The translations under genes were made by a program, and so were the position numbers. Below are positions 1 to 64,000 of a stretch of 64,000 nucleotides of DNA, one piece after another. Source of the stretch: Thioploca ingrica (lineage in GTDB: Bacteria; Pseudomonadota; Gammaproteobacteria; Beggiatoales; Beggiatoaceae); NCBI GenBank assembly GCA_000828835.1, contig AP014633.1, forward strand, positions 3,844,001 through 3,908,000. Reading direction: 5' to 3'. Every line of letters starts with the position of its first letter. Position 1 is the first letter of the stretch. The notes below the pieces were generated by a model. It was not told the origin of the DNA, did not search any database, and saw only the letters and a list, made by a program, of their open reading frames with translations.

Positions 1-495
1 GGGAAGCATCACCAAACCTATGTGACTAATCTCAATAATCTAATTAAAGACAGTGCCTTTGCGGATATGTCACTGGAAGAAATTATTAAACAATCTTCCG
101 AAGGGGTTTTTAATAATGCCGCTCAAGTTTGGAACCACAGCTTTTACTGGAACTGTTTAAGCCCCAAGGGAGGTGGACAACCCACGGGTAAATTGGCTAA
201 TACCATCAATAGCACCTTTGGCTCCTTTGACAAATTTAAAGAAGAATTCACTAAAAAGGCCATAACCACTTTTGGTTCGGGCTGGGCTTGGCTAGTCAAG
301 AACTCAGATGGTACTCTAGCTTTGGTTAGCACTAGCAACGCGGGTACGCCAATGACTTCTAATCAAACCGCTTTGTTGACCTGTGATGTATGGGAACATG
401 CTTACTACATTGACTACCGCAATGCTCGTCCGAAATATGTTGAAGCCTTTTGGAATCTGGTTAACTGGGATTTTGTTGCCCAAAAGCTGGGTTAA
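1..495 (+). CDS. sodB: Iron superoxide dismutase, 5'-truncated by the window edge
   Basis: Dismutates superoxide to oxygen and hydrogen peroxide in the cytoplasm. The reading frame is open from base 1 and begins with the family stretch GKHHQTYV, so the gene starts upstream of the window; the GTG at 22 is an internal valine. Three of the four metal ligands are visible: the His of WNHSFYW and the Asp and His of DVWEHAYY; the first His lies outside. The GGGxPTG stretch and Gln-poor context fit the Fe type rather than the Mn type, but metal use cannot be proven from sequence. About 165 residues of the usual ~193 are present. An inverted repeat follows the stop. Confidence 0.96.
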
Positions 496-539
496 AGCAA
501 TTTAGCCAACAACAGATAGATTGAAGTTAGTGTTTAACA

Positions 540-599
540 CGTAGTGATTCTAACGAGGTTGTAACAAGGAGTTGTCACCCTTTGGTTAGCATCACTACG
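540..599 (+). terminator. Inverted repeat downstream of sodB, terminator-like
   Basis: Arms of 15 bases (540-554 and 585-599) are complementary except for one mismatch, with a 30-base loop. It lies 45 bases after the sodB stop. No clear T-tract follows, so termination is inferred only from position and symmetry. Confidence 0.4.
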
Positions 600-751
600 G
601 GTTTAACGCTACCGATCCTGCCAAAAACGAATTATTCTTGACGATAGCCAAACGGTATGATTAAAATAAAACTCGTTTGCCAGAAATGATTTTAAGTTTA
701 AATCAAGGTGTTTTTTTACCATTTATTCTAAACACACATAAGGAATATACC

Positions 752-1255
752 ATGAAATTAACAAAGATTCTTGGTTTAGCAACGATAGCTTGGGTAGGTT
801 ATAATTCTAATGTTATAGCGGCAGAAAGTGCTACTGTAGCCGAGGTACAGGATAAAGTTAAAGCAGCCGCTGAAGCGATAGCCAAAGCGGAAGATAAAAA
901 AGCCGTATTGGCAGAATTTGACGGTAAAAATTCCAAATGGGCATGGAAAGACTCTTATGTCTTCGTCGTTGACTGTAAAGCAGACAAGGCTATTGCTCAT
1001 CCGACCCTCGCCGGCAAGCCCATTATGGATTTAAAAGACAAAGCCGGTACTTTGGTGATGGGAGGTGATAAAGGTTTATGCAAAGCGGCTGAACAAGCCG
1101 ATGGTGGTTGGACTGCTTATATGTGGGCTAAACCGGGTAGTTCCGAAGCCGCTAATAAAGTATCTTTTGCGATGAAGGTAAAAGGGACAGATTATGAGGT
1201 CGCTGCCGGCGTCTATGCAGATAAGAAAGTGAAAGACTTCAAACTGGTAGAATAG
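752..1255 (+). CDS. Secreted single-cache-domain protein
   Basis: A 167-residue protein with an N-terminal signal peptide (MKLTKILGLATIAWVGYNSN, cleavage probably after VIAA). The ATG at 752 is preceded by AAGGAAT, and the signal peptide starts there, so the longer frame from 677 is rejected. After a short Lys/Ala-rich helix it reads like a free-standing sCache_2 domain: KWAWKDSYVFVVDCKADKAI, then HPTLAGKPIMDLKD, then GGWTAYMWAKPG, the pattern seen in the ligand-binding part of chemoreceptors. It has no transmembrane or signalling domain, so it would be a periplasmic or exported ligand-binding protein. Similar stand-alone cache proteins occur in proteobacteria with unknown roles. It has its own downstream hairpin and appears monocistronic. 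Confidence 0.8.
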   Translation: MKLTKILGLATIAWVGYNSNVIAAESATVAEVQDKVKAAAEAIAKAEDKKAVLAEFDGKNSKWAWKDSYVFVVDCKADKAIAHPTLAGKPIMDLKDKAGTLVMGGDKGLCKAAEQADGGWTAYMWAKPGSSEAANKVSFAMKVKGTDYEVAAGVYADKKVKDFKLVE

Positions 1256-1333
1256 CCCTTAATCAGCAAAACGCAGGTCGGGTCGCGCTGTGCAAAACCC
1301 AACCTCAAACTCAGTTGGTGAATGTTTCAGAAC

Positions 1334-1373
1334 TAAGCTCGGCTTGATGTGTCTACTTCGTAAGCCGAGCTTA
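1334..1373 (+). terminator. Perfect 12-bp inverted repeat after the cache gene
   Basis: Arms taagctcggctt and aagccgagctta are perfectly complementary with a 16-base loop. It lies between the convergent cache gene and the pRiA4b-like gene, so it may terminate both. The T-run is weak. Confidence 0.5.
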
Positions 1374-1440
1374 ATTAACCAACATTCCTAATTAAAAATA
1401 GAACTCAATCAAGCATACCCACCAAATTTAGATTTATATT

Positions 1441-2697
1441 TCAATTATCCTCTTCTTCCCAATCGTCATATTCAGGATACTGTTGTGGGGGTTCACCCTG
1501 TTTTTCTAATAATTGGATGCACTCCTGCTCAGAAGGTACGATCTCTTCTAATAAGATCTGGAATTCCCAATGATCCCCAAAATCGTAGATAAAAACTAAT
1601 TCATCACCCGTATCCAAGCCGAGTTCACCAATTTTGGTTTCATCGGTAAAGGGCATTTCTTCCAGATAAGCATGATTTAAACGAATTTCCCTACCAAAGT
1701 GGTTTCTATATTCAAAGCAATACAGGTGATCGTCATCAAATTCAAAAGCCTCTAGAATAAGCTGAGCGAAGTTATCCCAAGTTAAAGTTCCAGGGATATT
1801 AAAACGTCGCCAAGCCTTATGTAGAAATACTTTAAACAAATATTGACCCGGTTGAAATTTAGGTTTCGGTAGTTGCAGCGTATTTTGCCAAGCTGGAAAA
1901 TCAATTTTGAACAGTTCCTGCAACACTCCGAATTGAGGTAATGCTTCTATCTGCTCGGTATCGTCTAGAAAAAATCCTAAAGTGTGCTCAAGCAACTTCT
2001 CCAAGTTGGAATGGTTTACCTCAAATAGTTGTAGGTACATTGCTTGACCTAATGGCGTAATTTGGATTTTACGGATACGCCAGCCTTGTCCAATTTCAGG
2101 TTGGCCATGTTGAATAGTAACCAAGCCAAACAATTCCATCAGGGCAATGGTTAACGTATCTAAACCATAGAGAGCTGACTTTTGGCTTTTCATTTCTGGG
2201 AAATGTAAACTTTCAGCCAGCAGTTTCTCTGCTATTTTTTTAAGGTCAGATAAACCAAAAAATGGCGAGTATTCACCAATAACTTCGGCGTTGCTATAGA
2301 TTAACCAAGCTTCAAGTAAAGTAAAATAACGTTCGGTGAAGTTTAAGGTTTGCCAAGATTGTTGTACGGGTTCATTTTTCACCAAGCGACGTTTTTTACC
2401 CACATTTTTTACTATCGTCAATCCGGTAACCCTGGACAACAAATACAGTGCATTGATATGCGGATAAGATTTCTGCTGTGGGCGCTTTAAATCCAAATGC
2501 AATGGATTTTGTAACTGGTTGTTGATTTCTCTCAGCAAATTCATCGGTAACAGTTGATTACCCGTACTGACTTCTATACCATCAGAATCAATAAAATTGA
2601 GAAATACTTCAAAATCAGCTAATAAAGTACCCGGTTGGGTGGCCTTAATAACTTGATTTTTCAACGGTCGAATCGCTGTTGATATTTTAGTGGTCAT
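1441..2697 (-). CDS. pRiA4b ORF-3-like (IS1096 TnpR-like) domain protein
   Basis: A 418-residue cytoplasmic protein. The C-terminal part, roughly residues 280-400, matches the plasmid pRiA4b ORF-3 family: FLHKAWRRFNIPGTLTWDNF, then AFEFDDDHLYCFEY, then DTGDELVFIYDFGDHWEFQI, ending with a very acidic tail (EYDDWEEEDN). The first ~270 residues carry no domain I recognise and look helical. The family occurs on plasmids and in chromosomal accessory regions, and its biochemical function is unknown. No transposase or inverted repeats flank it here, so it is not part of a recognisable insertion sequence. The ATG at 2697 opens the longest frame. It is transcribed alone, converging on the cache gene. 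Confidence 0.75.
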   Translation of the reverse strand: MTTKISTAIRPLKNQVIKATQPGTLLADFEVFLNFIDSDGIEVSTGNQLLPMNLLREINNQLQNPLHLDLKRPQQKSYPHINALYLLSRVTGLTIVKNVGKKRRLVKNEPVQQSWQTLNFTERYFTLLEAWLIYSNAEVIGEYSPFFGLSDLKKIAEKLLAESLHFPEMKSQKSALYGLDTLTIALMELFGLVTIQHGQPEIGQGWRIRKIQITPLGQAMYLQLFEVNHSNLEKLLEHTLGFFLDDTEQIEALPQFGVLQELFKIDFPAWQNTLQLPKPKFQPGQYLFKVFLHKAWRRFNIPGTLTWDNFAQLILEAFEFDDDHLYCFEYRNHFGREIRLNHAYLEEMPFTDETKIGELGLDTGDELVFIYDFGDHWEFQILLEEIVPSEQECIQLLEKQGEPPQQYPEYDDWEEEDN

Positions 2698-3000
2698 CGC
2701 TAACTAAGGTATAACAGAGTGTGTAGAGTGTGAATCTATTCTAGATGAACTATAACACAACTGACACCAGATTTCTTGGCTCACTTTATTTAGCCGGGTA
2801 GGGTGCGCGCCGCTGATATGAATGAGTAGTGTAGCCTGGATGAAGCGTAGCGAAATCCAGGTGAGTATGGCTCCGCATTGCCCACCAAACTGTTAAAATC
2901 GAGCCGATATTAAATGCTTTTCTATGGGTAATTTGCTTAAGACAAGTTCTTTAAGTTCTACTTTATGACTCACTACCATTAAGAAGTTAAGGAAAAGTTC

Positions 3001-3021
3001 CCCTCTCCCTCCGGGAGAGGG
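3001..3021 (-). terminator. Tight GC-rich hairpin downstream of the LRR gene
   Basis: Nine-base arms ccctctccc / gggagaggg enclose a 3-base loop. On the minus strand this lies ~80 bases beyond the LRR stop and is followed by cttttcct, a short T-run. A terminator role is plausible. Confidence 0.45.
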
Positions 3022-3046
3022 AAGCTTCAAATCGCTTTATATTTCT

Positions 3047-3066
3047 GGTGGGCACCGGTGCCCACC
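3047..3066. repeat. Perfect 20-bp palindrome
   Basis: The sequence ggtgggcaccggtgcccacc equals its own reverse complement. It lies just downstream of the LRR gene stop. Its inner gggca/tgccc words resemble degenerate repeats elsewhere (for example 11466-11493). Confidence 0.7.
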
Positions 3067-3102
3067 CTACCTAGCTTCATTACCGTATCCTACGCGGGTT
3101 GA

Positions 3103-4737
3103 TTATTTAGAATCACATGCCCAAGTGATGCCCTCAATGTCACTATAAGGTGTCTCAATGGGAACGGTATCGAGCACCGAACAAGTGGTGATATCAAAGG
3201 AATGAATACGAGTATCACGGGCTTGATGTAAAGCAAATAACAGTGAGCCATCCGCTAACATATCTAACGCCTCTACTTCAGAAGGAAAACTATCACACGC
3301 TTTTTCAACTTTACCCGTATCATAAAAGTACTTGTACAAAGCTGTTCCCGCTGCCCCATAAATAATTTTACCTTCATTATCCCACGTGATGCTTTCTACT
3401 TTAGCCGGATGAGAGAGTATTTTAGTTCGATGGCAGATTCCGTTCACAATCTGATCGAGATCGATAACAAAGAGTCCTTTACCATCCGCCCAAACCCATA
3501 ACTTTTTCTCAGTGGGATGGAAAGACATCGCCGATACTTCACCTAAGCCCGTACCACAGATCGGCGTCAGTTCGCCATTATCCTTGTTAACGCGATAGAT
3601 ATAGCCCTTTTCATAACCTACGTCGGGATTATCACCAGAAGCGGCATAGAGTTCTTGAGTTTGAGGATGAATATCTAAGTCTTCAATGTCATGTCCAGGA
3701 TAAGGATTGCCTAATGGACTGACTTTAAAGTTTTCATCAGGATTAATGGTAAAGAATTGAGTATCATTTAAGCCACCGTCATTTAGAGCATAGACTAAAC
3801 AAGTTTGGCTTTGTGGACAGGGGGTTTGAGTGCTTGCCCAAGTTGGATTTAACTTATTGAGCCAGTTGATAAGATCTGGATCAGAAGCGGTTAAGTGGTT
3901 ACTATCTAAGTCTAAAACCCACAATTTTAAGTTCATTAGCGAAGATGGAATGTCTCCACATAGTTCATTCGCAAATAACCAGAGTGTTGTTAATTCACTT
4001 AAATTTGAGAGTGAATTAGGAATAGAATTTCTTAATTGATTACTACTTAGAAAAAGACCTTGCAATCGGCTTAAATTTCCAAGTGAATCTGGAATTGAAC
4101 CGCTTAGTTGATTATCGCTTAGATCGAGGCGTTGCAAACGGCTTAAATTTCCAAGTGAATCTGGAATTATACCGCTTAGTTGATTATCGTCTAGAGTGAG
4201 ATGTTGCAAAACGCTTAAATTTCCTAGAGAATTTGGAATGAACCCGCTTAGTTGGTTCCTATCTAGACAAAGCCATTGTAGATTATTTAGATTTCCTAAC
4301 GAATTAGGAATAGTGCCACTTAATTGGTTATTGTCTAGCCAAAGTATTTGCAAACTGCTTAGATTTCCTAACGAATCAGGAATAAAACCACTCAAATAGT
4401 TACTATTTAGATAGATCTCCTGCAGATGGCTTAGATTTCCTAGCGAGTTGGGGATAGAACCCTTTAGTTTATTAACGTACAAATTAAGCATAATTACATG
4501 TCCATTACTACATCCAATTCTCTCCCAACCACAAGGCATATCCGTCTCATTCCAACTAGTATTATTTGTCCAATTTGGTCCATTGGTACTGTTATACAGG
4601 TCAACAAGTGCCTCACACTCGATTTGTGGAATTTCAGTTACTTGCGTACAATCAGTAGCAGCTTGTGTCAAAGAGAATTGAGTTAAGAGTAAAGTCAAAC
4701 TTAACCCAATCAATTTTAAATAAGTATTTAATGTCAT
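3103..4737 (-). CDS. Secreted leucine-rich-repeat protein with C-terminal beta-propeller-like region
   Basis: A 544-residue exported protein: signal peptide (residues 1-26), then an LRR N-cap-like region with paired cysteines (ATDCTQVTEIPQIECEAL, NGPNWTNNTSW, CGWERIGC), then about eight 24-residue plant-type LRRs of consensus LDNNQLSGxIPxSLGNLSxLQxL (roughly 80-280). From ~310 a different region begins with short repeated blades (HDIEDLDIHPQTQELYAASG, VSAMSFHPTEKKLWVWADG, VESITWDNEGKIIYGAAG, VEALDMLADGSLLFALHQ), which looks like a beta-propeller of ~5 visible blades. Such proteins are usually surface or extracellular binding proteins. It shares the N-cap and repeat design with the LRR protein at 34565. 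Ligand unknown. Confidence 0.82.
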   Translation of the reverse strand: MTLNTYLKLIGLSLTLLLTQFSLTQAATDCTQVTEIPQIECEALVDLYNSTNGPNWTNNTSWNETDMPCGWERIGCSNGHVIMLNLYVNKLKGSIPNSLGNLSHLQEIYLNSNYLSGFIPDSLGNLSSLQILWLDNNQLSGTIPNSLGNLNNLQWLCLDRNQLSGFIPNSLGNLSVLQHLTLDDNQLSGIIPDSLGNLSRLQRLDLSDNQLSGSIPDSLGNLSRLQGLFLSSNQLRNSIPNSLSNLSELTTLWLFANELCGDIPSSLMNLKLWVLDLDSNHLTASDPDLINWLNKLNPTWASTQTPCPQSQTCLVYALNDGGLNDTQFFTINPDENFKVSPLGNPYPGHDIEDLDIHPQTQELYAASGDNPDVGYEKGYIYRVNKDNGELTPICGTGLGEVSAMSFHPTEKKLWVWADGKGLFVIDLDQIVNGICHRTKILSHPAKVESITWDNEGKIIYGAAGTALYKYFYDTGKVEKACDSFPSEVEALDMLADGSLLFALHQARDTRIHSFDITTCSVLDTVPIETPYSDIEGITWACDSK

Positions 4738-4969
4738 TTGTTCCTACCTAATGAACTTGAATGATATAAAATAACACCTTAAGAAACGTCAACCAAATTT
4801 AATTATTAATTAAAATTGGCTTTTTGTCTTCTACTATTTTATCTATTTCAATAGATCTTTTGAAAACAATTTATTAGATTTGTAGGGTGAGCAATGCCCA
4901 CTTATTGAAAACGAGAAGGAAATAACCTAACCTATTAATAATGATAATGGCCAATATCTAATCTATCCT

Positions 4970-5809
4970 ATGACCCCAATTAACTGGCATCGCCTCTTCG
5001 GACTGACTTTAATGGATTTGTTTACAGATTCCAACTATCAAGTGGAATTAGAAAAAGAACTCTCGCTTAAAAAACAATACCTTGATGTAGTGATCATCAG
5101 AAGAACCGTTGGGAAACCGCTGACCGAATTCCCGGTCGGTTTGGACAATTTAACTGAACATAACTTATTAACTTATAAGTCATTGCGAGAACCTTTAGAT
5201 GACTGGGCGATTGAAGAGCTAATTGGACATTACAGCAATTATCGCAAGTTAGTGAGTCCTTCGTTAGACGAACTCTTACCGGCTAACCAGTTTCAACTTT
5301 ATGCTATCAGTACGCGCTATCCGCGGCAACTTTTAAGCAAGTTGCTCCGTTTTCAGGAACTTCAGCCGGGTGTATTTGAACTCACATGGGGTACCCGTCT
5401 CCTCCGACTCATCGTGTTAAGTCAAGTGTCATTAGAAGAAAACAATGCGTTTTGGTTATTATTTAGTGGTCAAGAGCAAGGCTTTGTGTATGGCGATCAA
5501 CATTATCATTGGCATCAACCGAGCGAAAGAGCGGTATTAAATCAACTGTATGAATTATATCAACGAGAAGGAGTCGTTATGCCTTATACGATGGAAGATT
5601 TTGAGAGAGATTTTACCCGAGAACATCTGTATTTATTGCCACCCGAAGAGCGGTTAACCGGATTACCTCCAGAAACTATTTTTAAACGATTTTCGCCGGA
5701 AGAGCGGTTAAAAGGACTAACCCTCGAAACGATTTTAAAACAGTTTCCTCCAGAAGTTATTGAAGCCTATTTGTCTAGACTAAAAAAAAACGACCAATCA
5801 AATAGTTAG
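4970..5809 (+). CDS. Rpn/PD-(D/E)XK-like conserved hypothetical protein
   Basis: A 279-residue cytoplasmic protein starting MTPINWHRLFGLTLMDLF. The N-terminal ~100 residues resemble the nuclease-fold proteins related to Rpn transposase-like families of cyanobacteria and Thiotrichales (LKKQYLDVVIIRR as the D-x(n)-x-x-x beta-strand region), but I cannot place a complete catalytic D...(D/E)xK set. The C-terminus carries two copies of an acidic motif, LPPEERLTGLPPETIFKRF and SPEERLKGLTLETILKQF, ending PPEVIEAYLSRLK; this kind of repeated tail is frequent in Rpn-like proteins. No function should be assigned beyond fold-level similarity. It stands alone between two intergenic regions. Confidence 0.6.
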   Translation: MTPINWHRLFGLTLMDLFTDSNYQVELEKELSLKKQYLDVVIIRRTVGKPLTEFPVGLDNLTEHNLLTYKSLREPLDDWAIEELIGHYSNYRKLVSPSLDELLPANQFQLYAISTRYPRQLLSKLLRFQELQPGVFELTWGTRLLRLIVLSQVSLEENNAFWLLFSGQEQGFVYGDQHYHWHQPSERAVLNQLYELYQREGVVMPYTMEDFERDFTREHLYLLPPEERLTGLPPETIFKRFSPEERLKGLTLETILKQFPPEVIEAYLSRLKKNDQSNS

Positions 5810-5928
5810 ATTGGAAACCATTTTTAAGTTGTCTACCAACTTTTCCTCTCACTCCGCGCCGTATCCAGGAGGAGAAGGGGATAGTTGAAGCAATTCTTGG
5901 ATTTCACTTGGTTTTATCCTAGCTACTG

Positions 5929-6072
5929 TTTGAACAAGATGAAACGGATTAAAAGATTACCCGGATTTATTTCATTTTACCTATCTGGATCAGTGTTCAA
6001 CCGCTGCTCAAATCAAATACCTCTTCTCTTTAATTCTGTCCATCCTGATAATCCGATTAATCTTGTTCAAAA
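5929..6072. repeat. MITE-like element with inverted terminal arms, overlapping the trhP stop
   Basis: The left arm tttgaacaagatgaaacgga (continuing to 5951) is the inverted counterpart of the right arm at 6049-6072 (taatccgattaatcttgttc and following). The arms are ~24 bases with about three mismatches, and the spacer is ~97 bases. The right arm contains the TGA stop of trhP. A sequence almost identical to the right arm lies at the hypF 3' end (36248-36282). Confidence 0.65.
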
Positions 6073-7329
6073 TACCAAATTTTTCAATAACAACCCATAG
6101 TTTGACTGCTCTAACCCCGGTATACCAACTCGTACCGTATAACCGGAGCCAGGCGCAACCGAGAGGCTTTCACCCTTTTGATTTTCTAAATGTTCCAAGG
6201 TAAAACCGAAATTCCCATGCGGTGTCATCAATTCCAATGGTTCACCTAACTCAAATCGATTTTTAACGGCTACTTCTACCAAACCCGTTTTCTCATCACG
6301 ACTTAATACTTCGCCGACAAATTGTTGTTGCTGGCTGCGAGAATGACCAACCTCATAATTCTGGTATTCCTCATGAGCATGGCGGCGATAAAAGCCTTCG
6401 GTATAACCCCGATTAGCTAATTTATCTAATTCTACCAACAGGTTGGTATCAAATGTTTTACCGGCGGCGGCATTATCAATCGCTTGGCGATAAACTTGCG
6501 TGGTTCGCGCCACATAATAATGCGATTTAGTGCGTCCTTCGATTTTAAGAGAATCGATGCCCATTTCCGCCAACCGATTCACATGCTGGACTGCGCGCAA
6601 GTCCTTTGAATTCATGATATAAGTGCCATGCTCATCTTCAACAATCGGTAGATATTCACCCGGGCGCTGAGTTTCTTCTAAAAGATAAATTTCATTAGCT
6701 GCTGTTGTGGTTGAGTGAACTTGGTACTGCCAGCGGCAGGCATTGGTGCAGGTTCCTTGGTTGGCATCGCGATGATTCAAATACCCCGATAATAAACAAC
6801 GTCCTGAATAGGCAATACATAAAGCGCCATGAATGAAAACTTCCAATTCAATCTCCGGACAAACCTGACGAATTTCTGCAATTTCTTCGAGTGATAATTC
6901 CCGCGAGAGAATAATCCGAGTCAAGCCCAGTTGTTGCCAAAAGCGAACGCTAGCATAATTAACTGTGTTGGCTTGCACGGATAAGTGAATAGGCAAATCG
7001 GGCCAACGTTCGCGCACCAGCATGATCAGTCCAGGATCAGCCATAATCAGGGCATCAGGTTGCATGGCGATGATGGGGGTTAGATCCGCGAGAAAGGTTT
7101 TCAGTTTAGCGTTATGGGGTAGTAAATTAGCGGTGAGGTAGAATTTCTTACCTTGAGTATGCGCTACTTGGATACCGGTCGCTAAGTTGTCCAACTGATT
7201 AAAATCATTTTGCCGCACTCGCAAACTGTAACGCGGTTGTCCGGCATAAACGGCATCAGCACCGTAGGCAAAAGCATAGCGCAGGTTTTTCAACGTGCCG
7301 GCTGGGGAAAGTAATTCTGGGGTTTTCAT
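6067..7329 (-). CDS. trhP: tRNA uridine 5-hydroxylation protein TrhP (YegQ), peptidase U32 family
   Basis: A 420-residue cytoplasmic protein of the U32 family; E. coli TrhP (YegQ) takes part in prephenate-dependent 5-hydroxyuridine formation in tRNA. It starts MKTPELLSPAGTLKNLRYAF, continues YGADAVYAGQPRYSLR, and contains the U32 signature EVFIHGALCIAYSGRCLLSG followed by CTNACRWQY, whose cysteines are conserved in the family. The length is near the ~450 of E. coli YegQ, slightly short at the C-terminus. It is the third gene of a minus-strand run with pncC and speA; the spacing to speA is 20 bases. Its stop lies inside a dispersed repeat arm, so the last residues may have been altered by repeat insertion. 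Confidence 0.9.
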   Translation of the reverse strand: MKTPELLSPAGTLKNLRYAFAYGADAVYAGQPRYSLRVRQNDFNQLDNLATGIQVAHTQGKKFYLTANLLPHNAKLKTFLADLTPIIAMQPDALIMADPGLIMLVRERWPDLPIHLSVQANTVNYASVRFWQQLGLTRIILSRELSLEEIAEIRQVCPEIELEVFIHGALCIAYSGRCLLSGYLNHRDANQGTCTNACRWQYQVHSTTTAANEIYLLEETQRPGEYLPIVEDEHGTYIMNSKDLRAVQHVNRLAEMGIDSLKIEGRTKSHYYVARTTQVYRQAIDNAAAGKTFDTNLLVELDKLANRGYTEGFYRRHAHEEYQNYEVGHSRSQQQQFVGEVLSRDEKTGLVEVAVKNRFELGEPLELMTPHGNFGFTLEHLENQKGESLSVAPGSGYTVRVGIPGLEQSNYGLLLKNLVF

Positions 7330-7349
7330 GAGTTATTTGAAATCAACAG

Positions 7350-9245
7350 TTAGGTTTCTAAATAAGTATACCCAACTAAGCCCGCTTCTAATTCGCGTTG
7401 ATAAGCTTGCCGTTGTTCTGTGGTTAAAATCGCCGCCTGCAACCGCTTACGATACGTGTTTCGTAACCACCCGCTATCAAAATGAACATAATTGAGTAAG
7501 TTTTGAACGGTATCACCTTCTAAAGGGGCTACTAGTTCGTAATGACCGTCGGTTGTCAACTGAACATTGACTGAACAAGTATCTCCAAATAGATTGTGCA
7601 TATCACCTAAAATTTCCTGATAAGCACCGACTAAGAAAATACCCAACAAATAAGGTTCATCTGGATGTGGAATGTGAACCGGTAAACTGGTATGAATTCC
7701 TTCGCTGTCGAGATAATTTTTAAATTGCCCGTCAGAATCACAGGTTAAATCTTGTAAAGTCGCCCGGCGTTCTGGTCGTTCCTGCAAACGATGTAACGGC
7801 ATAATCGGAAAAAGTTGATCAATCGCCCACGCATCTGGCACCGACTGAAACAGGGAAAAGTTGCCAAAGTATTTATCAACCAGCTTTTCATTTAATTCAT
7901 CCAGTATTTCACGGTGGAGTCGAGAATGAGGCGAGGTGAGGAGTAAAGAACGAACTTGCCAGCAAATCGCGGAGTATAATTGTTCCGCCCAAGCACGTTG
8001 AGTGAGATCGAGTACGCCATGCGTAAACATGCTATACGCTTCGCTGAGTAAATAAGCCGCATTATGATAGGTTTCTAAAGCAGAACGGGGATTAAGTTGA
8101 GTTAATCCGGCCCATAATTCTTGGATGATCGGTGGATCTTCTGGGGTTGCAGCCAAAGGTGGTTTCATCCCGGGTGCAGTTTCAATATCAATGACATTGG
8201 TAATTAAAACGGCATGATGGGCGGTCATGGCACGCCCTGATTCGGTAATGAGATGGGGTTGGGGTAACTGGTGGGTATGACAAATATTCCCAAATTCTTG
8301 TACCACCCGATTAGCGTATTCTTGAATACTATAATTGATAGAACATTCGCCCCGTGAATGCGTGCCATCATAATCAATCCCTAAACCCCCACCCACATCA
8401 ACTATTTGAATGGGTATCCCCAACGCGTGTAGCTCTGCATAATAATGGGCGGCTTCACTTAAGGCACTTTGAATATCGCGAATATGAGCCACTTGGGAAC
8501 CCATGTGAAAGTGCATGAGTTGCAATGAATCGAGCAAACCAGCCGCTTTGATATGCGTAATCACTTCTAAAACTTGCGTAGCCGATAAGCCAAATTTACC
8601 CTTTTCACCCCCGGTATTTTGCCAGTTACCTTTAGCAATTGACGCCAAGCGAATGCGGATTCCTAAATGTGGAATGACGTTAAGCTGTTGAGATTCTTCT
8701 ATGATCAAAGTCAGTTCGGACGCTTTTTCAATCACTAAATAAGGACATAATCCCATTTGCTGGCCAATTAAAGCTAACCGAATATATTCTCGATCTTTGT
8801 AGCCATTACAGATAATAATGCCTTGTTCTTGAGGAACTAAAGCCAATACTGCCATTAATTCGGGCTTACTTCCCGCTTCCAAACCCACTTGTCCGGCGCC
8901 AGCCGCTAGAATTTCTTTAACGACTTGATGGTGTTGATTGACTTTAATCGGATAAACGGGCGTATAGTTTGCCTGATAGTTCTTTTGTTGCATGGCGGCG
9001 GCAAAAGCTTGATGCAACCGATTGACCCGATGGTGGAGGATGTTAGTGAATCGGACTAATACCGGCAAAGACAGACCTTGTGCGGGTAGGGTTTTAGCTA
9101 ATTCATACAGATTAATAGCCGTCTGTCCAGGCAGCGGCGCAACCATGAGTTCACCTTGAGAATTAATGTCAAAATAACCTTCACTCCAATTTTCCAGGTT
9201 ATACAGCATTCGTGATTGAGCGACATCCCATATTGGTGTTGACAT
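7350..9245 (-). CDS. speA: Biosynthetic arginine decarboxylase
   Basis: A 631-residue PLP enzyme of fold type III that decarboxylates arginine to agmatine for putrescine and spermidine synthesis. The PLP lysine lies in YPIKVNQHHQVV; HFHMGSQV, DVGGGLGIDYDGT and TESGRAMTAHHAV are the usual barrel motifs, and the C-terminal domain carries the GAYQEILGDMHNLFGD signature. The length fits SpeA (about 630-660). It sits 34 bases after pncC and 20 before trhP, so the three are probably co-transcribed. No agmatinase or agmatine deiminase gene is in the window, so the next step must be encoded elsewhere. The ATG start has only a weak ribosome binding site. Confidence 0.96.
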   Translation of the reverse strand: MSTPIWDVAQSRMLYNLENWSEGYFDINSQGELMVAPLPGQTAINLYELAKTLPAQGLSLPVLVRFTNILHHRVNRLHQAFAAAMQQKNYQANYTPVYPIKVNQHHQVVKEILAAGAGQVGLEAGSKPELMAVLALVPQEQGIIICNGYKDREYIRLALIGQQMGLCPYLVIEKASELTLIIEESQQLNVIPHLGIRIRLASIAKGNWQNTGGEKGKFGLSATQVLEVITHIKAAGLLDSLQLMHFHMGSQVAHIRDIQSALSEAAHYYAELHALGIPIQIVDVGGGLGIDYDGTHSRGECSINYSIQEYANRVVQEFGNICHTHQLPQPHLITESGRAMTAHHAVLITNVIDIETAPGMKPPLAATPEDPPIIQELWAGLTQLNPRSALETYHNAAYLLSEAYSMFTHGVLDLTQRAWAEQLYSAICWQVRSLLLTSPHSRLHREILDELNEKLVDKYFGNFSLFQSVPDAWAIDQLFPIMPLHRLQERPERRATLQDLTCDSDGQFKNYLDSEGIHTSLPVHIPHPDEPYLLGIFLVGAYQEILGDMHNLFGDTCSVNVQLTTDGHYELVAPLEGDTVQNLLNYVHFDSGWLRNTYRKRLQAAILTTEQRQAYQRELEAGLVGYTYLET

Positions 9246-9279
9246 AAAGTTTGATTTGATTGCCGGGAGTTATATCCAG

Positions 9280-9762
9280 TTAAACACCTTGTAATAATCT
9301 TTGTAGAGCCGATATCACCGTCTGCTCACGAATTCGAGTTCGATCACCAGAGAAATAGCTGCGGACCGCATAAGTGTTATTCGGAAAAGCATAAGCTGTC
9401 CATACGGTACCTACCGGTTTATCATAAGTCCCACCACTGGGTCCAGCGATACCACTAATAGCCACACCGACTTGTGCTCGACTGTGTGCGATAGCCCCTT
9501 TAACCATTTCCAATACGGCTTGTTCACTGACGGCACCATGTTGGTTTAAGGTTTCTGGTTTTACGCCTAATATTTCTTGTTTAGCCGCATTGGAATAAAC
9601 GACAAATCCGCGATCAAACCAGGCGGAACTCCCCGCAATTGAAGTGACCGCTTGTGCTACCCCACCCCCGGTACAAGATTCCGCCGTGACTAAATACCAA
9701 CCTTGTTGTTTTAAGCGAGCACCTAACTCAGCAGCAAAGTATTCTAATTCTAACTTGTTCAT
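9280..9762 (-). CDS. pncC: Nicotinamide-nucleotide amidohydrolase PncC (CinA C-terminal domain)
   Basis: A 160-residue stand-alone CinA C-terminal domain that deamidates NMN to nicotinate mononucleotide in the pyridine nucleotide salvage cycle. Family motifs: LVTAESCTGGGVAQAVTSIAG, WFDRGFVVYSNAAKQEILGV, GAVSEQAVLEMVKGA and VGVAISGIAGPSGGTYDKPVGTVW. In many gammaproteobacteria this gene lies near recA; here it heads a run with speA and trhP. It is divergent from the secreted protein gene starting at 9970, with a ~200-base AT-rich spacer that should hold both promoters. Confidence 0.94.
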   Translation of the reverse strand: MNKLELEYFAAELGARLKQQGWYLVTAESCTGGGVAQAVTSIAGSSAWFDRGFVVYSNAAKQEILGVKPETLNQHGAVSEQAVLEMVKGAIAHSRAQVGVAISGIAGPSGGTYDKPVGTVWTAYAFPNNTYAVRSYFSGDRTRIREQTVISALQRLLQGV

Positions 9763-9969
9763 GTTAAATAATCTTATGGTATATTGTTGTTAACTACCTT
9801 TTAATTAAAAAAAACATATCAAAACTTAACCGAAATTGCTGGGTTGAAACGGATAGAAGTCCCAACCGCTAGCTAAGATCAAATTCTCGTTCTAATATCA
9901 AAAGGGAGTTAGGTTATAATTCATTTTATTAATGGCCTAAATTGCTTGGCTGGAGGCAGCAACGGATTT

Positions 9970-11364
9970 ATGAAGATAATTGTTAAACTCATGTTACTAT
10001 TTGCCTTGCACTCTGTTTATGTGAGTGCCCAACTGGAAAGCGAGTTACCCGTTACCGGTCGATGGAAAATTATTAGCTATCGAATTAGTTCATCTGCAGA
10101 TAAAACTCAAGCCAAAAATTGGGTTGATAAACTCATTGAATTTACTCCACAAACTGCGTTGCTTTACGATGGTGATACTTACCCGGTATGTCCCCTATTT
10201 GAATACCAAGTAACCACCGAAAATGCGCAACAATTTTTTTTAAGTCATTATCAAATTGAACCCAATCAACTTGGCGTCATTCAAACCGAAGTTCAAGTGG
10301 TGACTATCGTTTGTAAAGCGCCTAATTGGCCGGCTGACAAATCCATATTTATCAAAGTAGCTGATGAACAAATGCTGAGTCAATGGAATGGAATAATATT
10401 TTATTTTTCTAAGCAAAAAGATCCAACTGATCCAACACCACTCGTCCAAACAACTAATTCAGATACTTTGCTAGTGACGCCACAAAGCGTTGGTTTAATC
10501 AATCCAGAAAGTGATTTTACCCAAGCAACGCTTATGGAAAATTTTCCAGATTATACCATAACTGAAGAGACCCAGACGCATGAAACCAGTCAAAGTACCG
10601 TAGCTCATTTTAAGTTGTCACGAGAAAACAAACTCTTATTAAAAGTATATCCGAATCTAGATACCCATAAAATTAAATCGATTAGTCTATTTGACCCTCG
10701 AGTACAAGTCCCTGGCAAGGCTAAATTGGGAATGACTTACACACAATTGTTTAAAGATCAAGAAGCTTTCATTGATTGTCAAGCCGGTACTACCCCAGCC
10801 AGAAGAAAACAAACGGTATGTTTTTTTAAAAATATTCCTACTATTCAGTATGTGTTTGAATATCAAGGGAGTAGCAACAATGGTTTGCTTTCACCGATTG
10901 AAATATTGAATCGTGCTAAATTGGTAGAATGGGTTTGGATAGCGTCCCAACCATTAGTACCCTCACCAGCGGAAAAAAAACGAGTCGAAGTCGAACCTGC
11001 TAATACTTCCTCGGAAACCGATGCTGCTGGGCCAATCGATGCTAAAACCGCCTTAGCTATTCAAAATCAACGGTTACAAGAGCTAAGTCATCAGTTCAGT
11101 GAAGTAGTCAAGAAACAATTCCCAATATCGCCCGCTAAAGAGCAAGACCCATCCAACCCGGCTGACCAACCTCAATCATTAACTTATTTTACTCAATCCC
11201 AACAAACCTGGGAACAATACCGTAATGATAATTGTCAGTGGTATTCTTCTTTGGAACCCGATGAAACCCAACAAGCTTTAAAAAATTCTACTTGTTTAGA
11301 ACAAATGGCTCGTGACCGTACTGATGAAATAGAACAACTTTTAAAGCAATTACCAACCCGATAA
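9970..11364 (+). CDS. Secreted DUF1131-like protein with LprI-like C-terminal domain
   Basis: A 464-residue exported protein. The ATG at 9970 begins a clean signal peptide (MKIIVKLMLLFALHSVYVSA) and follows GGAGG by 13 bases, so it is preferred to the TTG at 9946. Residues ~25-150 are a lipocalin-like small domain (VTGRWKIISYRI...FTPQTALLYDG). Residues ~165-330 match the DUF1131 pattern (SVGLINPESDFTQATLMENF, TVAHFKLSRENKLLLKVYP, AKLGMTYTQLF, IQYVFEYQG). A Pro/Ala linker leads to a C-terminal ~70-residue segment like the lysozyme-inhibitor LprI / DUF1311 domain (QQTWEQYRNDNCQWYSSLEP, TCLEQMARDRTDEIEQLL) with its two cysteines. An envelope-protection role is an inference. Confidence 0.7.
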   Translation: MKIIVKLMLLFALHSVYVSAQLESELPVTGRWKIISYRISSSADKTQAKNWVDKLIEFTPQTALLYDGDTYPVCPLFEYQVTTENAQQFFLSHYQIEPNQLGVIQTEVQVVTIVCKAPNWPADKSIFIKVADEQMLSQWNGIIFYFSKQKDPTDPTPLVQTTNSDTLLVTPQSVGLINPESDFTQATLMENFPDYTITEETQTHETSQSTVAHFKLSRENKLLLKVYPNLDTHKIKSISLFDPRVQVPGKAKLGMTYTQLFKDQEAFIDCQAGTTPARRKQTVCFFKNIPTIQYVFEYQGSSNNGLLSPIEILNRAKLVEWVWIASQPLVPSPAEKKRVEVEPANTSSETDAAGPIDAKTALAIQNQRLQELSHQFSEVVKKQFPISPAKEQDPSNPADQPQSLTYFTQSQQTWEQYRNDNCQWYSSLEPDETQQALKNSTCLEQMARDRTDEIEQLLKQLPTR

Positions 11365-11465
11365 CTGAATTTTTTTGCGGTACTTTTACCCACAATAGCC
11401 ACAAGTAAAGTGTAGAAAGTACAATAAAGCAAAGCATTGCACACCCCATTTCAAATAGGATGAAT

Positions 11466-11493
11466 GGTGAGCAACGACCAGCGGTTGCCCACC
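11466..11493. repeat. Small imperfect palindrome upstream of 11512
   Basis: The arms ggtgagcaac and gttgcccacc pair with one mismatch around an 8-base loop. It lies immediately before the gene start at 11512 and belongs to the gtgggca-type small repeats also seen near 3047. Confidence 0.45.
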
Positions 11494-11511
11494 CTATCCG
11501 AGGAAACCACT

Positions 11512-12105
11512 ATGTCATACAGTGAGTTTACATTTACACAATTAAATCAAGTATTCAACTTAACTATTAAAGAAAATCTACACCGATTTCCAGAACAAAC
11601 GGTAGAAATAGACCCTTTTTTTAAACAGTACCTTAGCAATAATATTCCCTTAGCATCAGCTATTGGGACAGAAAAAGCTAAATCAGAAATGATTATTGCT
11701 CCCATACTGATTGAAGTAAGAAGAATTTTAGGTAACAAAATTAGCTTATTTTCAGGTATTGATTTCAATGTGGATACTGACAAAGGACTGAATGGTTTTT
11801 GTGATTTTCTGATTAGCCGTTCACCACAACAGTTATATGTTAGTTCCCCAGTTATGGTATTGGTAGAAGCTAAGAACGATAACCTGAAAAGTGGATTAGC
11901 CCAATGTATTGCTGAAATGGTCGCCGCAAACTTATTTAATAAACAAGCACAAAATCAAGTTGCTTATATTTATGGCGTGGTCACGACCGGTAATCAATGG
12001 TTATTTATGCAATTACAAGATAATCTAGTTGAAATAGATTTAAACGAATACTATATCAACGAACCGGAAAAAATCATTGGTATTTTAATCGCTTGCCTTT
12101 CTTAA
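11512..12105 (+). CDS. PD-(D/E)XK-fold-like hypothetical protein
   Basis: A 197-residue cytoplasmic protein. The ATG at 11512 follows GAGGAAACCAC and is preferred to the GTG at 11464, whose first 16 codons would overlap a small palindrome. It shows a nuclease-type core: [20 protein letters not shown] (the acidic residue of GFCDF) followed by [12 protein letters not shown], an ExK hairpin of the PD-(D/E)XK superfamily, then [16 protein letters not shown]. This is the first of three consecutive small genes (also 12125 and 12695), each with a similar E-A/I-K or Uma2 core. It could be a restriction-type or regulatory nuclease-fold protein; activity is not established. Confidence 0.6.
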
Positions 12106-12124
12106 CTTCAAGGAGAAATAGGAC

Positions 12125-12664
12125 ATGAGTGACGCCGATACCCGTGTGACTGATTCAACTGATAATGAAACCGAGAACATTGAAATAGGGTCTCAAAATC
12201 ATAGCATTCTTCAAGCGCGCTTGGCGGGTTTATTTTTGGCGGATGACAGATACACCGTAGCGACTGAACTCAGTTTAGACGTGCAAGGTAAAGATATAAG
12301 TTCTTTTTTTAAAGAATCTAAGAATGAATTAAAACCAGATATTTGCTTATATCCGATTGATTCAGATTTTGATTTGATTGATACCCGTGAAAGAGATGAT
12401 ATTTTAAGACGCGCAGAAATGCCCTGCTTGGTGATTGAAATACTATCACCTACCGATAAAATCGCAATAACAGTAGCAAAAATACGTGCTTACTTAAAAT
12501 TAGGTGTTAAATCCTGTTGGCTGGTGTTTCCGGATCTCAAAGCTATCGCCATCTACTCTGCCGGTAACGATATCCAAACCTTTGATATGCAACATACTGA
12601 GATAGTTGATAAAATCTTAGATATTCATTTGTCCATGCCAAGAATTTTTGCCACCAAAACTTGA
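12125..12664 (+). CDS. Uma2-family putative endonuclease-fold protein
   Basis: A 179-residue protein of the Uma2 (DUF820) family, a PD-(D/E)XK-like fold abundant in cyanobacteria and large sulfur bacteria. Visible family elements: SILQARLAGLFLADD near the N-terminus, LKPDICLYP as the acidic strand, MPCLVIEILSPTDKIAI as the core (V)IEILSP motif, then KIRAYLKLGVKSCWLVFPDLKAIAIYSAG. It follows the 11512 gene by 19 bases with AAGGAGA before the ATG, so the two are probably co-transcribed. The biological role of the family is unknown. It differs clearly from the other Uma2 copies of the window. Confidence 0.78.
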   Translation: MSDADTRVTDSTDNETENIEIGSQNHSILQARLAGLFLADDRYTVATELSLDVQGKDISSFFKESKNELKPDICLYPIDSDFDLIDTRERDDILRRAEMPCLVIEILSPTDKIAITVAKIRAYLKLGVKSCWLVFPDLKAIAIYSAGNDIQTFDMQHTEIVDKILDIHLSMPRIFATKT

Positions 12665-12694
12665 AACCATTAAAAAATATTTTAATCGTCATTT

Positions 12695-13363
12695 ATGGAA
12701 AAATTAACATTCTCAAATCTTTCTTTATCAAGTTTGAAACGATGGATTAACCTCTACGAATATGGCATCGCTGAGTATGATTGGCTAAAAGTGGATTCAA
12801 TCCCACTGAGCGAGGATGAACAGCAACAGTTACAGTACCTTAAACTACGGTTACAACATTCTCGAATGCTGCTAATGAATGAAGCAACCATTTGGTCCAG
12901 AGGTATTTATCCGTTGTTATTTCTAGTCGAACAAGGTCAGATTCAGGCTTGGTCAGGCGTTGCTTTACAAGCCACCTACCCTCAATTTGAGTTGGAAGGA
13001 ATTGCCGATGGGGTATTAGGCAAATGTGTGTCTGGCTTTATCGAAGCACCCTTTTTAATTGTAGTGGAAGCAAAACGCGGACTAGAAGCAGTTAATCCGG
13101 TTTATCAATTGTATGGACAACTACTAGCGGCAGCTCATCTCAACTGGGAGAATAACTCAAACGACCCCCAGGAAATTTTTGGTTGTTATACGGTGGCCGA
13201 TATTTGGACTTTTATCCGTGCGGAAGTAGCCGAAATGACTGCGGACCGGACTACCTTACGAGTTGAGTCTTCTAGAGAATATCCTGAACAAGCGGAAGCA
13301 GCCACTATTGTCAAGATACTCAAAGGAATTGTGGCTAGATATCTTGCTCTCACTACTTCCTAA
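12695..13363 (+). CDS. PD-(D/E)XK-fold-like hypothetical protein
   Basis: A 222-residue cytoplasmic protein without a signal peptide. A nuclease-type core is visible at roughly residues 90-150: FELEGIADGVLGKC (candidate Asp of the first strand), FLIVVEAKRGLEAVNPVYQL (ExK hairpin), then QLYGQLLAAAHLNWEN, a helix with Gln as in many PD-(D/E)XK enzymes. The N-terminal ~80 residues are helical and unassigned. It is 30 bases after the Uma2 gene and closes a three-gene run of nuclease-fold-like proteins. Catalysis and target are unknown. Confidence 0.6.
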   Translation: MEKLTFSNLSLSSLKRWINLYEYGIAEYDWLKVDSIPLSEDEQQQLQYLKLRLQHSRMLLMNEATIWSRGIYPLLFLVEQGQIQAWSGVALQATYPQFELEGIADGVLGKCVSGFIEAPFLIVVEAKRGLEAVNPVYQLYGQLLAAAHLNWENNSNDPQEIFGCYTVADIWTFIRAEVAEMTADRTTLRVESSREYPEQAEAATIVKILKGIVARYLALTTS

Positions 13364-13547
13364 TTTAACAAATTGTTTTTGATATTGCGTACTCATCCAG
13401 GGTACGCTAATAATAACGCCTCAGATTAGTCGTTTTGGCGTGCGGTCTGAAAATGTAATTGTTTTGTAGCAGTCTGTTATACAATGGTTACACTTTCATT
13501 ATCAGTTTCAATCTCTTCTTTACCAACCACATGAAGGAGTGCGCGTA

Positions 13548-15968
13548 ATGGCTATACTGCTCACAGACGTGCAAACGTCCATTCAACAAACCCGTCAACA
13601 ACACGCAACCGAATTAGAAGCCATTGCCTGTTATCGGCGCGCGGCAAATTACTTGGCAGCAGCCCAAATTTACTTAAAAGACAATGTATTACTGCGTGAA
13701 CCCTTAAAACCTGAACATATCAAAGACCGTTTATTGGGACATTGGGGCACTTGTCCGGGCATTAATTTAGTTTACGCTCATGCCAACAGTTTAATTCGCC
13801 GTCACGATGTCAATATGTTTTTAGTCACCGGCCCAGGACACGGCGCACCTGCCAATCTGGCTAATTTGTACCTAGAAGGAACGTTACATGAGTTCTACCC
13901 GGAAATGACTTTAGATGGTGCTGGTATTTACCAATTTATCAAGAGTTTTTCCTGGCCGGGCGGCTTTCCTTCTCATTTATACCCGGGTACCCCAGGCACC
14001 ATTCATGAAGGCGGCGAATTAGGCTATGCGCTGGCAACCGCATTTGGTGCAGTGATGGATAACCCCGATTTAATCGTTACCTGTATCGTAGGCGATGGCG
14101 AAGCAGAAACCGGCCCCACCGCCACGGCTTGGCACAGCTATAAATACATTGATCCCGCTGAATCTGGGGCAGTGATTCCCATTCTGCATGCCAATGGTTA
14201 CAAAATTTCTAGTGTCACGATTTACGGTGCCATGAGTGATGAAGAATTATCTCACTTATTCACCGGTTACGGCTATCAAGTGCGAATTGTGCAAGACGCT
14301 GATTTAGATGCAGATATGTACGATGCCTTGGAATGGGCTTATCAACAAATTATTTATATTCAACAAGCTGCACGGGCGGGTAAACGCATTGCACAACCGC
14401 GGTTTCCTATGCTGATTTTACGTTCGTTAAAAGGCTGGACAGGAATTAAAGAAATCAATGGCAAACCGATTGAAGGCTCTTTTCGTTCTCATCAAGTTCC
14501 AACCAAAGAAGCGAAAACGCATCCTGACCTATTGAAATTATTAGAAGAATGGTTGCGCTCTTATCGCCTTGAAGAATTGTTTGATGTGCAAGGTTGTCCC
14601 ATTCCCGCCGTGTTAGAACAATGTCCACAAGGGCATCGCCGGATGGGATGTAATCGACATGCCTTTGGTGGTAAGGTGCGTAAAGATTTGGATTTACCTG
14701 ATATTTTCAAGTTTGCGGTGCCCGTAGAACGGAGTAGTAAATCCGATGAAAACCAGCGCGGTAAGGAAATTGTCAGTAACGTCGGTGAATTAGGTCAATA
14801 CATGCGAGCGGTGGTAGAAAATAATGCTAAAACCTTCCGTATTTTCAGTCCTGACGAATTGGAATCGAACCTGCTGACTGACGTATTTCAAGTGACACAC
14901 CGCAATTTCCAATGGCCCACTCAACCGCATGATACCTACATGGGTATAGAAGGGGGCCGGGTCTTAGAAATTCTCAGTGAGCATACATGCCAAGGCTGGT
15001 TACAAGGCTATTTGCTGACTGGCCGACATGGCTTGTTTCCTTCTTATGAAGCCTTTTTGGGCATTGTCACCACCATGATGGATCAGTACGCAAAATTTAT
15101 TCAATTTTCTAAAGAATACGCGTGGCGATTGCCGGTGGCTTCTTTGAATTACTTAGAAACTTCCACATTATGGCGACAGGAACACAATGGTTTTTCCCAC
15201 CAAAATCCAGGGTTTATCAATAGCGTTTTAGACCAACAAGCCATGTCAGCCCGTGTTTATTTGCCGCCAGATGCCAATTGTTTAATCAGTACCATTGACC
15301 ATTGTTTACAAAGCAAAGGTTACATCAACTTAGTGATTGCCAATAAGAATCCGTTACCGCAATGGTTATCGATGCCGGAAGCCATTGCGCATTGTCGAGC
15401 GGGTGCTTCAGTATGGCGGTGGGCGAGCACAGATGACGGAGTTAATCCTGATGTGGTATTGGTGGGAATTGGTGATGTACCTACTGTCGAAGTATTGGCG
15501 GCAGCTCACACATTGCAAGCAGAAATGCCTGAATTGCGTGTACGCGTGGTGAACGTCACTGACTTACTGATATTAGAAGAAAAAACCACACATCCGCATG
15601 GTTTAGATGCTGACATGTTTGAAGCGTTATTTACGGTTGACCGGCCGGTGATTGTGAATTTTCATGGTTATCCATCTGTTCCTAAACAATTACTGTTTGG
15701 ACGGCCGCAAAGTCGGCGATTTCTCATCAATGGTTATCGAGAAGAAGGAACCACGACTACACCGTTTGATATGTTAGTACGCAATAAAACCAGTCGTTTT
15801 CATCTCATCATGCAAGCCATTCGATTAGCGGCACGGGTCAATCCACAGGTCGCGGCACATGCCAACGAGAAAGTCAGTCATTATGAATATGTGTTAGCAC
15901 AACATCGGGAGTTTATTAGAGAGAAAGGCACTGACCCGGCGGAAATTACTGATTGGCATTGGAGTTAA
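13548..15968 (+). CDS. xfp: Phosphoketolase (xylulose-5-phosphate/fructose-6-phosphate)
   Basis: An 806-residue TPP-dependent cytoplasmic enzyme that splits xylulose-5-P or fructose-6-P with phosphate to acetyl-P plus glyceraldehyde-3-P or erythrose-4-P. The ATG at 13548 is chosen over the GTG at 13539 because AAGGAG (13534-13539) lies 8 bases before it. Motifs: HWGTCPGINLVYAHANSL, VTGPGHGAPANLANLYLEG, the TPP motif GDGEAETGPTATAWHSYK, HGLFPSYEAFLGIVTTMMDQ and the late NFHGYPS. Full family length. No acetate kinase or phosphotransacetylase lies next to it. It is flanked by unrelated genes and seems monocistronic. Confidence 0.97.
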   Translation: MAILLTDVQTSIQQTRQQHATELEAIACYRRAANYLAAAQIYLKDNVLLREPLKPEHIKDRLLGHWGTCPGINLVYAHANSLIRRHDVNMFLVTGPGHGAPANLANLYLEGTLHEFYPEMTLDGAGIYQFIKSFSWPGGFPSHLYPGTPGTIHEGGELGYALATAFGAVMDNPDLIVTCIVGDGEAETGPTATAWHSYKYIDPAESGAVIPILHANGYKISSVTIYGAMSDEELSHLFTGYGYQVRIVQDADLDADMYDALEWAYQQIIYIQQAARAGKRIAQPRFPMLILRSLKGWTGIKEINGKPIEGSFRSHQVPTKEAKTHPDLLKLLEEWLRSYRLEELFDVQGCPIPAVLEQCPQGHRRMGCNRHAFGGKVRKDLDLPDIFKFAVPVERSSKSDENQRGKEIVSNVGELGQYMRAVVENNAKTFRIFSPDELESNLLTDVFQVTHRNFQWPTQPHDTYMGIEGGRVLEILSEHTCQGWLQGYLLTGRHGLFPSYEAFLGIVTTMMDQYAKFIQFSKEYAWRLPVASLNYLETSTLWRQEHNGFSHQNPGFINSVLDQQAMSARVYLPPDANCLISTIDHCLQSKGYINLVIANKNPLPQWLSMPEAIAHCRAGASVWRWASTDDGVNPDVVLVGIGDVPTVEVLAAAHTLQAEMPELRVRVVNVTDLLILEEKTTHPHGLDADMFEALFTVDRPVIVNFHGYPSVPKQLLFGRPQSRRFLINGYREEGTTTTPFDMLVRNKTSRFHLIMQAIRLAARVNPQVAAHANEKVSHYEYVLAQHREFIREKGTDPAEITDWHWS

Positions 15969-16104
15969 GTTGTTAAAACTGGATTGAATAATTGTTAGAT
16001 AAAGACTTTTTCCTTCCAGATAACGTATAATAGTCAGTAATCTAATGAATACAAAGCAGTATACCGGTTATACATTGATGAGAATGAAGCTTGCATAAAT
16101 CTTA

Positions 16105-16767
16105 ATGAATTTTTCTCTAGTACTTATACCACCGACGGCATTATGGGTCGGACATCTGTTATATCTATTTATTCTTGGATTAGCTATCCAAAAAGCGCCT
16201 TGGTATCACTGGAAAGAGGCTAAAGATATCCACGTGTTGCTGGGAAGTTGGGTATTTCTTTGGCTGATTTGGCATATGAGGGCGGGGGTAACACCGGGTA
16301 TGGAATTTCACTTATTATTGGTCACCACTTTGACCTTAATGTTTGGTTGGCCATTTGCCATTTTAGGTACCAGTGTTGCCCAATTAGGCTTAACCCTAGA
16401 AGGACAAGCAGAGTGGGCTACTTTTTCACTCAATACCTTATGTAATGGGATTATTCCAATTGGAGTGACTTATGGCATCTATTGGCTAGTTTATTGGTGG
16501 TTGCCCAAACACTTTTTTGTTTATATCTACATCACTGCCTTTGCCGGAAGTGCACTCGCTTTGTTAGCCAGTCGATTGATTGGAATGGGTATTTTATTAA
16601 TGAGTGGTCATTATGATCCTAATCAATTAAGTGAAGAATCTTGGTTTATTGTGGTGATGCTGTTTCCGGAAGCTTTTATCAATGGTTTATTAATGACTGT
16701 GTTAGTGGTATATCGTCCAGAGTGGGTGAGTAGTTTTAGTGACCAACGTTACTTACATGGCAAATAA
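16105..16767 (+). CDS. CbiM/NikM-like energy-coupling factor permease
   Basis: A 220-residue integral membrane protein with about six or seven hydrophobic segments. The pattern resembles substrate-binding S components of cobalt/nickel ECF transporters: FPFAILGTSVAQLGL-like (here WPFAILGTSVAQLGLTLEG), FSLNTLCNGIIPIGVTYGIYW, and the late FPEAFINGLLMTVLVVYRPEW, the last being a strong CbiM-family hallmark. The N-terminal metal-binding His start (M-H-I) of true CbiM is absent: the protein begins MNFSLVLIPPTALW. No CbiN, CbiQ or CbiO gene is adjacent, so it is an orphan and metal transport is uncertain. Confidence 0.72.
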   Translation: MNFSLVLIPPTALWVGHLLYLFILGLAIQKAPWYHWKEAKDIHVLLGSWVFLWLIWHMRAGVTPGMEFHLLLVTTLTLMFGWPFAILGTSVAQLGLTLEGQAEWATFSLNTLCNGIIPIGVTYGIYWLVYWWLPKHFFVYIYITAFAGSALALLASRLIGMGILLMSGHYDPNQLSEESWFIVVMLFPEAFINGLLMTVLVVYRPEWVSSFSDQRYLHGK

Positions 16768-16851
16768 CTAAGCAACCTGAGTTAGTTGAAAAGATTAGCC
16801 TGTCATCCGCTCAAGGCAAAATCTAATATTTTTTCGATTAAATCCCCCCGC

Positions 16852-16870
16852 CCCCCTTTGTCAAAGGGGG
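16852..16870. terminator. Hairpin ccccctttgtcaaaggggg between convergent genes
   Basis: Eight-base arms with a 3-base loop, lying between the convergent permease and glycosyltransferase genes. The word CCCCCTTTG..CAAAGGGGG and the nearby cttaacttaatggcagt (16882-16898) recur in the dispersed elements at 20979 and 52389, so this is probably a repeat remnant that may also terminate transcription. Confidence 0.4.
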
Positions 16871-16904
16871 AGGTTATGGCTTGCTTAACTTAATGGCAGT
16901 AATT

Positions 16905-17729
16905 CTACGCGAGGTTTGACTTTGCTGCAGATTTAGTTTTAGCAGCCGCTTTCCTAAATTCCTTGATATATAGAATGAATAAGAACACACCTCCTAATAA
17001 ATACCTTTTCCACATTCTTCTGGGTTCTAGCCATACTCGGTGCAGCCATTCTAGCCCTATTTTTTGTAGAAAACGAGGTGCTCTTTTCTTGATACCGACA
17101 TAAAACTCAGCCGAAGCACCTAAAAGTAAAAAGAGCGGTGAATCTACCTGTTCCGCTTGCAATTTAGCATGAAGCGCTAATCCCAGTAATTCTTGTTTAG
17201 GAAAACCAACGCCAATAATCACATACTTTGGTTTGAATTTTTTAATAATATCCAAATTATCGGTACATATTTTATCAAATTCAACACTATCTAACTGAAA
17301 AAAGGGCGGCGTATAATAAACAATATTCTCGTAATTTTGTTTTAGTTTTATTCCTACCCGCTCTTCACTGACAATCACTAAAATTTTTTCTTGTTTTTGT
17401 TTAGCACGTTGCCATAACAAAGGAAATAAATCACTTCCGGTTAAGCGAGCTTGTAATGGTTTACGTACTAATAGGCTAAACAAAATAATAGACTCACCAT
17501 CGGGTAAAATAAACAAAGCTTGGCTCAATTGTTCCTTTAAAGTACGATTTTGTGGTTTATCTAATTTGATAATTTGATCGGCATTGGGGGTAACGACAAA
17601 AGGGAGTTTTTGATGATAATCTGGGTGGTTTTGATAATCCATGAGCTGCTCTAAAAAGGCTTCATGGTTACGAGCAGAAATGAAATCCAGATCAAACAGG
17701 TTAACTTTATAATACATGTTGTCTACCAC
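16905..17729 (-). CDS. WecG/TagA/CpsF-family glycosyltransferase
   Basis: A 274-residue glycosyltransferase of the GT26 family, which adds sugars such as ManNAc(A) to lipid-linked intermediates in surface polysaccharide synthesis. Motifs: FVVTPNADQIIKL (TPNxD), ALFILPDGESIILF (DGxxI), ARLTGSDLFPLLW (TG-D), and YVIIGVGFPKQELLGLAL (GxPKQE). The C-terminus (GLEWLHRVWLEPRRMWKRYL then a hydrophobic helix) is typical membrane association. It ends a minus-strand group with the epimerase (107 bases upstream) and the radical SAM gene. Acceptor and donor sugars cannot be read from sequence. Confidence 0.92.
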   Translation of the reverse strand: MVDNMYYKVNLFDLDFISARNHEAFLEQLMDYQNHPDYHQKLPFVVTPNADQIIKLDKPQNRTLKEQLSQALFILPDGESIILFSLLVRKPLQARLTGSDLFPLLWQRAKQKQEKILVIVSEERVGIKLKQNYENIVYYTPPFFQLDSVEFDKICTDNLDIIKKFKPKYVIIGVGFPKQELLGLALHAKLQAEQVDSPLFLLLGASAEFYVGIKKRAPRFLQKIGLEWLHRVWLEPRRMWKRYLLGGVFLFILYIKEFRKAAAKTKSAAKSNLA

Positions 17730-17835
17730 TCAGTTTTAATAGCTATAAATAAAAGCTTCTCTTCCTTGGTTCCATTGGCATATTGAAGCAAAAATTATGC
17801 TAATTTAACGTGTTATTATAATTATTATTACTTAA

Positions 17836-18615
17836 TCAATAAAACTGAAACGGTAAAATAATAACTTCGTCTGGTTTGGGTAAAGACTGATATTGTAATT
17901 GAGTATAGTTAATTGTACGTATTATTTTAGGAAGGAAAAACCAGTCAGGTAAAGTAGGTAGTGGAATGAGGAGAGTATTATATTGACGTGAAATATGTTT
18001 AGCCAATTTCCAAACCCGACAAGGCGTGTCACCCACGATGTTAAAAACCTTTTGCCGATTGTTATCTTGAATTAAATCAACGATTGTTTTAGCTAAGTTA
18101 TATATTAACACAGGTAGATGAAGATTGCCAGGGTAGAGCATTACTGTCACTAATTTATGTGCGATGTGTTTCTCTAATCGCTCAGCGTCACCCTTACCCT
18201 CCCAAGACCAAATCAAGCTTGGACGGATGATGATCGCTTTGGAACCCAACAAATTTTTTTCTGCTCGCCGCTTAGTGAGCGTATAACGATCCTGAAGACT
18301 GTTTACCACAACACTAATGGAACTGATGTGGATAAAAATACCCTTGGGATTAACCGAACGAAATATTAACTCGAATTGACTTGGAAACTCTGCATTAACA
18401 TATTCTTCTAACTCAGTTTGAGGATAACGACTCACGGCGGTATGAATAAGTACATCTAATTGTAAAAGTGTTAGTAATTGCTGAATATAAAGAGAATTTT
18501 TAATTTCTGGGGTACGAGGCAAAGTAATCCCAGTGACTTGATAGCCTCTTTTTTGGCTAGCCGTCGTAAGCGCTGTTCCTAAAAAACCGGTTATTCCGGT
18601 GATCCCGATTTGCAT
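17836..18615 (-). CDS. NAD(P)-dependent sugar epimerase/dehydratase (extended SDR)
   Basis: A 259-residue Rossmann protein. The nucleotide-binding motif is GITGITGFLGTALT (TGxxGFLG), and the catalytic pair is RYTLTKRRAE (YxxxK), preceded by HISSISVVV (the Ser). The protein is shorter than typical 300-350-residue epimerases, and the substrate-binding C-terminal part is reduced. It lies 19 bases after the radical SAM gene and upstream of the WecG-like transferase, so a role in making or modifying a nucleotide sugar for surface glycan is likely. The exact reaction is not determinable here. Confidence 0.85.
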   Translation of the reverse strand: MQIGITGITGFLGTALTTASQKRGYQVTGITLPRTPEIKNSLYIQQLLTLLQLDVLIHTAVSRYPQTELEEYVNAEFPSQFELIFRSVNPKGIFIHISSISVVVNSLQDRYTLTKRRAEKNLLGSKAIIIRPSLIWSWEGKGDAERLEKHIAHKLVTVMLYPGNLHLPVLIYNLAKTIVDLIQDNNRQKVFNIVGDTPCRVWKLAKHISRQYNTLLIPLPTLPDWFFLPKIIRTINYTQLQYQSLPKPDEVIILPFQFY

Positions 18616-18634
18616 AACACGGGTGAATTAAGTA

Positions 18635-19993
18635 TTAATTGGCACTTTTGCGGTGAAAAAACTTTTTAGCAAACTTGGATAATATCCATGAAGGTCGAGT
18701 GTAATAACGTGAATAAGCTGAATTAAGTACTTGACGCATTTGCAAAGGGGAAAGGTTATCGTGTTGAAAAATCAGGTGCCACTGAGTGAAATTTTCATAT
18801 TGCGTAGTCAGTAACTTATCTTGATATTGAGTAAAAATAGGTGTCTGCGGATACGGAGTAAACACACTGAATTGAGCACCATAGCTATTGATTTTTAAGG
18901 CATAGTCAATCGTTTTTTTACAATCGGCTACGGTTTCTCCAGGTAACCCAAACATATAAAAACAGGTAACCGCTATACCTTGTTTTTCCAACAAGCGAAT
19001 TTTTTGAAGTTGTTCCTCACTTTTGAGTGAATAACGTTTAACTCCATCGAGTAAATGAGTATCCGGTGATTCAATGCCTACTTTTATCATCACTAAACCC
19101 GCTTGTTTCAACAATTCAACTAATTCAGCATCCATGTTTTTTAGATGAGTTTCTATAATAAATTTGAATTTTCTGCCACTCGCCAGAATTTCCTCACATA
19201 AGTTAACAGTTTGCCGCCGATTGACGGAAAAAACGGGATCGCGAAACATAAATAATGAAACGCCCAAAGTATCCTGCCAATGAATCATTTCAGCTACAAT
19301 ATTTTGAGCCGTTCGGGCTCTTAATTTGCGTCCCTGTTGTAATGGATAAGTACAATAATGGTAGCACGAATAAGGACAACCGCGGGTTGCTAAAATTGGT
19401 AAAAAGACCTCACCCAAACCGAGTAATTTGTATTGTGGTCTAGAATTTTTAAAAATAACATCCCATGCGGGAAATTCCAGTTGATCGAGATTGGATTCGG
19501 TTTCAACAGTCAAAATCCCTTGAGCGAATTTTAACTTTTCCAAGTCAGGGTTCTGTTTGAAAAAAAACTCCGGCTCGCCGCTGATAACAAAAGCACCCGC
19601 TTCCAGGTAAGGGTTAGGAAGAACAGTGGCTACTGAACCCATGACACCGACTGGAATATGGTTTTGCTTGAGTAGTTGAATCAGACTAATTTCAGTTTCA
19701 TGACAAACAATCGAAGTAGTTACCAAACAGAGATCAACTGATTTAAGTGAAGATACTTTGAATTGATTCAGATTACCTCGGATGAATTCAACTGTATGAC
19801 CTTGATTTTTAAGGACAGCCGTGGTATAGACGCTATATAAAGGAGGCCAATCCACGCTTTTGGCTTTTACTTTTTTAAGCAATCGAGCAACCAGCCCATC
19901 ACCGTAATCATTGACTGTTCCAAAACCGCCATTCGTGTCTTTTGAAATCCGTGCTTTTCTCTCAGAATAAATATCAATTATAGCGATAATCAT
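18635..19993 (-). CDS. B12-binding-type radical SAM protein with CX3CX3C cluster motif
   Basis: A 452-residue protein of the cobalamin-binding radical SAM class (BchE/HpnJ-like). Residues ~50-165 are the Rossmann-like B12 domain region (YTTAVLKNQGHTVEFIRG, VGVMGSVATVLPNPYL, FVISGEPE), though no DxHxxG motif is evident. The radical SAM domain follows: LATRGCPYSCYHYCTYPLQQ, with cysteines at 206, 210 and 214, giving CX3CX3C instead of the usual CX3CX2C. Later motifs FMFRDPVFSVNRR, MIKVGIESPD and FYMFGLPGET are standard. It opens the unit with the epimerase and WecG genes, suggesting modification of a sugar or lipid carrier. Substrate unknown. Confidence 0.85.
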   Translation of the reverse strand: MIIAIIDIYSERKARISKDTNGGFGTVNDYGDGLVARLLKKVKAKSVDWPPLYSVYTTAVLKNQGHTVEFIRGNLNQFKVSSLKSVDLCLVTTSIVCHETEISLIQLLKQNHIPVGVMGSVATVLPNPYLEAGAFVISGEPEFFFKQNPDLEKLKFAQGILTVETESNLDQLEFPAWDVIFKNSRPQYKLLGLGEVFLPILATRGCPYSCYHYCTYPLQQGRKLRARTAQNIVAEMIHWQDTLGVSLFMFRDPVFSVNRRQTVNLCEEILASGRKFKFIIETHLKNMDAELVELLKQAGLVMIKVGIESPDTHLLDGVKRYSLKSEEQLQKIRLLEKQGIAVTCFYMFGLPGETVADCKKTIDYALKINSYGAQFSVFTPYPQTPIFTQYQDKLLTTQYENFTQWHLIFQHDNLSPLQMRQVLNSAYSRYYTRPSWILSKFAKKFFHRKSAN

Positions 19994-20315
19994 AATTTTT
20001 TTATCTCCCCTATATAATTAGGTTATAAAAATTTACCTACTAGTCATTGTATTCTGAAAGTAAAGTAAGTCACAAGACTAAAAAAATAAAAAAGTGCAGT
20101 TTATTTTTAAAATAGATCAATAACTAATTTATTTACAATAAATAATCTTAACGTGTAGTTATACTATAGCTATTCTAAAATCATGATTGCAAAAATAAAA
20201 TGACTCAGCAACTATTAATCGGGATGTAGGATAATACCAAAAATAATGCTAAGCCAAAATTATTTACTTTTTTATCGGATTCACTGGTTTTTAAACGATC
20301 ATTCTGCTCAAAAGA
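19994..20315. other. AT-rich intergenic region
   Basis: This stretch carries no coding frame or clear repeat. It is strongly AT-rich and should hold the promoter of the minus-strand radical SAM unit. I see no convincing operator or terminator. Confidence 0.5.
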
Positions 20316-20783
20316 TTAGGTTTTGATAAAGCTCCAAATCTTTCCAGTCCAAGAACGTTGTTTAGCCCAAGTGGTTTGTAACCCCTTTTGTACTAAATAG
20401 GGAACATATTTTTTATCATCCCCCATAATGTGATCAGCTAACCAATGTCGTAAAAAATGTAATACTTCCACGCTAATAGACACTTGGGTATTTTTGAATT
20501 TATTTTGTAGTTCAATAACTTGGGAAGTCAGTTTTTGGTGAGTCTTTTTATGATCTTCATAGTTAGGGTAATCAAAGATTCTCATCAGGCTTTCTTCGAC
20601 TGAAAAATGAATCACGGTGTACTGTAACAATTCTGCCAAGATTGTTTCCACTTCTTCCGCATCTGTCCGTTTAATGATCGCTTCATACAGCATATTTATT
20701 AAATTGACTAAGATTTGGTGTTGTTCATCAATCTCTTGAATACCAACACTCAATTCATCTGTCCATTCCATATATTTTTTCAT
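20316..20783 (-). CDS. Bacteriohemerythrin
   Basis: A 155-residue single-domain hemerythrin, a non-haem diiron O2-binding protein of the cytoplasm. The full ligand set is visible: DEQHQ, HFSVEE, HKKTHQK and HWLADHIMGDDKKY, in the order expected for a four-helix bundle. The start may be this ATG or the Met five codons on (MEWTDELSVGIQEID); neither has a strong ribosome binding site. Hemerythrins are common in bacteria living at oxic-anoxic boundaries and serve oxygen storage, sensing or delivery. It is monocistronic. Confidence 0.95.
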   Translation of the reverse strand: MKKYMEWTDELSVGIQEIDEQHQILVNLINMLYEAIIKRTDAEEVETILAELLQYTVIHFSVEESLMRIFDYPNYEDHKKTHQKLTSQVIELQNKFKNTQVSISVEVLHFLRHWLADHIMGDDKKYVPYLVQKGLQTTWAKQRSWTGKIWSFIKT

Positions 20784-21417
20784 GGCTTTTTCACCGACCG
20801 GATAGTACTTTATATTAATCAGCTAATATTTCTTAGGGCACGTTATAATTATAATGGGTTATATCTAGAAAGTAATGAGAATTTACAATAATTTGAATTT
20901 GACCGTAGTCAGAAAGTGCTAACAGCAGCAGTAAGGCAGGCATTGCTACACTGCTATTAAGTAAATTAAGTCATAACTCCCCCTTTGAAAACTTTTCTTT
21001 CCCCTGAAAACCCCCTATAAATATCCTAGTGTAAAACAAAGAGAGTGAGAGTGAAGAAAATGTGGGCGGAAAAAGCGTTTGGAAATACGATAAATTGCTT
21101 GGGTCGCCCGGTGGCGGCGGCTTGGTCCGGCAAACCGCCGGGGAATGAAGGGGAAGGATAAGCTTTTTTTCAAAGGGGGAAAGCAGAAAAAATCGGAAAA
21201 AATTAGTCCAGTGCGTAACTTGAGTGAGTAAATTGAGTTATAATATCAAAAATAGAGGTTGATTAAAATTTTTTCTTCAAAATCAAACTACATATAAAAC
21301 TTGATTGAGTTAATTGTGGCCATTAAAGCCCTCAAAGCAAGTTGAATCTTGTTTAAAAAAAATCAAAATAATCAAAGTATTTTCTATTTATTCCACCAAA
21401 GGTTAACAACGACTACC
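20784..21417. other. Long intergenic region containing a GC-rich repeat-like element
   Basis: There is no credible gene. It contains the element at 20979-21179 described separately. The rest is AT-rich spacer before the PIN-DegT fusion gene. Confidence 0.5.
20979..21179. repeat. MITE-like element with CCCCCTTTG ends and GC-rich core
   Basis: The left end ccccctttgaaaacttttct and the right end (ctttttttcaaaggggg) are imperfect inverted copies. Between them, 21101-21143 is strikingly GC-rich and self-complementary (ggcgg and ccgcc words around ttggtccgg), unlike the AT-rich flanks. It shares its end words with 16852-16870 and 52389-52522. No open frame of note inside. Confidence 0.5.
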
Positions 21418-22914
21418 ATGTTAAATATTGTTCTCGATAATGAAATTGTTTTAGGATTATTATCAAAATCTTCCAATGATACCCAACATTGTTTTGTGCG
21501 CTTGCAGAAATCACCGATTCGTTTTTGGTTACCTTGCTGTTTATTATCCTTCTTAGAAACACAACTTCGTTCTGCTAACTATCATCCTTTAACCCATTTA
21601 CTTCATAATCAAGAGGTAGAATTACTTTCTTCACTCGCTGCACATTGGCATGAGATCCCCGCTAATTGTACTAATAAAACCCAAGCGCTAATGAGTTTAG
21701 ATGCGGCGATTTTACCCGGTGCCACGATTATTTGGACAGCGGATCCGAATTTTGTTTCCATTCATCCCGATATTGAATGGGGCGATCATGAGTTTGTGTA
21801 TAGCATGTTAGCACAATATGAAGATGAACCGCTCTTAGTGGATTTAGTGAGTCAACAACTGCAGTTACGTCCCAGCCTTGAGAAACATATTTTTAATGTA
21901 TTTAAACATGGACAATATTTAGCCGGTAAAGAAGTCAAACAACTGGAACAGGAGTTATCTGCTTATGTCGGCGCGTCACATTGTGTTACCACTGCCAATA
22001 GCACCGATGCTTTATTAATCGCTTTAATGGCGATTGAAGTTCAAGCGGGAAATGAAGTTATCATCTCACCCTTTAATACTATGGCAACTGCTGAGATGGT
22101 AGCATTGCTCGGTGCTAAACCCGTATTTGTCGATATCGATCCCGATACCTATAATTTAAATCCCCAACAGTTAGAAGCGGTTATTAACCACAAAACCAAA
22201 GCAATCATCGCCAGTAATCTCTATGGACAATGTGCTGATTTCAACTCGATTAATGACATTGCCAAACAACATGGATTGGTCGTGATAGAAGATGCGACTC
22301 AAAGCTTTGGCGCAACTTATCATGGTCTCAAATCCGGTCAGTTAGCAACCATCAGTTATACCAGTTTTGCTCCTTTTCAAACCTTGGGTACCTACGGTGA
22401 AGGTGGAGCTTGTTTCACTAACGACGATCCGTTAGCGGCCAGAATTCAACAATTACAACAACACCAAGAAAATAATACCCTCATTGGCATCAATAGCCAT
22501 CTCAATACCTTGCAAGCCAGTTTATTACTAGCAAAACTAGCGGTTTTTCCAACTGAACTGGAAAATAGATTAAAAATTGCTCAAACTTATAATCAGTTAT
22601 TAGCAGAAGTGAGTTCAGTTAAAATTCCCCAAATTGCCTCTTATAATACCAGTGTTTATACTCACTATACGATTGCCGTAACTAATCGCAAGCGGCTGCA
22701 ACAAAAACTGCAACAACGTGATAATATTCCATCGGCGATGTATTATTCAACACCATTGCATCTACAACCGGTTTTTGCTTATCTCCGATATCAACTCGGT
22801 TTTTTTCCGGTAACTGAACAAGCGAGTCAACAAGTCCTTAATTTACCTATGCACCCCTATTTACTGGAGGAAATGCAAACCCAAATTGTGACACTTATCA
22901 AAAGTGGTTGGTAA
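21418..22914 (+). CDS. PIN-like domain fused to a DegT/DnrJ/EryC1-type aminotransferase lacking the PLP lysine
   Basis: The ATG at 21418 gives 498 residues and starts directly with a PIN-type strand; a TTG at 21349 is possible. Residues 1-125 look like a PIN nuclease fold with its four acids: Asp7 (MLNIVLDNEI), Glu47 (SFLETQL), Asp95 (MSLDAAI) and Asp109 (WTADPNF). Residues ~150-498 are a DegT/StrS sugar aminotransferase: GQYLAGKEVKQLEQELSAYV, TTANSTDALLIALMA, VIISPFNTMATAEMV, FVDIDPDTYNLNP, VVIEDATQSFGATYHG. Where the family has SF(F/Y)PxKxLG, this protein reads SFAPFQTLGTYGEGGA, with Gln321 (codon CAA) in place of the PLP-binding lysine. It therefore probably cannot transaminate normally. 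It is alone on its strand. Confidence 0.8.
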   Translation: MLNIVLDNEIVLGLLSKSSNDTQHCFVRLQKSPIRFWLPCCLLSFLETQLRSANYHPLTHLLHNQEVELLSSLAAHWHEIPANCTNKTQALMSLDAAILPGATIIWTADPNFVSIHPDIEWGDHEFVYSMLAQYEDEPLLVDLVSQQLQLRPSLEKHIFNVFKHGQYLAGKEVKQLEQELSAYVGASHCVTTANSTDALLIALMAIEVQAGNEVIISPFNTMATAEMVALLGAKPVFVDIDPDTYNLNPQQLEAVINHKTKAIIASNLYGQCADFNSINDIAKQHGLVVIEDATQSFGATYHGLKSGQLATISYTSFAPFQTLGTYGEGGACFTNDDPLAARIQQLQQHQENNTLIGINSHLNTLQASLLLAKLAVFPTELENRLKIAQTYNQLLAEVSSVKIPQIASYNTSVYTHYTIAVTNRKRLQQKLQQRDNIPSAMYYSTPLHLQPVFAYLRYQLGFFPVTEQASQQVLNLPMHPYLLEEMQTQIVTLIKSGW

Positions 22915-23015
22915 CTTTCTAATCTATTTATACTGGTGCGTTATGGCTAACGTTCCACCTGCTTCGCTGCTATGATATTTTTAATACCGGCAGAATAGCT
23001 ATAAAAGGAGAATAA

Positions 23016-23495
23016 TTGATGAATTGGCAAGAGGTTTGTGAACATCCGAGTCTACAAGATTTACCCTTTAAAATCGAACTCAATGAAAGAGGACAGATTA
23101 TTATGTCCCCCGCTAAGGTGTATCATTCTCTCTATCAAGCGGAGATTGCTTATTGGTTACGTTCCCTGTTGAAACCGGGTAAGACCTTAACAGAATGTGC
23201 TATTAACACAAAACAAGGAACTAAAGTGGCTGATGTCGCTTGGGTATCAACAGCACGACTGGAAATAATTAAACACGAAATCGAATGCTCCGTTGCACCA
23301 GAGATTTGTGTTGAGGTTATCTCTGCTAGTAATACAGACGATGAGATTCAGGAAAAGCGAGCATTATATTTTGACAGTGGCTCCCAGGAAGTTTGGATAT
23401 GTTCCAAAGAGGGCGTCCTGACTTTTTACAACAGCGAAGGTAAATTAAACCATTCTCTACTGGTGCCAGAATTTCCAGAGCAAGTTGAATTGTAA
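23016..23495 (+). CDS. Uma2-family putative endonuclease-fold protein
   Basis: A 159-residue Uma2 (DUF820) protein starting MNWQEVCEHPSLQDLPFKIE. Core elements: TKVADVAWVS (acidic strand), APEICVEVISASNTDDEI (the E-V-x-S core), then KRALYFDSGSQEVWICSKEG. It is a close paralog of the gene at 40335, sharing the NWxxxCEHxxLQDLPFKIELNExGQI start and the EICxEV core. GGAG (23009-23012) precedes the ATG at 23016 closely. It stands between the PIN-DegT fusion and the RnfD-like gene. Family function is unknown. Confidence 0.78.
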   Translation: MMNWQEVCEHPSLQDLPFKIELNERGQIIMSPAKVYHSLYQAEIAYWLRSLLKPGKTLTECAINTKQGTKVADVAWVSTARLEIIKHEIECSVAPEICVEVISASNTDDEIQEKRALYFDSGSQEVWICSKEGVLTFYNSEGKLNHSLLVPEFPEQVEL

Positions 23496-23553
23496 GGTAA
23501 TTCGTATCGAACATTCATTGTGGTTATTTCTCGTTCACAGTTAGGGTATAAAG

Positions 23554-24360
23554 ATGAGTCAGGTATGGCGGATTGAACCGCGTTATTATCAGATGGCGAC
23601 CTTAACTGGTCTGTTGTTTTATGGCATTAGCGAACTGGATTTTCCAGTCACGTGGAAAAGCGCTGGACTGATTATTTCGACGGCATTACTCAGCCAGTAT
23701 GTCGCCACTCGATTATTCAAATTGCCCGTATTTGACCCACGCAGTGCCTTGATTGCTTCGCTGTCGCTGTGTATTTTAATGCGTGCTGATTCTCAATGGC
23801 TGTTGATTGTCGGTGCAATGATCACCATTTTCAGCAAATTTATTTTGCGCTGGCAGGGCAAACATATTTTTAATCCGACTAATTTAGGTCTGACCAGTAT
23901 GATGTATTTGACGGGTGGACAGGTGTGGGTATCGCCGGGGCAATGGGGTAATTTAGCCTTTTTTAGTTTTCTGATCGCTTGCCTAGGTATGGTGGTGGTT
24001 TACCGCGCCCTGCGCAATGATGTTACCTTTGCTTTTCTGGGATTTTATATTAGTATTTTATTAGGACGCGCTGTGTGGCTGGGTGATTCCTGGGCGATTC
24101 CATTGCATCAGTTACAAAATGGTGCGTTGTTACTCTTTGCCTTTTTCATGATTTCCGATCCCAAAACGACGCCCGATTCCCGCGTTGGACGCATCCTGTT
24201 TGCGCTATGTGTGGCACTGGGTGCGATATTGGTACAATTTGTGTTTTATCGTACCAACGGTTTGTTGTGGTCGCTGGTGTGTTGTTCATTGTTGGTGCCG
24301 TTGCTGGATTGGTGGTTACCCGGCAAACGTTACCAATGGTCAAATCCCACGATTCAATAA
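23554..24360 (+). CDS. RnfD/NqrB-like membrane protein
   Basis: A 268-residue integral membrane protein with about eight hydrophobic segments, resembling the NQR2/RnfD/RnfE family. Characteristic stretches: KHIFNPTNLGLTSMMYLTGG, and FMISDPKTTPDSRVGRILFA, the SDPKTTP motif being typical of RnfD. The Ser/Thr-Gly-Ala-Thr flavinylation site of true RnfD/NqrB is not evident, so covalent FMN is doubtful. None of rnfABCGE is nearby; instead it is followed at 21 bases by a DUF2330 gene. The pair probably forms a small unit of unknown membrane function, possibly electron transfer. Confidence 0.8.
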   Translation: MSQVWRIEPRYYQMATLTGLLFYGISELDFPVTWKSAGLIISTALLSQYVATRLFKLPVFDPRSALIASLSLCILMRADSQWLLIVGAMITIFSKFILRWQGKHIFNPTNLGLTSMMYLTGGQVWVSPGQWGNLAFFSFLIACLGMVVVYRALRNDVTFAFLGFYISILLGRAVWLGDSWAIPLHQLQNGALLLFAFFMISDPKTTPDSRVGRILFALCVALGAILVQFVFYRTNGLLWSLVCCSLLVPLLDWWLPGKRYQWSNPTIQ

Positions 24361-24381
24361 CATAAAATGGAGGATTTTAGG

Positions 24382-25683
24382 ATGCTAAAAAAATGGTGTG
24401 TAGCGGCAAGCTTACTGGTTGTGAGTGGGCAAGCCTTGAGTTTTTGTGGTTTTTATGTCGCCCAAGCGGACACTAAACTGTTTAATCAAGCCTCGCAAGT
24501 CGTGCTAGTACGCGATGGCGATAAAACCGTGCTAACGATGGCGAACGATTTTAAAGGTGACTTAAAAGAATTTGCCATCGTTATTCCGGTGCCTACATTT
24601 ATTGAAGAAGGGCAAATTCACATTGGCGACAAAGCCCATATTGACCATTTGGATGCTTACAGCGCGCCACGTTTAGTCGAGTATTTCGATGGCAATCCCT
24701 GTCCGCCACCAGCAACTGTTGGCGAAGTTGCTATGTCTCTACCCGCAGCACCATTTGATAGTGATATGGCTAGAGATGGCGTCAAAATCGAAGCACAATA
24801 CACCATTGGCGAATACGATATTTTGATTTTATCTGCCGAACAAAGCGGTGGTTTAGTCAGATGGCTGAAAAAAAATGGTTACCGGATTCCTAAAGGCGCT
24901 AAATCGGTACTCGGTAGCTATATCAAACAAAAGATGCGCTTCTTTGTCGCCAAAGTGAATTTAACTGAACAAGCCAAATTGGGATACAACTATCTGCGTC
25001 CGCTACAAGTCGCTTACGAATCGCCCAAATTTATGTTGCCAATTCGACTGGGTACGGTCAACGCTGATGGTGCGCAAGAATTATTTATTTATACCCTAAC
25101 TCGCCAAGGACGGGTCGAAACGACCAATTATCGCACCGTAAAACTCCCTACCGATATGGATTTACCCGTGTATATCAAAGACGATTTTGCCAATTTTTAC
25201 CGTGCCCTGTTTGATTATCAAGTCGAGAAAGAGGATATGCGCGCCGTATTCTTGGAATATGCTTGGAATATGAACCAGGGGTGCGATCCTTGTGCTGCCA
25301 GCCCACCCTCTGAGCAGGAATTGCGCGAATTGGGGGTATTCTGGAATCAACCGGAGTCCGGTTCGCCGGTGGATACCTTTATTACCCGCTTACATCTGCG
25401 CTACAACGCCAAAAATTTCCCGGAAGACCTTATTTTTCAAGAAACGAGTGATCACAACAATTTTCAGGGACGCTACGTGTTACGTCATCCTTGGCAAGGC
25501 ACAGCAGATTGTCCCCAAGCTCAAGAATATCGGCGTAATTTAACAACGCGCTGGGAAAAAGAAGCGCAAGAATTAGCCAATTTAACTGGCTGGAATATCC
25601 AAAACATTCGTCGAAAAATGAATCTTCCGGGATTGGGAAATACTGGTTATCAAGAGAGATGGTGGCAAAAACTATGGAAATGA
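24382..25683 (+). CDS. Secreted DUF2330 protein
   Basis: A 433-residue exported protein. The ATG at 24382 follows GGAGG by 8 bases and begins the signal peptide MLKKWCVAASLLVVSGQALS, so it is preferred to the in-frame ATG at 24367. The DUF2330 hallmark CGFYVAQADTKLFNQASQVV follows at once, then TVLTMANDFKGDLKEFAIVIPVP, DHLDAYSAPRLVEYFD, and near residue 305 the cysteine pair NQGCDPCAASPP. The C-terminus ends in a Trp/Arg-rich helix. Families with this layout sit in the periplasm. Its coupling to the RnfD-like gene hints at a shared membrane-associated process, which remains inference. Confidence 0.85.
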   Translation: MLKKWCVAASLLVVSGQALSFCGFYVAQADTKLFNQASQVVLVRDGDKTVLTMANDFKGDLKEFAIVIPVPTFIEEGQIHIGDKAHIDHLDAYSAPRLVEYFDGNPCPPPATVGEVAMSLPAAPFDSDMARDGVKIEAQYTIGEYDILILSAEQSGGLVRWLKKNGYRIPKGAKSVLGSYIKQKMRFFVAKVNLTEQAKLGYNYLRPLQVAYESPKFMLPIRLGTVNADGAQELFIYTLTRQGRVETTNYRTVKLPTDMDLPVYIKDDFANFYRALFDYQVEKEDMRAVFLEYAWNMNQGCDPCAASPPSEQELRELGVFWNQPESGSPVDTFITRLHLRYNAKNFPEDLIFQETSDHNNFQGRYVLRHPWQGTADCPQAQEYRRNLTTRWEKEAQELANLTGWNIQNIRRKMNLPGLGNTGYQERWWQKLWK

Positions 25684-25751
25684 TGACTGCAATGCCAGTA
25701 TCTCAATTTTGATTATAAAAATGATGAGTCCATCTATAAATCACAGTAAAT

Positions 25752-25886
25752 GTAGGTCGGACAAAGCGAAGCGTGTCCGACTTCATTGTTAGGCTTAACT
25801 ACCAGATAACAATGATTATTATACTCTTTCCAACGAGTTGTAAAACCAGAAATGAAGTCGGACACGTTTCGCTTTGTCCGACCTAC
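25752..25886. repeat. MITE-like element with ~36-bp inverted ends
   Basis: The left end gtaggtcggacaaagcgaag (continuing cgtgtccgacttcatt) is matched in inverse by the right end, which finishes gctttgtccgacctac; arms are ~36 bases with one or two differences around a ~64-base spacer. It abuts a Uma2 remnant on the right. No clear target-site duplication. It contains the family core acaaagcgaagcg. Confidence 0.75.
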
Positions 25887-26059
25887 TTCTACTAAAAGCC
25901 AATAAATTTATAAAATCGGGTATTTCCGTTGTGTGGACTATAGAACCTTATGGAAACTTAATTTATATCTCTACCCAACAAGGTCTAAAAGTAGAACTAG
26001 CCGGTACTCTCGAAAGTGAGGGAATAATCGTTGATTTTGCAAAAATATTTCTAAAGTGA
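25884..26059 (+). pseudogene. 3' remnant of a Uma2-family gene
   Basis: The frame beginning just at the right end of the MITE-like element reads KANKFIKSGISVVWTIEP, then YGNLIYISTQQGLKVELAGT and EGIIVDFAKIF, which is the C-terminal third of a Uma2 (DUF820) protein (strand-helix-V-W-x-(I/V)-x-P followed by the final xFxxxxxxIF). No upstream Uma2 part is present in any frame; the preceding bases are the repeat. It is most simply a gene whose 5' part has been lost or replaced by the element. Its 34-base spacing to the convergent cupin gene suggests it is not expressed as a domain of its own. Confidence 0.6.
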
Positions 26060-26092
26060 GTTATTTAACCACAAGCGATTTTGCCACCAAAA

Positions 26093-26497
26093 TTAGTTTA
26101 ACGCTTGTAAAAAATCCTGATAATGACGGTAATAATCAGTTTCGTCATAATAAGTTGAGGCTAAAACCATACAGACTGATCCCGAGGAGAAATTATCTAT
26201 TTCGCGCCAGATCATCGGACAGATGTACAAACCATAATAAGAACGATTCAGATGGTATTTCTGTTTTTCCTTACCATCATCTAACAGAATATCAAAACTA
26301 CCTGACATGGCGATAAGAAATTGTTGTAATTCTTGATGAGCATGACCGGCTCGTTCGGCACCGCCAGGAACGTCATAAAGATAATAGACTCTTTTGATTT
26401 CAAAAGGAATATGACGATTCGCTTCAATAAAAGTGAGATTGCCGCGACAGTCTTGAATTTTAGGGAGATCAATCAGTTTACAATCGTGGATGCCCAT
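26093..26497 (-). CDS. FdtA/QdtA-type TDP-4-oxo-6-deoxyglucose 3,4-ketoisomerase-like cupin
   Basis: A 134-residue single-domain cupin of the WxcM/FdtA family, which isomerises dTDP-4-keto-6-deoxyglucose to the 3-keto sugar before a DegT-type aminotransferase acts. Motifs: DCRGNLTFIEANRHIPFEIKR, YYLYDVPGGAERAGHAHQELQQFL (the HAH metal/substrate motif), GSFDILLDDG and ASTYYDETDYYRHYQDFL. It lies downstream of a broken PP-loop gene and the HAD phosphatase on the same strand. The nearest aminotransferase of the matching class (21418) has lost its PLP lysine, so whether an amino sugar is made locally is open. Confidence 0.85.
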   Translation of the reverse strand: MGIHDCKLIDLPKIQDCRGNLTFIEANRHIPFEIKRVYYLYDVPGGAERAGHAHQELQQFLIAMSGSFDILLDDGKEKQKYHLNRSYYGLYICPMIWREIDNFSSGSVCMVLASTYYDETDYYRHYQDFLQALN

Positions 26498-26550
26498 GTT
26501 TAACTATCTGAATTTCTTCAATTGGTTTATTAAGTAAGGAAAACGATTTT

Positions 26551-26872
26551 TCATCTTTTAGCATTTTCAAATACTTCTGGTTGATGTAACGGGATATCAA
26601 GCCCATGTGCCATGACGGCTGTGGTTAGATGACGCTGTAGTCGACTGCCAATCCCGTAGTGATGTCGATAGACGGTAAAACAACTATCTACTCCACCAGA
26701 AAAGGGAGTTATCATGGATTCTGCAATTGGGTGAAAGTAAAGCCAGATATTCTTCTGGAAACCGATACCAAAGTAAATGACGGATTTTATCGGGTTGTTC
26801 TAAAGTGATACTGGCGGTTACTAAACCATCTGTTTTCGTGATTGCTTCTGGCCAAATATGAATCATAGACAT
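26551..26872 (-). pseudogene. Broken PP-loop (asparagine-synthase-like) gene
   Basis: The frame from the ATG at 26872 reads MSMIHIWPEAITKTDGLVTA up to LALLSPNC and then stops in frame after ~62 residues. A second frame picks up with ESMITPFSGGVDSCFTVYRH, the SGGVDS P-loop of N-type ATP pyrophosphatases, and continues HGLDIPLHQPEVFENAKR before a stop at 26551. The expected ~90 residues between the N-terminal strand and the PP-loop seem to be missing, and the part after the PP-loop is truncated, so this is a deletion plus a frameshift near 26720. It begins 2 bases after the HAD stop, showing the former operon HAD - PP-loop - cupin. Confidence 0.7.
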
Positions 26873-26874
26873 GA

Positions 26875-27636
26875 TTAATTGTTTAAAAGGCGGCGTAACA
26901 AAGCGAGGTTAATATAGCTCGCATTATCAACATTTCCTGATAACACGGTGAAAGGTTGTTCCGGTTCACCTAAATGATCCACTACTAACAAGGCGCCGGT
27001 AAAATCTTCATGGCGAGTATAATCATTGACAGTAATAATCGTGGGAATATGAGCACCTAAAGCCGAACGAATTCCATTACCAGAATCCTCAATAGCAAGA
27101 CATTGGGTGGGTTTTAATCCTAACGCTTTAAGTGCCTGGTGATAAATATCCGGGGCTGGTTTTTTAGCCGCTACGATGTCACCTGCTGCGATCACCTCAA
27201 ACCAATGAGCGGCAGCCGGATCCAAACTCCCTTCTAATAACGTGATCACATTTTGCAAACTGGTGGTCGTGGCAATCGCTAATCGTAAGCCTTCCTGACG
27301 CGCCTCTGCCAACAAGCGGCGAACACCAGGTCGTAACGGAATCGGCTGATTGACCAGCATAGCATTATAACGCGCTGTTTTCTTTTGATGTAATTCCGCA
27401 ATAAAGGCATCTAGATTACTGGGACGTAAATAATCTGGGCGATAGCGATCTAAATAAAATTTGATTCGTTCCTTGCCACCGGTCACGGCTAATAATTCAC
27501 CATAAAGTTCAACCGACCAATCCCAATCTAAATGGTATTCGGCAAAGGTTTCATTAAAAGCCACTCGATGAGCATCTCGCTCGGTTTCTGCTAGGGTACC
27601 ATCGACATCGAAAATCAACGCTTTTAATTCACTCAT
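26875..27636 (-). CDS. CbbY-like HAD-superfamily phosphatase
   Basis: A 253-residue haloacid-dehalogenase subfamily IA hydrolase. Motif I is FDVDGTLAETERDAHRVAFN (DxDGTL), motif II AIATTTS, motif III KKPAPDIY, motif IV IEDSGNGIRSA. The N-terminal AETERDxHRxAFNxxFxE pattern is that of CbbY, which in autotrophs removes the RuBisCO inhibitor xylulose-1,5-bisphosphate. That fits a sulfur-oxidising autotroph, but no cbb genes are adjacent and related HAD proteins act on other sugar phosphates. It heads a small minus-strand group with a broken PP-loop gene and the FdtA-like cupin. Confidence 0.85.
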   Translation of the reverse strand: MSELKALIFDVDGTLAETERDAHRVAFNETFAEYHLDWDWSVELYGELLAVTGGKERIKFYLDRYRPDYLRPSNLDAFIAELHQKKTARYNAMLVNQPIPLRPGVRRLLAEARQEGLRLAIATTTSLQNVITLLEGSLDPAAAHWFEVIAAGDIVAAKKPAPDIYHQALKALGLKPTQCLAIEDSGNGIRSALGAHIPTIITVNDYTRHEDFTGALLVVDHLGEPEQPFTVLSGNVDNASYINLALLRRLLNN

Positions 27637-27768
27637 GTTTTATTATTCCTTACTCACGTTATGCACCAAACGATTTCTCTCTGGTTCACCCTTTGAAAAA
27701 AGGAAGCTAAAAAGAATTTAATCGGTTGATATCAAACTTAATTTTCCTTACTTAACAAGAATTGCTCT

Positions 27769-28761
27769 CTAGCGACTGCTTAAATGCTGTTCAAATTCTG
27801 CCAAGGACTGGCTCAAGACAGCGACTTTCAATAACTGGGATAACTTCTCTTGATCTTCAACCTGGTTAATTTGGTTAACTAACCGCTCCGGTACTTGAGG
27901 AAAACGGACTTGCAATACTTTCATTACGGCTTCACGAGCATTTTGTAAAATGCCTTGTTGAATCCCTTGTTGAATGCCTTGTTGAATGCCTCTTTGGATA
28001 CCAAGCCGCTCAATACTGGTGACATACCTCACTTGTTTTGCCTCTTCATATTGTTGAACAAATCTATCAAATTCAAGGGTTAAGTGTTCTGGTAACACTA
28101 AGACCCAATCTAAAAACCGAAATAATTCTAAAATCTCTGGTTTACGGTAATGCGATTCACAAAGGGATTGGTACAGTTTGACTTTCCAATCCAAGCGTTG
28201 TTGAGGATTCTTTTGGGTTTCCAAGCCTTTTAAATGTACTCGCACGACATGCGCAAATGGATTGGAACTCCGTTCTAATTCGGCCCATTGTTCTTTATAG
28301 TCTAGCAGTTTGACGATGGGAAACTGAAAGGCTAACTCACAACCAAACTTTTCATAATGATAACGGTGTGGTTGCCAAGCGGCTTTCTCGTCTCCTAAAA
28401 TGGCTAAACTCATGACTTGCGCACCATAACGGTCATACAAGCGATAGTGGTAAATGAACATCCGTTGGGCAAAATTGGCTTCTACTTGTCCTTGAATTTC
28501 AACATGAATATATAATAAAACTTCTTCCTGACTTTTTAGCCACAGTTTAATTAATTTATCTACTCGACGTGATTGGGTAACGGCTTCTCTGACCACTTTT
28601 TGCAGTTCTTTATCTAGAAATTCATAGCCTCTTGTCCAATCGACTTGAGTATGGAGAGCGGGAAAAAAGAATTGAAGAAAAGCTTCAAAGTAGTGTTCGA
28701 GAATGTCTTTCCACGGACTATCAAATTCCAAATTTTTTTCTTTCTTGGGGGTAGTTGGCAT
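27769..28761 (-). CDS. Rpn-family PD-(D/E)XK transposase-like protein
   Basis: A 330-residue cytoplasmic protein of the Rpn / PDDEXK transposase-like group. Core: RRVDKLIKLWLKSQEEVLLYIHVEIQGQ, where D and the E-x-Q (in place of ExK) occupy the catalytic positions, then FAQRMFIYHYRLYDRYG. The C-terminus carries a short tandem repeat, RGIQQGIQQGIQQGILQ, before a helical tail. The paralog at 40824 is nearly identical but has one fewer QQGIQ unit. Rpn proteins of E. coli are DNA endonucleases that raise RecA-independent recombination; that activity is only inferred here. No inverted repeats mark it as a mobile element. Confidence 0.8.
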   Translation of the reverse strand: MPTTPKKEKNLEFDSPWKDILEHYFEAFLQFFFPALHTQVDWTRGYEFLDKELQKVVREAVTQSRRVDKLIKLWLKSQEEVLLYIHVEIQGQVEANFAQRMFIYHYRLYDRYGAQVMSLAILGDEKAAWQPHRYHYEKFGCELAFQFPIVKLLDYKEQWAELERSSNPFAHVVRVHLKGLETQKNPQQRLDWKVKLYQSLCESHYRKPEILELFRFLDWVLVLPEHLTLEFDRFVQQYEEAKQVRYVTSIERLGIQRGIQQGIQQGIQQGILQNAREAVMKVLQVRFPQVPERLVNQINQVEDQEKLSQLLKVAVLSQSLAEFEQHLSSR

Positions 28762-28957
28762 GAGAGTTAAGCTCTTTTAATAACTATTTTGAGCATTATA
28801 CTTCAACTGGTAATTATCGTCTTGAATGAGTCGCCATTTTTAATTCAACGGCTTAGCCCACCCAATAGCCTTTACCTAATCGCATTCAGGTTGCTAAAAA
28901 ATAGTGCTCGGTAGAATATAATGCGAACCCATATTTTAAATTCAATACCGTGAATAA

Positions 28958-30985
<2,028 letters not shown>

Positions 30986-31043
30986 TTAATTTTATTGGGC
31001 CATTTTTTCACTTTACTTAGGCTAAGTCAGGAGAACAAACCGG

Positions 31044-31493
31044 ATGACTTTTCTTGAAGAAGCGCGGGAACAATCGGAACAAATTAAGCAAACTTTTTTA
31101 GCGAGACTGAATCAATTGTTTGCTGATATTCAAGTTTGGGTTACAGCGGAAGGTTGGTATACTGAGCAAAATGAGATTGAAATTACCGAAAAAATTATTG
31201 GTAATTATGTCGCCCCGGCGCTATCGATTTTAACCCCCAAACAACAAAAATTAGTCGATATTATTCCAACTTGCGCCTTTGTTATTGTCGCTGATGGCGT
31301 TGTCAAAATAAGCGGGGAAATGGGTCAACAGATCCTAGTTTATTTGCGACCCAGTGAACAAACGATTTATAACATTTATGCTGATAATTGGTATTGGATA
31401 GAATACACTCGTGATAATCAAGTTCATCTGCTCACCAAAGATATCTTGCTTAAGCTTATCGGTATAGTTAATGAAAATAAGATACAAAATTAA
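31044..31493 (+). CDS. Hypothetical protein overlapping a chemoreceptor gene
   Basis: A 149-residue soluble protein without signal peptide or recognised domain. It begins with a charged helix ([20 protein letters not shown]) and continues with a beta-rich part ([38 protein letters not shown]). AGGAG precedes the ATG. Its last 23 bases overlap the start of the chemoreceptor at 31471 in another frame, which implies translational coupling, so it probably acts with that receptor. I do not recognise the family. Confidence 0.7.
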
Positions 31494-33588
31494 TTTATTT
31501 ATCTGGTTGATGTTAGCCATATCCAGTATTCCGCTCATGCTATTGGGTTACTTCATCATCAATCAAATGAGTTATCAGTTGTATACCGAGTTACTGACTC
31601 AAGAATTAAATCATCTTCTTCATCAAGATATGGCCAATATCAAGAATGATTTCAATTCCATAGCAACGATTCACCACCACACGGTTAACGATCCTGGTAA
31701 TACGAGTTACTTTTATATTCTTGATAGTCATGCTCAAGTGATTTTGCATCAAGACTATTCTCCGGGACAAAGTTTCGACTTTGATTTCGCTAAACACATG
31801 TTGCAACAACGAGAAGGCAAAATTCACTATACCTACCAAGGCAAACCGCATTTTGCAGTGTTCTCAACCCTGCCGTCAGGCTGGTTGGTCGTGTTAGCGA
31901 TGACTGAAAAGGAAATGTTTACTTACCGGGATATTTACCTTCGATGGGTTAGCATTTTCAGCTTAATTTTGCTGTTGACCCTGCTGCTCTTTACTTTGAT
32001 GTTTAGTAGAAAGTTGACTAAAAAAATTCAGGCCATTTTACAATTTTTAAAAACGGTTGAAACTGGCAATCTCGCCATACCACCGCTCACGATTTCCGGT
32101 CACGATGAACTGAATCTGATTCAGACTGGTATTAATGCCATGGTAGCTAAAGTGGCTGAAACCACGATGATTTTTAACCAATTTAAAACGACCTTAGATT
32201 TAACCTTAGATTGTATTTTTATGCTGGATGCGGAAACTGCAAAATTTATTTATGTTAATCAAGGTGCTATCAATCAAGTGGGTTATACTTATGAGGAATT
32301 ACTCCAAATGACTCCGCTCGATTTTGCACCCTTAGAAACCCAAGAAAATCTAAGAAAAATTTTTCTGCCACTGCTGAACGGTTCTAGAAAATCCATAACG
32401 ATTGAAAGTATTCATCAACATAAACAGGGTAGACAAATCCCTGTAGAAGTCTTTATACAATATATTCAAATCGTTGGACAAAAAAGCCGCTTTGTAGCCA
32501 TTGCACGTGATATTAGCGACCGCAAACAGGCAGAAGCTAATTTACTCCAAACCACTGAAGAAATTAATCAAGTAATGCAAGCCGCTTCTCAAGGTGATTT
32601 TAAGCAACGAATTAAACTTACTGATAAAACCGATCTTTTTAAGACATTTGCTACAGCAATTAATCAAACTTTAGAATTCAATCAACAGATTATTGAAGAA
32701 CTTATCCAGGTCATCGGTGCATTAGCACAAGGTGATTTAACGCAAACGATTAAGCGCAATTATGCTGGCGCGCTAGAGCAACTCAAAAATGATATTAATA
32801 CCACGATTGGTCAATTGACGAGTGTAGTTAATCTCATTCAGCCCGCAGCGGCAGCACTGACCAGGACAGCAACCAATATTTTACAGAGTAGCTTGACCTT
32901 AAATAAAAGTACTAACCAACAAATTGCTTCTCTACAGCAAACCACCACTCGCTTAGAGCAAATGATGAATATTCTGCATCAAATTGCTGACAATGCTCGA
33001 CAAGCAACCCATATTGCGATGACCGCACGCACTCAAGCTTCCCAAGGTCAAGAAGTCGTTAAATTAGCGATTATGGCTATGAATGAAATCAATGCTAGTA
33101 GTAAAAAAATAGCCGATATTACTGGCGTTATTGACGATATTGCTTTTCAAACTAATTTACTAGCTTTGAATGCCGCTGTCGAAGCGGCGCGTGCCGGTCA
33201 ACATGGACGTGGCTTTGCGGTTGTGGCTGCCGAAGTTCGTCATTTGGCGCAACGCAGTGCTACGGCAGCTAAAAAAATTAAGGAAATCATCGAAACCAGT
33301 GTCAATCAAATTGCTCAGGGAACTGAACGAGTTAATCAATCGGGTCTGACTTTAGAAGACATTGTGTCAGCCGTAGTAAAATTCAGCGAAATCATCGTTG
33401 AAATAGCCGCTAGTGGTCAAGAACAATCCACCAACATTGAACAAATTAATAAAGTGATTAAACAATTAGATAAAATTGCGCAACAAAATGTTTCATTAGT
33501 TGAAGAATCGGCTACCACCAGTGAAATTTTACATGAACAAGCCAACCAGCTTAAAGAACATATTGCTTTTTTTACGATCCCAAAATAA
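31471..33588 (+). CDS. Methyl-accepting chemotaxis protein with PAS domain
   Basis: A 705-residue inner-membrane chemoreceptor. TM1 is residues ~7-30, a periplasmic part of ~125 residues with a cache-like end ([39 protein letters not shown]), TM2 ~155-175 ([18 protein letters not shown]), then HAMP, a PAS domain ([20 protein letters not shown] ... [12 protein letters not shown]), further HAMP-like helices with QGDF/QGDL repeats, and the signalling tip [20 protein letters not shown] followed by [17 protein letters not shown]. The PAS module may sense redox or a small ligand, while the periplasmic region may bind a nutrient. No che genes are in the window. It is coupled to the preceding hypothetical gene. 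Confidence 0.93.
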
Positions 33589-33666
33589 ATTATATTTTAT
33601 AATTAATCGGTTGAATGTCGTATCGAATGATATTATTTCATCCCGTGCTTCGATTCCAAATAGACT

Positions 33667-34236
33667 ATGTCAGTACCAGAAAAGCAACTTTACTATTCTC
33701 CACAAGAATATTTAGCATTAGAAACACAAGCGGAGTATAAAAGCGAATATCACTCTGGGGAAATTTTTCCAATGGTTGGTGCTTCAATTAATCACAACCG
33801 GATAACAGTCAATTTATGTACTATTTTAAATAGTGCACTTCAAGATTCTAATTATGAAGTCTTCATGAACGATATGAAGGTATGGATACCCACAGCCCAA
33901 ACATTTTTCTATCCAGATATTACTGTCATTCGTAACCTCCCCGAATTTTATGAAGATCGGACGGATACCATTCTAAACCCGTGTTTAATTATTGAAGTAT
34001 TATCGCAATCAACCCAAAATGATGATAAAAGTGGAAAATTTGATGCCTATCGTTCCATCCCCTCCTTTCAGGAATATCTCTTAGTTAATCAATATCATTT
34101 CCAACTCGAACAATTCAGTAAACAAGCTGATGAACAATGGTTATTGAAAGAATATGATGAGAGTGATGTTAAACTACAGTTGGTGACCGTTGATTTGACA
34201 ATAAAGTTAGTCGATATCTATAAAAAAGTCATCTAA
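33667..34236 (+). CDS. Uma2-family putative endonuclease-fold protein
   Basis: A 189-residue Uma2 (DUF820) protein. It has the fuller family layout: YYSPQEYLALETQAEYKSEY, HSGEIFPMVGASINHNRITV, the acidic strand FFYPDITVIRN, NPCLIIEVLSQSTQNDDKSG (core EVLS-ST) and YRSIPSFQEYLLVNQYHFQL. This is the more widespread cyanobacterial-type subfamily, distinct from the MNW-type copies at 23016 and 40335. It lies 78 bases after the chemoreceptor stop and is probably independent. Function unknown. Confidence 0.85.
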   Translation: MSVPEKQLYYSPQEYLALETQAEYKSEYHSGEIFPMVGASINHNRITVNLCTILNSALQDSNYEVFMNDMKVWIPTAQTFFYPDITVIRNLPEFYEDRTDTILNPCLIIEVLSQSTQNDDKSGKFDAYRSIPSFQEYLLVNQYHFQLEQFSKQADEQWLLKEYDESDVKLQLVTVDLTIKLVDIYKKVI

Positions 34237-34564
34237 AAAGGTTTATTAATCAAAAGGTAATTTAGATAACTTATCGATAAATAGTAATTTTACTTTACGG
34301 CATATAAATTTAAATTGTCTATACTTAATAAAGTTTCCATGCTCGACGACCTAAAATGAAATCTAGTCTTGTGGATTGGAAACCTGATTGTAGTAATATA
34401 CATACGATTGAATTTGAGGAACATTTAATATGCTAGCACCAAATAGAGATATGGGTAGGTTATCTCGGCTGTTCCTGGCTTATCCCCTTCAACAGCGGTA
34501 TTTCAATTTTTCTTCTCGACGGGAAAAGCTGAAATTATCCTCTTCTGATTTGCTAAGGAATCTA
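34237..34564. other. Intergenic region before the second LRR gene
   Basis: AT-rich, no repeat or RNA gene seen. An ATG at 34430 after GAGGA could start a longer form of the LRR protein, adding 45 residues that do not look like a signal peptide; most of this stretch is treated as 5' leader. Confidence 0.4.
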
Positions 34565-36049
34565 ATGACTTCGATACGATTCTTCTGGTTACTGTTACCC
34601 TTCTGCATCTGGACAAGCCTTGCCCAATCGGCAACGGATTGCACTCAAGTCACTCAAATACCTAAAATTGAATGTAAAGTTTTAATTGCGCTTTATAATA
34701 GCACTGATGGACCAGGTTGGAATGACAATGCAGGTTGGAATACCAACAATACACCGTGTAGTTGGCATGGGATAAGCTGTGATAACGGTTATGTAGTCTC
34801 AATTGATCTATATAACAACCACCTAAGCGGATTGATCCCACCAGAGCTTAGTAATCTTGATAACTTACAATATCTTGAACTAAGTTACAACCAACTCAGT
34901 GGCCCAATCCCACCAGAGCTAGGCAATCTTAGTAAGTTGGAAGATCTTTGGCTATATGGCAACCAACTCAGCGGCTCGATTCCCCCAGAGCTAGGCAATC
35001 TTAGTAAGTTGGAAGATCTTTGCCTAAATGGCAACCAACTCAGCGGCCCGATTCCACCAGAGCTTGGCAATCTCAGTAACTTGCAAGGGCTTTGGCTAGA
35101 TGACAACCAACTCAGCGGCCCGATTCCACCAGAGCTTGGCAATCTCAGTAACTTGCAAGGGCTTTGGCTAGATGACAACCAACTCAGTGGCTCAATTCCC
35201 CCAGAGCTTGGCAATCTCAGTAACTTGGAATTGCTTCGGCTAGATAGCAACCAACTCAGTGGCTCAATTCCCCCAGAGCTTGGCAATCTTAGTAACTTGC
35301 AACTGCTTTGGCTAGTTAGCAACCAACTCAGCGGTCCGATCCCCCCAGATCTTGGTAATCTCAGTAATTTACAAACTCTTTTGCTATCTTATAACCAACT
35401 CAGCGGCCCGATTCCCACAGAGCTTGGTAATCTTAGTAACTTGCAAGAGCTTGGGCTATCTTGGAACCAACTCAGTGGCCCAATTCCCCCAGAGCTAGGT
35501 AACCTCAATAACTTGCAAGATCTTGGGCTATCTGATAACCAACTCTGTGGCGATATTCCACTTTCACTAATGAATTTAAGTCGTTTAAACAATACGCAAT
35601 TACAAAATAATGCCTTAAACATTGACAACCTCGATCCGGCACTGGAAGCATTTCTCAATTCACATGGTGGTACTTGGCAACCCCAAAACCCTGCCCCCGC
35701 CATTTGCCATGCTTTATTAGCAACGTTAGCTTCTTTTGAAGCTTATCCAGTTTCAACCGGTGTCTTATTACAATGGCAAACCTTAGTCGAGACTGATAAT
35801 GCTGGCTATTTCATTTGGCGTGGACAACCGACCGGCTCGCAATGCACTCCTCACCCAGCGGATTACCATGAAATTGTGCAAATCGGTTTTGAAATCAGCA
35901 AAGGTAACGGCTTCTCTGGGATGACTTATTTCCATCAAGATAACACGGTTGAACCAGAAACCACCTACTGCTATCTCCTGGAAGATCTCGATTTTGAGGC
36001 TAATGGTACTTTTCATTGGGATTCAATCGCGTCAGTAACTACTCCTTAA
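34565..36049 (+). CDS. Secreted plant-type leucine-rich-repeat protein
   Basis: Using the ATG at 34565 (AAGGA six bases upstream) the protein has 494 residues and starts with a signal peptide (MTSIRFFWLLLPFCIWTSLA). The N-cap CTQVTQIPKIECKVLIALYN, GPGWNDNAGWN, CSWHGISC matches the 3103 protein. About eleven 24-residue LRRs of consensus LxxNQLSGPIPPELGNLSNL occupy residues ~85-340, followed by a C-terminal domain (FEAYPVSTGVLLQWQTLVET, GYFIWRG, TYCYLLEDLDFEANG) of fibronectin-like character. Several repeat units are identical at DNA level, indicating recent expansion. A binding or adhesion role at the cell surface is inferred; it lacks an obvious anchor. Confidence 0.85.
   Translation: MTSIRFFWLLLPFCIWTSLAQSATDCTQVTQIPKIECKVLIALYNSTDGPGWNDNAGWNTNNTPCSWHGISCDNGYVVSIDLYNNHLSGLIPPELSNLDNLQYLELSYNQLSGPIPPELGNLSKLEDLWLYGNQLSGSIPPELGNLSKLEDLCLNGNQLSGPIPPELGNLSNLQGLWLDDNQLSGPIPPELGNLSNLQGLWLDDNQLSGSIPPELGNLSNLELLRLDSNQLSGSIPPELGNLSNLQLLWLVSNQLSGPIPPDLGNLSNLQTLLLSYNQLSGPIPTELGNLSNLQELGLSWNQLSGPIPPELGNLNNLQDLGLSDNQLCGDIPLSLMNLSRLNNTQLQNNALNIDNLDPALEAFLNSHGGTWQPQNPAPAICHALLATLASFEAYPVSTGVLLQWQTLVETDNAGYFIWRGQPTGSQCTPHPADYHEIVQIGFEISKGNGFSGMTYFHQDNTVEPETTYCYLLEDLDFEANGTFHWDSIASVTTP
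35060..35209. repeat. Tandem 72-bp repeats inside the LRR gene
   Basis: Two consecutive 72-base units (one LRR each) starting gagcttggcaatctcagtaa are essentially identical, differing only by c/t near gcggc. Neighbouring units are also very similar. This is a recent in-frame duplication or gene-conversion tract. Confidence 0.8.
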
Positions 36050-36164
36050 GCACGATTTTTTGGCTCTAATCTGAGTAACCGTCGGTCGTACTAAACGCAG
36101 TGCGAACTACGGCTACTTAAAATCCTCCTTAACCCCCCTTTTTCAACGAGGGGGGAATGCTTGC

Positions 36165-36195
36165 GAACCGCATTACTTCGCGATTGATGCGGTTC
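36165..36195. terminator. 9-bp inverted repeat between LRR and hypF
   Basis: Arms gaaccgcat and atgcggttc are perfectly complementary with a 13-base loop, lying between the convergent LRR and hypF genes next to a ccccccttttt..aggggg tract (36132-36155). Termination is inferred from position. Confidence 0.35.
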
Positions 36196-36247
36196 ATTCC
36201 TCACCACATCCTACGCAAGCTACGCGAGCTAATACCCAATCCATCTT

Positions 36248-36282
36248 GTCCATCCCAATAATCCGTTTAATCTTGTTCAAAA
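36248..36282. repeat. Dispersed repeat arm at the hypF 3' end
   Basis: The sequence gtccatcccaataatccgtt followed by taatcttgttcaaaa is nearly identical (three differences) to 6038-6072 at the 3' end of trhP. It provides the last four codons (FEQD) and stop of hypF. Only one arm is visible here. Confidence 0.65.
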
Positions 36283-38579
36283 CGCCGTGCATCAGGTGAG
36301 TTAATATGATTATTGCGTATCATTGTAACCACTTCAATAATTTGTCCAAAACTGATACTCGCGTCATTAGTTGGTAATTGTTCCATTAAATAAACGGTGA
36401 AGCCGGCTTCTTGAAGTAATCGCCTTGCCAATTCGGTTAAGCGACGATTTTGAAAAACACCACCACATAATCCAACTGGTCCAATTGCATGTAAAGTTCG
36501 TAGCTGTTTAGCTTGGTTAAGTAAGGCGTGTGCCAGACTATTGTGAAAAACCGCTGATTTTTCCGCTATGGAACTGCCGCTATTCAGCAAGTAATCGACT
36601 AAAGGTGACCAATCTGTTTGCCATAAACCGGCTGGATTTAAACACAAAAGTAATTCAATGTGGGTAGTCGAATCGTTACTAGCGGCTTCTAACAACATGG
36701 GTCCTTGCCCTTCAAAGTTAGCCGTGTGTAATATCCCCATTAAAGCCGCAGCAGCATCAAATAAGCGTCCTACAGCGGTCGTTTGCGGACAATTAAACCG
36801 TTGCTGCCAAGCTTGATAAAGTAAATCCGTGTTATCAACGGGAACTTCATGCCAGGGGGAATTCATTTCCCAACACAATGCTAAAGCGCTACGCCAAGGT
36901 TCGCGTCCAGCTTTCTCGCCACCCGGTAAGTAAAAAGGGCGTAAACTAGCTAGCCGTTGCCAATGACCTGGTTGGCCATACAACGCTTCACCACCCCATA
37001 ACGTCCCATCGACGCCCAAACCGACTCCGTCCCAAGTAAAAATTAACCACGGTTGTTCATGAGGAAATTCGCCAGCTAAAGCCGAGGCATGAGCATGATG
37101 GTGAAAAATCGGTATCACCGGGAGACGACTTTGTTTAGCCCAGCGACTGCTTCCATAATGGGGATGAGCATCACTAGCGACTAGCTCCGCTTTGACGCCA
37201 TAAAGGTTTTGAAAATCGTCAATCAGTTGGGTAAACACATCGAGACTACGAGGGGTTTCTAAATCACCAACATGAGGCGATACCACCACGCGCTTGTCCC
37301 AAGCCAGTGCAATTGTATTTTTGAGATGAGAGCCGACAGCTAATACCGGTTGTGGTAAAGCGTATGGCAAATTTAATTCGATTGGCGCACTACCTCGTCC
37401 TAACCGAAGTGGCCGCGGTTTTTCCGCAATGGTTCTAAACACCGAATCATCCGCCGGGCGCACGATAGGACGATTGTGGTGTAAAAAAGCCTCGGCTACT
37501 TGGGATAACCGTTGTTCAACTTCGGCATTATCCGTTAAAACCGGTTCCCCGCTGAGATTCGCAGAGGTAGCAATAACCGGTACCGCCAAATCTTCTAAGA
37601 GTAAATGATGTAGCGGACTATACGGTAACATCACCCCAATTTCTGTTAATCCTGGGGCGATTTGGGCGGATAGCGAATAGTGAGCCTGTTTACGAGCCAG
37701 CACGATCGGACGTTGTGGATCTTGCAGTAAGGTAGCTTCAATCGCGGTTATTTCGATTCCGACCGATTCGGCGCTAGTTTGCCAAGCCGTTAAAGGTAAC
37801 ATCACCGCTAACGGTTTGGCCGGACGTGGTTTTTTTTGCCGTAGCCGTAATATCGCTGCCTCATTATCAGCCACGCACAGCAAATGATAACCACCAATGC
37901 CTTTCACCGCGACAATTTGACCCGCTTGCAATGCTTGTACTGTCGCAGTTAAAGCCGTAGCGGTATCGCGTATCTGCGTCGCTTGCTGATGAAAATAAAG
38001 TTGTGGTCCACAGCGCGGGCAAGCGAGCGGTTGTGCATGAAAGCGACGATCCGCCGGCTGATGATATTCAGTGGCACATTCAGCACATAAAGTAAACTCA
38101 GCCATGCTCGTATGAGGACGATCATAAGGCAAGCGGTAAATCAGGGTATAACGCGGCCCACATTGAGTGCAGTTAATAAAAGGATAACGATAACGCCGAG
38201 CTTGAGGATCATGTAATTCGGCTAAACAATCCTGACAGGTAAAATAATCTGGCGGAACATGAATTTGTTTATCATTCGTCACTTCACTGGCGCGAATCGT
38301 AAAAGTTGTCAACTCTTCCAGTGGACAAGGGGTACAAGAAACGATTTGTGGTTGAGCTAACGGTGGTGCTTGAGGAATTAAATTGGCTAGAAAAGTGTGT
38401 ACCGCCCCAGCCGTGCCTTGTACTCGTATCTCAACTTGCCCCATTTGGTTTTTAACCCAGCCGACTAAATGATATTGCGTCGCTAACCGATAAATATAGG
38501 GTCGGAAGCCAACACCTTGCACTCGACCGGTCAGAATCACTTGTTGAGCAATAAATTGATTCACCTCATCAATACTCAT
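36267..38579 (-). CDS. hypF: Carbamoyltransferase HypF (hydrogenase maturation)
   Basis: A 770-residue protein that makes the carbamoyl group later turned into the CN ligand of [NiFe]-hydrogenases. Domains in order: acylphosphatase (VILTGRVQGVGFRPYIYRLA), two zinc-finger-like CxxC...CxxC pairs (CQDCLAEL ... CTQC and CAECATEY ... CPRC), a YrdC-like domain (AVKGIGGYHLLCVADNE ... ATSANLSGEPVL), and a Kae1-like domain (HHHAHASALAGEFP). Length is normal. It starts one base after the fumarase stop, so it is co-transcribed with it, an unusual partner. No other hyp or hydrogenase gene is in the window. The C-terminal codons lie in a dispersed repeat. Confidence 0.96.
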   Translation of the reverse strand: MSIDEVNQFIAQQVILTGRVQGVGFRPYIYRLATQYHLVGWVKNQMGQVEIRVQGTAGAVHTFLANLIPQAPPLAQPQIVSCTPCPLEELTTFTIRASEVTNDKQIHVPPDYFTCQDCLAELHDPQARRYRYPFINCTQCGPRYTLIYRLPYDRPHTSMAEFTLCAECATEYHQPADRRFHAQPLACPRCGPQLYFHQQATQIRDTATALTATVQALQAGQIVAVKGIGGYHLLCVADNEAAILRLRQKKPRPAKPLAVMLPLTAWQTSAESVGIEITAIEATLLQDPQRPIVLARKQAHYSLSAQIAPGLTEIGVMLPYSPLHHLLLEDLAVPVIATSANLSGEPVLTDNAEVEQRLSQVAEAFLHHNRPIVRPADDSVFRTIAEKPRPLRLGRGSAPIELNLPYALPQPVLAVGSHLKNTIALAWDKRVVVSPHVGDLETPRSLDVFTQLIDDFQNLYGVKAELVASDAHPHYGSSRWAKQSRLPVIPIFHHHAHASALAGEFPHEQPWLIFTWDGVGLGVDGTLWGGEALYGQPGHWQRLASLRPFYLPGGEKAGREPWRSALALCWEMNSPWHEVPVDNTDLLYQAWQQRFNCPQTTAVGRLFDAAAALMGILHTANFEGQGPMLLEAASNDSTTHIELLLCLNPAGLWQTDWSPLVDYLLNSGSSIAEKSAVFHNSLAHALLNQAKQLRTLHAIGPVGLCGGVFQNRRLTELARRLLQEAGFTVYLMEQLPTNDASISFGQIIEVVTMIRNNHINSPDARRFEQD

Positions 38580-38580
38580 T

Positions 38581-40104
38581 TTATTGCGGCAAACGGGTTA
38601 GCTTCCCTATCTTCCCTCGCCATTCGGCTGGACCCAGTTGGTGAATTGAATGACCCAAAGTGTCTACTGCCACCATGACTGGCATATCTTCAACTTCAAA
38701 TTCATAGATGGCTTCCATCCCCAAATCCGCAAAAGCGACTACTCGTGCGGAACGAATCGCTTTAGAAACCAGATAAGCGGCTCCACCTACCGCGGTTAAA
38801 TAAACTGCTTGATATTTTTTAATGACATCAATGGCTTGTTGGCCACGTTCCGCTTTGCCAATCATCCCCATCAGCTGGGCTGTCCCCAACATGATTTCGG
38901 TGAATTTATCCATCCGAGTTGCGGTAGTGGGACCGGCTGGACCAACGACTTCATCCCGTACCGCGTCAACCGGACCGACATAGTAAATAAAGCGATTAGT
39001 AAAATCGAGACCAGCGGGTAGCGGTTGATTTTGAGCAAACAAATCCGCAAGGCGTTTATGGGCGGCATCACGACCGGTTAATAATTTGCCACTGAGCAAT
39101 AAACGTTCACCAGGTTGCCATTGAATCATATCGGCTTTAGTGACCGTATTGAGATTCACCCGTCGAGTGCTTAATCCCTTTTCCCAGGTGACTTGAGGCC
39201 AATCTGCTAAACGCGGTGGTGTCAACTGCACCGGACCACGACCATCCAACACCAAATGCGCATGACGAGTAGCCGCACAATTTGGAATCATCGCGACCGG
39301 TAACGACGCCGCATGAGTTGGATAATCCAGAATTTTGACATCGAGAACCGTGGTTAAGCCACCTAAACCTTGAGCACCAATACCCAAAGCATTGACTTTT
39401 TCGTATAATTCTAAGCGCAGTTCTTCAAGGCGGTTGTGAGCACCACGGGTTTGGAGTTCGTGAATATCAATCGGTGCCAGGAGAGATTCTTTCGCCAATA
39501 ACATCGCCTTTTCTGCTGTTCCGCCGATCCCAATGCCCAAAATTCCAGGTGGACACCACCCCGCGCCCATTTGCGGAACCGTTTTAAGAACCCACTCGAC
39601 GAAGTTATCATTAGGATTTAACATCGCAAATTTCGCTTTATTTTCCGAACCACCGCCTTTCGCCGCTATGTTAATTTCAACGGTATCACCAGGCACCACC
39701 TCCATATGAATTACGGCTGGCGTGTTATCTTGCGTATTTTGTCGCTTTCCAACCGGATCGGTCAAAATGGAGGCGCGTAACCGATTATGGGGATCCGTAT
39801 AAGCACGACGCACACCTTCATTGACCATAGCGGTAATGCTCATAGTTGCTTCCCAATGAACATTCATGCCAATTTTCAAAAATACCACAGCGATGCCGGT
39901 ATCTTGACAAATGGGGCGATGTCCCTCGGCACTCATCCGAGAATTCACTAAAATTTGCGCCATCGCCTCTTTAGCAGCAGCAGATTCTTCCCGTTCATAG
40001 GCTTTACCTAAAGCTTGAATATAATCAAGTGGATGATAATAAGAAATAAACTGAAAAGCCTCAGCAATGCTTTGAATCAAATCGTCTTCTCGGATAGTGG
40101 TCAT
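38581..40104 (-). CDS. fumA: Class I (iron-sulfur) fumarate hydratase
   Basis: A 507-residue single-chain class I fumarase interconverting fumarate and malate in the TCA cycle. The three [4Fe-4S] cysteine contexts are present: RPICQDTGIAVVFL, GAGWCPPGILGIGIGGT and IPNCAATRHAHLVLDG. The C-terminal domain shows GPVDAVRDEVVGPAGPTTAT, MDKFTEIMLGTAQLMGMIGK and VGGAAYLVSKAIRSARVVAF. Slightly shorter than E. coli FumA (~548). It leads a two-gene unit with hypF. Class I enzymes are oxygen-sensitive, in keeping with a microaerobic lifestyle. Confidence 0.95.
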   Translation of the reverse strand: MTTIREDDLIQSIAEAFQFISYYHPLDYIQALGKAYEREESAAAKEAMAQILVNSRMSAEGHRPICQDTGIAVVFLKIGMNVHWEATMSITAMVNEGVRRAYTDPHNRLRASILTDPVGKRQNTQDNTPAVIHMEVVPGDTVEINIAAKGGGSENKAKFAMLNPNDNFVEWVLKTVPQMGAGWCPPGILGIGIGGTAEKAMLLAKESLLAPIDIHELQTRGAHNRLEELRLELYEKVNALGIGAQGLGGLTTVLDVKILDYPTHAASLPVAMIPNCAATRHAHLVLDGRGPVQLTPPRLADWPQVTWEKGLSTRRVNLNTVTKADMIQWQPGERLLLSGKLLTGRDAAHKRLADLFAQNQPLPAGLDFTNRFIYYVGPVDAVRDEVVGPAGPTTATRMDKFTEIMLGTAQLMGMIGKAERGQQAIDVIKKYQAVYLTAVGGAAYLVSKAIRSARVVAFADLGMEAIYEFEVEDMPVMVAVDTLGHSIHQLGPAEWRGKIGKLTRLPQ

Positions 40105-40334
40105 AATTTATCGCTCGTTTTAAGATGGTTTGCCTCACTCGGTGAGTATAATAAAATAAAATAACAAAATTGCGTAGGTTGGGTAGAGCGAAGCGAAACC
40201 CAATATTGAGGAGACATTTGCTTAGTTTCGGTTAACGCCGCTACCTATCTTCCAAATTAAGGGTAGCGCTTTTTCGTTAGTTACATAAATGCTCCCAACT
40301 TTTTTTAATAAAAACTTCCAGGTGGTAGTGGTAT

Positions 40335-40805
40335 ATGAATTGGAAACAAATTTGCGAACACAAAAATCTCCAAGACTTACCCTTTAAAATTGAACTTAAT
40401 GAGCAAGGACAGATTTTAATGACACCAGTTAAAGTTTCTCATTCTCTGTTTCAGGGAAAATTGTCAGGATTGCTTTATTTTTATTTGGATACTGGACAAG
40501 TATTAGTTGAGTGTGCTGTTTTCACGAAAAAAGGCACTAAAGTTGCCGATGTTGCCTGGTCATCCTCTGAACGCCTTGAAATAATAAAAAATGAAACTGA
40601 ATGTTCCATCGCGCCGGAAATCTGCATTGAAGTCCTGTCTGACTCTAATACAAAAATTGAAATTGATGAAAAAATAGCTCTTTATCTAACAGCAGGGGCA
40701 AAAGAAGTTTGGATTTGTGATGAATATGGCAATATTACTTGCTATAATGACCAAGGAAAATTGCCATATTCCTTATTAGCGCCTAATTTTCCTAAAAAAA
40801 TATAA
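40335..40805 (+). CDS. Uma2-family putative endonuclease-fold protein
   Basis: A 156-residue Uma2 (DUF820) protein starting MNWKQICEHKNLQDLPFKIE, paralogous to the gene at 23016. Core: GTKVADVAWSSSERLEIIKN, then APEICIEVLSDSNTKIEI (core EVLS), YLTAGAKEVWICDEYG. Only 18 bases separate it from the Rpn-family gene at 40824, so the two nuclease-fold genes are probably expressed together. A REP-like word (gtaggttgggtagagcgaag) lies ~150 bases upstream. Function unknown. Confidence 0.78.
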   Translation: MNWKQICEHKNLQDLPFKIELNEQGQILMTPVKVSHSLFQGKLSGLLYFYLDTGQVLVECAVFTKKGTKVADVAWSSSERLEIIKNETECSIAPEICIEVLSDSNTKIEIDEKIALYLTAGAKEVWICDEYGNITCYNDQGKLPYSLLAPNFPKKI

Positions 40806-40823
40806 TTTTCAAACTTAACTCCA

Positions 40824-41801
40824 ATGCCAACTACCCCTAAAAAAGCCAAAGCCCTGGAATTTGACAGTCCGTGGAAAGACATTCTTGAACACTACTTTGA
40901 AGCCTTTCTTGAATTCTTTTTTCCCGCTCTCCATACTCAGGTCGATTGGACAAAAGGCTATGAATTTTTAGATAAAGAACTACAAAAGGTGGTCAGAGAA
41001 GCGGTTACCCAGTCACGCCGGGTTGATAAGTTAGTCAAAGTCTGGCTAAACAATCAAGAAGAAGTTTTCTTGTATATTCACGTTGAAATCCAGGGACAAG
41101 TGGAAGAGAATTTTGCTCAACGGATGTTCATTTACCACTATCGCTTGTATGACCGTTATGGTGCACAAGTGATGAGTTTAGCCATTTTAGGAGACAAAAA
41201 AGTGGACTGGCAACCACACCGTTATCATTATGAAAAGTTTGGTTGTGAGTTATCTTTTCGATTTCCAACTGTCAAACTGCTAGACTATAAAGAACGATGG
41301 GCCGAATTAGAACGGAGTTCCAATCCGTTTGCGCATGTGGTACGAGTGCATTTAAAAGGTTTGGAAACCCAAAAAGATCCTCAACAACGCTTGGATTGGA
41401 AAGTTAAATTGTACCAATCTCTCTATGAAGCTCATTACCACAAACGAGATATTTTAGAATTATTTCGGTTTTTAGATTGGGTCTTAGTGTTACCAGAACC
41501 CTTAACCCTTGAATTTGATAGATTTGTTCAACAATATGAAGAGGCAAAATCAGTGAGGTATGTAACCAGTATTGAACGGCTTGGTATCCAAAGAGGTATT
41601 CAACAAGGGATTCAACAAGGTATTTTACAAACTGCTCGTGAAGATGTGGTGAAAGTATTGCAAATCCGTTTTCCTCAAGTACCTAAGCAAGTAATTAACC
41701 AAATTAATCAGGTTGAAGATCAAGAGAAGTTATCCCAGTTATTGGAAGTTGCCGTCTTGAGCCAGTCCTTGGCGGAATTTGAACAGCATTTAAACAAGTA
41801 G
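40824..41801 (+). CDS. Rpn-family PD-(D/E)XK transposase-like protein
   Basis: A 325-residue near-copy of the protein at 27769. The start MPTTPKKAKALEFDSPWKDI, the core VDKLVKVWLNNQEEVFLYIH then VEIQGQVEENFAQRMFIYHY, and LDWKVKLYQSLYEAHYHK are shared, with scattered substitutions. The C-terminal repeat is RGIQQGIQQGILQ, one unit shorter than in the paralog. The core shows Asp and Glu with Gln in the Lys position, so activity is uncertain. It follows a Uma2 gene by 18 bases. Confidence 0.8.
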   Translation: MPTTPKKAKALEFDSPWKDILEHYFEAFLEFFFPALHTQVDWTKGYEFLDKELQKVVREAVTQSRRVDKLVKVWLNNQEEVFLYIHVEIQGQVEENFAQRMFIYHYRLYDRYGAQVMSLAILGDKKVDWQPHRYHYEKFGCELSFRFPTVKLLDYKERWAELERSSNPFAHVVRVHLKGLETQKDPQQRLDWKVKLYQSLYEAHYHKRDILELFRFLDWVLVLPEPLTLEFDRFVQQYEEAKSVRYVTSIERLGIQRGIQQGIQQGILQTAREDVVKVLQIRFPQVPKQVINQINQVEDQEKLSQLLEVAVLSQSLAEFEQHLNK

Positions 41802-41921
41802 TTGAATGAAATTACTTTTTAAGTAAAGACAAACCATTAATTTTATGGTAGCCTTAATTTTATCCCTAGCTAGGTAGGGTTAATTCATTGAGTAAGTGAC
41901 TATTTTTTAAGAGGATGGATT

Positions 41922-43412
41922 ATGAAAAGGAGATGGTTATTGGTAGGGCTCTTTTTACTACCTTCTTTAACATTAGGGTTGCAACTACAACCGGGATTTG
42001 ATCTTTTTAAAACTGGGGCAGAGGGTGGCACATCTATTAATTTTAGCAGTCGAAATGGTCCAATCGTGCCGCTACAAGGTAACTCTGAATTACTCGTTGG
42101 ACAACCTAATTCCATCGATACCATAGTGTATCGCCAGTCAGGAGTCAATCTTCCTGATCCACTCAGTAGTGTAGGTACTGTAGCTATTCAATTGGTTGCC
42201 CTGTCTTTAAAAAGCACCAATTCCTTTGATATCGGATTTTTAGGTTTTCCTGCAGGAACGAGGGCTGATCTGTATGTGATTATTGATGCACCACCGGGAA
42301 GGATTTTTCCTCCTCTTCCACTTGATAATTTACAACCTTCTATAGGAACAATGACGATTCAGCGTACTGAATGGGGTATTCCAGATGGAGGATCATTTAG
42401 TTCCACGTTATCCATTTATGCGGATCTAATATTTGTAAGAGCCGGAGGTAGCCTAAATAACTCTGGTGATTGGCTGTATCACACACCTGATCCAATGGCA
42501 CCCTTTGTTCTAAACGGTTTAGGAACCTGGTCAAACCAGACACCTTCAAACAATTACCATAATTTATATCCTGCTGGAAGCTTTTATCCAATAAGTATAA
42601 CTCATCAACCTCCACCTCAAGGACATATTCACACAGTACAAATTATTGTTGATGAATTTGGTCATTGCACTTGTTTTACCTGTTCATCGGGTTCATCAGA
42701 ATTACTAATACCACTTGAACCACCCAAAGTGTTAACAAAATTAAAGACTATCTTTACTTCCTCCCCAATCACTCTAAATAAAAACAATCAATTACCCTAC
42801 AGATTTGGTACGGGTTCTCTTAAAAAGACACGCCAACGAAATAAGGATGACAATTCATTACCGAAATTGGATACCACTAGCCAAGCCTTTTTGACGACTT
42901 TAGAAGACAGTTTAGCGGCTTTCAAGCTGACTGAAATCATTGTAGAAATGAGTGAGGACATGAGCCGATTAGAAATACCGATTATCACCGCAGCAGAGGA
43001 TGAAACCCCTCAAGCTTGGTACAGCGTCTTGGCGACTCAACCCATTGCAATAATAAATCAAGAAGAACCACTCACCGGTCTATCGGTAAAAGACAACGGG
43101 ATAGTTTCTCTCGTGTTTGTCGGCCATGATCAGCAATATTATGAATCCGCTTTACTTCCCACTTTGGATTCAACCATTGCCGCCGCGCTTATGGAAGCTG
43201 TTCCAGCCGCGATTATAGAGCAATCGTTGGATGGTGAAACTACTTTCACTTTAGGCAATGAAGTTCATCGGGTCAAGATGGATTATGTTGTGACTGCCAT
43301 TGATTCCAATTCATCGCAACTGCTTGTAGACATGACCGATGTGAACGGCGATCAGAAGATGGACTACATCCTTTCTGCTCAGGGCAAACAGCAGATTGCT
43401 TTTGGTCAGTAG
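41922..43412 (+). CDS. Orphan secreted protein
   Basis: A 496-residue exported protein with a clear signal peptide (MKRRWLLVGLFLLPSLTLG). Residues ~25-230 are rich in Gly/Pro/Ser and aromatic turns (DLFKTGAEGGTSINFSSRNG, IQRTEWGIPDGGSFSST), and a CTCFTCSSG cysteine cluster lies near residue 245. The rest (from ~265) has a Lys/Arg-rich linker and two alternating beta/helix parts, ending with an EF-hand-like calcium loop, DVNGDQKMDYIL. I do not recognise a family. AAGAGG(ATGGATT) precedes the ATG. It is flanked by REP-like sequence and stands alone. Confidence 0.7.
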   Translation: MKRRWLLVGLFLLPSLTLGLQLQPGFDLFKTGAEGGTSINFSSRNGPIVPLQGNSELLVGQPNSIDTIVYRQSGVNLPDPLSSVGTVAIQLVALSLKSTNSFDIGFLGFPAGTRADLYVIIDAPPGRIFPPLPLDNLQPSIGTMTIQRTEWGIPDGGSFSSTLSIYADLIFVRAGGSLNNSGDWLYHTPDPMAPFVLNGLGTWSNQTPSNNYHNLYPAGSFYPISITHQPPPQGHIHTVQIIVDEFGHCTCFTCSSGSSELLIPLEPPKVLTKLKTIFTSSPITLNKNNQLPYRFGTGSLKKTRQRNKDDNSLPKLDTTSQAFLTTLEDSLAAFKLTEIIVEMSEDMSRLEIPIITAAEDETPQAWYSVLATQPIAIINQEEPLTGLSVKDNGIVSLVFVGHDQQYYESALLPTLDSTIAAALMEAVPAAIIEQSLDGETTFTLGNEVHRVKMDYVVTAIDSNSSQLLVDMTDVNGDQKMDYILSAQGKQQIAFGQ

Positions 43413-43431
43413 ATTAAGTCAGGTAGCGTGT

Positions 43432-43480
43432 AGGTTGGGTAGAGCGCAGCGAAACTCATCCTACACTTCACTACACTTCA
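43432..43480. repeat. REP-like sequence (gtaggttgggtagagcgcag)
   Basis: Contains gtaggttgggtagagcgcagcgaaactc followed by catcctacactt. The same words recur at 40173, 44401 and 61628, so this is one copy of a dispersed short repeat. Confidence 0.55.
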
Positions 43481-43639
43481 CTCAGTTAGCAGAATTTGAG
43501 TCACGGCTGAACAATTCGTTGCCGATTGGGCTGGAGGTAATAAAGCCAATCCGGCTAGACCGCTGACACAGCATAAATAGAACTTTGACATCCTCTTTCT
43601 CCGAAATTAATTAGGCTTAGAGGCTAGAAAAAAATAGTT

Positions 43640-44056
43640 TCAACAGTTAAAGAGGTTTAAGAATGGTTTAGTATTTTTCCAGCGATAAGTATTAAAATCT
43701 CGTTTATCTGTACTCAAAATACGGCCATGTCCAAGATGTTCTGCTAGTAAAACCAATGATGCATCAGCTAAATCCATCGGTAAGTTCGCATATTGTTCCA
43801 TGAGTGCAGTAATACGTCCTTTTTGAGCATGGCTAAATTGAAAAACTTCAAAAGCACCCCTTTCATAGGCTTTCATAAAGCTCAATTGCGCCTTAATACC
43901 TTGACGTTTCAGTAAAATGTGACAAACTTCCGTCATAACTGGCACGCTAGTGATTAAATCCTCGTCTAACTGGTTTAATAATTTGATGGCTTGGAAGTGA
44001 TGTTGGTCTTGGTTATTACTTAAAGCAATCCAGAATCCACTATCAACAATGATCAT
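43640..44056 (-). CDS. PIN-domain (VapC-type) toxin
   Basis: A 138-residue PIN-domain protein. The acidic tetrad is complete: Asp5 (MIIVDSGFW), Glu43 (PVMTEVCHI), Asp98 (MDLADASL) and Asp117 (LSTDKRDF). VapC-type toxins are Mg2+-dependent RNases acting on tRNA or rRNA. The start overlaps the stop of the upstream small gene by 4 bases (ATGA-type), the classic toxin-antitoxin layout. RNA target unknown. Confidence 0.9.
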   Translation of the reverse strand: MIIVDSGFWIALSNNQDQHHFQAIKLLNQLDEDLITSVPVMTEVCHILLKRQGIKAQLSFMKAYERGAFEVFQFSHAQKGRITALMEQYANLPMDLADASLVLLAEHLGHGRILSTDKRDFNTYRWKNTKPFLNLFNC

Positions 44057-44295
44057 AATTTATATTCCAAATCGATTACCTCTTTATAATTTTCGGATAA
44101 TAAACTTTCTCCAGCTATACAACCGATAAAGCCAGTTTCTTGCAAAATTTTAACTACTGGTGAAGATTGGCATTGCTTTTCATACAATAGGTCAATACCT
44201 TGCTGAATCAGTAAGTCAAAATTGATATTAAGATGGCGTTGAAGATATTGAATTTTCTCGCTGTGTTGCTCGTCAAGTTGAAGTTGAAGTTTCAT
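44053..44295 (-). CDS. Probable antitoxin paired with PIN toxin
   Basis: An 80-residue protein with an N-terminal ribbon-helix-helix-like start (MKLQLQLDEQHSEKIQYLQR) and a helix DLLIQQGIDLLYEKQ, followed by a tail (VVKILQETGFIGCIAGESLL) typical of VapB/DUF2281-type antitoxin C-termini that wrap the toxin. It overlaps the PIN gene by 4 bases and lies directly upstream of it. Such antitoxins usually repress their own promoter; a REP-like repeat lies ~100 bases upstream. Confidence 0.8.
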   Translation of the reverse strand: MKLQLQLDEQHSEKIQYLQRHLNINFDLLIQQGIDLLYEKQCQSSPVVKILQETGFIGCIAGESLLSENYKEVIDLEYKL

Positions 44296-44400
44296 AGAAA
44301 ACCTCTTAGTGTTTGGTGTTTCTTAATAGGTTGCTCTTAATTATTGAAAATTAATTAGTCTTGAAAATCTAAATCAACACATGCCTAATTTTTTTCCAAA

Positions 44401-44491
44401 TAGGTTAGGTAGAGCGCAGTGAAACTCCACCTTCCTGAACTCCAACTTTGGAATTGATGGGTTTCGCGCTAACGCGCTCTACCCATCCTAC
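44401..44491. repeat. MITE-like/REP-like element with inverted ends
   Basis: The left half taggttaggtagagcgcagt is complementary to the right half gcgctctacccatcctac with several mismatches; the middle contains gaaact / gggtttc. It is another member of the dispersed gtagagcgcagcgaaac family, lying between the antitoxin and the 44562 gene. Confidence 0.55.
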
Positions 44492-44561
44492 ACTTCTACT
44501 GATTGAAGGTTAATAACTCCTAAAAATGTAAATTAACAACAGCATTGAAGCTACATTCTAA

Positions 44562-45080
44562 CTACATAGTGTAAAGAAACAAAAATACTTGAAAATGGTC
44601 ACCAAGCGGAACAAAATAACCTTGTAGCAAAGGTGATTTAGTAAAAATCTTTGCTGTTCTGGTGTGAATACTCCATCGATATTTCTCTCCTTCTAAAACC
44701 AGTTTTTCCTTGAGTGTAGGTGGAAACCAAGCAAAAATGTACTCCGCATTCCAGAAAACCGACTGTTCAGGGTTAAGTTGCTCTGGTGACTGTTCAAGAA
44801 TCTTTCTGAAATGAGTTTCCTCAAAAGTTAATAGCGCAAACAGCATCCAATCTTTGGGACCAAAGCTTTCTGGTTGGTTAGAAGTCATTTCTTTCACTTG
44901 CCAAATGACCTGGGTTGGGTGAAAAGGCAAATTGATTAACTTACCAAGCGTTTCGACTTCGGTCGAAGGTGTGTTGTTAAATTCTGAGTTACTACGGGCT
45001 TCATTTGAAGAAAAAAATAACATCATTGTTAGCCAGAGGGTGGGAACGAGATTGAAGTTAATTTTATTAAATTGATTCAT
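44562..45080 (-). CDS. Exported hypothetical protein, possible immunity partner
   Basis: A 172-residue protein with a signal-peptide-like N-terminus (LVPTLWLTMMLFFSSNEARS), so probably periplasmic. The body is a single domain: INLPFHPTQVIWQVKEMTSN, FGPKDWMLFALLTFEETHF, FWNAEYIFAWFPPTLKEKL. It starts three bases after the stop of the 45084 gene, whose product has no signal peptide. A cytoplasmic protein with a C-terminal motif rich in Asp/Tyr/Phe, followed by a small exported partner, is a layout seen with antibacterial effector/immunity pairs. I do not recognise the family with certainty. Confidence 0.65.
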   Translation of the reverse strand: MNQFNKINFNLVPTLWLTMMLFFSSNEARSNSEFNNTPSTEVETLGKLINLPFHPTQVIWQVKEMTSNQPESFGPKDWMLFALLTFEETHFRKILEQSPEQLNPEQSVFWNAEYIFAWFPPTLKEKLVLEGEKYRWSIHTRTAKIFTKSPLLQGYFVPLGDHFQVFLFLYTM

Positions 45081-45083
45081 AAG

Positions 45084-45971
45084 TTAAATTCGGTTGCGGA
45101 TCCGTCTATTGTCTTGAGGTTGCCGCTGGCGTTGGTTAGTTGACGACGTTGAAAAATTCGTCACGGTTTTCACACCTACCCATTGGACTTTTCTGGTTAG
45201 TTCTGAAAAGTGATCATATTGGTGAGCTAGTCCCGTTATCTCAAAAATACCATTGTCAGCATCAGGAATTCCGGTAGCGATATCAGTGGCACCAGGATTA
45301 AAATTATAACGATCTTCAGCATGTAAGGTCATCGTCATATCAAATTGGGGTAAATCATTTCGGTTTTTGGTAATGGTTACGATGCCGCTTAACCAAATAA
45401 CATGGCCTCCAATCGCTTTTTGCCAGTTTTCTGTGACTGGATAGGGAAACAATGGATTGCTCCCTCCACAGGAGATTGCCGAGCCGGTTAATTGGAATGA
45501 GGATAGGCTTTGTCCCTTAAGCCGATTTTCCCACAAATCCATTGCTCCCTGTTGAATATCAAGAATGGCATTTCTCAAGGTGGTTTTACCACTGATATCA
45601 CCCATTACGTAACGTTCATAGGAGAATTGGCGTGGTTTACCTTTACCTTCTAGAAAGTGACGGTAAGCACCTAAAGCATCAGTTAAATCCGGTCGAAATG
45701 CTTCACCTCCTTCTAACATAGCTTTCCATTTGGCAAGTTTCGCATAATCTTCTAGGCTTGGAGCGCGAGGAGAAAATTTATCCAAAAATCCGTTATCATG
45801 TTGAATAAGAGGATGTTGCGGGTTACCCAACTTATAGCTTGCTGTCAAGCTACTGATAGGTTGGTTCTTTTGCTTAGGAATTTCTGTTGGAGTGCGATCT
45901 CTTCCTACCCGACCTTCTTCACGAGTAAGACGACGATCTCCATTAGGGTTTCCATCGTTTCTTTCACTCAT
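45084..45971 (-). CDS. Hypothetical protein, possible antibacterial effector
   Basis: A 295-residue protein without signal peptide. The first ~45 residues are polar and Arg-rich (MSERNDGNPNGDRRLTREEG). The middle is helical (LAKWKAMLEGGEAFRPDLTD, ALGAYRHFLEGKGKPRQFSY). The C-terminal ~90 residues contain IGGHVIWLSGIVTITKNRND, then MTLHAEDRYNFNPGATDIAT, a D-x-Y-x-F-x-P-G motif resembling that of some bacteriocin-like C-terminal domains, and end in a Gln/Arg-rich tail. GGAGG precedes the ATG. The immediate downstream gene encodes a small exported protein. Effector function is inference; no T6SS or other secretion gene is in the window. Confidence 0.6.
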   Translation of the reverse strand: MSERNDGNPNGDRRLTREEGRVGRDRTPTEIPKQKNQPISSLTASYKLGNPQHPLIQHDNGFLDKFSPRAPSLEDYAKLAKWKAMLEGGEAFRPDLTDALGAYRHFLEGKGKPRQFSYERYVMGDISGKTTLRNAILDIQQGAMDLWENRLKGQSLSSFQLTGSAISCGGSNPLFPYPVTENWQKAIGGHVIWLSGIVTITKNRNDLPQFDMTMTLHAEDRYNFNPGATDIATGIPDADNGIFEITGLAHQYDHFSELTRKVQWVGVKTVTNFSTSSTNQRQRQPQDNRRIRNRI

Positions 45972-46095
45972 CTATTTTTCCTCCTTAAAATTGAGTAGTA
46001 TTTATTTATGACTTATGGACTAAGACAAATGCAGACTACCTCCATTTTAATTCAAGATCAAGATACACTTTGTTAATTAGTCCTGAAAATGAAAA

Positions 46096-47439
46096 TCAAC
46101 ACATGCCTAATTTTTTTTCCAAGTAGTGAATACTAATCCCGCCTGCTTGAAAAGTCGCATCTTCAAGTAGAGTTTGCTGTAAAGGAATATTGGTCTTGAT
46201 ACCATCGATGATAATCTCATCTAATGCCATTCGCATTCGGGCCATACTGGAATCGCGGGTATCGCTGTAGGTGATGAGTTTACCAATCATGGAATCGTAA
46301 TAAGGTGGAACCCGATAGCCGCTGTAAATGTGAGTATCGACTCGTACTCCCGGCCCACCGGGGGCATGGTAGCGCGAAATGATTCCCGGAGAAGGCAGAA
46401 AGCTGTCCGGATCTTCGGCATTAATCCGACATTCTATGGCATGTCCTTGAATTTTTATATCTTTTTGTTTATAGCGTAACGTTTCACCAGCGGCTATTCG
46501 GAGTTGTTCTCGAACAATATCAATGCCCGTGACTAATTCCGTGACCGGATGTTCAACTTGGATACGGGTATTCATTTCAATGAAATAGAATTGGCCATTT
46601 TCATATAAAAATTCAAAGGTACCGGCGCCACGATAGTTAATATCTCGACAAGCTTGAGCACATAATTCGCCTACTTCATGGCGCTGAGCTTCGGTTAACC
46701 CCGGTGCTGGGGCTTCTTCTATCATTTTTTGGTGACGACGTTGCATGGAGCAATCGCGTTCGCCTAAGTAAATCGCATTGCCATAACTGTCTGCTAAAAC
46801 TTGGAATTCGATATGTCGTGGATTTTCTAAGAATTTTTCCATATAAACTTGGTCATTACCAAAGGCCGCAGCGGCTTCAGCACGTGTTAGCGAAATGGCA
46901 CTCGGTAAGGCCGCTTCACTTCGTACCACTCGCATCCCACGTCCACCGCCACCACCGACGGCTTTGATAATAATCGGGTAACCAATCTCCCGGGCCAGTG
47001 GTAACGTTTTATCGATATCCTCGTCTAGTACTCCTTCTGAACCAGGAACACAGGGAACACCGGCCGCTTTCATGGTTTTAATCGCCGAGATTTTATTTCC
47101 CATCAACCGAATCGTTTCCGGATGCGGGCCAATAAAAATGAAGCCACTTTTTTCAACTTGTTCTGCAAAATCAGCGTTTTCAGCTAGGAAACCATAACCC
47201 GGATGAATAGCGACTGCATCGGTTACTTCAGCAGCACTGATGACCGCCGGAATGTTGAGATAACTATTTGCCGAAGGAGGCGGACCGATACATACCGATT
47301 CATCAGCCAATCGTACATGCTTGAGTTCACGGTCTGCAGAGGAATGGACTGCCACGACTCTAATCCCCATTTCTCGACAGGCTCTTAGAATACGTAAGGC
47401 AATTTCACCTCGATTAGCAATAACAACTTTTGATAGCAT
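46096..47439 (-). CDS. accC: Biotin carboxylase subunit of acetyl-CoA carboxylase
   Basis: A 447-residue ATP-grasp enzyme that carboxylates the biotin of AccB with bicarbonate in the first step of fatty acid synthesis. Motifs: [34 protein letters not shown], the Gly-rich loop [47 protein letters not shown] and ECRINAEDP. Full length. It lies 146 bases after accB; that gap holds short direct repeats. The order aroQ-accB-accC is typical of gammaproteobacteria. Confidence 0.98.
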
Positions 47440-47455
47440 GTACTTAACCTCTTTT

Positions 47456-47583
47456 CAGTTAACAGTGAACAGTTAGCAGTGAACAGTTATCAATTAACCT
47501 TTCATGGTGATAACGGCTAACTGACAACTGAAAAATGTTAGGGCAACCGCAAGGATTACCCCTACAAATAACTGATAACTGTT
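47456..47583. repeat. Short direct repeats between accB and accC
   Basis: The word cagttaacagtgaacagtta recurs in variants (cagttagcagtgaacagtta, ctgataactg), giving a low-complexity tract of ~12-base units on both sides of a gcaaccgcaaggattacccc stretch. It separates accB from accC and may form hairpins in the operon mRNA. Confidence 0.6.
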
Positions 47584-47585
47584 TA

Positions 47586-48041
47586 TTATTCAATAACAAA
47601 TAATGGTTCACCGTATTCTACCGGTGCCCCATTCTCGACTAAAACTTTAGTAACAATACCGGCTTTATCGGCCGTGATTTGGTTGAGAATTTTCATGGCT
47701 TCAATAATACAAAGTGTGTCTCCCTCATTCACCATTTGTCCTTCTTCAACAAAAGATTTACTGGCCGGAGAAGGCGCACGATAAAAAGTACCTACCATCG
47801 GTGAAGTAATGAGGTGTCCCTTCATTTCTTTAGCGGGTTCCATTACCGGCGGTGAAGAGGTATTCGTGGCTGACGAAACGGTTGGTATACCTGGCAAGGG
47901 CATTGCCTGTGACATCACCACGGGGGTTGAATGGGGATAACGACTAATCCGTATTAAGTTTTCACCTTCGTGAATTTCTATCTCGGCAACCCCAGAGGAT
48001 TCAATTAATTCTATAAGTTTTTTTATTTTACGAATATCCAT
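47586..48041 (-). CDS. accB: Biotin carboxyl carrier protein of acetyl-CoA carboxylase
   Basis: A 151-residue carrier. The ATG at 48041 opens the family start [20 protein letters not shown], 4 bases after the aroQ stop and behind GAGGTAGG, so the longer frame to 48200 is rejected. The Pro/Ala linker (residues ~45-75) leads to the biotinyl domain with the target lysine in [12 protein letters not shown]. AccB carries biotin between AccC and the carboxyltransferase AccA/AccD, which are not in the window. Confidence 0.97.
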
Positions 48042-48045
48042 GAAC

Positions 48046-48492
48046 CTACCTCGAATTCGACAAAATAAACAGTGCGGCTTGTAAAGCCAGGCTGTATCCT
48101 TGGGCACCCAATCCGCTGATAACCCCGATAGCAATATCAGAGAAATAAGAATGATGTCGGAAGGGTTCACGGGCATGAACATTAGATAAATGAACTTCAA
48201 TAAAGGGAATAGCTACCGCTAATAAAGCATCGCGTAAAGCAATACTGGTATGGGTGAAAGCCGCCGGATTGATTATAATAAAATCAATTTGCTGATGATG
48301 AGCTAAATGGATTTGCTCTATAAGCTGGTATTCCGCATTACTTTGAAAAGGGGTGAGCTGGTGGCCGGCAGTTTGAGCCATCTCAACAAGCTGTTGGTTA
48401 ATGCTTGTTAAGTTAGTTTGACCATAATGCTTCGGTTCGCGCTCACCCAATAAATTAAGATTCGGGCCATGTAGCACGAGTATATTAAACAT
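48046..48492 (-). CDS. aroQ: Type II 3-dehydroquinate dehydratase
   Basis: A 148-residue enzyme of the shikimate pathway converting 3-dehydroquinate to 3-dehydroshikimate. Motifs: [38 protein letters not shown] and [20 protein letters not shown] with the catalytic residues, then [16 protein letters not shown]. It heads the aroQ-accB-accC operon. The N-terminal start is the ATG two codons before ILVLHGPN. Confidence 0.97.
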
Positions 48493-48799
48493 AGAGAAAT
48501 CAGTTTAACTAAAGTGAATGGAATGATCAGATATTTGTTTACAATACCATACGTTGATGCACAATAATGCAAGTTGTCATCGTTATTTCTTGATCGACAT
48601 ATTATGTTTCAGTTTTATTAATAGTACCGACTTACTCCTCATCCTTTTAAATATTCAGTGAGCAATTCACTGAGAGGGTAATTTACCTCGGGTTGTTACC
48701 CAAGCAATTTATTTCAACCGTTACTAAGTAAAGTGAGCATGATTTTGGGCACAGACACAATCTGGAGATGTTGTGGTTTTTATAATCAACCCCGGGTGA
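48493..48799. other. Divergent promoter region aroQ / kinase
   Basis: This is the divergent spacer between aroQ and the kinase gene. No coding frame, repeat or RNA gene seen; both promoters should lie here. Confidence 0.45.
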
Positions 48800-51454
48800 A
48801 TGAGAGTGAATAACCTAACCGTAACAACATCAAAACTGAATACCCTTTGCATCCGTTGTATGCAGGCTCAAGTTCGGTCCGGGTTGTGCCCCCAATGTGG
48901 TTATAATGAACATAAATATCAAGCGCATCCTTTGTATCTTCAACCGAGGACGCTATTAAAAAACCAATATATTATAGGGCTTCCCTTGGGTCAAGGGGGA
49001 TTTGGCGTTACTTATCTGGGTTTAGATCAATGGTTGCAGAAAAAAGTAGCCATTAAAGAATATCTTCCGGTAGCCCTGGCAACGCGTAATATTCTTAACT
49101 CGAACATTGTACCACTGAAACCACAAGAAGAAAATTTTCGCCAAGGAATACAATTTTTTATAAATGAAGCGCGTAATTTGGCTAAATTTGATCATCCCCA
49201 TATTGTTAGAATAATTAACTTTTTTGAAGAAAATCAAACCGGTTATATGGTGATGGATTATCTAGCTGGAACTCATTTAGCCGCTATGCTTAGCCAAGGT
49301 AATAACCGCTTGCCAATCGAGGCAGCACTTAATATGGTTTTGCCTATTTTGGATGCGTTAGCCCAAGTTCATGCCCAACATATTTATCATCGTGATATTT
49401 CTCTACAAAATATTCTGATTTTACCCACCGGTGAACCCATTTTAATTGACTTTGGCGCTGCTCGGCATATTGTCGGCGAATATACTCGCAGTTTAGATCT
49501 AGTTCTTAAACATGGCTATTCGCCATTGGAACAATATTCTGGTAAGGGTAAAATTGGTCCCTGGACCGATATTTATGCTTGTGGTGCTTTATTATATCTG
49601 CTCATTACCGGTCAATTACCACCCGCCGCAACGGACCGTTTTGGTGGCGAGCGCCTTATCGCACCAATTGAACTGGGAATAGCCATTTCTCCAAGCATCA
49701 ATGAGGCGATTATGTTGGCGCTAGCCATTCGGATTGAAGATCGGTTTCAAACAGTTCAAGACTTTAAAGCCGCCTTACAAGGTCAAATTGCCTTATCTCC
49801 AGCCACAACTGCAACCGTTTCTAAATCAGGAAATAACCATAACCTGCGTTGGCAGTTTAAAAAAATAGTCATGGTGGTCGTCACGAGCATTTTATTATTA
49901 ACCTTAGTGGGGTTGTTCTTTTATCAACGAGAACCTTCTCTACTCCAATCTTTATTAACACAAGCTCAAGTGCAGTGGGAAAATAACCAAATAACGCAAC
50001 CGGTTGGAGATAATGCCTACGAAACTTATCAACAAATACTGGCCATTGCGCCTAATCAGGTTGAAGCACAAGCGGGTATCCTAAAAATTGTTAAATATTA
50101 TGAACAACTCGCTCGTAATAACCAGCAGGCCAAGAAGTTAACCGACAGTTTAGCTAACATTAAACAAGGCTTACAAATCATGCCAAATTACCTGCCATTA
50201 CAGCTACTTGAACAACAGTTGCAGCAAGCACTTGCCCAGCAACAACCGGTAAAAATACGCGCTGAGCAAATTAAACAACTCTTGAATCAGGCTGATAAGC
50301 AATTAACCCTATTACAACTCGAAGCCGCTTATCAAACTTATCAAGCCGTTTTAAATCTTGAACCTCATAATCAATTAGCACCGGAGGGTATTAAAAGAAT
50401 TGCGGAAAAATATGTGCAATTGGCACAATCAGAACAAGAAAATACCAAAAAGTTATTATTCATTAATGAAGGATTAGAAAGATTTCCTCATCATGAAAAA
50501 TTACTCGCTTTGCAACAAAAATTAACCGATTCACAATATATACAACAGCAACACATTGAAATATTAGTTAAAAAAGCAGAGCAGCAATTGGCAGCATTAC
50601 GTCTAACCACACCCGCCGGTGATAATGCTTATGAAACCTATCAAGAGATATTAAAACGGGTTCCTGAACATCCAGCGGCTAAAGCTGGGTTGATAAAAAT
50701 AGCCGACCAGTATGAACAACTGGCTCAAATTGACCAAGAGCATTTAGATAAAAAATTGGCTTTGATTAACAAAGGTCTCCAGGTATTTCCCAACCATGCG
50801 GGATTATTGGCGCTCAATCAAACAATAAGAGAACAAATACAGCGTAAGGTAGTTGATTCCGAGCAACCCGCTGTGGCAACGGAACTCAATCCCTCCACCC
50901 CATTACCACCACCTTTAGTTTCAAAATCTCCACTACCCGTTTTAGACCCAGTGAATAAGTTATCGCCGACTCCCTTACCGCAACCGTTTTCTGCACCGGT
51001 TTCTAAGTCGCAATTACCTTCAATTCATGTCAAGAAACCACAAGATGAATTACCACAAGCTTCGCAATCGCTTTCCTCTGCAAAACCAGGGGCGACACCG
51101 GCAACTCATAACGTAGTAGAAGAACTGTTGGTTATTGCCAAACAACACGTTGAAGCTAATCAATTCGATGCGGCTTATCAAACTTACCAGAATATTTTAA
51201 CCATAACACCTCAAAATGAATCAGCCAAAATCGGCTTGCAGCAACTGGCTCATCATTATGAACAATTAGCCCAATTAAAAAGTAACCAGGGGGATTTAGA
51301 AACGAGTTTATTATTAATTAACAAAGGATTATTAGCTTATCCCACTCACCAAGGCTTGTTAACTTTGCAAGAAGAAATTAAGCGGCGCTTAACAGAAAAA
51401 ACTAATTCTAATATCCAGCAACCATCGCATCTTATTTTTACCCCTTCTTTTTAA
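48800..51454 (+). CDS. Membrane-anchored Ser/Thr protein kinase with TPR-like repeats
   Basis: An 884-residue protein. An N-terminal zinc ribbon (LCIRCMQAQVRSGLCPQCGY) precedes the kinase domain (~50-310): GLPLGQGGFGVTYLG (P-loop), VAIKEYLP (Lys), HRDISLQN with His197/Asp199, DFGAARH at Asp217. The HRD-I-S variant, lacking the Lys of HRDLKxxN, is common in this bacterial kinase group. A TM helix at ~356-376 (VMVVVTSILLLTLVGLFFY) is followed by four repeated TPR-like units (QVEWENNQ-type, each with AYETYQxIL or AYQTYQ and xYEQLAQ). A Pro-rich linker separates units three and four. The extracytoplasmic repeats probably bind a partner protein or peptidoglycan. Substrates unknown. Confidence 0.9.
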   Translation: MRVNNLTVTTSKLNTLCIRCMQAQVRSGLCPQCGYNEHKYQAHPLYLQPRTLLKNQYIIGLPLGQGGFGVTYLGLDQWLQKKVAIKEYLPVALATRNILNSNIVPLKPQEENFRQGIQFFINEARNLAKFDHPHIVRIINFFEENQTGYMVMDYLAGTHLAAMLSQGNNRLPIEAALNMVLPILDALAQVHAQHIYHRDISLQNILILPTGEPILIDFGAARHIVGEYTRSLDLVLKHGYSPLEQYSGKGKIGPWTDIYACGALLYLLITGQLPPAATDRFGGERLIAPIELGIAISPSINEAIMLALAIRIEDRFQTVQDFKAALQGQIALSPATTATVSKSGNNHNLRWQFKKIVMVVVTSILLLTLVGLFFYQREPSLLQSLLTQAQVQWENNQITQPVGDNAYETYQQILAIAPNQVEAQAGILKIVKYYEQLARNNQQAKKLTDSLANIKQGLQIMPNYLPLQLLEQQLQQALAQQQPVKIRAEQIKQLLNQADKQLTLLQLEAAYQTYQAVLNLEPHNQLAPEGIKRIAEKYVQLAQSEQENTKKLLFINEGLERFPHHEKLLALQQKLTDSQYIQQQHIEILVKKAEQQLAALRLTTPAGDNAYETYQEILKRVPEHPAAKAGLIKIADQYEQLAQIDQEHLDKKLALINKGLQVFPNHAGLLALNQTIREQIQRKVVDSEQPAVATELNPSTPLPPPLVSKSPLPVLDPVNKLSPTPLPQPFSAPVSKSQLPSIHVKKPQDELPQASQSLSSAKPGATPATHNVVEELLVIAKQHVEANQFDAAYQTYQNILTITPQNESAKIGLQQLAHHYEQLAQLKSNQGDLETSLLLINKGLLAYPTHQGLLTLQEEIKRRLTEKTNSNIQQPSHLIFTPSF

Positions 51455-51471
51455 TACATCAAATAAGTCAA

Positions 51472-51561
51472 GTAGGGTGTGTTAGCAAAGCGTAACGCAC
51501 CATTTTGAGTTTAAAAAATCGGTGCGTTACGGCGCAAAAAGATGCACCTAACGCACCCTAC
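51472..51561. repeat. MITE-like element with gtagggtgcgttag ends
   Basis: Left end gtagggtgtgttagcaaagc and right end acctaacgcaccctac are imperfect inverted copies; an inner pair taacgcacc / ggtgcgtta also matches. The ~90-base element lies just after the kinase stop, where it could act as a terminator. Related sequence at 52266-52300. Confidence 0.65.
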
Positions 51562-51731
51562 CTCGCTGTATTACTTATTGTTTTCATTTAATGTTTAATT
51601 TTTATCCAAAACATTTAAAATGAGAAATATAGATAATTCATTTAACTTAAGTTACTTTAATATTTTTCATTACAGTAACTTAAATCTGATAACCAATTTG
51701 TTGAAAATAAATTTATTAATTAAACCTAAAT

Positions 51732-51995
51732 CTATTTATATGATTTAACAATACCGTCGTAATATCCTTTGGCATAAGCAGCATGAGGACTTTTATGTCG
51801 GACAGTTCCGGCTTGACTAAGTGGCAAATTATCCAAATCAATATTTAGATGTTCCTTTCTATTCAAGCCGTCTTGAAATCCATTTTCATATGCACAACCA
51901 GCACATTTGTGTCTTCCATAACCACCTTGATCTATTGGGAAATCCTCAAAAAAATCCCAATATCTATGTTCTTTTACACATAATGAATTATTCAT
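51732..51995 (-). CDS. Small protein with an internal duplication
   Basis: An 87-residue soluble protein. Two halves share one pattern: DQGGYGRHKCAGCAYENGFQ-DG and SQAGTVRHKSPHAAYAKGYYDG, i.e. (D/S)QxGxxRHKxxxxAYxxGxxDG. The first copy carries a CAGC pair, the second has lost the cysteines. I do not recognise the family, but the duplicated RHK...AYxxG...DG motif suggests a small binding domain. It stands alone on the minus strand; upstream lies the repeat-rich region. Confidence 0.6.
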   Translation of the reverse strand: MNNSLCVKEHRYWDFFEDFPIDQGGYGRHKCAGCAYENGFQDGLNRKEHLNIDLDNLPLSQAGTVRHKSPHAAYAKGYYDGIVKSYK

Positions 51996-52622
51996 AAAAT
52001 TCTTGTTTGATAATTTGTTATTACTATCTCATTTATTCTTCCCCTTTTTTCTCCATTGCAATTAATTGCTCTTATATAGCAAAGCTAGGTAAAGAGAATT
52101 ATCATTAAATTATGACCTATTCAGTTATTAAATTATAGTATATTTAGTACGAGTAGGCTAGGTTGAGAAACGCGAAACCCAGCTCTTCATTGAATCCGAA
52201 ACAAGGTGTATGACGCGAAGCTTTACACCCTACGCTGCAATGCCATTAAGCTAGCTAGGTAGCTAGGTAGGGTGCGTTAGCGAAGCGTAACGCACCGTTC
52301 AATCTTAGTTTCAGCAAAAGTAGCGTAACCCAACATTTTCAATGAATTGATGTTGGATCAATCTTTGATTGACCCAACCTACACTGCAATGCCATTCAGT
52401 TAAGAATTCCTCCCTTTGAAAAAGGGGGGGGGCGAGGAGGGATTTAAATGCTGGAAATCTTCAAATCCCCCTCTATCCCCCTTTGAAAAAGGGGGAAGTA
52501 AAGAGCCTTAACTGAATGGCATTGAACCTACGCTGGCTTAAATCCAGTTACCGGTTGTAATCAAGATTAACATTTGTTAACTTAATAGTTTTCAAAGTTA
52601 ATTATTGTTAATTAATCCGCTT
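51996..52622. other. Repeat-rich intergenic region before the efflux operon
   Basis: No gene is seen. From ~52150 it is a patchwork of short repeats: gaaacgcgaaacccagc, gtgtatgacgcgaagcttta with caccctacgctgcaatgcca, taggtagggtgcgttagcga with gcgtaacgcacc (52264-52300), a degenerate aacccaacatt...gttggatcaa...gacccaacctac block (52331-52382), and the element at 52389-52522. The last ~100 bases should hold the tetR operon promoter. Confidence 0.6.
52389..52522. repeat. MITE-like element, perfect 16-bp ends and CCCTTTGAAAAAGGGGG core
   Basis: The end atgccattcagttaag (52389-52404) is matched exactly in inverse by cttaactgaatggcat (52507-52522). Inside, tccctttgaaaaaggggggg and the similar ccccctttgaaaaaggggga (52479-52500) flank a short spacer with ggaggggattt/aaatccccct. 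The same end word cttaacttaatggcag occurs near 16882 and 61711. Confidence 0.75.
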
Positions 52623-53240
52623 ATGAATAGTAATCATTCTTGTTTTAAATCGGATACCAAAAACATTATTCTCGACGAAGCAATTCCTTTATTTGCTAAA
52701 CGTGGCTATAGCAATGTTTCTATGCGTGATATTGCCGAAGTGGTTGGCATTCGTGCGCCAGCACTTTATAACCATTTTAAAAACAAACAAGCTTTGTATC
52801 TGGCGGCAATTTCTCATGCGTTTGCTAACAAAGCAGCCGCACTATCGGCCGTATTTGCTACGCCCGCTACGCCGCCGGAGTTATTGCAAAAGTTTGTGGT
52901 GTGCTTGTGTGAAAGTGTTAGCCAGGATCCCAATTTTCGTTTGTTGATTCAACGCGAACTCTTGGATGGTGACGAAGCCCGCTTACAAGTGTTAGCTAAA
53001 GAAATATTTGCAGAACAATTTGAAACGGCTAAACGCCTAGCCGAACAACTCGATCCCACCTGTGATGCTCACATGTTGACTATTTCGATTATGGGACTGG
53101 TATTACACCACTTTGAACTCGGTCCATTACGGCGTTTCTTTCCCGGTAGTCGAGCAGAACACGAAGATCCTCAATATATCGCCAAGCACATTACCCGATT
53201 GCTGTTAAAAGGAGTAGTGGGAGCGCATGAACACGAATAA
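52623..53240 (+). CDS. TetR-family repressor of the RND efflux operon
   Basis: A 205-residue regulator. The ATG at 52623 is used; a TTG at 52605 would add six residues. The helix-turn-helix is in the N-terminal third: GYSNVSMRDIAEVVGIRAPALYNHFKNKQALY. The C-terminal helical domain should bind the inducer. Its last 14 bases overlap the MFP gene, so repressor, adaptor and pump are one operon, the usual autoregulated arrangement for drug or metabolite efflux. The inducing compound is unknown. Confidence 0.93.
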   Translation: MNSNHSCFKSDTKNIILDEAIPLFAKRGYSNVSMRDIAEVVGIRAPALYNHFKNKQALYLAAISHAFANKAAALSAVFATPATPPELLQKFVVCLCESVSQDPNFRLLIQRELLDGDEARLQVLAKEIFAEQFETAKRLAEQLDPTCDAHMLTISIMGLVLHHFELGPLRRFFPGSRAEHEDPQYIAKHITRLLLKGVVGAHEHE

Positions 53241-54312
53241 CCGAACGATACTAAAATGGCTCGGTGGATGGCTACTATTCGTTTGCCTGTATCTGAGCGC
53301 TAGTGCTCAAGATGAATCACCAACCAATGCGGTTTCGGTAACTGTCACGCAATCGACTCGTCGTGCTTTGGAAGTGACCGTAGAAGTATTAGGAGACTTA
53401 GAAAGTTTGGCACAACCCACCATAGCCGCTGAAATCAGCGGGCAAGTCGTGGCACTCAACGCCGATGAAGGGAATAGTGTCCAACAAGGTCAAACCTTGG
53501 CAGAGATCGACGCTAAACCCTATCAACTCGCTTTGGCAAGAGAACAAGCGGAACAACAGCGGCTACAAGCCTTAATTAAAAATCAGCAACTGACTCTCGA
53601 TCGTTATCAAAACTTAGTGCAAAAAAATGCTTCTGCGCGGAGTGAACTCGATAAAGTGGAAACAGATTCCGCCGTATTACAGGCAGAATTAGCGGGTGTT
53701 CAAGTGCGTCTCGAAGAAGCTCAATATAATTTGTCTAAAACGGTTATCACCAGTCCAGTAACGGGCACTATTCAGCGGCGGCCGGTTTCGGTAGGTGACT
53801 ATTTGCAACCGGGAACGCCACTGTTTCAAATCGTCACGATTACACCATTGCGAGCACGTCTATATTTTCCCGAAACTTTGGCAGCACAAATTCACCCCGG
53901 TTTGCCCATTAACCTAACAATTCCAGGACAAGCTAAACAATCGGTTAAGGCAGTTATCACGGCTTTACGCCCGATGCTCGATACCCGCAACCGGGCTCTA
54001 GAAGCATTAGCAGAATTTGACAATCCGGGCAATTGGAAACCGGGTTATAGTATTAAAGCAGTTGTAATTCTAGAAAGGCGACCACGTGCAGTGATGGTTC
54101 CAGCCGGTGCCTTGGTAAGACGACCTGCGGGTACCGTGGTCTATCGCATTGTGAATAATCGTGCTGAACCACGGGTAGTACAAACCGGTCGGCGCGACGG
54201 GGAATGGATTGAAATCCTCAGCGGAATCGGAGTGGGTGAAACCATCGCCTTAGACGGTGCTGGTTTTCTGACCGAAGGTGTACCCGTGAGTGTACGGGAG
54301 AAAAATCCATGA
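53227..54312 (+). CDS. RND efflux periplasmic adaptor (membrane fusion protein)
   Basis: A 361-residue MFP with an N-terminal signal sequence (ILKWLGGWLLFVCLYLSASAQ). The lipoyl half-motifs are VAEISGQVVALNADEGNSVQ and TVITSPVTGTIQRRPVSVG, with a short coiled-coil hairpin (LIKNQQLTLDRYQNLVQKNA ... LEEAQYNLS) between them, then beta-barrel and membrane-proximal domains. It links the inner-membrane pump to an outer-membrane channel. Start overlaps tetR by 14 bases and its end overlaps the pump by 4. No TolC-type gene is in the window. Confidence 0.95.
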   Translation: MNTNNRTILKWLGGWLLFVCLYLSASAQDESPTNAVSVTVTQSTRRALEVTVEVLGDLESLAQPTIAAEISGQVVALNADEGNSVQQGQTLAEIDAKPYQLALAREQAEQQRLQALIKNQQLTLDRYQNLVQKNASARSELDKVETDSAVLQAELAGVQVRLEEAQYNLSKTVITSPVTGTIQRRPVSVGDYLQPGTPLFQIVTITPLRARLYFPETLAAQIHPGLPINLTIPGQAKQSVKAVITALRPMLDTRNRALEALAEFDNPGNWKPGYSIKAVVILERRPRAVMVPAGALVRRPAGTVVYRIVNNRAEPRVVQTGRRDGEWIEILSGIGVGETIALDGAGFLTEGVPVSVREKNP

Positions 54313-57300
54313 CTTTACCCGAAATTTCAGTACGTCGCCATGTGTTGGCGTATATGTTAAGTGGCGTATTAATTCTGTACGGAATCATCAGTTATCAACG
54401 CATCGGTGTCGATCGCTTTCCGTCTATTGATTTTCCGCTGTTGTCAGTAACCACTACCTTACCGGGAGCCAATCCCAGTGTAGTAGATGCTTCAGTGACT
54501 AATCTGATCGAGTCAGCCGTTAATAGTGTCTCTGGCATTGAAAGTATTCAATCCATGTCCTTGCCCAGTGTATCGGTAGTCGTTATCCAATTTATCCTGG
54601 AAAAAAACGTTGATGTCGCTTTCAACGAAGTGCAGGCTAAGATTAACGCTATCCTAAGAAATTTGCCAGAAGACAGTGATCCGCCCGTCGTTGCCAAAAT
54701 GGAAATGGGCAGCGCGCCGATTATGTGGTTGGCTTTGCAGGGTGATCGGACTTCGCAGCAACTCAATCAATATGCGCGTTATGTCATTAAGAAGCGCTTA
54801 GAAACTATCAATGGCGTGGGAGACGTCGTGATTGGGGGTGACCGGGAACGGACTATTCGTGTCCATTTGAACATTGAGCGGATGGCGTCTCTCAGTGTGA
54901 GTGTCCAGGAAGTTATTCAAGCGTTTCGACGCGAACATATCAAATTACCAGGTGGTTATCTAAGCGGATCGCAACGTGAAGATCTGCTGAAATTAGATTT
55001 AGAATTTCACAATTTAACCGAATTACAACAATTGATTGTCGCTTACCGGGGTAACTTGCCGGTTTATTTGCATGAAATTGCTGACATTGAAGACGGATTA
55101 GAAGACAATCGCCGCTTTGCGAGCTTTAACGGTAAACCGGCGGTGGGAATTGGCATTATCAAAATCAGCAACGCCAACACAGTTGCCATTATTGAAGAGG
55201 TTAAAAACCGTTTAGAAACCGAAATTCTGCCACAACTACCACCAGGAATGACTTTACAGGTTGCTTCTGACAATGCTGCCATTATTTTAGAGATTGTTAA
55301 TGCGTTAAAAGAACACTTGGTAGAAGGCACTTTATTAGCGGCACTCGTCGTTTGGTTGTTTCTAAGAAGTTTGCGTGCAACCCTGATTGTTGCTACGGCT
55401 ATTCCAGTCTCACTGTTAGGTGCTATTGCTGCCCTCTATTTTGCGGGTTACACTTTTAATATCATGACTTTGTTGGGATTACTGCTGTTGATTGGGGTGG
55501 TGGTAGACGATGCCATTGTCGTTTTAGAAAACATTTTTCGGCATCGTGAAGAAGACCTGACGGGTAATCCCACTGAATTGGCTATCACCGGTGCTAATCA
55601 AGTGGTATTTGCCGTACTCGCTGCTACCTTTACCCTCGTCTCACTTTTTGCCACCGTGGTTTTCATGGAAGGGATTATTGGTCGCTTTATGCAACCTTTC
55701 GCGGTGGTGGTCAGTTTAGGGGTATTAGTTTCTCTGTTTATTTCAGTGACATTGACTCCCATGCTATGCGCCCGTTATTTGAGAGTTAGTCATCGACATG
55801 GTTGGTTATATCGGTTGTTAGAAGCTATTTTTCAAGGGATGGAAAAGCTTTACCGAGGCATTCTTTACTTGGCTTTACGTTTTCGGGTGGTGGTCATACT
55901 GCTGGCGATAGCGGTAGTGTACAGCAGTGGTTGGTTCCTTAGCCAATTGGGTAAAGGATTTACGCCAGACGAAGATGAAGGGCGTTTTCTAGTCTCTTTC
56001 AAAACACCGCTCGGTTCAACTTTGGAGTACACCGTCGACCGTTTACAGGCGATTGAAAAGGTGCTCAATCAGTATCCGGAGGTGAAAAACGTCTTCAGCA
56101 CTATCGGCACTGGCGAAACGGGGCGAGTGAACGAAGGGTCGATATTTACTCAATTGGTCGCCCGGGAGCAACGCAACCGTCGGCAATCCGAATTAATCAA
56201 GGCGGTGCGTCAACAATTGATGACTGTTCCTGGCGTACAAGCCTTCGCTTCACCCGTGCCAGATATGAGCGGCGATCGTGGTGAACCTTTACAATTTATC
56301 CTGAAAGGACCAGATTTGTACAAAGTAGCCGATTTAGCCAAACAATTGGAAACTCGGTTACGAAAAATTGCTGCAATTGGTAGCCTTGATATGGAATTAC
56401 AGTTGGAGTTACCTGAACTGAACTTAGAACTGGATCGAGTTAAAGCTGAAAATTTAGGACTGGATACGCAAACCGTAGCAGATGTTCTGCGAGTATTGGT
56501 TGGTGGAGTGGATATTGCCAAATATAATGATGAACCCGGTGATGGTGAACGCTATGATATCCGCTTGAAAGCACAAGAAAACACCTTTGGGCAAATCGCC
56601 GATCTAAATAAAATCTATTTACATACGGCGACCGGACAACGGGTGCGCTTAGATACCATCGCTAATTTCCGACCTTCCCTGGGTGCAGCGGTTATTTCTC
56701 GTTATAATCTCCAATATGCGGCTACCTTTTTTTCGACACCAACTATTTCAGAAGGGGACGCTGCTCAAATCGTTTTACAAGCAGCCGAGCCACTGCTACC
56801 CCCTGGTTATCGCATTGAATTGATTGGTCGCGCGAAAGAATTCGGTAGAACGCTGGGTTATCTCGTATTTGCTTTCGTTACCGGACTGATTTTAGTTTAT
56901 ATGGTATTGGCGAGCCAATTTAATTCCTTTATCCAACCCCTCATTATTATGACCGCACAACCGCTAGCGATTATTGGGGGTGTAGTTGGTTTGTGGTTCA
57001 CTGGAGATTCACTTAACATCTATTCGATGATTGGTTTAGTGTTGCTCGTGGGTTTAGTCGCCAAGAATTCCATTTTACTCATCGATTTGACCAATCAACT
57101 GCGAACGGAAGGGAAAGCGATTCACGAAGCGCTACTTTTAGCTTGCCCCATTCGAATGCGTCCGGTGCTCATGACCTCGCTGACGATTATTCTAGCTTTA
57201 TTGCCCGCTGCACTAGGTTTAGGGGCTGGCGCTGATACGACCGGACCCCTAGCAGTCGCGGTTATTGGTGGCATGATTAGCTCAACTTTGTTAACCCTGG

Positions 57301-57368
57301 TGGTAGTGCCAGTCGTTTATTCACTGATAGAAAATGGTTTGTTGAGGTTGTCGAAATTTCTCGCCTGA
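54309..57368 (+). CDS. RND-family efflux transporter (HAE1-type)
   Basis: A 1019-residue inner-membrane pump with 12 TM helices and two large periplasmic loops. Markers: VNSVSGIESIQSMSL in the porter domain, the proton relay motif GVVVDDAIVVLENIFRHREE in TM4, PFAVVVSLGVLVSLFISVTL in TM6, DEDEGRFLVSF in the second loop, and GLVLLVGLVAKNSILLIDLT in TM10 with the conserved Lys. It belongs to the AcrB/MexB-like hydrophobe-amphiphile class. Substrate cannot be read from sequence. A strong hairpin follows the gene. Confidence 0.96.
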   Translation: MTLPEISVRRHVLAYMLSGVLILYGIISYQRIGVDRFPSIDFPLLSVTTTLPGANPSVVDASVTNLIESAVNSVSGIESIQSMSLPSVSVVVIQFILEKNVDVAFNEVQAKINAILRNLPEDSDPPVVAKMEMGSAPIMWLALQGDRTSQQLNQYARYVIKKRLETINGVGDVVIGGDRERTIRVHLNIERMASLSVSVQEVIQAFRREHIKLPGGYLSGSQREDLLKLDLEFHNLTELQQLIVAYRGNLPVYLHEIADIEDGLEDNRRFASFNGKPAVGIGIIKISNANTVAIIEEVKNRLETEILPQLPPGMTLQVASDNAAIILEIVNALKEHLVEGTLLAALVVWLFLRSLRATLIVATAIPVSLLGAIAALYFAGYTFNIMTLLGLLLLIGVVVDDAIVVLENIFRHREEDLTGNPTELAITGANQVVFAVLAATFTLVSLFATVVFMEGIIGRFMQPFAVVVSLGVLVSLFISVTLTPMLCARYLRVSHRHGWLYRLLEAIFQGMEKLYRGILYLALRFRVVVILLAIAVVYSSGWFLSQLGKGFTPDEDEGRFLVSFKTPLGSTLEYTVDRLQAIEKVLNQYPEVKNVFSTIGTGETGRVNEGSIFTQLVAREQRNRRQSELIKAVRQQLMTVPGVQAFASPVPDMSGDRGEPLQFILKGPDLYKVADLAKQLETRLRKIAAIGSLDMELQLELPELNLELDRVKAENLGLDTQTVADVLRVLVGGVDIAKYNDEPGDGERYDIRLKAQENTFGQIADLNKIYLHTATGQRVRLDTIANFRPSLGAAVISRYNLQYAATFFSTPTISEGDAAQIVLQAAEPLLPPGYRIELIGRAKEFGRTLGYLVFAFVTGLILVYMVLASQFNSFIQPLIIMTAQPLAIIGGVVGLWFTGDSLNIYSMIGLVLLVGLVAKNSILLIDLTNQLRTEGKAIHEALLLACPIRMRPVLMTSLTIILALLPAALGLGAGADTTGPLAVAVIGGMISSTLLTLVVVPVVYSLIENGLLRLSKFLA

Positions 57369-57392
57369 ATCAGAATTTGCAGAATGATAGGA

Positions 57393-57435
57393 TTTATAGA
57401 ATCAGTCGGTTTTAGAAATCAACTGATTCTATAAA
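57393..57435 (+). terminator. Rho-independent terminator of the efflux operon
   Basis: Perfect 14-base arms tttatagaatcagt / actgattctataaa with a 15-base loop, 24 bases after the pump stop, followed by a T-rich tract (gctattattctatttattct). Confidence 0.75.
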
Positions 57436-57497
57436 GCTATTATTCTATTTATTCTATTATTTCGCCTCATCAGGAGCGGTGTAATACATAACTTACT

Positions 57498-57749
57498 TTA
57501 ATGTATTTGATGTATTAATTGAGCAATAATTACTTCATTGCGTTCCTGCCAGTATTGTTCCGGACTGACCCCTAAAGTTTGACAATCCTGAGTTAGAAAG
57601 TCGCATAAATGTTGCAATTTATTACTGGCTTCTTTTCTATTAGAAAGTTGGTTATCAATAACACTTAATGCACCATCTAGCCATTTTTCACAAATTACCC
57701 AGCCATCTGGCATAAGCTCCGTGATAAATTCTTTACCTAAAATATTCAT
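57498..57749 (-). CDS. Small hypothetical protein
   Basis: An 83-residue soluble protein. The ATG at 57749 follows GGAGATTAACATT, so it is chosen over the ATG at 57764 (which lies within that ribosome site). It begins MNILGKEFITELMPDGWVIC and has a helical C-terminus (LQHLCDFLTQDCQTLGVSPE then YWQERNEVIIAQLIHQIH). No family recognised. It converges on the efflux operon terminator. Confidence 0.55.
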   Translation of the reverse strand: MNILGKEFITELMPDGWVICEKWLDGALSVIDNQLSNRKEASNKLQHLCDFLTQDCQTLGVSPEQYWQERNEVIIAQLIHQIH

Positions 57750-58165
57750 AATGTTAATCTCCATAAAATAAAAATCAATTCTCTTAATATTAAGTCTAGC
57801 ACTGTTTATGCCGGTTGTTTAAAGTTACCCAGTGACGGGGTTTTTAAACTTAATAATATTTATGAAATTATAAAAAATATTTGTCATTTAACTCGGAAAC
57901 TAAAATAGTAGGCCAATTTTTTTAGTTTAATAAACAAATTGTTATTATAGAAAACCGATTTTAAAGTAAATTAGATATTGCTAATATTCTTTTAAACAGG
58001 TATGCTTTTTCCTGTCATTCAGATAAACGGATTATAGACGTCCAGACAAGTTGTTGAGCGAGGATGTCCCCAAATATCAAGGGACTGAATGATGCCTATG
58101 ACTTATCTGGATGACTCTTAATCGATGATGCAGAATTCTTTACTTGACCTTACGGAGGTAATAGC
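57750..58165. other. AT-rich leader region of the sulfur globule gene
   Basis: No coding frame. AT-rich; GGAGG at 58154-58158 is the ribosome site of the next gene. A long untranslated leader is likely, but no defined regulatory element is visible. Confidence 0.45.
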
Positions 58166-58645
58166 ATGAAAAACTTTACCAAAGCTGTCGCTTTATCAAC
58201 TATCTTAGGAGCCGCTATTGCCGCTGCACCAGCCCAAGCTTGGTGGGGGGGCGGTCCTTGGGGTGGTGGTGGCCCCTGGGGTGGTTATCCCGGCGGTGGT
58301 TGGGGCGATGATATGTGGGATTGGGGCCCCTGGGATGGAAACGGTTGGGGTGATATGAGTTTTAGTACAAATATGGGTGGACATGGCTATGGTCGTGGTC
58401 GCGGCTACCATGGTTATGGTCCTGGGTATGGTTATGGTGGCCCATATGGTGGTTATGATGGACCAGGGGGTTATGGTGGTGGCCCATATGGTTATGGTGG
58501 ATCAAGGGGTTACGGTGGTTCAGACGATTACGCTAGGCCAAGAAGCAGACGGTACTCCGATGAGGACTATAACGATGCACCTCCTCCACCCCCACCACGT
58601 GCCAATCGCCGTGAAGCTGCCCCAGAGGCTAAAAAAGAAGACTAA
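58166..58645 (+). CDS. Gly/Tyr/Trp-rich secreted protein, probable sulfur globule protein
   Basis: A 159-residue exported protein with a signal peptide ending APAQA. The mature part is Gly-, Trp- and Tyr-rich: WWGGGPWGGGGPWGGYPGGG, WDWGPWDGNGWGDMSF, then GYGGPYGG/GYDGPGGY-type repeats, ending in a charged, Pro-rich tail (NDAPPPPPPRANRREAAPEA). Envelope proteins of sulfur globules in purple sulfur bacteria have this Gly/Tyr/aromatic composition and secretory leader. GGAGG stands 7 bases before the ATG, and the gene has its own ~400-base leader, consistent with strong regulated expression. The overlapping +1 frame (58377-58664) is an artefact of the repeat. Confidence 0.78.
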   Translation: MKNFTKAVALSTILGAAIAAAPAQAWWGGGPWGGGGPWGGYPGGGWGDDMWDWGPWDGNGWGDMSFSTNMGGHGYGRGRGYHGYGPGYGYGGPYGGYDGPGGYGGGPYGYGGSRGYGGSDDYARPRSRRYSDEDYNDAPPPPPPRANRREAAPEAKKED

Positions 58646-58670
58646 TTTGGTTTTAGTCAACTAACCTAAT

Positions 58671-58700
58671 CTGTGGGAACGGAAAATGCCGTTTCCGCAG
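58671..58700. terminator. Hairpin between sulfur globule and smr genes
   Basis: Arms ctgtgggaacgg / ccgtttccgcag pair over 12 positions (two G-U in RNA) around a 6-base loop. It lies 25 bases after the sulfur globule stop and 2 bases beyond the smr stop, so it can serve both converging genes. The T-run is weak. Confidence 0.55.
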
Positions 58701-58702
58701 GA

Positions 58703-59245
58703 TTATGACCGCTTAATCAAGACATAAATAGCTCCAGTTCCACCATCAACGGGACGAGCAGAGCAAAATGCCAAAACCTCATCACGCTGCCGCAGCCAGT
58801 GATTTAGTTTATTTTTTAAAACCGGTTGTTTTTGCCAAGAACCATAACCTTTACCATGCACAATTCTGGCGCAACGGATATTATTATGATGGCAATAACG
58901 CAAAAAATCAGCGACCTCAACTCGGGCAACCGATACCACCATTCCATGTAAATCCAATTCTGCGGTCACACTAAAATGTCCACGGCGCAGTTTCTGCAGT
59001 ACACTATGTTGAACACCAGGACGCACAAAGACAAGTTCCTCACCGGTTTCTAATTCGGCGGGATCGTAATTCTCTGAGAGCATATCTTCATATACCAGCG
59101 CTTCGTCAAGATAACGTTGTCGAGGAAAAGGAGTTAATCGTGGTTTAGGGAAGGCTACTCTATCGCATTGAAGTGGTGTTACTCCCTGCATCGCATCTTG
59201 AAAGAGTGCATGTGCTGCTGCTTTAGTTTCAGTTGCCTTACCCAT
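58703..59245 (-). CDS. Smr-domain protein (SmrA/YdaL-like)
   Basis: A 180-residue protein with a C-terminal Smr domain. The ATG at 59245 (MGKATETKAAAHALFQDAMQ) follows AAGGAA and is preferred to a TTG at 59305. Motifs: TAELDLHGMVVSVARVEVAD (LDLHG) and ARIVHGKGYGSWQKQPVLKN (HGxGxG), then SARPVDGGTGAIYVLI. Smr domains of this class bind RNA/ribosomes or nick DNA; the exact job of stand-alone members is unsettled. It lies ~120 bases downstream of hemC on the same strand. Confidence 0.92.
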   Translation of the reverse strand: MGKATETKAAAHALFQDAMQGVTPLQCDRVAFPKPRLTPFPRQRYLDEALVYEDMLSENYDPAELETGEELVFVRPGVQHSVLQKLRRGHFSVTAELDLHGMVVSVARVEVADFLRYCHHNNIRCARIVHGKGYGSWQKQPVLKNKLNHWLRQRDEVLAFCSARPVDGGTGAIYVLIKRS

Positions 59246-59365
59246 TATCCCAATTTCCTTGCTACTCTCACTTTCAGGAACTTTTAAACTGAGTTTCGCG
59301 CCCAACGACCTACCCTACCTACACCCACTCAAATCGTTAGATAAATCGGTTGCACTTGGCATCAC

Positions 59366-60298
59366 TTACGCAGAAAACTGCCAAGTTTGGAGGAAGCGAT
59401 CTGCGCCTTGACTCAGTAATACTTGAGCTAATTGATCACCTAACTCTTCCGGGAATTCCAGCGCACCTCGCAGCGTATGGTACAGTACCTGTTTACCTTG
59501 AGGATCAGCCACTAATCCACGTAACAGCAACTCGTTATCCGAGATTTCAGCAAAGCCGGCAATAGGCACTTGACAACCACCCCCTAACCGTTGATTGATA
59601 GCCCGTTCTGCTTTGATTCGTTGTTGGGTAGCGTAATCATTCAGCGGCGCAATTCGTTCTTGAGTTACCTGATCATCTTCCCGACATTCAATGCCAATGG
59701 CACCCTGTCCAATCGCCGGTAAAATGATATCCGGGGTTAATATTTCTCGAATACGTTCGCTCATTCCCAAACGTTTCAGTCCAGCTACCGCTAACACAAT
59801 CGCATCAAATTCGCCCCGATCGAGTTTTTGTAAACGGGTACCCACATTACCGCGTAATGGACGAATACTTAAGTCAGGACGTAATGCCAGTAATTGACTT
59901 TGGCGACGTAAACTCGACGTACCCACAATTGCGCCTAGCGGTAACGCGGCTAAGTTAGGATAATGATTAGACACAAAGGCATCATAAGGTTCTTCACGAC
60001 ACATAATCACGGGGAGTATTAAGCCGCTTGGCAATTCAACCGGCACATCTTTCATCGAATGGACAGCCATATCGGCTTGCCCCGCTAATAAGCTATTTTC
60101 TAATTCCTTAACAAATAAGCCTTTGCCACCGATTTTTGCTAAAGGCGTATCTAAAATTTTATCCCCTTGGGTAGTTATTTCTACAATTTCAATGAGTTGT
60201 TCCGGATAAAGCCGCCGCAAAGCCTCACGAACATGGTTAGTTTGCCATAAAGCTAATGGACTTTTACGCGTAGCAATTTTTAATCGATTATTTTTCAT
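59366..60298 (-). CDS. hemC: Porphobilinogen deaminase (hydroxymethylbilane synthase)
   Basis: A 310-residue haem-biosynthesis enzyme joining four porphobilinogens into hydroxymethylbilane. Motifs: [74 protein letters not shown], and the dipyrromethane cofactor cysteine in [19 protein letters not shown]. It starts 8 bases after the ParA stop, so the two genes share a transcript, an unusual coupling; hemD and hemX do not follow it. Confidence 0.97.
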
Positions 60299-60306
60299 AG
60301 CTGGGT

Positions 60307-61353
60307 TTAATTTTTTGCTGATGAATGCAGCAGAGCGGTTTCTGACTGTTTAGCTAATTTACAATTTCTCACAATCCGCCGTGCTAACCGCTCAAAATCT
60401 TGATAAGCATTCTGAACCGATTGAGTGGTACCCCCAACGATACCGTCGGCCGGTTTGAGATGAAAAATAGGTTTGTGAACCGCTTGTGCTAATGGCATTA
60501 AACTTTTGTAATGTTTAACTAAAGCTAAACAATAGGGATCCTCTTCTATCGAAGCTATTTCGTTATTAGCCGCTAAATTGAGCATGGCCTGGCGATAAAT
60601 TCCCGGAATTTGAACAATCCACCGTTGATAAGCCTTTACCGGTCGATCTGGGCGAATAACGTGTTGTAAATGTTGCAAAACAATATAACCAACCGGTCGC
60701 ATAGTGCCAGGCGGTAAACTGAGATCAACCACTGGATTTTTGGTTTGGCGCTCTTGCCATTCTTCACGCCAACGGAATAAAGTTGGCCCTAAATTTCTCA
60801 AGCCTTGTAACGAAAATAAATCGGGTGCGAGGGGCGTTAAGACATAATCGGCAGTGATCAAAGCGGCTCGATTAATCGCCCCTAAATTGGGTCCCAAATC
60901 AATTAAAATCACATTAGCCACATGAATTTTTATCACCCGTTGTAAAATTCGCCAAAAGGCAGAAATAACGCGAAAAGAACGCTCTTTACGATCCATACAT
61001 CCTGGCCATTCCGTAGAAAGATGTCCTTCAAATCCGGAGAGTAATAAATCACCGATCAGTAATGCTAAGCGTGGTTTGATATCCTCTAACTGCGGAGTAA
61101 CAATATCACCAACCCCTCTCAGTAAAGGTTGTACACAACGGTAAATTGTATTAGGCTGTTTATCTAATAACCAAATTTCTTCCAGGCGTTCTTCGGATAA
61201 AAAAGCCGCTGTGAGGTTAGCTTGCGGATCCAGATCAACGGCGACAACTCGTAATCCTAAGTCGTGATACATCCACGCCAAATGATAAACCAGCGAGGTT
61301 TTCCCAACACCTCCTTTATTATTAAAAAAGGCAATAATTGGAACGGCAGACAT
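60307..61353 (-). CDS. ParA-family ATPase
   Basis: A 348-residue MinD/ParA-type ATPase. The deviant Walker A is [20 protein letters not shown], followed by [16 protein letters not shown] (Walker A'), and [20 protein letters not shown] (Walker B region). Compared with canonical ParA (~260 residues) it has an extended C-terminal part ([35 protein letters not shown]). No ParB or parS-like gene lies next to it, so it is an orphan; such ATPases also position chemoreceptor arrays, flagella or organelles. It heads the transcript carrying hemC. Confidence 0.9.
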
Positions 61354-61627
61354 AGTGTTTAACGCGGTTCACAGCATGAAGTATTGATTGAAAATTCATT
61401 GAGCTAGGAAAGATTTTAACTAAAAATGGGGTCTTACCTAAATATGACGCACAGTTTAATTCTTTTATCAACTAGATGCTAGGTATGATTAAGTCTTTCT
61501 TCGATTGTTGTTAAGAGGTGATAATGGATTCGATTGAATCATACCGAGTTGTTCTAACGACAAAGGAAATTAATTGAGTTATGGAAGAAATTAAACAGCG
61601 GTAATCTCGCTTTATCAACGTAGTCAG

Positions 61628-61706
61628 GTAGGTTGGGTTAGCGCAGCGTAACCCAACATTTTGGATATATTTGTATTGGGTCAATCAGGAGATTGACCCA
61701 ACCTAC
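61628..61706. repeat. MITE-like element with gtaggttgggt ends
   Basis: The left end gtaggttgggttagcgcagc and the right end attgacccaacctac are inverted counterparts (gtaggttgggt / acccaacctac exact over 11 bases); the 79-base unit also contains acccaacatt and tattgggtcaatc. Same family as the block at 52331-52382. Confidence 0.65.
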
Positions 61707-61733
61707 ATTGGCTTAACTTAATGGCAGTGTCGC

Positions 61734-61805
61734 GTAGGGTGCATAAGCGAAGCGTCATGCACCCTTTCATGCGGTGGATGACGGCTTACGCCTTATCCAC
61801 CCTAC
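61734..61805. repeat. MITE-like element with gtagggtg ends, abutting a haemagglutinin fragment
   Basis: Left end gtagggtgcataagcgaagc with catgcacccttt; right end ggcttacgccttatccaccctac. The ends gtagggtg and caccctac and the inner gcataagcg/cgccttat words are inverted counterparts. Nine bases further the haemagglutinin-like reading frame begins. Confidence 0.6.
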
Positions 61806-61814
61806 ACTTGCTCG

Positions 61815-62046
61815 GCGATGTCTCCAATATAACGATTGAAGCCGATTTCGTGACACTTAAAGATGGTGGTGTTATTGCCAGTGATACCTTTGGCGATCAT
61901 GCCGGTGGCAACCTTACTCTCAAGATGGCCGGCGACTTAACGATAATGGGGAGAAAATCAACGGTCACGATTTTCCCTCCACCTTTTAATTTGGTGATTA
62001 AAGCCATGCAAAGTGGGATTACTTCCAGTACCCTTGGGAAGGGGGC
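61815..62046 (+). pseudogene. Fragment of a filamentous-haemagglutinin-type exoprotein
   Basis: An in-frame stretch of ~75 residues reads NITIEADFVTLKDGGVIASD, GGNLTLKMAGDLTIMG and AMQSGITSSTLGKG, the beta-helix repeat pattern of TPS-secreted haemagglutinin-like proteins (ITIxAxxVTLxDGGxIAS). No start, signal peptide or TPS domain is present: the sequence upstream is a MITE-like repeat and downstream the frame runs into unrelated GC-rich DNA. It is a remnant of the same kind of gene as 62809-63659. Confidence 0.65.
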
Positions 62047-62133
62047 ATATTGCCCGGCACGGTTCTATCGCGCCGGTGCGCTGGATTCGTTGGGTTGCGA
62101 CAGATCCACAACCCAGCCTAGATTTAGAAGGCG

Positions 62134-62535
62134 CTATTTAGCTTCAGACATTGCGAGCGTATCGTAATAGGAGCCCATATAACGGAAGACCGAGATATTG
62201 CCGCGAAGGGAGGTTACGCTGCTCGCAGTAAAACGGCACCATTCAAACCCGCTAGGGTCGCTGCTGCTGCTGCCTGGAAGTTCTATCGAATGACCGGCAA
62301 GTAGGGACACTGTAGTTGGACCGGTTACCACGGTCCCAACGCTGTTTATAAGTTCTACCGTGACGGACACGGTGGCGGTCGAAATGTTTACCACGTTGCA
62401 CGCATGGTAACTTTGTCCAGAATCAGCCCAAACCGGTGAGGTAGCGATAACCGCCGCCTCCACGTTGGGGGCCACAGTGATTGCCGCCACGGCTAGCGCG
62501 GCAAACGAGAAACGATTTTTCTTTGTTGAAATCAT
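62134..62535 (-). CDS. Small secreted protein of foreign-looking composition
   Basis: A 133-residue exported protein. The ATG at 62535 follows GGAGG and opens a signal peptide (MISTKKNRFSFAALAVAAIT ... VEAA). The mature part is one beta-rich domain: VWADSGQSYHACNVVNISTA, VTVELINSVGTVVTGPTTVS, EWCRFTASSVTSLRGNISVF; the two cysteines may form a disulfide. The codons are clearly GC-richer than neighbouring genes. I do not recognise a family. It lies between two haemagglutinin fragments and may have entered with foreign DNA. Confidence 0.55.
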   Translation of the reverse strand: MISTKKNRFSFAALAVAAITVAPNVEAAVIATSPVWADSGQSYHACNVVNISTATVSVTVELINSVGTVVTGPTTVSLLAGHSIELPGSSSSDPSGFEWCRFTASSVTSLRGNISVFRYMGSYYDTLAMSEAK

Positions 62536-62808
62536 ACATCCTCCACAGAACACTTGTTTAAGCACTCAAATCCGAATTTAAACTTTCTAATCTCTATCTC
62601 TTGTTTTTTAACATCAAACGTTATATAATAAAAACTGTTTAGTTATAAAATTATTTTAGCAACGTAACACGTCTATTTCCCTGTGTCAAGCCATGAATCA
62701 GCCTCTTAAAAATCCGCTACAAGCATTACAGCATCCGCACGGAAGGAGCCTATGTAACCTGAGTTCGACGTAAGACAAAAAGCAATTAACAGTATTTTCT
62801 TTGGCAAG

Positions 62809-63659
62809 ATGCTCCGGTTGGGTACTGGCGACGGTGGGGAGGTACAAGTCGAAGTGGCCGGCGACCTGCGCATTCAAGGCAGTAATTTTCTAGGCGTTCC
62901 CAGTAGTATTTCCAGTAATACCCTAGCTACCGGTCGCGGGGGCAACGTGAAAGTACATGCCAATTATTTACAACTGAGTGACGGAGGGGTGATAACGGCC
63001 AATAGTTTAGGGATAGGTGATGCTGGAGAATTGAGGATACAAGCGGATACCCTAGAGATAGTTGATCGAGATGAAATAACTACTTCTGCTCAACAATCTT
63101 CAGGGGGTGACTTACGCCTCACCGTGACTGACCAATTGTATTTACGCCAAGGGCAAATGACGACCAGCGTTCAACGTGGAGAAGCAAATAATAATGGAGG
63201 GAATATTACGATTTCAACCCCTCAAGTTGTTGTCTTGAACCAAGGAGCAATCACTGCCCAAGCGTATGAAGGGCATGGCGGAAATATCCGAATGGTCGCT
63301 GAAAACTTCTTAAAAACCCAGATAGCCTCCTCAGCGCTTCTTCCAGATTAGGAATTGATGGAAAAATCATCATTGAGTCTCTTGATAAAACGTTTAGCGA
63401 CAATTTGTTTAGTTTAGCTACGGACTTCATGGATGCGAGTCGCTTATTACCCACACCTTGTGGAAAAAGGAGTTTTGAAAACGAGATGAATCGGAGTAAA
63501 TTTATTCTCCATCCCCTAGCGGGAAGTGCATTATCTCCCAATGACTTCCAACCCAGTCCCGGGTTCATTCGTCAGACGAAAAACTCGGCTTACCCCACGG
63601 CTTCAACCCGGCAAAATTCCCCGCAACCACTCACTTCCTTCACGGGTTGTCATTCATGA
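62809..63659 (+). pseudogene. Frameshifted 3' end of a filamentous-haemagglutinin-type exoprotein
   Basis: The frame from 62809 gives beta-helix repeats (GGEVQVEVAGDLRIQGSNFL, GGNVKVHANYLQLSDGGVIT, GELRIQADTLEIVDRDEITT, GGNITISTPQVVVLNQGAIT) and runs to a stop at 63351. A second frame resumes at once with PDSLLSASSRLGIDGKIII and continues FSLATDFMDASRLLPTPCGK to 63659, the usual C-terminal end of these exoproteins (DASRxLPxPC). Restoring one base in the ccc at 63317-63319 joins the two. The 5' part with the signal and TPS secretion domain is missing. Clearly a decayed gene. Confidence 0.75.
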
Positions 63660-63710
63660 ATTAGAAGGAAACCAACCTTTCTACAACGGACTTAATCAGG
63701 AAAAAAACCG

Positions 63711-64000
63711 ATGAACACACGTCCCTTAGTGAGCTTTGATTGGGCGATCAAACATCTCCTCCGAGACAAAGCCAATTTTGACATTTTAGAAGGCTTTCTC
63801 ACCGCTTTACTTCGCCAAGAACTCACCATCCTTTCCTTACTAGAAAGTGAATCGAATCAAGAAGACCGCAGTGATAAATTTAACTGCGTGGATTTATTAG
63901 TTGAAAATGACCAACATGAACTCATCATCATTGAAGTACAAAGTAACCGAGAAATTCATTATTTAGAAAGACTGTTGTACGGCACCTCTAAACTCATTGT
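63711..64000 (+). CDS. Rpn/PDDEXK-family transposase-like protein, 3'-truncated by the window
   Basis: The ATG at 63711 (AGGAAAAAAACCG upstream) opens a frame that stays open to the window end: MNTRPLVSFDWAIKHLLRDK, ANFDILEGFLTALLRQELTI, SNQEDRSDKFNCVDLLVEND, QHELIIIEVQSNREIHYLER. This is the PDDEXK_2-type start (FDxAxKxLLRDKxNFDILEGFL), with the catalytic region D (CVDLLVEN) and E-x-Q (IIIEVQ). About 96 residues of a ~300-residue protein are seen. A third Rpn-type gene of the window, different in sequence from the 27769/40824 pair. Confidence 0.88.
   Translation, partial: MNTRPLVSFDWAIKHLLRDKANFDILEGFLTALLRQELTILSLLESESNQEDRSDKFNCVDLLVENDQHELIIIEVQSNREIHYLERLLYGTSKLI

Follow-up and report, generated by a model that had tools for sequence, protein, structure and literature searches.

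The fusion gene

The DNA analysed here (the window) is a stretch of 64,000 nucleotides from the genome of Thioploca ingrica, which is a single contig of 4,810,005 bases. The gene under study lies on its plus strand and encodes a protein of two parts.

21418..22914, plus strand: PIN::DegT (WbpE-type) fusion gene, 498 aa, from ATG (21418) to TAA
21418..21822, plus strand: predicted PIN domain of VapC-like fold, residues 1-135 (AlphaFold, Foldseek and VIA-align; PIN-only relatives are 134 aa long)
21835..22902, plus strand: WbpE-type aminotransferase domain, residues 140-495 (Pfam PF01041, E 2.3e-100)

Fourteen further genomes of the family have full-length homologues, at 52-90% identity; one is that of Thioploca sp. 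SL_4_0 (taken to be G001), placed in the window's own genus. The family alignment was built from the 15 full-length fusion proteins. The homologues start at the same residue as the window protein or one later, and all 15 fusion frames found in the homologue search are open, with no stop. The PIN-type domain is present as one intact copy per genome. A fusion of a PIN domain to a DegT-type aminotransferase had been proposed in the first-pass annotation, and this architecture was borne out, the PIN part by its predicted fold and the aminotransferase part by both Pfam and a fold match.

The N-terminal half has a predicted PIN fold

The N-terminal half was assigned by fold prediction because sequence searches gave nothing usable. 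Pfam called no family in the window's N-terminus, and no PIN model reached its cut-off there or in 16 relatives; the matches below cut-off among these 17 sequences were PF01850 once (E 0.07) and PF18476 once (E 0.17). A profile search of PDB sequences with the N-terminus returned a chance match only (7uon, E 0.92). The first whole-protein model of the fusion was poor over residues 71-141, and the PIN domain was therefore predicted separately. The AlphaFold model of this half alone, made with 21 relatives, had a mean pLDDT of 89.6. Its best VIA-align match was Caulobacter VapC1 (5k8j; Z 11.9 over 114 residues, 2.4 Å). Among the first 17 VIA-align rows (Z 10.2-11.9), 13 are titled VapC, VapBC, PIN or toxin-antitoxin, and the other four rows are archaeal, with titles that read hypothetical or gene product. 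Foldseek placed a toxin-antitoxin complex first (7vwo, E 0.0089, probability 1.00), with toxin-antitoxin or VapC chains at ranks 1 and 3-5, and gave no match to the model at E <= 0.001. By its predicted structure, the N-terminal half of the window protein is a PIN fold, as had been proposed from the sequence.

The residues of interest in this half were counted in 21 PIN sequences:

21436..21438, plus strand: Asp7 (D in 19 of 21; H once, N once)
21556..21558, plus strand: Glu47 (E in 18, D in 1, K in 1, T in 1 of 21)
21700..21702, plus strand: Asp95 in SLDA (D in 21 of 21)
21742..21744, plus strand: Asp109, listed earlier as a fourth acid (D in only 7 of 21; not conserved)
21781..21792, plus strand: Gly-Asp-His-Glu, residues 122-125 (G, D and H each in 21 of 21; E in 20 of 21)

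Three of the four acids named in the first-pass annotation are thus conserved (Asp7, Glu47 and Asp95), and the fourth, Asp109, is not; Gly122-Asp123-His124, which that list lacked, is a steadier C-terminal feature. Among the positions counted, N3, N20, D21, R28, S93, D95, W106, G122, D123 and H124 are invariant. The D-E-D acidic triad is intact in the window (D7, E47, D95) and kept in 17 of 21 sequences, one E47D being counted as kept. It is broken in Parabeggiatoa 4572_84 (D7H), BB3 (E47K), Thiomargarita FS08_3_2_43 (E47T) and the PIN-only HyVt-590 (D7N), and RNase activity may therefore not be the common function of the family. Parab1_B3G6 (L071), which is cut at a contig start, was excluded from the 21 PIN rows and from the 17-row tree described below.

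The aminotransferase half and its lysine position

The C-terminal half belongs to the DegT/DnrJ/EryC1/StrS family, and to the WbpE type within it, by both sequence and fold. The closest solved structures are those of Pcryo_0616 and WbpE (3nu7, E 5.2e-99; Foldseek match to 3nu8, E 3.3e-41, TM(target) 0.93).

22291..22293, plus strand: Asp292 of VVIEDATQSFGA (from the WbpE alignment; D in 15 of 18 fusion aminotransferases)
22378..22380, plus strand: Gln321 (CAA), at the Schiff-base lysine position (alignment and codon read)

The alignment agrees with the original reading of both residues: CAA encodes a glutamine where the family has its invariant lysine, and Asp292, which we take to be the equivalent of the PLP ring-binding aspartate, is kept. 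Outside the fusion clade, lysine occupies this position in 16 of 16 aligned relatives, comprising nine WbpE-type proteins (four with another N-terminal PIN) and seven more distant aminotransferases. L003, L004, L005, L006 and L034 are not among these 16; L003, L004, L005 and L034 have the lysine too. The 18 fusion aminotransferases of the Beggiatoa/Thioploca group carry Gln (8), Lys (7), Arg (2) or His (1) here, such that 11 of 18 lack the lysine. Both genomes of the Thioploca genus have Gln, as does each of the four Parabeggiatoa sequences found, and it occurs again in G010 and G028, which belong to another genus. The lysine is therefore not replaced throughout the fusion homologues, and the glutamine is not confined to the window. 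An isolated mutation or sequencing error at codon 321 of a normal enzyme, which the seven Lys-bearing fusions might have suggested, is refuted by the recurrence of Gln in these relatives.

Besides the lysine, the PLP site presumably comprises the equivalents of WbpE G59, T60, D156, Q159, S180, N227 and R229. These positions are invariant in the 16 relatives (one row being gapped at two of them) and varied in the fusion clade. Over the eight PLP-site columns, the fusion sequences retain the ancestral residue in 72% of cells. The figure is 88% for the 52 other columns that are invariant in all relatives (one-sided p 0.0037), and 79% for the 144 other columns invariant in the operon group (p 0.059). 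Of the 60 universal columns, only T224 and V266, which are outside the presumed PLP-site list, are more eroded than that of the lysine. The window aminotransferase has lost the K, the G (to S) and the R (to H) of the site, and keeps the equivalents of Thr60, Asp156, Gln159, Ser180 and Asn227. The fusion aminotransferases with R or H at the lysine position are also without the Thr, and the Asp, Gln, Asn or Arg has been lost in one or another of them.

ColD-type GDP-4-keto-6-deoxymannose 3-dehydratase has a DegT fold in which the lysine is replaced by His. The aminotransferase half might likewise be an enzyme with changed PLP chemistry, to which the PIN domain is a minor appendage. The five PLP-site residues retained in the window lineage and the His of one fusion member are consistent with such an enzyme. 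However, the replacing residue differs among members (Q, R or H), and those with R and H have lost further PLP-site residues. The window protein also differs from the ColD type in having Gln rather than His, in its nearest solved relatives being WbpE proteins and in the erosion of its PLP site elsewhere; in the comparison made, which was with the related 3-dehydrase 3bb8, the match was far below that to WbpE (E 1.2e-22 versus 5.2e-99).

Loss of the lysine and selection on both halves

In a whole-protein tree of 17 rows, from which the lysine column was meant to be excluded, at least four changes between K and non-K are needed. Placing all non-K rows in one clade was rejected (p 0.031), and a single Q clade was not rejected by the AU test (p 0.074). 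An aminotransferase-only tree of 31 rows, with the lysine column included, also gave four changes, and here one non-K clade was not rejected (p 0.40). Many inner branches are weakly supported. The sequences suggest that the lysine was likely lost more than once within the fusion clade.

Between the window and Thioploca SL_4_0, dN/dS (NG86) was 0.080 for the PIN half and 0.108 for the lysine-less aminotransferase. Four further Gln pairs gave 0.13-0.17 for the PIN and 0.07-0.16 for the aminotransferase (NG86), with dS near or past 1, and in two Lys pairs dS was saturated. Two operon WbpE pairs gave similar values (0.093 and 0.126), which indicates that, among close relatives, the lysine-less aminotransferase is constrained about as strongly as operon WbpE. 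Strong purifying selection of this kind would also be expected of an enzyme with changed chemistry. The PIN was more conserved than the aminotransferase in 105 of 136 pairs, although the pairs are not independent.

Aminotransferase branches measured from the common node of the aminotransferase-only tree are longer in the fusion clade (0.55-1.33) than in the operon clade (0.30-0.70). Together with the missing lysine in several lineages, this could be read as a gene decaying on its way to loss, in which the lysine change was neutral. Such decay is highly improbable given that 15 of 15 frames are open and that dN/dS is 0.07-0.17 in both halves over the five Gln pairs (NG86). A pseudogene was rejected on the same grounds.

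Genomic neighbourhood and the sugar pathway

The three genes on each side of the 18 fusion loci were compared (ORFs >= 70 aa; several contigs are short), and no family was shared by more than three loci; the sole family reaching 3 of 18 is a large mixed cluster. WbpB was found in 2 and WbpD in 3 of the 15 fusion genomes. The seven operon-type WbpE genomes searched (G003, G008, G017, G027, G029, G031 and G039) had WbpB in 6 of 7, G039 being the one without a match, and WbpD in 7 of 7. In the window's genome (G000), neither WbpB nor WbpD was found at E 1e-40 and 1e-35, respectively, cut-offs that distant analogues could escape.

Two fusion genomes, G018 and G015, have both WbpB and WbpD. G018, whose fusion has Gln, has a separate WbpE with Lys. 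G015, whose fusion has Lys, gave no second aminotransferase match at E 1e-60; since WbpB and WbpD are present and no second aminotransferase was found, the fused aminotransferase of G015 may still be the enzyme that serves the pathway. Among the results, this one argues most plainly against treating the fusion clade as non-catalytic throughout. In G018, a WbpB-type oxidoreductase gene split over two frames (L084:3278-4286) adjoins an intact-looking WbpD gene.

The first-pass annotation had suggested a sensor or a new enzyme activity rather than an amino-sugar maker. That the protein is not an amino-sugar maker appears likely for the window, but may not hold for the Lys-bearing G015. The variation in the replacing residue, the further erosion of the PLP site and the lack, in most genomes, of the genes that would supply the pathway do not favour a new enzyme activity. 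A sensor or scaffold role may apply. The changed-chemistry enzyme draws some support from the Lys-bearing G015, which retains WbpB and WbpD, but it is unlikely: at the cut-offs used WbpB is absent from 13 and WbpD from 12 of the 15 genomes, there is no shared sugar operon, and four genomes have the PIN but no fused aminotransferase.

Operon-type relatives and the origin of the fusion

WbpE proteins that keep the lysine and carry an N-terminal domain of their own were found at L075, L076, L077 and L084, in the same family, and at L099, in another family of the class. They have the same domain order as the window protein, but their lysine is kept. Most have an antitoxin-like ORF of about 90 aa ahead of the fused gene:

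L075:8725-10490: antitoxin-like ORF, then PIN::WbpE (Lys)
L077:3-1336: antitoxin-like ORF, then PIN::WbpE (Lys)
L084:3-1258: antitoxin-like ORF, then PIN::WbpE (Lys)
L099:1501-3033 and the ORF upstream of it: antitoxin-like ORF, then PIN::WbpE (Lys)

Pfam PIN_3 was above its cut-off in L076 and L077, below it in L075 and not called in L099 and L084. The PIN was judged in L075 and L099 by their shared N-terminal alignment, and in L084 by the resemblance to L075 of what is left of its N-terminus. The L077 protein is cut at a contig end, as is that of L084, in which the start of the PIN is missing. L076 has no ORF of about 90 aa upstream. Against Pfam AF2212, this ORF was above cut-off in L075, below it in L084 and without a match in L077, and that of L099 is similar by eye. 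WbpB- or WbpD-type genes lie in the same stretch in L076 (WbpB), L077 and L084, and by eye in L099; those of L075 are elsewhere in its genome rather than in the same stretch. In these relatives, a toxin-antitoxin module has apparently been absorbed into a sugar-biosynthesis gene.

In a profile comparison, the window PIN family and the operon-type PIN family are related (E 8e-6, probability 84). G007 also carries an unfused, stop-broken PIN of the window type (L053; 38% identity, E 2.2e-11). It starts at the end of an antitoxin-like ORF that clusters with the upstream ORF of L077; the ORF and the PIN together span L085:6293-7056, and a WbpD-type acetyltransferase gene is near. From the antitoxin-like ORF and PIN::WbpE relatives, the likeness of the PIN profiles and L053, we infer that the fusion descends from an antitoxin/PIN pair beside wbpE.

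Distribution of the PIN domain

Of 42 genomes in the family, 21 have the window-type PIN: 17 with the aminotransferase and 4 without. In a sample of 369 genomes from the class it was present in four, each of which belongs to this family. The 18th fusion, that of Thiomargarita PC08_66 (L059), is additional to the 17 in the 42 family genomes. The flanks of the PIN-only loci (134 aa) contain no aminotransferase remnant. In an unrooted PIN tree, a group of 12 rows (support 85/89) unites the PIN-only rows with those of the window, Parabeggiatoa and others. When the broken and very long-branched L053 was used as the outgroup, a basal position of the PIN-only rows was not rejected (p 0.40); if PIN-only were the ancestral state, loss of the aminotransferase with retention of the PIN would fail as an explanation.

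No AF2212-like ORF was seen by eye within 700 bp upstream of 15 fusion and 2 PIN-only loci. The antitoxin profile search, which covered PF01954 only, gave no match in 9 of 11 genomes, including G000; divergent members such as that of L084 also escape this profile.

These results bear on whether the fusion is a self-contained toxin-antitoxin protein, in which a live PIN RNase is held inactive by the aminotransferase-derived domain and freed by proteolysis or a ligand. The VapC fold with its mostly intact triad, the antitoxin-like ORF adjoining the gene in relatives and the negative antitoxin searches (17 loci by eye, 9 of 11 genomes by profile) are all compatible with it. It is nevertheless doubtful, as PIN-only genes persist in four genomes, the two inspected having no antitoxin-like ORF upstream, and the triad is lost in 4 of 21 sequences. 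Mobile toxin-antitoxin loci are usually patchy and multi-copy, a pattern that the single intact copy per genome does not match. Both the changed PLP enzyme and the self-restrained toxin fit less well because the replacing residue varies, the partner genes are mostly missing and the PIN stands alone in four genomes.

Proposed function

The reading preferred here, with a probability of about 0.5, is that the window protein is a VapC-derived PIN protein whose aminotransferase half has become, in the window's lineage, a non-catalytic scaffold or regulator. A VapC-type PIN would have been joined to WbpE, its likeliest source being a toxin-antitoxin pair next to wbpE. In the Beggiatoa/Thioploca group, one such fusion would have come to stand alone, mostly without the sugar pathway; no antitoxin was seen adjoining it. 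In many species of that group, including that of the window, the aminotransferase would have turned into a pseudoenzyme on losing the lysine, while its fold stayed under selection. The PIN half would be the working part, as an RNA-cutting or RNA-binding module.

The aminotransferase fold of this family is dimeric. In the window protein it may hold the PIN domains in a fixed oligomer, restrain them in place of the lost antitoxin, or both, and may still bind PLP/PMP or a sugar nucleotide as a signal. PDB entry 3nys is titled as the K185A mutant of WbpE in complex with PLP, which suggests, by its title, that a lysine-less WbpE can keep both its fold and PLP. In a more specific and rather speculative version of the preferred reading, the WbpE fold without its lysine would bind PLP/PMP or a UDP-sugar but catalyse nothing, and the binding would gate the PIN nuclease, a task that the antitoxin had before it was lost.

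Comparison with known systems

The whole aminotransferase half resembles WbpE/WlbE, the UDP-2-acetamido-2-deoxy-3-oxo-glucuronate aminotransferase (P. aeruginosa, 3nu7, 3nu8 and 3nys; Pcryo_0616, 8e75), with the same fold and 46-47% identity in structural alignment. Unlike these enzymes, the window protein lacks the lysine and has an added N-terminal PIN; the window genome and most fusion genomes have no WbpB/WbpD match, and there is no shared operon. The PIN half has its fold and D-E-D acids in common with VapC/PIN toxins (VapC1, 5k8j; VapC2, 3zvk), from which it differs in that no AF2212-like ORF was seen upstream, in being fused to an aminotransferase and in falling below the Pfam PIN cut-offs.

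PIN toxins and DegT enzymes are both already known. In the parts of the open-licence literature that were available, no published report of a PIN-DegT fusion or of a lysine-less WbpE clade was found, and the relevant passages of one paper on VapC and PIN domains name an aminotransferase only in a table of gene associations.

One bacterial group holds a natural series: an antitoxin-like ORF with PIN::WbpE by sugar genes, a stand-alone fusion with Lys, stand-alone fusions with Gln, Arg or His, and the PIN alone. The series makes it testable how a metabolic gene can take up a toxin-antitoxin module and give it another function, and why the fold of a PLP enzyme is kept once the catalytic lysine is gone. 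Under the more speculative gating version, what was once a metabolic enzyme would now sense a ligand for a toxin-type RNase or restrain it.

Other genes of the window

A possible sugar-modifying cluster lies on the minus strand at 16905-19993, where genes for a WecG-type glycosyltransferase, an RmlD/epimerase-like protein and a radical SAM protein stand in a row; the radical SAM protein is nearest to AprD4, below the NCBIfam cut-off. An FdtA/WxcM-like gene (PF05523, E 2.4e-59) is present on the minus strand at 26093-26497, with no other recognised sugar gene directly adjoining it. Two adjacent genes at 23554-25683, downstream of the window's fusion, recur in Thiomargarita PC08_66 (L059:7642-9810), where they lie on the upstream side of the fusion.
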